The notes below the pieces were generated by a model. It ran no database searches. It had not been told where the DNA came from and was given only the letters and a program-made list of their open reading frames with translations. Made by a program: the position numbers and the translations under genes. A DNA stretch of 30,737 nucleotides from Candidatus Helarchaeota archaeon (GTDB lineage Archaea > Asgardarchaeota > Lokiarchaeia > Helarchaeales > HEL-GB-A), in the NCBI GenBank assembly GCA_013375405.1, contig JABXJU010000025.1:1-30737 (forward strand), read 5' to 3'. Shown here piece by piece: positions 1 through 30,737 of the stretch (its first letter is position 1; each line of letters begins with the position of its first letter).

Positions 1-202
1 AAAAAGAGCTTCTAAATCGCCAAATGGATTTTTTTCTCGGAGTTTACCATTTTATCCGCCCGCATAGTGGACTGAGACGACTGAGTGGTAAAAAAAAAAG
101 AAAGGGAAAGGCATAATCCCAATGATGGCAGCTGGAAAGACCGATCATCCCTGGACCTTGGAAGAATTCTTCTTGTTTAACTGGAAACATTTAACTAGGT
201 GA
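1..202 (+). pseudogene. 3' remnant of a DDE (integrase-core) transposase, frameshifted
   Basis: An open frame enters from the left edge (codons from base 3) and stops at 114-116. It contains the segment VYHFIRPHSGLRRL, which resembles the end of the rve/integrase-core fold, where a Y-N-F-I-R-P-H-S-x-L motif is typical. The family's expected tail (an xAMAAGxTDHxWTLEE-like stretch) appears in another frame, as PMMAAGKTDHPWTLEEF at about 119-169, and stops at 200-202. One extra A in the A10 run at 90-99 would join the two frames. The gene body lies outside the window, so the insertion-sequence family and terminal repeats cannot be named. Bases 203-429 after it are AT-rich, and I see no gene there. 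Confidence 0.6.
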
Positions 203-429
203 ATAGGACAATGTTATTAGGACACTAAGTAATTTTTGGTATACAACATTTATAATTTATAAACTAATTTATACATTAAATAGCAAAACTAGATACTGGA
301 TATCACTTTTATTTTTAAAGATGTTATTTCTTCCTAATGCTATACATTTTCATTAAACTATTTAAAAAATTATGTAAAAAATGAATAATTGCTGTAAAAT
401 AACTATTCTATTATTGTATTTTCAAGGGA

Positions 430-1500
430 TTATACAAGCTCCAAAGGTTCTAGTAATATATCTGAACCCAATTCTCTTCTTAAAATAGTTTTTGGACGGT
501 GTTTTACCTGTAAATCTTCTGAAACTTCAATTGCACACTTTGCAATATTCTTTAAATTTCTACCTATCGTTGTTAAACTTAAGATTGTACTCGAATCGGT
601 AATTTTCTTTAAAATTTCGTTTTCGGTTTGAAAATGATATTCTGATATTGTATCTACATCATTTATTATTCTATTTGCCCGCATGAAATCATTTTTAAAA
701 AAGGCTAATATAGCGTTTTGTTGCATTTTTATAATGAACTTGGACATTTTAACCAAATGTTCTTTTAATTCCGGGTTTATTCTTTTTTCTACAAGCTTTA
801 AGGATTGTTTGGCTATTTCTACTGCATAATGTGCCATTTTACTCAAATCTCGAGCTAAAACAATCCCTAAAACACAATCTATCTTTACAGAACTTGCGCA
901 AATCTCGTCAAAATTCACTCTATTACTTAAGGATAAATTTAATTGCCTTAGCATTAAAAAATACAATTTATCAACTTGCTTTTCTCTATTGATAACGTCC
1001 TTAGCAAGAATTTCATCGCTCTCATTAAAAGATTTCATTGCATCCACATGCATTGAATTTACAAGCATATATATTCTTCTTATCAAGATGTGTAAGGGAA
1101 ATTTTGTTGGATCCACCAATATTCTAATAGTGATTTTGTTTGAGAATTCTTCAGAAACTTCTGTTCCTATTAAATTTGCGGTTGCAAGTTCAATTAAAAT
1201 CTTTTTTTCTACTAAGATAGTATTCTTAGATAGGATCACAATTACATCCGCACCTTGAATATATGAGCTTTTTATAGCTCGTTCTAATGATTTTTTTTCG
1301 GGATAATCTTCTAATTGGACAATAAATTCGCTATAATATATTTTTTGTAGTTTTAATGGATTTACTCGTAATGCTCCATCTTCTTCAACAGAGAATACTA
1401 ACTTTTCACCCTTCTTTAAATCCTGATTTGTAACCCATGGCTTTGGTAAGGTTATAAAGAAACTTCCACTTGCTGTGTTTTGAATTTTTCTTACTTCCAT
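430..1500 (-). CDS. AbrB/SpoVT-domain PhoU-like phosphate regulator
   Basis: A 356-aa protein. Residues 1-50 form a swapped-hairpin AbrB/SpoVT-like DNA-binding domain (VRKIQNTASGSFFITLPKPW, then a KKGEKLVFSVEEDGALRVNP-like strand pair). The rest is helical and resembles two PhoU repeats (about 140-335, with segments such as INREKQVDKLYFLMLRQ and ARDLSKMAHYAVEIAK). This architecture is common in archaea and is usually annotated as a phosphate uptake or phosphate-signalling regulator. No pst transporter genes are adjacent, so the regulated target is unknown. The start is well supported by a strong Shine-Dalgarno sequence (AGGAGGT on the minus strand at about 1509-1515). It is transcribed divergently from the coiled-coil gene at 1673. 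Confidence 0.8.
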   Translation of the reverse strand: MEVRKIQNTASGSFFITLPKPWVTNQDLKKGEKLVFSVEEDGALRVNPLKLQKIYYSEFIVQLEDYPEKKSLERAIKSSYIQGADVIVILSKNTILVEKKILIELATANLIGTEVSEEFSNKITIRILVDPTKFPLHILIRRIYMLVNSMHVDAMKSFNESDEILAKDVINREKQVDKLYFLMLRQLNLSLSNRVNFDEICASSVKIDCVLGIVLARDLSKMAHYAVEIAKQSLKLVEKRINPELKEHLVKMSKFIIKMQQNAILAFFKNDFMRANRIINDVDTISEYHFQTENEILKKITDSSTILSLTTIGRNLKNIAKCAIEVSEDLQVKHRPKTILRRELGSDILLEPLELV

Positions 1501-1672
1501 TTCAATTAACCTCCTAATTGAATTGTAAATTTTTTCTAGTTGAAGTAATAAGATTTCTATATAAAGTATACAGAAAACTAATATTTATAATTTCTTCATC
1601 TGGTATATACTCTTTTTACGGAAAGTATAATTTTATTCTGTACCAAATAAAATATGAGGATAAAAAAAAAAA

Positions 1673-2095
1673 GTGAAAAAAATGGTAACAGAAAAATTGT
1701 TTTGGAAAGAAAGTTATGAAGAAAAGGATTTAACGAGCGAAATCGAATTAGAATCAGAAAAAGAAAAATTAGATGCAAAAAGTTCTACCTACGTACATAA
1801 AGAAATAGCGAAAAAACCAGTTGCATTTGATTTTACTTATATTAATAATCTACTTTCAAATATGGAAACTCTAGAGGAAAAAATCAAGTGGTTACGAAAA
1901 TTTAAGACACAACTACAGCAAAGCCAAAAAGCTATGGCTTTTAATTCTTGGAACCTTGCGACTTCTAGAGAACTTGAAAATCAACATAAATCTATGACTC
2001 CTTATATACAAACAATATCACTCGCTATTAGGGAAGTTCAAAAGAAAATTCGGGTGTTATTAGAGAAAAGGAAGAGAACTAAATATAGAAAATAA
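1673..2095 (+). CDS. Small coiled-coil protein, paralogue of the gene at 8905
   Basis: 140 aa and no recognised family. The N-terminal 50 residues are highly charged (Lys/Glu-rich) and probably disordered. The C-terminal part (about 57-135) is helical with coiled-coil character. That C-terminal part is clearly related to the protein at 8905-9405: both carry LLS-x-M, then E-x-I-x-W-L, a QLQQ stretch, an S-x-x-PY-x-Q motif and an A-I-x-E-x-x-KKIR-x-L end. The start is GTG at 1673, chosen because GAGGA (1656-1660) lies 12 nt upstream. The in-frame ATG at 1682 is an alternative. It may be co-transcribed with the small ORF at 2111 and with lpdA. Function unknown. Confidence 0.65.
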   Translation: MKKMVTEKLFWKESYEEKDLTSEIELESEKEKLDAKSSTYVHKEIAKKPVAFDFTYINNLLSNMETLEEKIKWLRKFKTQLQQSQKAMAFNSWNLATSRELENQHKSMTPYIQTISLAIREVQKKIRVLLEKRKRTKYRK

Positions 2096-2110
2096 ATTAT
2101 GAGGCTTACG

Positions 2111-2269
2111 ATGAATCAAAAAAGCGAAGATAATACACTTGATTGCAATCAGGAGGATTGGACAATCGTACATAATTCCTATAATACAGAAATATTCTTA
2201 CAATTTTGTAATAGATTTATAATCAATTTGAATAAAAGAAGGAGAATGAGATTTAATGGCAAATTCTAA
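2111..2269 (+). CDS. Possible 52-aa small protein between the coiled-coil gene and lpdA
   Basis: A short open frame starts at ATG 2111. It is preceded by GAGG (2101-2104) at a 6-nt spacing, which is a good archaeal ribosome-binding site. It begins 15 nt after the upstream stop and overlaps the lpdA start (2256) by 14 nt, an arrangement that would allow translational coupling. The product has an acidic N-terminal third, a middle with aromatic residues and two Cys, and a basic C-terminus (NKRRRMRFNGKF). I recognise no family. The ribosome-binding site and gene order support it, but composition alone cannot prove it is coding. Confidence 0.35.
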   Translation: MNQKSEDNTLDCNQEDWTIVHNSYNTEIFLQFCNRFIINLNKRRRMRFNGKF

Positions 2270-3857
2270 ACTTTCAACGAGTTCTTCTGATAAAAATTTG
2301 GAAATATATGATATAGTTATTATTGGTGGTGGACCTGGAGGCTATCATGCGGCTATCAGAGCTTCCCAATACGGTGCAAAAGTTGCCTTAATAGAGAAAG
2401 ATCGTGTAGGCGGAACGTGTTTAAACAGAGGATGTATTCCAACCAAAGCGCTCTACAGTTCCGCAAAATTACTAGAAGATATTCGGAAGAAATCTAATAA
2501 ATTCGGAATAAACCTCTCAGGCGAACCAAAAGTAGATTTCGAAAAGGTAGTTAACAATAAAAATCAACTAATCATTAAAATGGTCGGTGAAATAGAGCAG
2601 CTACTTGAGAAAAATGGGGTGAAATTATACCATGGCTTTGGCTCGATTCTTGGAGGCAATATAGATTCTGGATTTGATATAGGAGTTAAAGGTGAAGAAA
2701 CAACCCAGATTAAAGGAAGAAGGGTGATTATCGCAACAGGCTCCAAACCTGCATTAATCCCTGCCTTTAACATTGATCACGAACGGATTCTAACAAGCGA
2801 CGATGTATTAGATGGAAATTTTAAAGTCGTTCCAGAAAGACTTCTTATAATTGGCGGGGGTGTAATTGGATGTGAATTCGCCTATATTTTTAACCAATTG
2901 GGTTCTAAAGTTGTGATTCTCGAATATTTAGATACTATTTTAGCAAATGAAGAAAAATTAATCGTTAAAGAATTAAAGAAAAAGTTTAAAGAACTGAATA
3001 TTGAAATCCATGAAAATGTAAATTGTTTGAGTATAAAAAATATAGGATCTCAAGTTGAAGCCATTTCGTGTTCTGCCAAAGTCCCTCGAGATCAAATCGA
3101 ATCAGCCGAAAAAAGTAATTTTATGGCGGATTATTGTCTTATATCAATCGGTAGGGCAAAAGAATCAAAAGGGATTGGTCTTGAGAATACTAACATTAAA
3201 ATTGAACGGGATCAAATTGTAGTAGATCCCGCTACTCTTGAAACCTACGAACCAGGTATTTATGCCATAGGTGACGTAACTGGTGGCCTTATGCTTGCGC
3301 ATGTGGCAAGTTATGAAGGCGATGTTGCGATCTGTAATTCACTTGCCAGTTTAGAGGGATTTGATATAGAGTCCGCTAGAGCCGTATATGATGTCGTGCC
3401 TGCAACCATTTTCACAAATCCAGAAATTGGCTCTGTAGGATTAAGAGAAAAAAATGCACGCGTTCTAGGTTACAAGGTTTTTATTGGGCGGTTCGCATAC
3501 CAGGCTTTAGGAAAAGCTAAATGCCAAGGCGAGGAAGAAGGCTTTATGATGGTCATAGCAGATCAGGAGACGGATGAAATATTAGGGGCTTCTTGTATTG
3601 GTGCAGAAGCGCCTGAGCTTATATCCGAGATTGCTTTAGCTATTAATAATAATCTTACAGTCCACGATATAACACACACAATTCATAGTCATCCAACTAT
3701 GTCTGAAATGGTCCTTGAAACCTGTGAAGATGTTCATGGGTTGTCAATCCATAAGGCTAGACGGCGAAGGGAACCTGCGATTTTGTATAAAGAAATTTCT
3801 CCAGAAGTTCTTGCATCATATATATTTCCAAATCTGAATTTCAATATTGAAAGGTGA
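2256..3857 (+). CDS. lpdA: Dihydrolipoyl dehydrogenase (E3), class I flavoprotein disulfide reductase
   Basis: 533 aa, somewhat longer than the usual 450-480. It regenerates lipoate disulfide from dihydrolipoate with FAD and NAD+, as the E3 part of 2-oxoacid dehydrogenase or glycine cleavage systems. Seen in the sequence: an N-terminal FAD Rossmann motif (VIIGGGPGGYHAA, about 21-33), the redox-active disulfide GGTCLNRGCIP (C55, C60), a second nucleotide-binding motif (LIIGGGVIGCEFA, about 197-209), the FAD motif YAIGDVTGG, and the catalytic His-Glu pair in HTIHSHPTMSE near the C-terminus. A GGAG at 2241-2244 precedes the ATG by 11 nt. No E1/E2 or lipoyl protein genes are adjacent, so its partner complex is unknown. 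A T-rich stretch follows the stop. Confidence 0.92.
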   Translation: MANSKLSTSSSDKNLEIYDIVIIGGGPGGYHAAIRASQYGAKVALIEKDRVGGTCLNRGCIPTKALYSSAKLLEDIRKKSNKFGINLSGEPKVDFEKVVNNKNQLIIKMVGEIEQLLEKNGVKLYHGFGSILGGNIDSGFDIGVKGEETTQIKGRRVIIATGSKPALIPAFNIDHERILTSDDVLDGNFKVVPERLLIIGGGVIGCEFAYIFNQLGSKVVILEYLDTILANEEKLIVKELKKKFKELNIEIHENVNCLSIKNIGSQVEAISCSAKVPRDQIESAEKSNFMADYCLISIGRAKESKGIGLENTNIKIERDQIVVDPATLETYEPGIYAIGDVTGGLMLAHVASYEGDVAICNSLASLEGFDIESARAVYDVVPATIFTNPEIGSVGLREKNARVLGYKVFIGRFAYQALGKAKCQGEEEGFMMVIADQETDEILGASCIGAEAPELISEIALAINNNLTVHDITHTIHSHPTMSEMVLETCEDVHGLSIHKARRRREPAILYKEISPEVLASYIFPNLNFNIER

Positions 3858-3865
3858 AATTCAAA

Positions 3866-3900
3866 TATCTTTTTTTTTCATTTCATCACTTTTTCTTTAA
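3866..3900 (+). terminator. T-rich archaeal-type terminator after lpdA
   Basis: Just after the lpdA stop there are clustered T-runs (a run of nine T, then further runs of three to five). Archaeal RNA polymerase commonly terminates at such U-tracts without needing a hairpin. This is assigned from sequence composition and position only. Confidence 0.35.
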
Positions 3901-3918
3901 ACAACGGAGATTTAGATA

Positions 3919-4003
3919 ATGGATAAAAAAGCTGTATATATTCGTCCTTATTGTTGTTATACCTGTAGGAATTATTATACCTGTTTTAGTTTTTAGAGGT
4001 TAA
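3919..4003 (+). pseudogene. Micro membrane protein frame, apparently broken by one missing A
   Basis: GGAG at 3906-3909 precedes an ATG at 3919 by 9 nt. As written, the ATG frame gives a 25-residue Cys/Tyr-rich peptide ending at 3996. If the A6 run (3925-3930) had seven A residues, the frame would instead read MDKKK followed by LYIFVLIVVIPVGIIIPVLV and FRG, ending at 4003. That is a convincing single transmembrane helix with a basic N-terminus. I therefore suspect a 28-aa one-helix membrane protein with a one-base deletion. No function can be assigned. Confidence 0.3.
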
Positions 4004-4017
4004 GGTTAGAATTTAAT

Positions 4018-5330
4018 TTAATGAGTTGCGCATGATATACAGGGATCAAAGCTTCTCAAAATCATTTGCGCATGCAGCTTTACTTGTTCTAAATCCTGAA
4101 CTTCGTCATAATATCGTTTACTCTCTCGTGTAAGTATCTCGTTTATAGTGGGAATATTAATTTCAGTGGCAACTAAGAGTTTTACATCTTCGAGTTCCAA
4201 TTTCTTATTTACCTGATAATGATGGATCAAGGTGCCTCGAGGTGCTTCAACGACCCCTATACCCTGAGTGTTTTTGATAGAATTTAGTGGTGCAATCTCG
4301 ATTGGTTCAGTGAGTTTTGGATTTTCAAGTATAGCTAATCCGTCATATATATTTACCATGATTTCGATTAAGCGAAGATAGTTGGAGTATAGTAAATTTT
4401 TCCGCCATTTTACATCTAAATAATCAAAGTCGCGCTCTATTTCACCAACCCATAATCTTCAATTATATTATATCGTGATATCGGGCCCACAAACAGCCTA
4501 GAATCCTCAATCACAGAATATATTCCTGGTAATTGTCCAGGGACATCATCTCTCCAATTAAGATGTTTTGGATAATCTTCAACAGAAAAATCGGCTAGTA
4601 CTTTTTTATTTTGTTTTAATTGTAGAACCCCATTATATCGATCATATTTTCTTCGATTATGTAGAGCAAGAAAGGTATGATCTTTTAGGGATAATTCAGT
4701 TGGCGGCTCATCTTGAGCGAAAAGTTCTTTAAATCTCTCCAAAACTTCTTTTATATTACTTAATGCTTGTTGCAGATATTTGCGGCCTATTCCTATACTT
4801 TTTTTAGAAGGTGCATGGGATATCCCTCCGATAACTGGAGTTATAGGATGAGCAGATCTGCCGCCAAAAATCGTGATGAGTTCCTTTCCAAGCTTAATTA
4901 GTTCAAATATATTTTTAGTCAAATTTGGATCAAATCGGAGTAAATCCTCTAATGGTGTTGGATTGGATTGTCCTTTGAGCAGGACAAAGAGATCAGGAAG
5001 TGCTTGAAAAAAGAAATGTATTGAATGCGAATTGATCAGTTCCCCCGTCATCAAAAGGCGGCGCAGTAGAATGGACTGGTCAGATGGCTCAAGTTCAAAC
5101 ATTTTTTCAATTCCTTTACAACTGGCAATAGCATGGGATGCATAACATAGGCCACAGACCCGTGAGATAATTCTGGGGACATCAATTATTTTTTTATTAG
5201 AAAGGATATTCTCAAATCCCCTATAACCTTTAATATCAAAATATACTCCTGAAATCTCATTTTCTTGGAGCGTAAATCGCAAGGATCCATGGCCTTCAAC
5301 TCGTGTACACAGTGTAACTGTCTTTGGCAT
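4018..5330 (-). pseudogene. mvhA: F420-non-reducing [NiFe] hydrogenase large subunit MvhA, interrupted by a one-base frameshift
   Basis: The catalytic [NiFe] subunit of the MvhADG hydrogenase, which passes electrons from H2 to heterodisulfide reductase. The N-terminal part (5330 down to about 4445) carries the L1 motif RVEGHG and the L2 nickel ligands RVCGLCYASH (C59, C62). The C-terminal part (about 4458 down to 4018) ends with the L5 ligands DPCISCATH. The first frame stops at 4437-4439. The homologous continuation (ERDFDYLDVKW and so on) is open in the next frame, upstream of its first ATG at 4359, so this is a shift inside 4440-4458 and not a natural two-gene split. One extra G in the GGG run at 4449-4451 would restore one protein of about 437 aa. 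The start is ATG 5330, 7 nt after the mvhG stop. The protein ends exactly at the last ligand His, with no cleavable extension. Confidence 0.85.
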
Positions 5331-5337
5331 CTTTATA

Positions 5338-6087
5338 TTATCCTTTACCAATTTTAGGTTTTGCAAATCTAAAAAAAATCGCATTATATCTGCGTAAATT
5401 CCTGGAGAGTTTGAGAACACTCAGGAAATTGATTATATTAGCTGTAAAATCTTGTGCCACTGGTCCCATGCACCCCTCACAAGGTAGTCCCCTTTCAATA
5501 CATTGATGATCACAGCCATCTCGTACAACAGGCCCTAAACATAAGATTTTATCCTTCAAAAAACAGTGTATTCTCGGTTCTGCTTTAAATTTTGGCTGTA
5601 ATTGAATAATTTGTTCCTGATATTCTAATTCCGATTCGCCTCGAAGAGGACAGTTAGCACATAAATTTATTTCCGGGAGGCTTATTTCTTTATTTTCCAA
5701 TAATCTTATTAAATTGTTACCCAACAATTTTAGAGGTGGAGGACAGCCTGGTATGAATCCATCAATTTCTATGTAATCTGATATTGAAGCTGCCTTTTTT
5801 TTGGTTGAAAGGCTAAGAATTCCACCAAATGAAGCACAAGTTCCCAGTGCAATAACCTTCTTAGAATTTTTTCGAATTTCCTTGAGAATTTCAATTTCCC
5901 CCTCCTCTGAAACACAACCTTCTATCAATGCCATGTCAACTTCTTGAATTTTTGTCTGATCCATTAAAAAAGGCGAATAAACAACATCAAATCGTTCAAA
6001 AAATTCTGGAAGTATATCTAATGCTAAAAGTGTTCCAATACAACCACTACAACTAATTAACGAAGCAATTAAAACTTTATTCTTCAC
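5338..6087 (-). CDS. mvhG: F420-non-reducing [NiFe] hydrogenase small subunit MvhG
   Basis: 249 aa. This Fe-S electron-transfer subunit carries electrons from the NiFe site of MvhA toward MvhD/HdrA. Seen: an N-terminal proximal-cluster pair SCSGCIGTL (C13, C16), GTCASFGG, PGCPPP, CANCPLRGE, and a Cys-rich C-terminal half (GPVVRDGCDHQC, LPCEGCMGP), as in group 3c hydrogenase small subunits. The start is GTG at 6087 and overlaps the end of the HdrA fusion by 11 nt, so the two genes are translationally coupled. mvhA follows 7 nt after its stop. The cytoplasmic location is supported by the absence of a twin-arginine signal. Confidence 0.88.
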   Translation of the reverse strand: MKNKVLIASLISCSGCIGTLLALDILPEFFERFDVVYSPFLMDQTKIQEVDMALIEGCVSEEGEIEILKEIRKNSKKVIALGTCASFGGILSLSTKKKAASISDYIEIDGFIPGCPPPLKLLGNNLIRLLENKEISLPEINLCANCPLRGESELEYQEQIIQLQPKFKAEPRIHCFLKDKILCLGPVVRDGCDHQCIERGLPCEGCMGPVAQDFTANIINFLSVLKLSRNLRRYNAIFFRFAKPKIGKG

Positions 6088-8653
6088 TTTTAATCTCTTC
6101 TATTAAATTATAATAAAATTCATCCACTATTTCAGCAAATTTGGTGCCCTGATCCGCACTCAACGATTCCCGTATCAGGCGTTTCTTCGCAAAAGGACCG
6201 ATTACATCCTGAATCAACTTTATTTTTTTCCTAACTTTCTCAATTCCATCAATATACCGACATGAATCCCGCCCACACCCAATGACTATGACACCATCAA
6301 ATTCACATTCAAACGCATGGAGGATAAAATTGGTATCTACTCGCCCAGAACATGGCACCTCAATTATGAATGTATTTGGATTGTACTGTATTTTTTTCAG
6401 CCCCGCTTCATCCGCCGCCCCATATCCACATGAGTGGCAGCAAAATGCAAGAATCTTCGGTTTTGCTTTAGCTTTCGAAAGAACTTCAATAGTTTTTTGT
6501 ATTTTTTCAGTGCTATCAATATTCATTTCGAGTGATTTCGTGGGACATACACTCACACACATCCCACATCCCTTGCATTTAAACTTATCTATCATTACCT
6601 TATCGGATTCAAGTGTAAGGGCATTATATGGGCAGGAAATGACACATAATCCGCATAAACCACACCGCTCATTAACTATTTCAATACCACTGGATTCTGA
6701 GGTTAAATAATCTTGTGATAACAATGAAATAACTTTCAATGCCACATAATTCATTTGTGCGATTGTTGAATTATAGCCTGATGGTCCCATTGCTGTTCCT
6801 CCACCATATATACCAGATGCAAAAGTTTCCCCACTCATGAACCCGTTATCATCTAACGAAAAATCTAGTACTTTCCGTAAATCCTTCAAATCCTTATTCG
6901 GAACTATGTTAACGTTCAAAATTATTAAATCACTTGGGTATGAATGGGAAACAGTAACGTTATTTTCATCTTTCGTTTTAGTAATTATGATATTAGGCCC
7001 TCCCTTTATTTCTTTTATTTCAATTTCCTGAACATAATGAACCCTCCGATCGTTTGGATCGAGGAGCAGCTTGAATTTATCCTTTATTTTAGATAAATCA
7101 TAAAAAATATCCACCTTACAAAATGGTAGCTTCTCTCTAATAAAATCTAAATATTTCAACGCGACAAGATCGCTAAAATGTGCGGCATAATTTGGAGGAC
7201 CTACATTTTGAAATATGGAAATTGAAATCGGGGATTCATTATCAGATAATTTTAAAATTTCCCCCTCTGTAGGACCACCAGATGCTAATATCCGCTCGAA
7301 TTCTGGAGATGTAATGATGTCCTTTTGGGGATTATATTTGTACCGTTTTAATTCCCCCTTCATATCATAATATAAATCTGCTCCAATTGCCACTACTTTC
7401 GCCCCTACCTTGATCCGGATCTTTTCGGGATTCTGATTCAAGTCAATTGCATTATTGACACAAGCTTTTTCACAAATTCGGCATTGGTGACACGTCTCAA
7501 TATCCTCTCGATCAATTACTGCCACATAGGGGTATGCTTGAGTGAAGGGGATATAAATCAATTTCCGATTGCTGAGCCCAAACTCATACTTATTACTCTT
7601 CTCAATTGGACACAGATAAGTACATTGCTTACAACCAGTACATTTCTGTTCATCCACGAACCGTGGCTTTTTAATTAAATCAATTGTGAAATTCCCAACC
7701 TCACCAGATACTTTTACAATTTCTGTCTTTGATAAAATCTCTATATTTTCTTCTTGAACCAGCTCTCCGATTAGCTCCGAGAGAAAACAGATCGAACAAT
7801 CCCCCATCCCATAAATCCGGCTCCAAAGCGCTACCTTACCTCCTAGAGTAGGCGATTTCTCAATCAAATAAACTTTAATTCCCGCCCTTGCTAAATTTAG
7901 GGCAAGGGTCATTCCTGCAATTCCCCCACCTAGAATTGCACAGCTTTTTTCTACCTCTACCCGCTTAACTTGCACACTTTTCTGCAGTTTAACCCTTTCG
8001 ACCGCTACCTCAATCAAAATTTGTGCCTTTTTTAATGCCACCACCGGATCAGGTTGATGCACCCATGCACATTGTTCGCGAATATTCGCGATCTCAATAT
8101 TTGGATGATCAATCACATCCTCAAATATCCTATGAAATATATGTTTATGTGAATTTGGTGAGCAGGCAGCTATTACAATTTTATTCAAATAATTATCTTT
8201 ACACCAATCTGTGATTTCCTTCAAATTCTTAACTTGACATAAATTATCCAGTAATTTTACGGACACAACACCCGGGATTTTTTTCGTATAATTCTCTAGT
8301 GCTTGCACATCAATTGTAGAAGATATTTCCGTATAGCAGTCACAAATGACCACTCCCACCCGGTTGATTTCACTCTTCCGCGTATCTAGATGCTCGAGAT
8401 CTTCCCCCTCAAGAAGGCGTTTATTTATGTTAAATATTTGCATAATTTTTTTGCCTTCTTCGGTAAGGTAATATGCCTTCTTCTCCTTACCTAACAAATT
8501 TCCGAGCTTTTTTAAGTGAAAATTTAATTGCCCTGTCGTTTCGAGCCCAAGCTTTTCCATTAAATCCGAATAAGAGATATATCCTTCTTTCTCTACTATC
8601 TGCAATAATTTCTGCCGTAATGGATGTGCCAAAATCGTGTAAATATCAATCAT
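6077..8653 (-). CDS. hdrA: Winged-helix / HdrA / MvhD three-domain fusion
   Basis: About 858 aa. Numbering here counts from the outer ATG at 8662. Residues 1-80 resemble an ArsR-type winged helix (LAHPLRQKLLQIVE, TTGQLNFHLKKLG). Residues 100-240 correspond to the HdrA N-terminal domain. Residues 241-275 hold the FAD motif (AILGGGIAGMTLALN; GG at 274-275). Two ferredoxin-like cluster motifs follow at C341-C351 and C391-C401, and two more at C667-C677 and C696-C706. Residues 735-822 match MvhD (CCHSCGYGAAD, EVPCSGRVD, GCGRDSCRY). HdrA bifurcates electrons between ferredoxin and heterodisulfide, and MvhD is its link to the hydrogenase, so electron-transfer function follows from the family. A DNA-binding domain on the same chain is unusual and suggests redox-dependent autoregulation, which is inference. 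I prefer ATG 8653 because AAGGT lies 9 nt upstream. First gene of the operon with mvhG and mvhA; hdrBC are not nearby. Confidence 0.88.
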   Translation of the reverse strand: MIDIYTILAHPLRQKLLQIVEKEGYISYSDLMEKLGLETTGQLNFHLKKLGNLLGKEKKAYYLTEEGKKIMQIFNINKRLLEGEDLEHLDTRKSEINRVGVVICDCYTEISSTIDVQALENYTKKIPGVVSVKLLDNLCQVKNLKEITDWCKDNYLNKIVIAACSPNSHKHIFHRIFEDVIDHPNIEIANIREQCAWVHQPDPVVALKKAQILIEVAVERVKLQKSVQVKRVEVEKSCAILGGGIAGMTLALNLARAGIKVYLIEKSPTLGGKVALWSRIYGMGDCSICFLSELIGELVQEENIEILSKTEIVKVSGEVGNFTIDLIKKPRFVDEQKCTGCKQCTYLCPIEKSNKYEFGLSNRKLIYIPFTQAYPYVAVIDREDIETCHQCRICEKACVNNAIDLNQNPEKIRIKVGAKVVAIGADLYYDMKGELKRYKYNPQKDIITSPEFERILASGGPTEGEILKLSDNESPISISIFQNVGPPNYAAHFSDLVALKYLDFIREKLPFCKVDIFYDLSKIKDKFKLLLDPNDRRVHYVQEIEIKEIKGGPNIIITKTKDENNVTVSHSYPSDLIILNVNIVPNKDLKDLRKVLDFSLDDNGFMSGETFASGIYGGGTAMGPSGYNSTIAQMNYVALKVISLLSQDYLTSESSGIEIVNERCGLCGLCVISCPYNALTLESDKVMIDKFKCKGCGMCVSVCPTKSLEMNIDSTEKIQKTIEVLSKAKAKPKILAFCCHSCGYGAADEAGLKKIQYNPNTFIIEVPCSGRVDTNFILHAFECEFDGVIVIGCGRDSCRYIDGIEKVRKKIKLIQDVIGPFAKKRLIRESLSADQGTKFAEIVDEFYYNLIEEIKSEE

Positions 8654-8715
8654 TGTTATCATACCTTACTAGGTAAAATTTTCAGAAATAGAACTTTGAC
8701 AATTTTTTTATCAAA

Positions 8716-8758
8716 AAGTTGACAATTTTTTTCATCAAATCCTTTAAAACAAATTCTA
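8716..8758. promoter_or_regulatory. Two tandem TTGA-N11/12-TCAA palindromes, candidate operators of the HdrA operon
   Basis: Unit 1 is 8716-8734 (TTGA, 11 nt, TCAA). Unit 2 is 8739-8758 (TTGA, 12 nt, TCAA). Their interiors are nearly identical (CAATTTTTTT), and they start 23 bp apart, about two helical turns. They lie 63-105 bp upstream of the start of the winged-helix HdrA fusion, and read on the minus strand they give an A/T-rich stretch that could overlap its TATA element. Placement and symmetry fit binding by a dimeric winged-helix protein. The background is very AT-rich, so chance cannot be excluded. Confidence 0.45.
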
Positions 8759-8792
8759 ATGTGCTAATAATTTTCTTGTCATAAAAACATTT

Positions 8793-8811
8793 TTGAAAAA
8801 AATTTTGTCAA
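8793..8811. promoter_or_regulatory. Third TTGA-N11-TCAA palindrome, reverse orientation
   Basis: A 19-bp site with the same half-sites and the same 11-nt spacing as unit 1. Its interior is the reverse complement type (A-tract then TTTTG). It lies in the same divergent intergenic region, about 45 bp upstream of the TATA-like element of the gene at 8905. It could allow joint control of both divergent transcripts. Confidence 0.35.
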
Positions 8812-8858
8812 AATTAGGAAAAATCAATTTTTCAATTTTTTTAAATGGTTCCATTTTG

Positions 8859-8866
8859 TATAATAT
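8859..8866 (+). promoter_or_regulatory. TATA-like element of the gene at 8905
   Basis: TATAATAT lies 39-46 bp upstream of the ATG at 8905. That is a usual distance for an archaeal TATA box with a short leader. AGGTGA at 8891-8896 is the likely ribosome-binding site. Confidence 0.35.
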
Positions 8867-8904
8867 CTTAGATGAAAAAAAACTTGAAATAGGTGAAGAA
8901 AAAG

Positions 8905-9405
8905 ATGGCCGCAGAAGAATTAATTAATGTGGAAGTCAAGAAGAAGTATCTTGAATTATTTAAAGAAATTTGTGAAGAGAATGAATTAGATGCCGAGAAA
9001 GAATTAAAAGCTCGATTAGAACAAGCTTTAGTCGATTCATTTCATCATTATTCAAGTAAATGTATGCATCAGGACCGGGCTTTACGGTTCTTAAAGGGTG
9101 GCAAGAGCTGCAAGAGAACCCCTGGTTTTAACTTAGATCAAATTGAAAAATTATTATCAAAGATGGATTCAATCGATGAACAAATTGAGTGGTTACAAAA
9201 TTATCTCCAACAGTTACAACAAACCCGACATATCATGTATAATGGTCCCCGTGGACTTCCTACGACCATGACCAGAGAGGAGCAATATACTTCCTTGGCA
9301 CCTTATATGCAAGCCTATCCGCAAGCAATAGAAGAAATCCGTAAGAAAATTCGCGAACTCGAAGCTCACAAGATTGTTGAAGCTGAAGTAGTTCTTAAAA
9401 TGTAA
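8905..9405 (+). CDS. Coiled-coil protein with possible ribbon-helix-helix N-terminus, paralogue of the gene at 1673
   Basis: About 166 aa. The C-terminal half shares a conserved pattern with the protein at 1673: LLSKMDSIDEQIEWL, LQQLQQTRHIM, SLAPYMQAYPQAIEEI, KKIRELE. The N-terminal 40 residues (LINVEVKKKYLELFKEI, then a second acidic helix) look like a ribbon-helix-helix-type strand-helix-helix, so DNA binding is possible but unproven. ATG 8905 is chosen because AGGTGA (8891-8896) sits 8 nt before it; the frame also has a GTG at 8893. It is divergent from the winged-helix HdrA operon and shares its upstream region, which contains three palindromes. A run of T follows the stop. Function unknown. 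Confidence 0.7.
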   Translation: MAAEELINVEVKKKYLELFKEICEENELDAEKELKARLEQALVDSFHHYSSKCMHQDRALRFLKGGKSCKRTPGFNLDQIEKLLSKMDSIDEQIEWLQNYLQQLQQTRHIMYNGPRGLPTTMTREEQYTSLAPYMQAYPQAIEEIRKKIRELEAHKIVEAEVVLKM

Positions 9406-9450
9406 AACTTTTTTCTTTTCTAATTTTCCTTTAAAATTTTTAGACGATTT
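9406..9450 (+). terminator. T-rich terminator after the coiled-coil gene
   Basis: Several T-runs directly follow the stop of the gene at 8905 and lie before the convergent nucleotidyltransferase gene. They fit an archaeal U-tract terminator. Evidence is composition and position only. Confidence 0.3.
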
Positions 9451-9461
9451 TTCCTTAGGTT

Positions 9462-10202
9462 TTAAATTTTTTTCCGTTTGATTCGTCGACGGGAAGCAGG
9501 ATCTGTTTCGGCGATTTCTTTAAGGACTGCACCGAAAGCTTCAGACGGCTTTAACAGTCTTTTTTTAAAAATACCTGTGCGTCCTTTTTCACTTCGACGT
9601 TCTAAGACTCTAATTCGTTCAAGGATAGTATCAATGCTGATATTGAGAATTTTTGCGATGACACTAGCATTATCCGAAGTCACTCGATATTCTCTATGAC
9701 CTGTTTCAGTTGGTTCGATGAAAAGAAGGCGTTTATCCACGCCGGGAACTCGCATATTAATATCTTGAGTTAGTTCAGTAGAACTGAGGGTGCCCCCAAA
9801 AGAGTAAAATTCATGTTCTCGGGGATAAAATGGAATCAAGGGGAACGTCACACTCAATTCTGGCAATGAAGAATAAACTAAAACACCTTTAATGGCTGAT
9901 AAAGGTGTAGCTTGGACGATCCAACGCTCACTTGGATCAAAACGCACAGAATCCATCGCCACATTAATTTGGAACTCTTTAACTTGGCGAGGAATTATGA
10001 CATCAATATCACTTTTTTTTGTAATATCTCCCCTCGCGATAGATCCATGTAACAGTGGTGTCAATGTCTTTAATGCCTCAAGAACAGGTTGAGCGATGGT
10101 TCGTAATCGATGAAAATGGTCCCAATGTTCAGGCTCGTACTCACGCTCATCCTCGAGATATTCGGGAGCTACTTTTTCCCTGACCACAATTTCACCCAAC
10201 AT
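9462..10202 (-). CDS. Nucleotidyltransferase-domain protein (DNA polymerase beta-like fold)
   Basis: 246 aa. The signature LLHGSIARGDITKKSDIDVII (about 49-69) is the GS-x-RGD-x(n)-SDID motif of the polymerase-beta nucleotidyltransferase superfamily, including the two metal-binding Asp residues. The remainder has a conserved-looking middle (SLPELSVTFPLIPFYPREHEF) and a basic C-terminus that may bind nucleic acid (NASVIAKILNISIDTILERIRVLERR, which resembles a helix-turn-helix). Such stand-alone archaeal proteins are widespread but uncharacterised, and the substrate is unknown. It follows the zinc-ribbon gene with a 1-nt gap, so the two form an operon. Confidence 0.75.
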   Translation of the reverse strand: MLGEIVVREKVAPEYLEDEREYEPEHWDHFHRLRTIAQPVLEALKTLTPLLHGSIARGDITKKSDIDVIIPRQVKEFQINVAMDSVRFDPSERWIVQATPLSAIKGVLVYSSLPELSVTFPLIPFYPREHEFYSFGGTLSSTELTQDINMRVPGVDKRLLFIEPTETGHREYRVTSDNASVIAKILNISIDTILERIRVLERRSEKGRTGIFKKRLLKPSEAFGAVLKEIAETDPASRRRIKRKKI

Positions 10203-10203
10203 A

Positions 10204-10707
10204 TTACCTGGGCATTACAGAGGTGCCGCATTTACCACAGAATTTGCTATTTGGTTCCACTACATGTCTACAGTTCGGACATAGAGTATAGCTGCCAGGA
10301 GGTTGAGTTTGCATATATTCCTTGTAGCTTATTCCTTGTTCCTGGAGTTGTGTAACTAAATAAAATAAAGACGATACAATTCTTTTAGTTCCTGATAACC
10401 CATGTTCGGGACACATGATATTGAATAATAACCACTGACCTTTATCTCGTAGATTTGCGATCGTACCAATTCTTTCACATTTCATGCATCTTAGCATAGC
10501 TTCAGTAAATTGGTCGAACCAAGACACTTTATCAGCAACACTCAATCTCAATTTAAAGGTCCCATGATATGGACATTTTGCCTTAAAGGACGCCCACTCC
10601 CGATCCCGATACCCTGGCGTCGTCATCGCAAATTTACGGAAATCCCGCCCCCAGAATACGGATACTGGTCCGCCACATCTTGGACAGTTCAATCCATGCA
10701 AGGACAT
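10204..10707 (-). CDS. Zinc-ribbon protein with three Cys-rich knuckle sets
   Basis: 167 aa. It has CPRCGG near the N-terminus, with a CPYHG and a CMKC-x(n)-CPEHG set in the middle. At the C-terminus is a classic zinc ribbon (LCPNCRHVVEPNSKFCGKCG). These are likely structural zinc sites; there are no transmembrane segments. I do not recognise a named family. It is co-directional with and directly upstream of the nucleotidyltransferase gene (stop at 10204, next start at 10202), so the two products probably act together, perhaps on RNA or DNA. That is inference from gene order only. Confidence 0.65.
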   Translation of the reverse strand: MSLHGLNCPRCGGPVSVFWGRDFRKFAMTTPGYRDREWASFKAKCPYHGTFKLRLSVADKVSWFDQFTEAMLRCMKCERIGTIANLRDKGQWLLFNIMCPEHGLSGTKRIVSSLFYLVTQLQEQGISYKEYMQTQPPGSYTLCPNCRHVVEPNSKFCGKCGTSVMPR

Positions 10708-10808
10708 ATAATCAAGTTAATTTATTATAAATTCTAACTTTTAAGTTTAATTTTTCCCATTCCTCTTTATTAACTACGTTAGGTCTGGTTTAAAGTTGGA
10801 GTTAGGAC

Positions 10809-11312
10809 TTATTTCTTTGGACTGAGGGGACAGCAATCGATGCTACATTTCCTACAACCAGATACATTATGTACAACCAAGGCAGTGATTACAAGTACAA
10901 TATAGATAATTAACATCACCCAGTCGAAAATTAGTAATCCAATAGTCACTAATTGAACAACATAAACGATAATGGGAATTATCATTGCAATGATCAAAAA
11001 CGATATATCAAATAACACAAGGTTTAATATTCCCTCTTCACAAAAACTTTTCTTTTCAGATCGTTTAAAGCCTAATTTAGCTCCGATGATTCCCATGCAC
11101 CAGCTTGGACAAGGTTTCCCTAGGTAATCGCAATGTCGACATGTCACATATCTGCCGCATGTCATATACAGTAGAAGCGCTCCGACCCAGATAATAAGAT
11201 ATATCCATGCAAATTTGGTTATCAGAATGTAGATCGAAAATCCAATTAAAATTACAAATAAAATCAAATTGATCGCGACATCAAATGATGTCCAAGGAGA
11301 TTCTTCCGTCAT
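10809..11312 (-). CDS. Cys-rich integral membrane protein, overlapping the acyl-CoA synthetase gene
   Basis: 167 aa with about four hydrophobic helices: two in the N-terminal 55 residues, then two between about 100 and 150. A cytoplasmic or extracytoplasmic loop carries CGRYVTCRHCDYLGKPCPSWC, and the C-terminus carries CRKCSIDCCP. Together these could hold an Fe-S cluster or zinc. I do not recognise the family. The start overlaps the 3' end of the acyl-CoA synthetase gene by 32 nt, so the two are co-transcribed and probably coupled in translation. Confidence 0.65.
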   Translation of the reverse strand: MTEESPWTSFDVAINLILFVILIGFSIYILITKFAWIYLIIWVGALLLYMTCGRYVTCRHCDYLGKPCPSWCMGIIGAKLGFKRSEKKSFCEEGILNLVLFDISFLIIAMIIPIIVYVVQLVTIGLLIFDWVMLIIYIVLVITALVVHNVSGCRKCSIDCCPLSPKK

Positions 11313-12795
11313 TATTCATTATCTTCTTTTTTTTCAGTACTTTCGTATATAAAAGCAATCCGGCAAAAGCTTTAGCCATCTGCTCAAAAGATTCATATAG
11401 GGGAATTCCATGTTTATAGAAAAGATCCGAAATTTTTCCGTATTCGCCTAACACAAAAATAGGCTTTCCAGATCGAGTGTTCTGATTGGGTGCGCCAGAC
11501 GCTGATTGGGTGAGTCGTTTATATCGCCTGACATTTTGTTTTATAAATTCGCGATACATGTTACGAAAGTTCATTTCCCCTTTTTTATAGTCCCAAATTT
11601 GTTCGTTTTCAAAAACGGGGGTAATGAGAAAGAGGGAATCATATTCTTCAAGGATCCTAGCAAATAATTTTAAAATAATACTAGGATTATAGACAGAACC
11701 GCCGTCTGTAATATCAATGGGATTAGAATGAGACCAATATTCTGGCAATAAATCATTTAAAGTTTCAATCAGTGCTTGTTTAAGTGGAGCCACATTTAAT
11801 CCATGTTTCTCTGCAGCATCTGTCATCATGACTCCTAAGGAACCTCCAAAGGTGAAGATGCCAATTTTATTTCCTTGGGGTAAAACGGAATGACTAAAGG
11901 CAGCAGCCAGATCTAACATGTCTTCCAGTGAATTGGCAGGAATTACTCCTGCTTGTGTGATGAATCCTTGATAAATGGAACTTGTTTCAGCGCTGGCAAT
12001 CGCGCCCACGTGTGATAATGCCGCACGTTGTCCCGCAGTGGTTTGTCCTGATTTATAGAAAATTACGGGTTTTTTTACTTTTCTTAGGATTTGTAACAAT
12101 TTAGAACCGTTAGTTATTCCTTCAGTGTAAACACCAATCACTTTGGTTAGCGGGTCTTGCTCGTAATATTGAATGAAATCCCCAATCGTCAGATCGCAAG
12201 CATCTCCGATGTTTACGAGCTTGTTAACCCCTAAATCTCGCCCAAATTGTGCCGAGCCCATGAGGATGAATCCCCCTGCAGTTCCTCCCCGTGTAACATA
12301 GGAGCAATGGCCCGGCTGAACCTTCAATCTTGGACCGAAGAACGCATAGAAAGATGTGGGAAGGTTAATAACTCCATTACAGTTTGGGCCAATAAGCCTA
12401 AGCCCATTTTCCCGAGCAAGCGCTAGAATTTCCTTCTCTAATTTAACCTTTGATTCATCATATAAAATAGATTCCTTAAATCCAGATGAAATTATAACAC
12501 CATTAGTTATTCCAAGTTCAATGCAATCCTCTATCACCGATTTCACATATTTACCAGGAACAACAATAAATGCTAAATCAACTTTTGGGCAATCTAAAAT
12601 GGTTTTATATAGTGGTCGTTCATAGAGTTTTTCGCCACAAGCTGAATTATTTACTAAATAAATGTCCCCTGCATAATTTTTATATATAACACTCGAGAGA
12701 ATTGTATGCGCAGCACCATATGGCTTCCTACTTGCCCCGATTACAGCAATGGACTTTGGATTAAAGAATTTATCAATAATACTACTATCTACCAT
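11281..12795 (-). CDS. ADP-forming acyl-CoA synthetase alpha subunit (AcdA-like)
   Basis: 504 aa, compared with about 460 for typical alpha subunits. Family role: conversion of acyl-CoA, ADP and Pi to acid, CoA and ATP through a phospho-histidine. Seen: an N-terminal CoA-binding Rossmann domain (KSIAVIGASRKPYGAAH, about 14-30), the succinyl-CoA-ligase-like domains (LRLIGPNCNGVIN; VTRGGTAGGF), and the active-site histidine in AALSHVGAIAS, where SHTGA is the common form. The ATP-grasp beta subunit is not encoded here, so the partner must be elsewhere. The C-terminal tail after about residue 475 is extra and overlaps the next gene. The likely substrate is a short acyl-CoA; which one cannot be told from the sequence. 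Confidence 0.85.
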   Translation of the reverse strand: MVDSSIIDKFFNPKSIAVIGASRKPYGAAHTILSSVIYKNYAGDIYLVNNSACGEKLYERPLYKTILDCPKVDLAFIVVPGKYVKSVIEDCIELGITNGVIISSGFKESILYDESKVKLEKEILALARENGLRLIGPNCNGVINLPTSFYAFFGPRLKVQPGHCSYVTRGGTAGGFILMGSAQFGRDLGVNKLVNIGDACDLTIGDFIQYYEQDPLTKVIGVYTEGITNGSKLLQILRKVKKPVIFYKSGQTTAGQRAALSHVGAIASAETSSIYQGFITQAGVIPANSLEDMLDLAAAFSHSVLPQGNKIGIFTFGGSLGVMMTDAAEKHGLNVAPLKQALIETLNDLLPEYWSHSNPIDITDGGSVYNPSIILKLFARILEEYDSLFLITPVFENEQIWDYKKGEMNFRNMYREFIKQNVRRYKRLTQSASGAPNQNTRSGKPIFVLGEYGKISDLFYKHGIPLYESFEQMAKAFAGLLLYTKVLKKKKIMNNDGRISLDII

Positions 12796-12903
12796 TGAAC
12801 TTACTGTTACATTATTTATTAATTATCTTTTGCTATATCGTTGGATTAGAGATGTGAAAGGAGAACAGCATACTTTTCTGATAGTTCCACCTGAACCAAG
12901 TGT

Positions 12904-13734
12904 TTATGTTGCTAATTTTTTTCCTAAATGATATGATAAAAATAATGAGAATGGTATTCCGAGAAACGTAGAAAGAAACGCTGGAATGAATGTGAAAATC
13001 CTCCAATACTCCATAACATATAACGAGAAGCCTAAAACTATGAAGATCAATGTTGAGAACAAAATAATAGATATTTTCGTATTCCTATCATGTTTTTTTT
13101 CAAGAAATCCCTCATGTTTCCACCCCATTATGGAGGCAAAAATCAAGAGTATAATTGTTAATACAATCATGTAAAAGCCAAACACACGGTAATCCTTGGA
13201 TGTTACGCTTACTAAATCCCGCCACCATTCGAGATCATAACCAGAATTGACTGAGTGGGTGAAAAGATCTGTCCTTGTCCCACACCAGAAAATATCATGT
13301 AAGAAAGATCCGCCCAGCCCTAGCGCAAGCAGTCCAACAGTTATTATAAAGAAATTTCCAAGTTTAAGATTCGATGAATATTTGATATATGATGCACAAC
13401 CTACCAATGCGAGTCCCGCCGGCAATAATATAAAAGAAAATAACGTATAGAAATTGAAAAATAGGTATTTTGCGTCAAAAGTGGAAAACTCCAGCTCAAA
13501 GAAATAGGGATGATGTAGGCACATAAAAACCATTGCGGTTATGGCAAGGGCTAATCCAAATACAATCAAAAATATCCTGAGTGAGTTTCTTCTAGAAATT
13601 TCTCTTTTATTAAAATAGTGTACAAGGGATTTCCATGGGGGTAATAACAAGGGTGGAAGGCATAAAACAAGTCCAAATATGATATAAATCCACAGAACGT
13701 GGAAAGTACCTTCTAAAAACATTTTTCTCAACAA
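12904..13734 (-). CDS. Polytopic membrane protein, unknown function
   Basis: 276 aa with about seven hydrophobic helices (for example near residues 10-33, 50-72, 88-108, 128-148, 185-205, 222-242 and 250-270). Loops are short, and no catalytic or cofactor motif is visible. A conserved-looking extracytoplasmic loop (LHDIFWCGTRTDLFTHSV) follows the fourth helix. I do not recognise the family. It stands between the acyl-CoA synthetase gene and endonuclease III on the same strand, with gaps of about 108 and 59 nt, so its operon membership is uncertain. Confidence 0.6.
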   Translation of the reverse strand: MLRKMFLEGTFHVLWIYIIFGLVLCLPPLLLPPWKSLVHYFNKREISRRNSLRIFLIVFGLALAITAMVFMCLHHPYFFELEFSTFDAKYLFFNFYTLFSFILLPAGLALVGCASYIKYSSNLKLGNFFIITVGLLALGLGGSFLHDIFWCGTRTDLFTHSVNSGYDLEWWRDLVSVTSKDYRVFGFYMIVLTIILLIFASIMGWKHEGFLEKKHDRNTKISIILFSTLIFIVLGFSLYVMEYWRIFTFIPAFLSTFLGIPFSLFLSYHLGKKLAT

Positions 13735-13793
13735 AAATATCTACTTAACTGAATCTATTTTAATCTTCATTCATAAAAATTTTCTATTTACAT

Positions 13794-14480
13794 CTACTTT
13801 TTAGCTTTTTTACCTTTTTTTTGCTTTACGACGATGATTTTTGGGCAGAGGTGATTTACAGGGCATGTCGGACATTGAGGATTAATGGCTTTGCATACTT
13901 GGCGTCCAAAAAAAATGAGAGAGACATGAATAGTGAAAATTTGTTCTTCAGAGATAAGTGACTCGATCGCTTGCCGAACATCATCATATTTGGCATTTTG
14001 CGGGACAAGCCCAATTCGTTTACTAATTCGAGTGATATGAGTATCCACAGGTAGAATCGGCCGTTTGGCAACAAAATTCAGTATGATATCCGCCGTTTTA
14101 TTTCCTATCCCGGGAAGGCTCATTAATTTCTTACGAGCATCTTCGAGGGGCAAATCATAGATGAATAAAAAATCAGAATTCCATTCGGAAAAAATTATTT
14201 GAGAAATCTCTATAATTCGTTTGCTCTTTTGATTGTGCAGACCCGCGATGCGAATCTCCTCTTGGATTTCGCTTTGGTTTGCCTTTGCGAGTATTTCAGG
14301 CGTAATATTTTTGAACTTAACTTGTAAGTTGTCAAACGCTGCAAGCGAATTTTTATCTGTTGTATTTTGTGACAAGAGGGTTCGTATTAACGTCTCGAAG
14401 GGCGATAATAGTTTCCAATTTTTAATAAATTTGGAAATATCCATTTCTTTTGCGATTATAGCTAAAATTTCAGAGGACAT
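13794..14480 (-). CDS. nth: Endonuclease III (HhH-GPD DNA glycosylase/AP lyase)
   Basis: 228 aa, the usual length. It removes oxidised pyrimidines from DNA and cleaves the abasic site in base excision repair. Seen: a helix-hairpin-helix LPGIGNKTADI with the catalytic lysine K128, the catalytic aspartate D146 in PVDTHITR, and the [4Fe-4S] loop C196-x6-C203-x2-C206-x5-C212. The C-terminus is Lys-rich. It is transcribed divergently from mmp15 with about 110 nt between the starts. Housekeeping; no special link to the MCR genes is suggested. Confidence 0.92.
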   Translation of the reverse strand: MSSEILAIIAKEMDISKFIKNWKLLSPFETLIRTLLSQNTTDKNSLAAFDNLQVKFKNITPEILAKANQSEIQEEIRIAGLHNQKSKRIIEISQIIFSEWNSDFLFIYDLPLEDARKKLMSLPGIGNKTADIILNFVAKRPILPVDTHITRISKRIGLVPQNAKYDDVRQAIESLISEEQIFTIHVSLIFFGRQVCKAINPQCPTCPVNHLCPKIIVVKQKKGKKAKK

Positions 14481-14589
14481 TTCTACAACATTAATTAGTG
14501 AAAGGATTAGAAAAGTTTTATTTCAAAAGTTGCAATTTGTTTATACAATAAAGAAGTGAATAGATAAGTTAGACAGATTCGGGGATTAA

Positions 14590-15822
14590 GTGACTGAAAT
14601 CAAGATCGCCCAAATAAGTTGTGGCACGGAATGGAGTGGCATCCAGCACAATTTGGAGCACGCAGCAAGCATTGTTGGGGCAAAATTGGTCTACCCTGAG
14701 GTTGATTTAGAGTTTATCCAGAAATCCTCCAATGATTTTGGACTAGAGGTGGATAGTGCAAATTTAAAATTGATGATTGCCCGGGCTATGGCGATCGCAC
14801 AAAAAATTTCGGATGCCGACGCCGCCTTCATCGTCACGTGCTTTCGATGCGCCGAAGGCGCCTTAGCGCGTCATGAAATCCGTCGCTATCTTCAACGGTA
14901 CAGTGATCTCCCAGTAATCATGTATGCCTTCACGGAGCATCCAAAAACGAGCGAATTAGTAATCCGGTTGGAAGCCTTAGCTACGGTCGTGAAACAGAAG
15001 GTACTGCTCGCAAGACAGAAGCAAGAAGGACTTACCCTCGGAATTGACTCCGGGTCTTCGACAACTAAGGCTGTTATCATGCAAGATAATGAAATTATCG
15101 GTATTGGATGGGAACCCACACATGAAATTGCGAATACTGCGAAAAAAGTCACCGAAGAGGCATTAGACGAAGCTAAAATGAAGATGAATCAGATCGAGGG
15201 TATTGGCGTGACGGGTTATGGCCGATTCATAATCGGAAAGCAATACAAAGCGGATCTAATACAAGAAGAGTTGACCGTGAATTCAAAAGGAGCTGTATTT
15301 CTAGCAGATCGGCAAAAAGGTGAGGCAACAGTTATCGATATTGGCGGGCTTGATAATAAAGTTATAACTCTCTTAAACGGCATTCCTGACGCATTCACAG
15401 TGGGAGGAATATGTGCCGGAAGTTCTGGACGGTTTCTCGAACTCGCTGCTGCTCGATTAGGAGTCCCTATTTTAGAATTCGGTGAGATCGCTTTACAAGG
15501 GGATCCAGAAAAAGCTATTCTTGACAGTTACTGTAGTATCTTCGGAATCCAAGATATGGTTTCTAAACTTGCTGAGGGCTTTGATAAAGCTGATGTCGCT
15601 GCAGCTGCCTGTCGTAGTGTTGCCGAACAAGTCTTCACACAACAATTACAGGAAATTGACTTGAGGGATCCAGTCATTGAAGTAGGAGGCACTTCCCTCG
15701 TGAAAGGATTGGTCAAACAGATGCAAGACGTATTAGGACGCGAAATTAATGTTCCGAAACACTCCCCGTTTGCAGGAGCAGTAGGTGCGGCTCTTTTAAC
15801 TTCGGGTTTAATTTCTAAGTGA
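14590..15822 (+). CDS. mmp15: Methanogenesis marker protein 15 (ASKHA ATPase of the MCR maturation set)
   Basis: 410 aa. The N-terminal 140 residues form a methanogen-specific domain with several Cys ([17 protein letters not shown]). From about residue 150 there is an acetate-kinase/Hsp70-type ATPase domain like the activators of 2-hydroxyacyl-CoA dehydratases: phosphate-1 loop [13 protein letters not shown], phosphate-2 [11 protein letters not shown], and the cluster-binding [13 protein letters not shown]. By analogy with those activators it could drive ATP-dependent low-potential electron transfer. Its family is confined to MCR-containing archaea. The start is GTG at 14590. It heads an operon with mmp17 (7-nt gap) and mmp7. 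I infer a role in MCR activation or F430-site reduction. Confidence 0.88.
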
Positions 15823-15829
15823 AAGAAGA

Positions 15830-16513
15830 ATGGCAGAAAAGATATTTGTTGAAAATTTAGATCAATCAGATCCTTTCAATTTTGGTATTATTTCTTATAA
15901 AGTGATTGCAGATCATGTTTTTACAGATTTAACCCTTGCCGGGGCTGTTCAATCCATTCGAATTTTAATTGATATTGAAAAACCGTTCTTTTATCTTGCA
16001 GGTGAATTGCGTCTAGTCGCATCACCGGTTCGTGTTTCTGATATTGCGTCCCTTAGTCTAGAGGAGGAGGGGATTCACGTTGTCATTGAAGATGAAAGTT
16101 ACGCCCCTGATCTGTTAAAGCTCCTCTGGACGAAATTTGGCCGGGAAAACATAACACAAATTGATCGTTGGAACCTCATCATTCCAAATCTTATTACTGC
16201 GGAAGAATTAGAACATATGATTGCTGTTAATCCGCGAGATCGCATCATGAATAAAATTCTCGATGCATTGAATCGCATCATCCCTGAAGGATTTCGGGTA
16301 CGGAAAAGAAGCCTCGAGAAAGGACACATAACTATAATAGCTTCTGAGAATCCTATTGAACCCGAATGGATTCAGAAAGCGGAAAATGCATTAAAAAATC
16401 CTCCTGTACAAATCCCAGCAGATTATCTTGAACAATTAAAGCAAACACCGAAAAAGATAGAGAAAAAAATCGTACCATGGAAAACACACGAATTCCAGGA
16501 GAGCGTTAAATGA
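15830..16513 (+). CDS. mmp17: Methanogenesis marker protein 17
   Basis: 227 aa, with an extended C-terminus compared with the roughly 190-aa family norm. The body alternates strands and helices (FNFGIISYKVIADHVFTDL, IRILIDIEKPFFYLAGELRL, RWNLIIPNLITAEELEHM). No catalytic motif is visible. Mmp17 has been found in the MCR activation complex of methanogens together with McrC, Mmp3, Mmp7 and A2, which is the basis for the role given here. Its stop overlaps the mmp7 start as ATGA at 16510-16513, so the two are translationally coupled and probably produced in matching amounts. Confidence 0.85.
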   Translation: MAEKIFVENLDQSDPFNFGIISYKVIADHVFTDLTLAGAVQSIRILIDIEKPFFYLAGELRLVASPVRVSDIASLSLEEEGIHVVIEDESYAPDLLKLLWTKFGRENITQIDRWNLIIPNLITAEELEHMIAVNPRDRIMNKILDALNRIIPEGFRVRKRSLEKGHITIIASENPIEPEWIQKAENALKNPPVQIPADYLEQLKQTPKKIEKKIVPWKTHEFQESVK

Positions 16514-17436
16514 GTGTGGAATCTTTTATATTCGAAGGTGGTGCACATAAGCACGAGCTTCTAGTAGAATTAATTGAAGATCTCGGCGGGTGGGTAATAC
16601 AAAAAAAAATCCTAGCACAAGAAAGCACCATCACCTTCACGATTCCGAATGCAGCTGATATTCCCCTCATCCGAGAAAAAGTATTGGAGTTACGCGGAAG
16701 TTTAAAGATTCAACCGCTATTAGGGACTGAAGTTGCAGTAGTATCTCCAACTATTGCCCGACATCATTTACCACATGTTTTATGTGATATTGCAGAATTT
16801 ATGCGTCGCATGGGTGCAAAAACCAATATGATTGGATTGGCGAGAGGGGTGGGACAGCGTACTGCCCAAATTTCGACCCGTGAGAAAAATATCATTGAAG
16901 AACACGACGCCGCCATTTTCGTTTTCGGCAATTTTGAACATTGTCTCAAGGAGCATAAGTGGAAACTCTATAAAGATATTACGGTCCCATTTGTAATCAC
17001 TGGTGGCCCAGAACTAGACTCAATCCCTTATGCAGAACATTATGTCAGTAAGATTGGACGCCTCCCATACCGCTTTAGACGGTTAGAAGAACTCGAAAAA
17101 CTTCGTGAAATTGGTGTAAATATAGCCCACGCCATTGAAAAGGTTCGCGAATCACTAGAACGTGACCCCCCTATTTTACCATCCTTCGCGGTTAAGGAAG
17201 AGATTGAGCGTCAGGTGCCAGAACTAGAAAGTGTATTTTCACCCACACCCATCGTGCCTCAAATTCGCGGACTTCGAATCAAATTACCATATTCTCAATT
17301 TAAAGAGAAGATAGCATACGTTAAGATTGGTAACTACCGTTTGGATGAAATTGCAGAAATTAAACAATCAAATTTCAGAGATTACATCTGTGTCAGACTG
17401 CTTTCAAAATCACAAATATCTTTAAAAAAGAATTGA
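16510..17436 (+). CDS. mmp7: Methanogenesis marker protein 7
   Basis: 308 aa, typical for the family. Recognisable segments are VVSPTIARHHLPHVLCDI, FMRRMGAKTNMIGLARGVGQR, AIFVFGNFEHCLKEHKW and PFVITGGPELDSIPYAEHY. The protein is cytoplasmic. In methanogens it belongs to the assembly that reductively activates methyl-coenzyme M reductase and holds unusual iron-sulfur clusters at subunit interfaces; single Cys residues at ARHHLPHVLC and NFEHC could contribute. It is the last gene of the mmp15-mmp17-mmp7 operon and starts inside the mmp17 stop (ATGA). It converges with the rubredoxin gene 12 nt downstream. Confidence 0.87.
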   Translation: MSVESFIFEGGAHKHELLVELIEDLGGWVIQKKILAQESTITFTIPNAADIPLIREKVLELRGSLKIQPLLGTEVAVVSPTIARHHLPHVLCDIAEFMRRMGAKTNMIGLARGVGQRTAQISTREKNIIEEHDAAIFVFGNFEHCLKEHKWKLYKDITVPFVITGGPELDSIPYAEHYVSKIGRLPYRFRRLEELEKLREIGVNIAHAIEKVRESLERDPPILPSFAVKEEIERQVPELESVFSPTPIVPQIRGLRIKLPYSQFKEKIAYVKIGNYRLDEIAEIKQSNFRDYICVRLLSKSQISLKKN

Positions 17437-17448
17437 TAAAATAAAACC

Positions 17449-17583
17449 TTATATTTTCACAAATTTGTCTTTAGATGCTCCACATTTGCGACATCTCCAG
17501 TAATCTGGGAGTTGGTCAAAAGGCGTACCTTCTTTTTCTTCATCGTAGACCCAGCCGCAAATTTTACATCTCCATCGCGCCAT
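17449..17583 (-). CDS. Rubredoxin, 44 aa
   Basis: The complete product has two CxxCG knuckles, CKICGWVYD and [11 protein letters not shown], with the typical aromatic-rich middle ([11 protein letters not shown]). These bind one Fe(Cys)4 centre that carries single electrons in the cytoplasm. At 44 residues it is slightly shorter than usual (about 52), but all four ligands are present. It lies 73 nt downstream of the 92-aa gene that follows atwA, on the same strand, and converges with mmp7. Its position between two MCR-activation transcripts suggests that it supplies or accepts electrons in that process; this is inference from location only. Confidence 0.9.
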
Positions 17584-17656
17584 ATCGCTTTCTCCAGTCT
17601 ATCTCTTTAATTATTGATTTATACTATTGAATTAAAATATTTAATTTTTAAGGCAA

Positions 17657-17935
17657 TTATTCCCCCATATCCCGTTGTTCAGACAGCGAATACCGTAATG
17701 CTATCTTTATTTTATAGCGCTTTTTCGCACGTTTAAAAGCTAGCTCTAATAAATGTTGTTTGCCTTCTTGCAAGAGGCGGGTAACTTTATTTTGAAATGA
17801 TTGAGTTTTGGTTTGAAGAATGCGCGATAGAGTTTCTTTAATTTCTTCAGGAGATAATTCAAGCCCTAGAATTTGTTGATCAAAAAGCCCATAATCTTTT
17901 GGTTCAAATTCAGAAAGAATAAGGGATTCTATCAT
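17657..17935 (-). CDS. 92-aa protein downstream of atwA, unknown function
   Basis: A short, charged, mostly helical protein. The N-terminus is acidic (MIESLILSEFEPKDYGLFDQ), and the C-terminal half is strongly basic (LAFKRAKKRYKIKIALRYS). There are no Cys residues and no transmembrane helix. I recognise no family. It begins 46 nt after the atwA stop on the same strand and is followed by the rubredoxin gene, so the three may form one transcript. Given its neighbours it could be a small MCR-maturation factor, but nothing in its sequence shows that. Confidence 0.5.
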   Translation of the reverse strand: MIESLILSEFEPKDYGLFDQQILGLELSPEEIKETLSRILQTKTQSFQNKVTRLLQEGKQHLLELAFKRAKKRYKIKIALRYSLSEQRDMGE

Positions 17936-17981
17936 CTCTATTATGAAATCATCGTTCAGAGCATTATCTCCCCAATAATAA

Positions 17982-19601
17982 TTATGAAGTCATTGCTTTC
18001 TCTTGTTCTCTCATAGTTTGAATAACTTGATCAGGTTCTCCAACAGTAACTATTTTTCCAGCTCTCATTAACGCTGCCCGATCACAGACATCAAGGATGA
18101 AATCAATATCATGGCTGACAATGAGGTAAGTTTGTTCAAGATCTTCTCGAGATTTGTGAATTGATCGAACTATTTCCAACCGCGTCAAGGGATCTGCAGT
18201 TCCTGTGGGTTCATCCAGGAGTACTATTTTCGGTTCTTTGATTAATACACGGGCGATTGCTACCCGATGCCGTTCTCCTTCGCTGACATCATCAGGAAAT
18301 TTGTAGAGAATACTATCAATTTCCTCACTCGTGAAATTTACAGCATAGAGTACATCATATGCTTTTTTAGTTTTGAGTTCTTCAGGCACCCGCGCCCGAA
18401 TAGCACCAGTTAAGTTCTCGAGGACTGTACGATGTGGGTAGAGACAGTATTCTTGGTGAAGGATTGACATATAACGGGTTGCACGCCCTCGTTCCCCTGG
18501 CCCCGGAACACTCATGTCAATCCAATCATCGCCAATACGGATCCAAATTTTACCCTTTGTAATGGGACGTAATCCAATAAGCATGTGAGACAATGATGTT
18601 TTTCCAGAGCCTGAAACTCCTACCAATCCAAAAATTTCTCCTTCATTAATTGTTAGAGTGATCCCATTCACGGCTTTGATGATTCCACGGTCGAAAGTAT
18701 AGTACCACTTGACACAGTCCTCCATTTTAATCAAAGGATGGTCAATTTGTTTACGTTCATAATGCGTTTCTTCTAATTGATCCATAAAGGTTTTTGCAAC
18801 GTCTTTCGGATCGCCTCGGGAAGTTATTACTCCTCGTTCGAGTAATATGGCTTCATCTGAAAGCTCAGCAACTGCGTGAGGCCAATGTGATGTAATGACA
18901 AGCGAGAGGTTTCCAGATTTCACCGTTTTTTTCATAATACTATGGACTGCTTCAGCGGTGATTGGATCTAGAGTCCCTGTCGGCTCATCAGCTAGAAATA
19001 ACAATGGATTTTTTGCAAGACTCATGGCGAATACGGCCCGCTGCTTCTCCCCTCCCGAGAGATCGCGTGCTAGATGGAGCGCACGATGCGTTAGTTTGAC
19101 TTGCGATAAGATCCTAAGAGCCCGACCCTGTTTCTTTTTTTCTGACACACCGGCTTTCGCAAGGACATTCGAGATATTTACTACGACTGGATATTCTCCA
19201 AATAAGGCAAAAGTCCGCTGCAACATGATGGAAGTACGGTTATAAATCCCATGAAAAATTTCTGAGGCCTTTTCTTCTTCCTCCCAATAGTCTACAATTT
19301 TTAACACCATTGGACCTTGACATTTTGGGCAGGGTGCCGTGGCTTTACTGGGATATTCAACCCAGTTGCACGCTTCACAATGCGCAATTCGATAGAAAAC
19401 TTTTCCATGAGTCGGCGCAAAGCCCTTTGTACCACGAAGGGTATGCATTAAAACTGATTTGCCAGAACCAGACTTGCCAAGAATCCCAAAACTATGTCCT
19501 TCTCGAACCACAAAGGAAATATCCTTGATCGAATAAATAGCTCGCTTGAACTCTTTGCTAATATTATCTACTTTTACAAAATAATTTTCCTCTGCTACCA
19601 T
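17982..19601 (-). CDS. atwA: MCR activation component A2 (AtwA), double-ABC ATPase with zinc ribbon
   Basis: 539 aa, the family's normal length. This soluble ATPase drives reductive activation of the Ni-F430 site of methyl-coenzyme M reductase. First ABC domain: Walker A GKSGSGKS (42-49), signature LSGGE (181-185), Walker B LFLADE (201-206). Second domain: Walker A GVSGSGKT (328-335), signature VSEGE (439-443), Walker B IVLLDE (459-464). Inside the first domain is the A2-specific zinc-ribbon insert (C75, C78, C91, C94), which separates it from ordinary transport ATPases. There is no membrane partner. It is divergent from mcrD with about 250 nt between the starts, and is followed by the 92-aa gene and rubredoxin. 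Confidence 0.92.
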   Translation of the reverse strand: MVAEENYFVKVDNISKEFKRAIYSIKDISFVVREGHSFGILGKSGSGKSVLMHTLRGTKGFAPTHGKVFYRIAHCEACNWVEYPSKATAPCPKCQGPMVLKIVDYWEEEEKASEIFHGIYNRTSIMLQRTFALFGEYPVVVNISNVLAKAGVSEKKKQGRALRILSQVKLTHRALHLARDLSGGEKQRAVFAMSLAKNPLLFLADEPTGTLDPITAEAVHSIMKKTVKSGNLSLVITSHWPHAVAELSDEAILLERGVITSRGDPKDVAKTFMDQLEETHYERKQIDHPLIKMEDCVKWYYTFDRGIIKAVNGITLTINEGEIFGLVGVSGSGKTSLSHMLIGLRPITKGKIWIRIGDDWIDMSVPGPGERGRATRYMSILHQEYCLYPHRTVLENLTGAIRARVPEELKTKKAYDVLYAVNFTSEEIDSILYKFPDDVSEGERHRVAIARVLIKEPKIVLLDEPTGTADPLTRLEIVRSIHKSREDLEQTYLIVSHDIDFILDVCDRAALMRAGKIVTVGEPDQVIQTMREQEKAMTS

Positions 19602-19851
19602 CTTTCTCTCGTCTCTCTAATTTTTTTAATCGCAAATATGATTATCATCAACGATTAGTAATTACCACGGATTTATTATTTAAATTCTCCGATTTAGAAA
19701 GGATTTAATAGATAGTTTGGTTAGAGATTAATAAGAGAGAAAAAAGAGAAAAGTTAAATTCGCTAATTTGACCTTCTATATGTTAAATAGAAGAGTATGA
19801 CTCGTATTAAAATGATTAAATGTAATTTAGAACAAGGTTGGTCGGGTTTCC

Positions 19852-20259
19852 ATGTCAGAATTGAATGAAAATGATGTCTCCTACAGCCCTGAAGTTGTCA
19901 TATTTCCTAATCGATTTTGTTCAGATGAAACAGTTGCAGACTTTTTAAATGCCTTACGCCAAATTGATGGCATTACGAAGGTAATTATGCATGGTCCCAG
20001 AACATATGATCTCATAAAACGTTGTATTAAAGTTGGAGATTGCCAAGAAATCATTTTGGATATTCAAGTGGGGAAATTCTATATTGAAATTGAAACCCCA
20101 CAGATTATTATACCCATTAGGGAGGCTGCGGATAATATTTTTGAATTTGGGTATAGAATAGGCGCTGGACGTTTTACAAAGTATCAAAAAACCACAATGG
20201 ACCATGTCCGAGGTTATAGTTTGGTGTTTAGGAAGGATATTCTAGAGCGAGAAGAATGA
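19852..20259 (+). CDS. mcrD: Methyl-coenzyme M reductase operon protein D
   Basis: 135 aa. The pattern matches McrD: PEVVIFPNRFCSDETVADFL at the start, a DGITKVIMHGPR segment, DIQVGKFYIEIET, and a terminal G-x-F-T-K-Y-x-KTTMDHVRGY. Family role: an accessory protein that binds the MCR complex during assembly and activation; it is not a subunit of the mature enzyme. The start is ATG 19852. The in-frame sequence upstream soon meets a stop. Its last codons overlap the mcrC start by 4 nt (20256-20259), so the two are coupled. It is normally located with mcrBGA, but here those are absent. Confidence 0.9.
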   Translation: MSELNENDVSYSPEVVIFPNRFCSDETVADFLNALRQIDGITKVIMHGPRTYDLIKRCIKVGDCQEIILDIQVGKFYIEIETPQIIIPIREAADNIFEFGYRIGAGRFTKYQKTTMDHVRGYSLVFRKDILEREE

Positions 20260-20963
20260 CTCAGGATAGAAAAGAAGGTCAAAGGCGTCATCAACCTAAT
20301 CAGGACCGCCCACCTGGTCTGTACGGTCCGGGGTGTAAGAGAAACTCCTTTAACTCAAAGCTTGGACGACAGACACAAATAATCGACTGCAGGGAAACTG
20401 CAGGGTTAGGTTTAGGGGGGGGATTAGCTCAACGTGCAACATTTTCAGAAGCTGCAGAACCAGATATTATTATCTTAAGTATGGGACCGTCTCCACGGCA
20501 CATTACTAAACCGGTTTGTGAAATTACATATGGCTTACGCGAAGCTGGCTTGCAAGTCAGTGTCCTCATCATGCGCGCAGGAATTGGCCCCACAGAAGAT
20601 ATGCCGGGAGGGGCAATGCCAGGTGCGGGTGTTTCTGGAATTACGCCTGAAGAAGAAGACCAAATTGCACGCCATCGCATGGCAATTATCCATTTAGGAA
20701 ATGTCCCTGGGCACTTCGTATATAAAGCCCGGCGTTTTTTAAAAAATGTGGAGATCCCCGCGATCATTATATGTCAAGCTCCCGTTGGGTTTGAAGATTT
20801 TGCCAAAGTCGGTATCCCAACTCGTCCCACTCAACCACAAAAAGCCACCACGAAGGGATACATCATTGATATCGTTACAGGTGTCATACGGGGACAGACT
20901 GTGCCCCAATTCCAAGTGGAAGAAATCATAGAGAAAGTGAAATATTGGTTAAATCGGCTTTAA
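20256..20963 (+). CDS. mcrC: Methyl-coenzyme M reductase operon protein C
   Basis: 235 aa. The conserved core begins near residue 37: GRQTQIIDCRETAGLGLGG, HITKPVCEITYGLREAG, MAIIHLGNVPGHFVYKAR, IIICQAPVGFEDFAKVGI, TGVIRGQTVPQF. McrC is the central scaffold of the MCR activation complex, with Cys residues such as those in DCRE and KPVCEI proposed as ligands or contacts. The first 36 residues are an extra, Gln/Arg/Pro-rich extension with PPGLYGPGCKRN, apparently not part of the common core. The start overlaps mcrD by 4 nt. The stop TAA abuts the ATG of the Fe-S protein gene with no gap. Confidence 0.93.
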   Translation: MTQDRKEGQRRHQPNQDRPPGLYGPGCKRNSFNSKLGRQTQIIDCRETAGLGLGGGLAQRATFSEAAEPDIIILSMGPSPRHITKPVCEITYGLREAGLQVSVLIMRAGIGPTEDMPGGAMPGAGVSGITPEEEDQIARHRMAIIHLGNVPGHFVYKARRFLKNVEIPAIIICQAPVGFEDFAKVGIPTRPTQPQKATTKGYIIDIVTGVIRGQTVPQFQVEEIIEKVKYWLNRL

Positions 20964-21884
20964 ATGCAAGGAGTTGATTTTATAAAAAGCGCTAAAGGTC
21001 ATTTAAAACAAAACTTTATCGATATGAGTAAATTTCAGATGGGAAGAGCCCGTCTTGAGAAAGGTCTAATCAAAGAACACATGAGACATGTTGAACGAAC
21101 CCTTACTGGTTTAAATCAAGCCAGAAAATGGAAAAAACTTAATCAAAAAATTGATTCACCTAAAGTCCCTATAAACCAACAGTTTTGGGATGATCTAATC
21201 ACCTTTACCAAGTCTATTGGTCTTGATTTAATTGGCTTTACTGAGGTTGATGAATATTTTATTTTTGAAGAAGAAATGACTGGTTATCGAGTAAAGAATA
21301 ATGTTCTTGATAATGCAATTGTTTTAGGAATGGAAATGAAAAAAGAGGCAATCGATCAAGCCCCAGAACCCCCTGCAGGAAATGAAGCTATGCGTATCTA
21401 TGCCGAACTTGGATTTGCAACGATTAAGTTAGCTGCTTACCTCCGAGAACGGGGCTACCAAGCACAAGCTTTTCATCCCTTCGGGGGCCCAGTGCTGTAC
21501 CCCCCAATGGCCCAGAAGGCAGGACTAGGTGAAATTGGTTATAGTGGCGTACTCATATCAAAGGAGTTTGGCCCTCGACAGCGATTATCGATGATTGCAA
21601 CTGATGCCGATCCTTTACCTCCGACAAAGAATACCCAGTTCGGTATAAGAGAATATTGTGAAACTTGTGGTAAATGTATAAAAAACTGCCCAACCCAGGC
21701 AATTCTACCGGGTAATCAAAAGCTTAAATCCCCTGATGGTAAATATCTTCAAAATATCGATGGTGATAAATGTTTCCCTCAGTTCTTTAAGACGCATGGG
21801 TGTAGTATTTGCCTTAAAGTCTGTCCCTTTTCAGAATTAGGCTACGAAAAAGTAATGGCGAAAGCTTCTATTAAAGTGAAGTAA
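20964..21884 (+). CDS. Two-[4Fe-4S] protein of the QueG / reductive-dehalogenase superfamily, linked to mcrC
   Basis: 306 aa. The C-terminal third has a double-cluster ferredoxin: CETCGKCIKNCPTQAI and a second set in GDKCFPQF with CSICLKVCPF. Before it is the superfamily core (HPFGGPVLYPPMAQKAGLGE, then IGYSGVLISKEFGPRQRLS). The first 55 residues are basic and helical. There is no Tat signal, so unlike respiratory dehalogenases it is cytoplasmic. In QueG this core binds cobalamin; whether it does so here is unclear. Its ATG directly follows the mcrC TAA, a spacing that implies tight coexpression. I infer a low-potential electron donor or corrinoid-type reductase acting in MCR maturation. Calling it epoxyqueuosine reductase would be unsafe. 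Confidence 0.7.
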   Translation: MQGVDFIKSAKGHLKQNFIDMSKFQMGRARLEKGLIKEHMRHVERTLTGLNQARKWKKLNQKIDSPKVPINQQFWDDLITFTKSIGLDLIGFTEVDEYFIFEEEMTGYRVKNNVLDNAIVLGMEMKKEAIDQAPEPPAGNEAMRIYAELGFATIKLAAYLRERGYQAQAFHPFGGPVLYPPMAQKAGLGEIGYSGVLISKEFGPRQRLSMIATDADPLPPTKNTQFGIREYCETCGKCIKNCPTQAILPGNQKLKSPDGKYLQNIDGDKCFPQFFKTHGCSICLKVCPFSELGYEKVMAKASIKVK

Positions 21885-21935
21885 CTCATTGAAAAAGAAA
21901 TTAAGTGAGATGCACCTTAAATAATTGAGGAAAAT

Positions 21936-22730
21936 ATGTATATTGACATAGACGAATTTTACTCAGATGGCCTCCTGAACGTGGCTAAGAATCTATTTTT
22001 AGGCCAATACTCCGATTACGTAAGACGCGTCAGCCTAGATCAAGATTTTGAACTTATTGAATTCGAGGATGCACAACTTGAACTCTATTTAGAAGAAGGT
22101 TGGATCGATGTCCAACTCGACAAGATTCCAACCTGCCTACAAGATAAATATCTCGTTTCTAATGTAACAGAATACAATAAATTGGCAAGTACATTACGAA
22201 TGCTTGATCTCAACAAACCTCCTAAATTCCTTGCAGCCAAGAATGAACTAGAACGATGTGAATTATTTGTAATCGCTAAACTTATAGAGAATGCAATCCT
22301 TGTTACTTTTGATTTAAATAAACTAACCGAATTTCAATTTTATACCCTTTCGGGGGAGTTCTTAGGAATCCTGACTCGGATTCGCTTAATTAGAGATGTT
22401 TTTGGTAGGTTTAAAAATTATGATTGTTTAGTTTTCGCAGAAAATTATATCATTGATAAAAAGGATATTGCCACTTTAAAGGATATTTTAAATATTGTCG
22501 ACAAAGAGGACTATTGCTTTGAAAATTTACCTGAAGTATTAAATGAATTAGAAGATTTAACACTAAAACCTTTCGTCGAAGCTGAAGAAATAACCCGCCT
22601 AGAAAATTTACACCGCATTAAGATTCCTAAAAGAGTGTTATTTTATAGAATTCCCTTTTCGGTATGGGAACAACACCAAAGAACGAATTTTTATGTCCCA
22701 GAAGAAAATATTTCAGAAATTATATATTGA
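21936..22730 (+). CDS. Unknown acidic protein, probably the N-terminal part of a frameshifted gene
   Basis: 264 aa, rich in Leu, Glu and Asp, soluble, with mixed helix and strand and no recognised motif. It follows the mcrC-linked Fe-S gene by 51 nt. Its frame ends in SEIIY just as a second coding-looking frame continues with LKHYSGTRCPQLKQVYLEM. One extra T in the TT at 22727-22728 would fuse the two into about 391 aa. The alternative is two genes joined by a TTGA start-stop overlap. Function unknown. Confidence 0.55.
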   Translation: MYIDIDEFYSDGLLNVAKNLFLGQYSDYVRRVSLDQDFELIEFEDAQLELYLEEGWIDVQLDKIPTCLQDKYLVSNVTEYNKLASTLRMLDLNKPPKFLAAKNELERCELFVIAKLIENAILVTFDLNKLTEFQFYTLSGEFLGILTRIRLIRDVFGRFKNYDCLVFAENYIIDKKDIATLKDILNIVDKEDYCFENLPEVLNELEDLTLKPFVEAEEITRLENLHRIKIPKRVLFYRIPFSVWEQHQRTNFYVPEENISEIIY

Positions 22731-23110
22731 AGCACTATTCTGGAACCCGCTGCCCGCAATTAAAACAGGTATATTTAGAAATGAAAGAAAAAAAATTTAC
22801 CACCCTAGAAGCCATTATCGAGACATTTAAGACCCGAACACTATCCCCTGAAGAAAGTTTTTCGTTAATAGTAAAAATTGAACAGAAAATTATAGTGGAT
22901 ATTGATGCACTGTTTGAGGGATTAGCAGGGGGCTATATACATGAAATTCAATCGAAAATTGGTTATACCAAAAATTTGTTGCACCTAGTTATTGAAAGTA
23001 AGGGCGCTTTTGATTATCAGAGGGCTCTGAATTCAACGATCCCCCAATTAGAGGATATTCTTACACTCTATCATAAAAGTGGAGTGCCTACTCAACTAGA
23101 AAAAAAATAG
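22727..23110 (+). CDS. Unknown protein, probably the C-terminal part of the gene starting at 21936
   Basis: About 127 aa counted from TTG 22727, which overlaps the upstream TGA stop. The first ATG in frame is 22781. Coding quality extends upstream of that ATG (GTRCPQLKQVYLEM), which argues for a fusion with the preceding frame or a TTG start. The product is helical (KKFTTLEAIIETFKTR, ESFSLIVKIEQKIIVDIDALFEGLAGG), and no family is recognised. A palindromic repeat begins 26 nt after its stop. Confidence 0.5.
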   Translation: MKHYSGTRCPQLKQVYLEMKEKKFTTLEAIIETFKTRTLSPEESFSLIVKIEQKIIVDIDALFEGLAGGYIHEIQSKIGYTKNLLHLVIESKGAFDYQRALNSTIPQLEDILTLYHKSGVPTQLEKK

Positions 23111-23135
23111 ATTTGAAATAAAAAAACGAATTTAT

Positions 23136-23160
23136 GTCGTAAAACGGTAATTTCACGACA
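23136..23160 (+). repeat. Short palindromic repeat, copy A
   Basis: A 25-bp element with GTCGT and ACGAC ends. It shares the 14-mer GTAATTTCACGACA, the left GTCG and an AAA block with copy B at 24439-24461, in the same orientation. It lies just after the stop of the gene ending at 23110. It could be a hairpin terminator, a protein-binding site or the end of an inserted segment. Confidence 0.5.
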
Positions 23161-23526
23161 CATACAAATTTTACATTAAAGATTGTTTCAAAGATACGTA
23201 AATGGCGAGAAATGAACTCACATCAGAAATGGCGGTATACACGGATTTACCTCTTTGATCCAAACACTAATCGGGATCGATATTATGATATCATGACATG
23301 GAAAATGAAGGAGATTTTGCGTGTAAAGGGAATTATTAAATAAATTATGGAATTGAAGTGGAGCGAAACCAACTAGTACGATATGATATTGGTGCATTTT
23401 ACCAAGGTTATGTATCCGATGTAAACTGTTATAGCTATCTAGGTGATACAATACCAGCGGTACGTGGTAACGGAGACAGGCATTAAGAGAATAAGTACTC
23501 TAGAAATGAAGATTTTTCAAAATAAA
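23161..23526 (+). pseudogene. Degenerate stretch with a relic of an M24 (Xaa-Pro type) aminopeptidase
   Basis: No intact gene is present. From 23343 to 23486 one frame reads IEVERNQLVRYDIGAFYQGY, then VSDVNCYSYLGDT. This matches the M24 metallopeptidase region where two metal-binding Asp residues sit 11 residues apart (YDIG and SDV). Stops bound it on both sides, and neither the remaining His/Glu ligands nor the N-terminus are found. The preceding 23160-23342 is open in another frame (WRYTRIYLFDPNTNRDRYYD), with no family I recognise. I read this as the decayed remains of a peptidase gene. Confidence 0.5.
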
Positions 23527-24276
23527 CTATAAACTCTCTTCCAGAACCAATTTTTTTAACAATTTTCTGTCAATTTTAAGTAATCCGTCCCCGATATTTA
23601 AAAAACCAATATAGGCCAGAAAGGCGCCCAATTGCAAGACAGAATTCATACCATGTGGCATATTGAAGAGGGGCCAATCAAATAAAGCAAATATTAGGCT
23701 TAGAAAATATCCAATTTGAAAAAAATATAAAATGCTAGCAGTCCTGAAGCTTACAATCCCATACCTTTTCTTTAAAATTAATAATAGAGATGCAAATGCA
23801 ATAGTGAGCCCTAAAATACTGAAGGCATAAATTAAATGACAGATCAAAAGAACAGGATTAGATAGATAGGCTTGTCGAATTAGATAGTCTTCAGTTGCAA
23901 TAATCTCCCAATCTATACTACCAGCCAATAAAACGTAACGAGCTGGTCCAACTATTATAAACACAGAAAGGTAACTAAGGGATAAAAACCATAATCTTCT
24001 CCCACTATTTGCATGATGGACCAAAATTTTTATCCCTTGAATAAATATTATCAATTGACAAGTATATACGCATATAATCCCAATTATTTGATTCAAAAGA
24101 GAATATGTAGTAATGTTATAACGCATTTCAAAATCAGGATTAAAAATTCCTGATATAGTAATACCTGCTATTAAAGCAATAACGAAACATAAATAACATA
24201 AATACCCATTAACCCTAATTTTACTAATATCATCATCGAAATTTATTGAATCCTCTTGTAAAACTGTATTTTCCAT
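23527..24276 (-). CDS. Polytopic membrane protein, unknown function
   Basis: 249 aa with about six or seven hydrophobic helices (near residues 24-45, 60-88, 100-120, 140-170, 180-200 and 212-230). The acidic N-terminal 20 residues are probably cytoplasmic, and the C-terminus is basic. No family is recognised and no catalytic motif is visible. An AATATATAAAATT stretch about 40 bp upstream of the ATG could be its TATA box. It stands alone between a pseudogene relic and an ABC transporter operon, within the 1.3-kb interval bounded by the two palindromic repeats, so it may be recently acquired cargo. Confidence 0.6.
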   Translation of the reverse strand: MENTVLQEDSINFDDDISKIRVNGYLCYLCFVIALIAGITISGIFNPDFEMRYNITTYSLLNQIIGIICVYTCQLIIFIQGIKILVHHANSGRRLWFLSLSYLSVFIIVGPARYVLLAGSIDWEIIATEDYLIRQAYLSNPVLLICHLIYAFSILGLTIAFASLLLILKKRYGIVSFRTASILYFFQIGYFLSLIFALFDWPLFNMPHGMNSVLQLGAFLAYIGFLNIGDGLLKIDRKLLKKLVLEESL

Positions 24277-24438
24277 CTATATTTCCCCCAACATAATTTT
24301 CCATTGAAAGTAATATATAAAATTAACTTATCTCGTTTTTTATAACTAAGTATTTGACATAAATGCTTTATTCAAATTATTATTGTTATTTGAGTTTAAT
24401 TATTTTTTGAATTTCTATATTTTTGTATTTAAAGATAA

Positions 24439-24461
24439 GTCGAAACTGTAATTTCACGACA
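24439..24461 (+). repeat. Short palindromic repeat, copy B
   Basis: GTCG, AAACT, then the 14-mer GTAATTTCACGACA that is identical to copy A. It has the same orientation as copy A and lies 1.3 kb away. It ends 4 nt from the stop codon of the ABC permease gene. The GTCG/CGAC ends pair, and an AAA/TTT extension is possible. Confidence 0.5.
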
Positions 24462-24465
24462 TATA

Positions 24466-25188
24466 TTAAATTTTTGATATGATATTTTCTCGCCCAAATT
24501 TCTTGATAGCAAGCCCGTACAACCCAATATCCGCCCCGATTAAAACTGCAAAAAAAATGATATTCCATGGGAAGATAAAGACTGAGATGTTAATAGTATT
24601 TAAAACCACAATTAATATAATTGGAATAATAATTACGCCGGCGAGTTGTTGAGCCTCACGGAATCCTTTGACCTTCACGGATACGAAGACCGTTAATTCA
24701 ATTGCTAAGAGCGCAACTAAAGGTGCCGCAAGAAGGATATAAATAAAGTTCAAATCTGGAAGTAAGAATGTTCCTAGCGATAAATTAACCAATACAGAAA
24801 AGATCGTAGCAGATAGATATGTTAAGATGATTGTTGGTACAAAGGATACTAAAACTTTCCCTAAAAACAGTTCAGAATCACTGATTGGTGCGGCTAAAAG
24901 TGCTTCTATAGTTTTTCGTTCTTTCTCGCCTGCAAAAGAATCGGAGGCAACTACAGTGGGAATTATAACCGCTATCATTAGAATGAATCCACCGTACAGG
25001 TCAACTATGAAAGTGAGTGCTAGCTTTCCTTCTGGATCACCTGGTGGTATTGCTGCGGCAATAACGGCAATAATTATTGGTAGAGCGACTCCAAACACAA
25101 TTGGAATAAAAATCATGACCCCAAATACTTGGAAATTGCGTGAAATTTCCTTTAAATCTTTTTTCATCACAGCTATTGCTTTCTTCAT
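24466..25188 (-). CDS. ABC-2 type transporter permease
   Basis: 240 aa with six hydrophobic helices, typical of the NatB/ABC-2 permease family. After the first helix comes the loop VVASDSFAGEKERKTIEALLA, which carries the family's hallmark (A/S-D-S-x-A-GE-[KR]-ER-x-T-x-E-x-LL). It acts in the cytoplasmic membrane with the ATPase encoded just upstream (stop 25204, start 25188; 15-nt gap). The substrate is unknown; members export sodium, drugs or lipids, or support cytochrome and other assembly. Confidence 0.85.
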   Translation of the reverse strand: MKKAIAVMKKDLKEISRNFQVFGVMIFIPIVFGVALPIIIAVIAAAIPPGDPEGKLALTFIVDLYGGFILMIAVIIPTVVASDSFAGEKERKTIEALLAAPISDSELFLGKVLVSFVPTIILTYLSATIFSVLVNLSLGTFLLPDLNFIYILLAAPLVALLAIELTVFVSVKVKGFREAQQLAGVIIIPIILIVVLNTINISVFIFPWNIIFFAVLIGADIGLYGLAIKKFGRENIISKI

Positions 25189-25203
25189 CCCATAATCACT
25201 TCC

Positions 25204-26124
25204 TTAATCTTGTATGAGATTCAGATATACTTCCTCCAAAGAAAATCGTTTTACTTCAACACTGATGATTTGAGCACCTACTTTCACGAGGGACTCGATT
25301 ATAATCGGATTATCAACAGAAGTGTCATTTACATCAATTTTCAGGTAGGGGTCCTGAAATTCAAAATGTTTAATGTTATCTAGATCTTTTATTGTCTGTT
25401 CAATAGTTTTGGTATAATTTTTCATCACAATTTCGACCCGTTCGCCTTTCCAGATATCTCGACTTAATTCCTCTGGACTTCCAATACCCACAATTGTGCC
25501 ATGATCAATAACTGCAACCCTATCGCAAAGATATTCCGCTTCAGTCAGATTATGTGTACATACAAAGATAATATGCTTGCCTCCACTACTCAATTTCTTA
25601 ATGTAATCCCGGACCCCTTTTGCTGTTTTCGGATCAAGAGCGGCTGTAGGTTCGTCGAGAAAAATAATTTTCGGATTATGTAATAAAGTTCGGGCCAAGG
25701 CTAATTTCTGTTTCATTCCCTTAGAAAAGGTCTCTACTTTCTCATCTTTCCGATCATCGAGGTCAAATAACTCTAGGATTTCATCAATTCGTTGGAGGCG
25801 AATCGTGTCAGGGACCTCATATAATTTTCCAAAGAAATCTAAGTTATAAACTGGAGTAAGCCGTTCATAAAGACAGGGATTCTCCGTTAGAATTCCCACC
25901 ATTTTTCGAATGTCCATCGGATTCTCAAGGATATTATATCCATTTAAATGGGCATTACCTGTAGTCGGCTTAATAATACAGCTTAACATGCGAATAGTTG
26001 TTGTTTTTCCGGCACCATTGGGCCCTAGGAAGCCAAAAATTTCTCCATTTTCAACATTAAACGTAATACCATCTACTGCCTTCAAATCGCCAAAGTGCTT
26101 GCTTAAATTTTTCACTCTAATCAT
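25204..26124 (-). CDS. ABC transporter ATP-binding protein (CcmA/NatA type)
   Basis: 306 aa. Seen: Walker A GPNGAGKTT (about 34-42), the Q-loop region, signature FSKGMKQK (the LSGGQ variant usual in the ABC-2 exporter class), Walker B IIFLDEPTAALDP, and the switch His in VCTHN. The C-terminal 80 residues form the accessory domain common in this class. It is the first gene of the exporter operon with the permease at 24466-25188. There is no hint of the substrate. Confidence 0.9.
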   Translation of the reverse strand: MIRVKNLSKHFGDLKAVDGITFNVENGEIFGFLGPNGAGKTTTIRMLSCIIKPTTGNAHLNGYNILENPMDIRKMVGILTENPCLYERLTPVYNLDFFGKLYEVPDTIRLQRIDEILELFDLDDRKDEKVETFSKGMKQKLALARTLLHNPKIIFLDEPTAALDPKTAKGVRDYIKKLSSGGKHIIFVCTHNLTEAEYLCDRVAVIDHGTIVGIGSPEELSRDIWKGERVEIVMKNYTKTIEQTIKDLDNIKHFEFQDPYLKIDVNDTSVDNPIIIESLVKVGAQIISVEVKRFSLEEVYLNLIQD

Positions 26125-26169
26125 ATAAACCCCATACTAAGAGGAAGAAAATATTAATATTTAAACTCA

Positions 26170-27519
26170 TTAGGTAAGGTGTTGTTTTAGAATCCGCGTC
26201 ATTTGCCGAATTTCCTCACCTTGGTGCTTAGCATCTTTGATTAATTCTTTCATAAAGAGGTCGCTCAGAAAGCTTGGTAACTTCTTTGAAGTGCTCGCGG
26301 AAAGACCTAATTCAAAACATCGTCGTTCGGCGACGGTGAATTCATATTTACGCCCTAATTCCGTCGTGTCTTTAATAAATACGGGATTTTTCTTTTCAGG
26401 TAGTTTTAGGATTTGCGTTGCGAGCTCAGTTCCTGGAATGGGCTCCGGGAGGCTCACAGAATAATCATTAAGCGAATGCGTTTCAATGAACTCTTTTGTC
26501 TCCTGAAAGTGCTCTTCAGATTCGCCAGGCCAGCCAACTATAAAATGCCCGATAATTGCGAGCCCATATTTCTCACATTTTTCAATCGCAGTAAGGATCT
26601 TTTGAACTGTAATCCCCTTTCTCATGAGTTTAAGGACATGATCGCTCCCTGATTCCAGTCCGAAGAATACTCGGCCATATGTATATTTTCGGATAGCTGC
26701 CAAAATACGATCTGGAACCATATCTACGCGTACATCTGGGGCAGCGAAAGACATTGGAGGAATTACGGAACTAACTGTTGCTAACATCTTCTCAACTTTC
26801 TCTTCATTTATTTTATGATCCGCTAGGCCATAGAGTGCAATATTCCCACTCCCAATTGCTATCCTCATTGCCCCTTTAATTACAAATGCTCGAATTTCTC
26901 GCTTAATTTGAGGAATTGTTTTACTTCGTATATTCCGTTGCCCGAAAAATTTAGGGATGAGACAAAATGCACAATTAGCAAGACATCCACGATGTGATTC
27001 AAAGTAAACATTCGCCCCACGTATATCTTGCTCCCTAATATCATCCGGAATTTTCGGAATAGGGCTATTTTCCAAGTTATAGGGTGGTCTCTTTTCTGTC
27101 TTGACGATTTCCCCATCATGTTGAAATGCAATTCCAGCAACGGATTCCAAATCTTTTTTTAAACGAACGGTTTCCACAAGATCTCGAATAGTTTCTTCCC
27201 CTTCTCCAATGACCACTGCATTAATATTGGGAAGACAGCTAAAAATCAGCTCAGGAACGATGGAAACTGGCCCTCCCACGACAATAAAGGGGTTTTTATG
27301 GGTTTTTAAACTTTTAATCAGTTCAGCAGTTTTACCAACTAAATGAAGTGTGGAGCTTAAACTAAAGCCTACGACATCAGAATTTCCAGCTTCATCTGCA
27401 GAATATTTTCGGGTCAATTTAACATCATATCCCGCATTTTCCAAAACGCCTGCGATGATCATTGACCCGTAGGAGTAAATATTATCAGGACTGAAGACTG
27501 TAATTGTTGGAGAAGCCAT
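26170..27519 (-). CDS. Cobalamin-binding radical SAM enzyme, candidate MCR-modifying C-methyltransferase
   Basis: 449 aa. Residues 1-120 form a B12-binding-like Rossmann domain (DVVGFSLSST, FIVVGGPVSIVPE, AVVIGEGEET). The radical SAM core follows with CLANCAFC (C179, C183, C186, the CxxxCxxC ligands) and the GHFIVGWPGESEEHF strand. The C-terminus is helical. Such enzymes methylate unactivated carbons using methylcobalamin. Methanogens have a related B12 radical SAM enzyme (MgmA) that makes 2-methylglutamine in McrA, and with MCR-maturation genes in the same 30 kb that is my leading guess. I cannot separate it from other B12-radical SAM families (for example TIGR04013/TIGR04014 members) without alignment. 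Its gene stands alone; mmp10 (the arginine methyltransferase) is not seen. Confidence 0.8.
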   Translation of the reverse strand: MASPTITVFSPDNIYSYGSMIIAGVLENAGYDVKLTRKYSADEAGNSDVVGFSLSSTLHLVGKTAELIKSLKTHKNPFIVVGGPVSIVPELIFSCLPNINAVVIGEGEETIRDLVETVRLKKDLESVAGIAFQHDGEIVKTEKRPPYNLENSPIPKIPDDIREQDIRGANVYFESHRGCLANCAFCLIPKFFGQRNIRSKTIPQIKREIRAFVIKGAMRIAIGSGNIALYGLADHKINEEKVEKMLATVSSVIPPMSFAAPDVRVDMVPDRILAAIRKYTYGRVFFGLESGSDHVLKLMRKGITVQKILTAIEKCEKYGLAIIGHFIVGWPGESEEHFQETKEFIETHSLNDYSVSLPEPIPGTELATQILKLPEKKNPVFIKDTTELGRKYEFTVAERRCFELGLSASTSKKLPSFLSDLFMKELIKDAKHQGEEIRQMTRILKQHLT

Positions 27520-27665
27520 ATACTACCCAAATTTTTTCAGAATAGATTATGATGATTGCGTATAAACTTAAAAAAAGGCATGTTAAGAATTTATTTATAA
27601 CTAGTTGTATTAGATCGATGTTAATAGAGACCTCTATTTTGAAATAGTGGGAAAGTGAGATTGAA

Positions 27666-28223
27666 ATGAGGTTTGAAAAACGAAACTCAAATTTAGAAGA
27701 CAATGATTTTGATCAAGATTCAAATATATCCTTAAGAGGAGACGCTCGGAAATTTTTCAAGATGAATTTAACCACTATTTTCTTAAGGATGGTTTATCCT
27801 GGTGTTTTATTAACATTTTTGACAGAATTTGACTTTGAAACTGCTAAAAAACATGTATGGGACCTCGGATATAGGGTTTCAAAATATGTTTTTAAATATT
27901 TTATTCCAAAATCTAAGAAATTTGAAAAAATACTTGAGGAGATTGGTAAAAATATATGGGGAACAAAATTTAAAGTTGCATTCGACAAAAGGAAAGAAGT
28001 TTATCGAATTACTCCTCAATCATGTCCATTATGTGAGGATTTGCCCCCACTTGAAGTAGAAGGGTTGCATAATTGTTTTCCTCTCGAAGGTTTCTTAATT
28101 GGATATTTTGAATTATTAAAAGAACACAATATATTTAATTATTATAAATTCTTTGCTAAAGTATTACAATCGAAAGGTACCGGGGCTGATAATTGTATTT
28201 ATGAGGTAAAAATAATAAAATAA
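27666..28223 (+). CDS. V4R-like (4-vinyl reductase / hydrocarbon-binding) domain protein, first of a pair
   Basis: 185 aa. The body is an alpha-beta domain (IFLRMVYPGVLLTFLTEF, VWDLGYRVSKYVFKYF), with a Cys pair in SCPLCEDLPPLEVEGLHNC and a C-terminal KGTGADNCIYEVKI strand. The G-x(n)-C-x-Y/F-x-V ending and overall plan resemble V4R domains, which bind small hydrophobic ligands or support them in sensors and chlorophyll biosynthesis. Similarity is judged by eye only. It lies 9 nt before a related protein at 28233, so the two are co-transcribed. Confidence 0.5.
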   Translation: MRFEKRNSNLEDNDFDQDSNISLRGDARKFFKMNLTTIFLRMVYPGVLLTFLTEFDFETAKKHVWDLGYRVSKYVFKYFIPKSKKFEKILEEIGKNIWGTKFKVAFDKRKEVYRITPQSCPLCEDLPPLEVEGLHNCFPLEGFLIGYFELLKEHNIFNYYKFFAKVLQSKGTGADNCIYEVKIIK

Positions 28224-28232
28224 GGGATTAGA

Positions 28233-28874
28233 ATGGTAAAAGAAAAATTATCTGGGATTCGGAAACGAGTTGCGGGTATTGGGAAAAGACTAGCATATAG
28301 AAAAATGAAAAAAACGAGCTTTTTATTAATAGCAGATCTTTGTAATGTTGTAATAGATAAATTTAGTGATTTATACGGTTCTCGTTCAGCAGCTATAAAG
28401 AAATTTGCCGAAATATGTAAAGAAGAGTCAATTAGAGTAACTGCAGATATAATTGAAACACCTGTTCTCTTTGGTATTTCACTGAGATCGTTCCTATCTA
28501 GAAACTTAACTGATTTTAGATTTATTATTGAATTAATATATCACATTGTTTTAGGGAGTAAATGGCCCTATTTTCTTGCAAAACCAGAATATATCCCGGC
28601 TGAACTTACCGCGGATAGAGTAAATAAATATTTATTAAAAATACTGCACTGCCCCTTTTGTTACAACATTACGAAAGCGAAAGAAGATATTGATGAATTA
28701 GAACCAGGAGTGACTCATGGTACTTGGTTTGCTAAACTTTTGCAAGGAATAATGCAGGGAATTGTGGATTATCTAGGAATGCAATATGATGTAAATTGTG
28801 AAGAAACACAGTGTTTGATGAGTGGGTATGAATATGGCGAGATGATTTATACATTATATCCAAGGAAAGAATAG
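28233..28874 (+). CDS. V4R-like domain protein, second of a pair
   Basis: 213 aa. The basic N-terminal 30 residues are followed by helices (SFLLIADLCNVVIDKFSDLY, AAIKKFAEICKEESIRVTA). It has a Cys pair in LHCPFCYNI, a GTWFAKLLQGIMQGIVDYLG helix, and a NCEETQCLMSGYEYGEMIYT ending that parallels the end of the preceding protein. The two therefore look like diverged tandem copies of one ligand-binding fold (V4R-like by eye). The cysteines could bind Zn or Fe. The partner enzyme is unknown. Confidence 0.5.
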   Translation: MVKEKLSGIRKRVAGIGKRLAYRKMKKTSFLLIADLCNVVIDKFSDLYGSRSAAIKKFAEICKEESIRVTADIIETPVLFGISLRSFLSRNLTDFRFIIELIYHIVLGSKWPYFLAKPEYIPAELTADRVNKYLLKILHCPFCYNITKAKEDIDELEPGVTHGTWFAKLLQGIMQGIVDYLGMQYDVNCEETQCLMSGYEYGEMIYTLYPRKE

Positions 28875-28997
28875 AAATAAGTATAGAATTATTACAAAAA
28901 GGTAATTAAATAATATAGTAAGCAAAAATTTAGAACTTAGGTAACTTTTGAATATTCCATAAGTTAGATACATATATTCATATAAGTAGGTTATTCT

Positions 28998-30203
28998 ATG
29001 GTATCTGATGATTTTGGCCATGTTTTCACTCCTACAAAGATTGGGAACCTCGAGATCTCAAATCGAATTGTTCGCTCCGCTACCTATACATGTCGTGCAA
29101 CCCTAACTGGATTTGTGACTGATGAGTTGATAAGTGTCTATGAAGGATTAGCGCGTGGGGGCATCGGTTTAACCATCACAGGGATGAGTGTTATTAGAGA
29201 AGATGGTTGGCAACTTCCGAAAATGTTAGGCAGCTATTCTGATACACATATTGATGGATTAACAAGATTAGCTGGAGCGTATCATGATGTTGATAATGAG
29301 ATAGGGAATAAATCAAAAATTTTCCTACAATTAGGACATGCGGGACGGCAAGTTTTCTTGACTGGATATCAGGGGGAACTAATATCTTCCTCTCCAGTGA
29401 AGGATCATGCTTTTAAAAAAATTTCAAAAGAATTAACTAGCCAAGAAATCCAGGAAATTGCAGAATGCTTTGGCGAAGCTGCAAAACGGGCTAAAGTGGC
29501 TGGCTTTGATGGGATCCAATTCCATGGGGCGCATGGCTATTTAATTACTCAATTTTATTCACCATTCATGAACAAACGCACGGATGAATATGGCGGAAGT
29601 ACTGAAAATAGAGCGAAATTTGTTGTAAAACTACTGGAAGAATGCCGAAAAAGAGTTGGTAAGAGCTTTCCTATCACCATGAAAATGAACGGATCAGACC
29701 GAGTTCCAGGTGGTTTAGAAGTAGAGGAGGCGGCTTCTCTTGCAAGAATATTTGCAAATGCTGGTTTCGATGCCCTTGAAATTTCCTCATACATTTGGGA
29801 TACTTTATTGTATGAGAAACCAAAATCCTCACCCCCAGAAGCTCAGGTAAAATTACGAAAACGAGGTATTGAAGCTTACAACCTTGAATTAGCCTTAAAA
29901 ATAAAGAAGGCCCTAAATGAAAATGCCGAAACACAGATTCCCCTTATACTTGTTGGGGGTTTATACCGTTTCGAAAAAATAAAATCCATACTAACCGATA
30001 CAAACATCGAATTCTGCTCAATGAGTCGACCCTTAATTCGCCAACCGAATTTACCAGCACTCTGGCGGAATGGACCACCATTTCCTGAGGCAGAATGCAT
30101 CCATTGTAACCGTTGCACTCAGGATTTCATGGTTCATGGAATTAAATGCAAAGGTGTCCGATGTATTAAAAAGGAACGTGACCAAAAAAAGCAAAGAGAT
30201 TAA
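28998..30203 (+). CDS. Old Yellow Enzyme-type NADH:flavin oxidoreductase (2,4-dienoyl-CoA reductase-like barrel)
   Basis: 401 aa, the size of the FMN barrel domain plus a cluster tail. Seen: FTPTKIGNLEISNRIVRSAT at the start, GGIGLTITGMSVI, the FMN-site QLGHAGR, FDGIQFHGAHGYLITQF and the signature SPFMNKRTDEYGGSTENR, PLILVGGLYR and FCSMSRPLI. The C-terminus carries CIHCNRC-x(n)-CKGVRC, like the [4Fe-4S] motif of FadH. The separate NADPH/FAD domains of FadH are missing, so another reductase must supply electrons. Family reactions reduce C=C bonds of enoyl or dienoyl-CoA and related compounds; the substrate here is unknown. It is preceded by about 120 nt of AT-rich noncoding sequence and is followed by the ABC exporter gene after 25 nt. 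Confidence 0.85.
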   Translation: MVSDDFGHVFTPTKIGNLEISNRIVRSATYTCRATLTGFVTDELISVYEGLARGGIGLTITGMSVIREDGWQLPKMLGSYSDTHIDGLTRLAGAYHDVDNEIGNKSKIFLQLGHAGRQVFLTGYQGELISSSPVKDHAFKKISKELTSQEIQEIAECFGEAAKRAKVAGFDGIQFHGAHGYLITQFYSPFMNKRTDEYGGSTENRAKFVVKLLEECRKRVGKSFPITMKMNGSDRVPGGLEVEEAASLARIFANAGFDALEISSYIWDTLLYEKPKSSPPEAQVKLRKRGIEAYNLELALKIKKALNENAETQIPLILVGGLYRFEKIKSILTDTNIEFCSMSRPLIRQPNLPALWRNGPPFPEAECIHCNRCTQDFMVHGIKCKGVRCIKKERDQKKQRD

Positions 30204-30228
30204 TTCATTTTAGAGATCGAAAATACAA

Positions 30229-30737
30229 ATGCCAGACTCAACCACGGATACAGCGGAAGATCACATAGACGAATTTTCCCTAGGAATGGATCCCTTTAGG
30301 GAGGCACGCGATAAAGGTCCCGGACCGTGGATCACTGCCCATCTTTTTAGCGGAACGAATAAACATCTGTTTATCTTTACGATTTTTTCAACAATCTTTT
30401 CTTCTGTTCTTTCCTCTGGAATAATAGTCGTTGTGGGTTTGGCAATCACGGATTTCATTGGAGGATCCACCGAAACTCTGATATTTTATGTTTGGGTCAT
30501 TTTTTGCTTAGGGATCGGGGTTCCGATATTGACTCTTACAGGCAGCCTCATTCGTGAGATATTGGCACAACGGGTGGAACGAGACGCCAGAAAGGAGTTT
30601 TACACCAGTCTCCTCCAGAAAAGCCAATCTTTCCATGATCTTCAGCGAATTGGTGACCTGATGGCGCGTGCTACTAACGATGTTCGCTTTTTAAATTTTC
30701 TAGTTAACCCTGCCTTGTCTCTCATCATAAATGCATT
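30229..30737 (+). CDS. ABC exporter (transmembrane plus ATPase type), 5' part only
   Basis: A frame opens at ATG 30229 and runs off the right edge, with 169 codons visible. The first 35 residues are charged and hydrophilic. A transmembrane helix follows (TIFSSVLSSGIIVVVGLAI), then a second one (TLIFYVWVIFCLGIGVPIL). Next comes the coupling-helix region EFYTSLLQKSQSFHDLQ followed by RIGDLMARATNDVRFLNF, which is diagnostic of the ABC type-1 exporter fold (MsbA/MdlB-like). The ATPase domain lies outside the window, so the substrate cannot be named. It begins 25 nt after the Old Yellow Enzyme gene and may be co-transcribed with it. Confidence 0.8.
   Translation, partial: MPDSTTDTAEDHIDEFSLGMDPFREARDKGPGPWITAHLFSGTNKHLFIFTIFSTIFSSVLSSGIIVVVGLAITDFIGGSTETLIFYVWVIFCLGIGVPILTLTGSLIREILAQRVERDARKEFYTSLLQKSQSFHDLQRIGDLMARATNDVRFLNFLVNPALSLIINA

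Follow-up and report, generated by a model that had tools for sequence, protein, structure and literature searches.

The window analysed here, a stretch of 30,737 nucleotides from a Candidatus Helarchaeota archaeon, raises the question of what a winged helix-turn-helix (wHTH) domain does at the head of an HdrA-MvhD chain encoded beside a [NiFe] hydrogenase: does it serve the control of genes or the making of energy? The fusion gene is a single minus-strand ORF. The initial annotation placed it at 6077..8653, but the first ATG gives 6077..8662 and a product of 861 amino acids; 8653 is the second ATG, use of which leaves 858 amino acids, and the database entry of the window protein (P0001) is this 858-residue form. 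That winged helix, HdrA and MvhD belong to one 861-residue chain is borne out by profile matches and by a structure model of the full chain. The HdrA part (residues 101-715; 6518..8362, minus strand) comprises the N-terminal FeS domain, the FAD domain, whose Rossmann motif reads GGGIAG, and inserted and C-terminal ferredoxin domains; five solved HdrA chains give matches lying inside residues 98-728. The four ferredoxin-type Cys sets described earlier are indeed found, and so is the MvhD/FlpD domain (residues 734-852; 6107..6463, minus strand), recognized by PF02662 at residues 737-852 and by solved MvhD chains. The NCBIfam HdrA2 model (NF040770) covers residues 101-858 with 599.7 bits, below its cut-off of 1100, and two further NCBIfam HdrA models score 439.0 and 394.6 bits against cut-offs of 1300 and 1400. 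The HdrA-MvhD fusion is in itself already known as HdrA2, or type Ia (NF040770; PMC12054007), with MvhD at the HdrA C terminus as in the window chain; the words 'winged', 'helix' and 'Asgard' occur nowhere in the main text of the type Ia paper (PMC12054007). To note, a tRNA scan found no tRNA, and the sigma-70 promoter scan is unsuited to archaea.

The winged helix-turn-helix domain spans residues 4-84 (8411..8653, minus strand), as delineated by PF24038 and the structure model. PF24038 (DUF7347) matches residues 6-75 with 40.9 bits, above its curated cut-off of 27.6. HTH_24 (PF13412) falls just short on the window domain (21.4 against a cut-off of 21.9); it exceeds the cut-off in entries P0242, P0100 and P0060 and stays below it in P0084. 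Structure prediction, which had been suggested as a check on the N terminus, gives the winged-helix order: residues 14-84 of the full-chain model run helix-strand-helix-helix-strand-strand-helix, with a mean pLDDT per ten residues of 74-87 over residues 11-80 and of 57 over 81-90. Taken in isolation, the domain yields weak fold matches only and its own model is poor in the wing. In the fold search with the full chain, the FAD domain took up the result list and no DNA-binding family is among the matches listed. When the winged helix alone serves as query, it retrieves four proteins, apparently fragments of the same wHTH-HdrA-MvhD family. Its charge is near neutral, with a pI of 7.9 in the window and a median of 8.1 (range 5.7-9.7) over 109 rows.

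A one-off fusion is ruled out by the size of the family, of which 2113 members were found; 120 of these, the window included, are listed in the alignment used below. None of the 120 lacks the recognition helix (residues 43-56, TGQLNFHLKK core; 8495..8536, minus strand), within which T43, G44, L46, N47, F48 and H49 are invariant, and 119 keep the entire MvhD domain. The mean frequency of the top residue among the listed members is 0.863 in the winged helix, compared with 0.809 in the HdrA N-terminal domain, 0.794 in MvhD and 0.738 in the second half of the FAD domain. Ranked by lowest entropy, the 12-residue segments starting at residues 43 and 44 take ranks 21 and 62 of 846. By these measures of the alignment, the winged helix is under strong constraint. 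Residues 16-78 are ungapped in 113 of the 120 listed, and the internal start considered in the initial annotation, which would give HdrA without winged helix in all relatives, thus did not occur. The seven other entries lack part of this segment, perhaps owing to later predicted starts, as a start-site artefact or a vestigial or accidental fusion without function might lead one to expect; these seven nevertheless retain the recognition helix, and the domain is among the best-conserved parts of the chain, which makes such an origin very improbable. Elsewhere, a single-protein scan of genome contigs gave two bacterial loci with matches in the ferredoxin region only, the family alignment found no match in viral contigs, and a plasmid search returned three distant records.

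The HdrA part reveals which electron routes are kept. The N-terminal domain had been thought to lack the usual Cys signature; this was wrong, as CDCY retains both Cys of CHCG, and C107, C109, C142 and C167 of the N-terminal FeS domain are Cys in 120/120 listed members. C292 is kept in all 120 as well; it is the equivalent of Cys197, described as joining the two HdrA copies (PMC9012536). Each of the 16 ferredoxin Cys is present in at least 119 of the 120. The Fe-S Cys positions in common with canonical HdrA are hence Cys in 119-120 of the 120 listed, with the exception of four in the thioredoxin-reductase domain. At this site (residues 486-498; 7169..7207, minus strand) the window has N, A, S and D where canonical HdrA has Cys, and Cys is found at the four positions in 36, 0, 3 and 0 of the 120 listed; counted by row, 82 members have none of the four, 37 have one and a single member has two. 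The loss is also seen in a profile alignment to the five solved HdrA chains. It affects the latter half of the thioredoxin-reductase domain and had been overlooked in the initial annotation. The four positions are presumably cluster ligands, judging by their conservation in six canonical HdrA (five solved, one from Ilyobacter). A literature search for HdrA together with Cys399 found no paper. In HdrA, the thioredoxin-reductase-domain cluster is described as the exit to HdrBC (PMC9012536). The ferredoxin-side clusters are intact in the 120 listed members, so that electron transfer to ferredoxin, and with it an enzyme role, could still take place. Compared with HdrA of HdrABC (5ODC, 8RVU, 8RVV, 9SFI, 7BKB), the FAD domain, the N-terminal Cys, the Cys197 equivalent and the inserted and C-terminal ferredoxin domains are common features (in 9SFI, the letter at the Cys197 equivalent is given as X), whereas the window chain is devoid of the thioredoxin-reductase-domain cluster, carries a winged helix and has no hdrB in its operon.

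The operon in the window consists of three genes, encoding wHTH-HdrA-MvhD and the small and large subunits of a [NiFe] hydrogenase. The gene for the MvhG-like small subunit (5338..6087, minus strand), a protein with 13 Cys, shares 11 bases with the end of hdrA. The large subunit is split by a frame break into an N-terminal piece (4437..5330, minus strand; 297 amino acids, L1 motif RVCGLCYASH) and a C-terminal piece (4018..4359 from its first ATG, minus strand; ending DPCISCATH-stop), and relatives hold intact copies. Selenocysteine seems an unlikely reason for the split, given that the frame changes from one piece to the other and that Cys is encoded in the C-terminal motif. The two pieces together carry both [NiFe] ligand motifs. 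No hdrB is found nearby, the CCG (HdrB) domain being absent by Pfam from the 30 window proteins scanned, of 44 ORFs of at least 80 amino acids. HdrC has only generic ferredoxin domains, and such domains also occur in the distant 20964-21884. Rows of HdrA and large subunit could be paired by an exactly equal longest contig in 26 of the 120 listed (window included), against a mean of 0.53 expected, and in Loki_b32 the locus tags CEE43_03470 and CEE43_03460 are near each other; the gene order in relatives is read from this longest-contig pairing and from that one locus-tag pair.

The hydrogenase family bears two sequence marks known from bacterial H2 sensors. The L1 His is replaced by Gln in 112 of 117 members, and the C-terminal extension is absent in 111 of the 112 with a readable L2 motif. 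The window C-terminal piece likewise has no extension, and the window copy keeps the L1 His, unlike most of its family. Gln for the L1 His and the missing C-terminal extension are described as features of H2-sensing hydrogenases (PMC5665086, PMC7294309), with the qualification that the Gln 'seems not to be involved in H2 sensing' (PMC5665086) and that the extension is also reported absent in hydrogenase groups 4c, 4e and 4g. Among the C. necator controls, HoxC of the group 2b HoxBC (L003:16923-19433) shares with the Asgard family both the Gln mark and the lack of an extension, and HoxG and HoxH have neither. Ile62 and Phe110 of HoxC, which we take to be the narrow gas-channel residues, are Leu in 109/113 and Gln in 104/113 of the Asgard family, in which the sensor-type channel is not found; Ile62 is not specific to sensors, Ile also occurring in HoxH and in three other aligned non-sensor sequences. 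Blast with three family members gives far higher scores to HoxH-type sequences than to HoxC, and the best NCBIfam models are ShyA or VhuA for four family members and the NiFeSe model for HoxC. The VhuA model, whose cut-off is 800 bits, scores 116.5 on the window N-terminal piece and 140.7-169.0 on four full relatives, which is no full group 3c match. Since the family scores nearer to group 3 enzymes than to HoxC, its likeness to H2 sensors looks convergent. The small subunit has 13 Cys in the window, to be compared with the 12 conserved Cys for three [4Fe-4S] clusters reported for HoxB (PMC5665086). Finally, HoxBC is described to signal via a histidine kinase (PMC5665086), whereas the Asgard hydrogenase adjoins a winged-helix HdrA.

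Such a partner could also belong to energy metabolism, in a hydrogenase-HdrA complex that moves electrons from H2 to ferredoxin or back (H2 release driven by ferredoxin in syntrophy would be one case), the winged helix serving as a protein docking or dimer module. Winged helices can mediate protein-protein contacts, and the presence of both [NiFe] ligand motifs and of every ferredoxin-path cluster fits an enzyme of this kind. A cluster of HydB/Nqo4-like, Oxidored_q6 and Fe-S disulfide reductase/FlpD genes, the same three gene kinds, was reported in both Helarchaeota bins, with the suggestion that it might form an energy-transferring complex in the membrane (PMC6478937). Judged by gene kinds, it is probably the same locus type as the window operon; the main-text passages on it mention neither a winged helix, nor a cluster loss, nor regulatory-hydrogenase marks. 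An Asgard group 3c hydrogenase with HdrABC, which may belong to this family or to another, has been read as bifurcating (PMC11291895). In a simple Kyte-Doolittle check, the small subunit reaches 2.18 at residues 5-23, above the usual threshold of 1.6, but this stretch spans the first cluster-Cys pair; the highest HdrA value (1.54) falls on the Rossmann motif of the FAD domain, and the maxima of the two large-subunit pieces are 1.00 and 0.95. No clear membrane anchor emerges, and a transmembrane complex is doubted. The invariant recognition-helix residues and the regulatory-hydrogenase marks of the partner family also argue against a purely energetic role, which we consider rather unlikely.

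Enzyme and regulator may be one and the same protein, as in PutA. A trigger enzyme of this sort would combine H2/ferredoxin oxidoreductase catalysis with repression or activation of its own operon; all the evidence for a regulator would apply to it, and both active-site motifs in addition. Its candidate operator is the A+T-rich divergent intergenic region of 230 bases at 8663..8892, in which a repeat search identified three TTGACAAWWTTTTT sites (8696-8709 and 8719-8732 on the plus strand, 8798-8811 on the minus strand) against 0.07 expected across the whole window, the pattern having been picked after the repeats had been seen. With 2 mismatches allowed, 12 matches compare with 8.3 expected. 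Shuffles of the intergenic region alone give P = 0.01 for a direct repeat of at least 14 bases and an unremarkable P = 0.18 for the best 8-mer count. The repeat evidence for autoregulation through 8663-8892 is weak, and a trigger enzyme appears distinctly unlikely.

The reading that we prefer, and to which we give slightly better than an even chance, is that the chain and its hydrogenase form a transcription regulator with which Asgard archaea respond to H2, acting via HdrA on the putative DNA-binding winged helix. The MvhAG-like [NiFe] hydrogenase would pass H2 electrons into the MvhD domain, and the C-terminal ferredoxin clusters would relay them to the HdrA FAD. With the exit cluster toward HdrBC lost, bifurcation by the known route would be impossible and the electrons would be left without a known high-potential acceptor, so that the reduction state of the FAD and remaining clusters would report H2, or the H2/ferredoxin balance. 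This state would then alter how the winged helices at the N termini, of which an HdrA dimer would have two, bind DNA. We infer this electron path, the dimer and DNA binding, and with them a sign of regulation and target promoters, from what can be read in the sequence: the domain order, its conservation, the cluster loss, the window operon and the regulatory-hydrogenase marks of the family. Counted in favor of the regulator are the constraint on the winged helix, the cluster loss, the absence of HdrB, the hydrogenase marks, the co-occurrence of HdrA with the large subunit and the kept Cys197 equivalent; counted against it are the near-neutral winged helix, the His and frame break of the window copy, the published remark on the Gln, the lack of the extension in groups 4c, 4e and 4g, the differing channel residues, the weak domain-only folds and the intact ferredoxin-side clusters. 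The features of the chain suggest H2 sensing for gene control rather than energy making. The earlier proposal of a DNA-binding redox regulator is strengthened by the invariant recognition helix, the exit-cluster loss and the marks of the partner, and loses its Cys-signature argument. A winged helix is also found in HdrR of Methanosarcina barkeri, a wHTH regulator described to act on the hdrBCA operon (PMC11218639); HdrR is a separate transcription factor with no HdrA fusion, unlike the window chain. More tentatively, with confidence somewhat short of even, we propose that this Asgard H2 sensor evolved independently of bacterial regulatory hydrogenases, a group-3-like hydrogenase having converged on the sensor signature and been hard-wired through an exit-less HdrA to putative DNA-binding domains, with no kinase between.

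Literature searches, covering mostly freely available main texts, found nothing on an HdrA with a winged helix in Asgard archaea, and no account of how these archaea sense H2 was among the matches listed. No known organisms are more closely related to eukaryotes than the Asgard archaea, and models that derive eukaryotes from syntrophy give a central place to the exchange of H2 between partners. If the regulator reading is true, the three genes would make a direct-wired H2 or redox switch out of a hydrogenase, a winged helix and an HdrA that has lost its exit for bifurcation, and H2 would be read out at promoters. Not every Asgard mvh-hdr cluster should then be counted as an electron-bifurcating energy enzyme.

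The wHTH-HdrA-MvhD fusion gene (hdrA) occupies the minus strand of the window as an ORF of 861 aa at 6077-8662. The gene end at 8653 proposed in the initial annotation coincides with the second ATG, which is the start used by the database entry for the window's own protein (P0001), while the ORF itself extends to 8662. In ORF numbering, residues 6-75 match DUF7347 (PF24038), residues 101-858 match the HdrA2 model, under that model's cut-off, and residues 737-852 match FlpD/MvhD. The AlphaFold model of the full chain (43 sequences, mean pLDDT 72, pTM 0.55) exhibits the order of a winged helix over residues 14-84: helix 14-26, strand 28-30, helices 31-38 and 43-56, strands 57-60 and 63-66, and helix 68-84; it also aligns to the HdrA of 8RVU and of 5ODC. 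The presence of a winged helix, HdrA and MvhD in one chain, as initially proposed, is upheld by these domain matches and by the model.

A search with the fusion identified 2113 proteins at E ≤1e-10, of which the best 120 listed, including the window's own, were analyzed. Their named sources are Asgard: Helarchaeota, Lokiarchaeota, Thorarchaeota, Odinarchaeota, Hodarchaeota, Hermodarchaeota and 'Promethearchaeota'. The MvhD domain is covered in 119 of these relatives, the exception being the partial entry P0112 (28% covered), and 115, counted by reading of the table, carry the DUF7347 label. The five others (P0095, P0098, P0103, P0117 and P0118) start later and still possess the recognition helix. 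Within the winged helix, T43, G44, L46, N47, F48 and H49 are unchanged in 120/120 listed relatives, and K51 and K52 are found in 97% and 96%. Over the 120 rows, the winged helix has a mean top-residue frequency of 0.863, compared with 0.809 in the N domain of HdrA, 0.840 and 0.833 in its inserted and C-terminal ferredoxin parts, 0.738 in the FAD domain's second half and 0.794 in MvhD; among the large parts, only the first FAD segment (0.879) exceeds the winged helix. Judging from this alignment, the winged helix is under selection. A constraint close to that of cofactor motifs argues against a relic, although conservation alone is no proof of DNA binding.

The 661-residue HdrA of Ilyobacter, whose gene adjoins hdrB-family and ferredoxin-type genes, was joined to the 120-sequence alignment as a canonical reference. 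The N-terminal Cys, the Cys197 equivalent and every Cys of the inserted and C-terminal ferredoxin parts are retained in 119-120 of the 120 rows; the initial remark that the HdrA N-terminal domain lacks its usual Cys signature thus does not hold. Conversely, four positions of the thioredoxin-reductase domain, all in its second half (Ilyobacter C389, C403, C407 and C408; C386, C399, C403 and C404 in 5ODC, author's count) are Cys in 36, 0, 3 and 0 rows, and no row keeps more than two of them. Profile alignment to five solved HdrA chains reveals the same loss. We take these four residues to be cluster ligands. With the ferredoxin, N-terminal and Cys197 positions kept and these four lost, the fusion family would thus still have its dimer link and the branch to ferredoxin, with the HdrBC branch, the electron exit to HdrBC, cut. 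Ilyobacter C543 and C577 are likewise not Cys in the Asgard family; C543 was not counted as a cluster ligand, its place being Cys in just two of the five solved chains in the printed alignments. Residue 515 of the fusion ORF, within the FAD domain's second half, is Cys in 113/120 rows and Ile in Ilyobacter HdrA, a possible redox switch or replacement ligand. In PMC9012536 the cluster of the thioredoxin-reductase domain is the exit to HdrBC and Cys197 joins the two HdrA copies; PMC12054007 describes the same HdrA domain layout, with six clusters in total.

The small-subunit ORF of the partner hydrogenase (13 Cys) shares 11 bases with hdrA, and seven bases separate its stop from the large-subunit ATG (5330). 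The large-subunit gene (4018-5330, minus strand) is split by a frame break into pieces at 4437-5330 and 4018-4359; the break may be a sequencing error or real decay. The gene product is full length in relatives such as P0122. With the N piece as query, 131 proteins were found; of the 120 that were listed, three distant ones (P0238-P0240, 29-33% identity) served as outgroup, and the other 117 are the Asgard rows. The L1 ligand motif ends in Gln in 112 of these and in His in five (the window's P0121, P0122, P0124, P0138 and P0195). The chain ends at the L2 motif in 111/117, P0234 (Helarchaeota) continues for 11 residues, and five rows of 206-337 aa, including the window's N piece, have no L2. 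Most of the family thereby resembles HoxC, the large subunit of the C. necator H2-sensing hydrogenase (L1 Gln, no tail), in contrast to HoxG and HoxH (L1 His, tails of 15 and 24 residues) and the outgroup (L1 His, tails of 7, 10 and 26). According to PMC5665086, L1 Gln is characteristic of regulatory hydrogenases, with His in all other [NiFe] hydrogenases, but seems uninvolved in H2 sensing; PMC7294309 reports the C-terminal extension missing from H2-sensing groups 2b and 2d, but also from 4c, 4e and 4g.

A FastTree analysis covered 120 sequences: seven outside the family and 113 Asgard rows out of the 117, namely the rows with at least 390 aa together with the N piece of the window. The 113 Asgard rows form one group (support 0.927). 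By parsimony, Gln is ancestral for them, with six changes in all and HoxC separate. Blast (three members) and NCBIfam (four members) place the Asgard subunits closer to the group 3 enzymes HoxH, ShyA and VhuA than to HoxC. The regulatory-hydrogenase marks therefore look convergent with HoxC, and the window's L1 His looks like a reversal. HoxC Ile62 and Phe110 are replaced by Leu and Gln in most Asgard rows, unlike HoxC; position 110 is Gln in 104/113 and His in 9/113, and Leu or Phe in the seven other large subunits.

Linkage in the relatives was assessed by proxy: 26 of the 120 HdrA rows, the window included, match a large-subunit row in longest-contig size, against a mean of 0.53 and a maximum of 4 in 2000 trials with small random shifts. 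The Loki_b32 pair bears the locus tags CEE43_03470 and CEE43_03460. The other 94 rows have no size match, which is not evidence of absence, as the comparison was confined to the 120 best matches from each search. The 230-base divergent gap upstream of hdrA contains three exact copies of TTGACAAWWTTTTT, with none elsewhere in the window (0.07 expected). These repeats are a weak candidate operator: the pattern was picked after the fact, and its 12 matches with two mismatches are ordinary (8.3 expected). When the gap alone is shuffled, a direct repeat of at least 14 bases has P = 0.01, and the count of the best 8-mer has P = 0.18. The gap is shared with a divergent 170-aa protein (8893-9405, plus strand), for which no Pfam match above cut-off and no listed NCBIfam match was found.

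Elsewhere in the window, a methyl/alkyl-CoM reductase activation locus (14590-21884, component A2 on the minus strand) provides matches on an Asgard-like contig: methanogenesis-marker 15, 17 and 7 proteins, McrC and component A2 are over cut-off, and McrD is under its own. This gene set would fit an organism resembling Helarchaeota. Adjoining the McrC gene, 20964-21884 (plus strand) encodes a protein that has a 4Fe-4S double cluster and shows reductive dehalogenase/QueG similarity under cut-off.

PMC6478937 reports, in both Helarchaeota bins, a cluster of HydB/Nqo4-like, Oxidored_q6 and disulfide reductase/FlpD proteins with predicted transmembrane motifs. That paper reads the cluster as one that may form an energy-transferring complex, and places the majority of Helarchaeota hydrogenases in group 3c. 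More than one copy of HdrA in Thor- and Lokiarchaeota, along with HdrA-MvhD fusions (PMC11237513), Sec-containing HdrA and hydrogenases of Asgard archaea (PMC11227280) and a wetland Asgard group 3c hydrogenase with HdrABC, read as bifurcating (PMC11291895), are also on record. The available parts of these four papers make no mention of a winged helix on HdrA or of an H2 sensor. Hydrophobic maxima of the window proteins are 1.54 for HdrA (at the FAD motif), 2.18 for the small subunit (over the first Cys pair) and 1.00 and 0.95 for the large-subunit pieces. As the small-subunit stretch exceeds a usual threshold, a membrane role is doubted, and no more than that.

The weakest points of a regulatory role are the L1 His and the frame break of the window copy, together with a linkage in relatives that is seen by proxy only. 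It is rather unlikely that the three genes encode a plain enzyme, and slightly less likely again that they form a trigger enzyme. The best single reading, somewhat favored on sequence grounds, is that the three-gene system would be an H2-responsive regulator, for which the strongest facts, in combination, are the invariant recognition helix, the selective loss of one of six HdrA clusters and the two regulatory-hydrogenase marks in the partner family.
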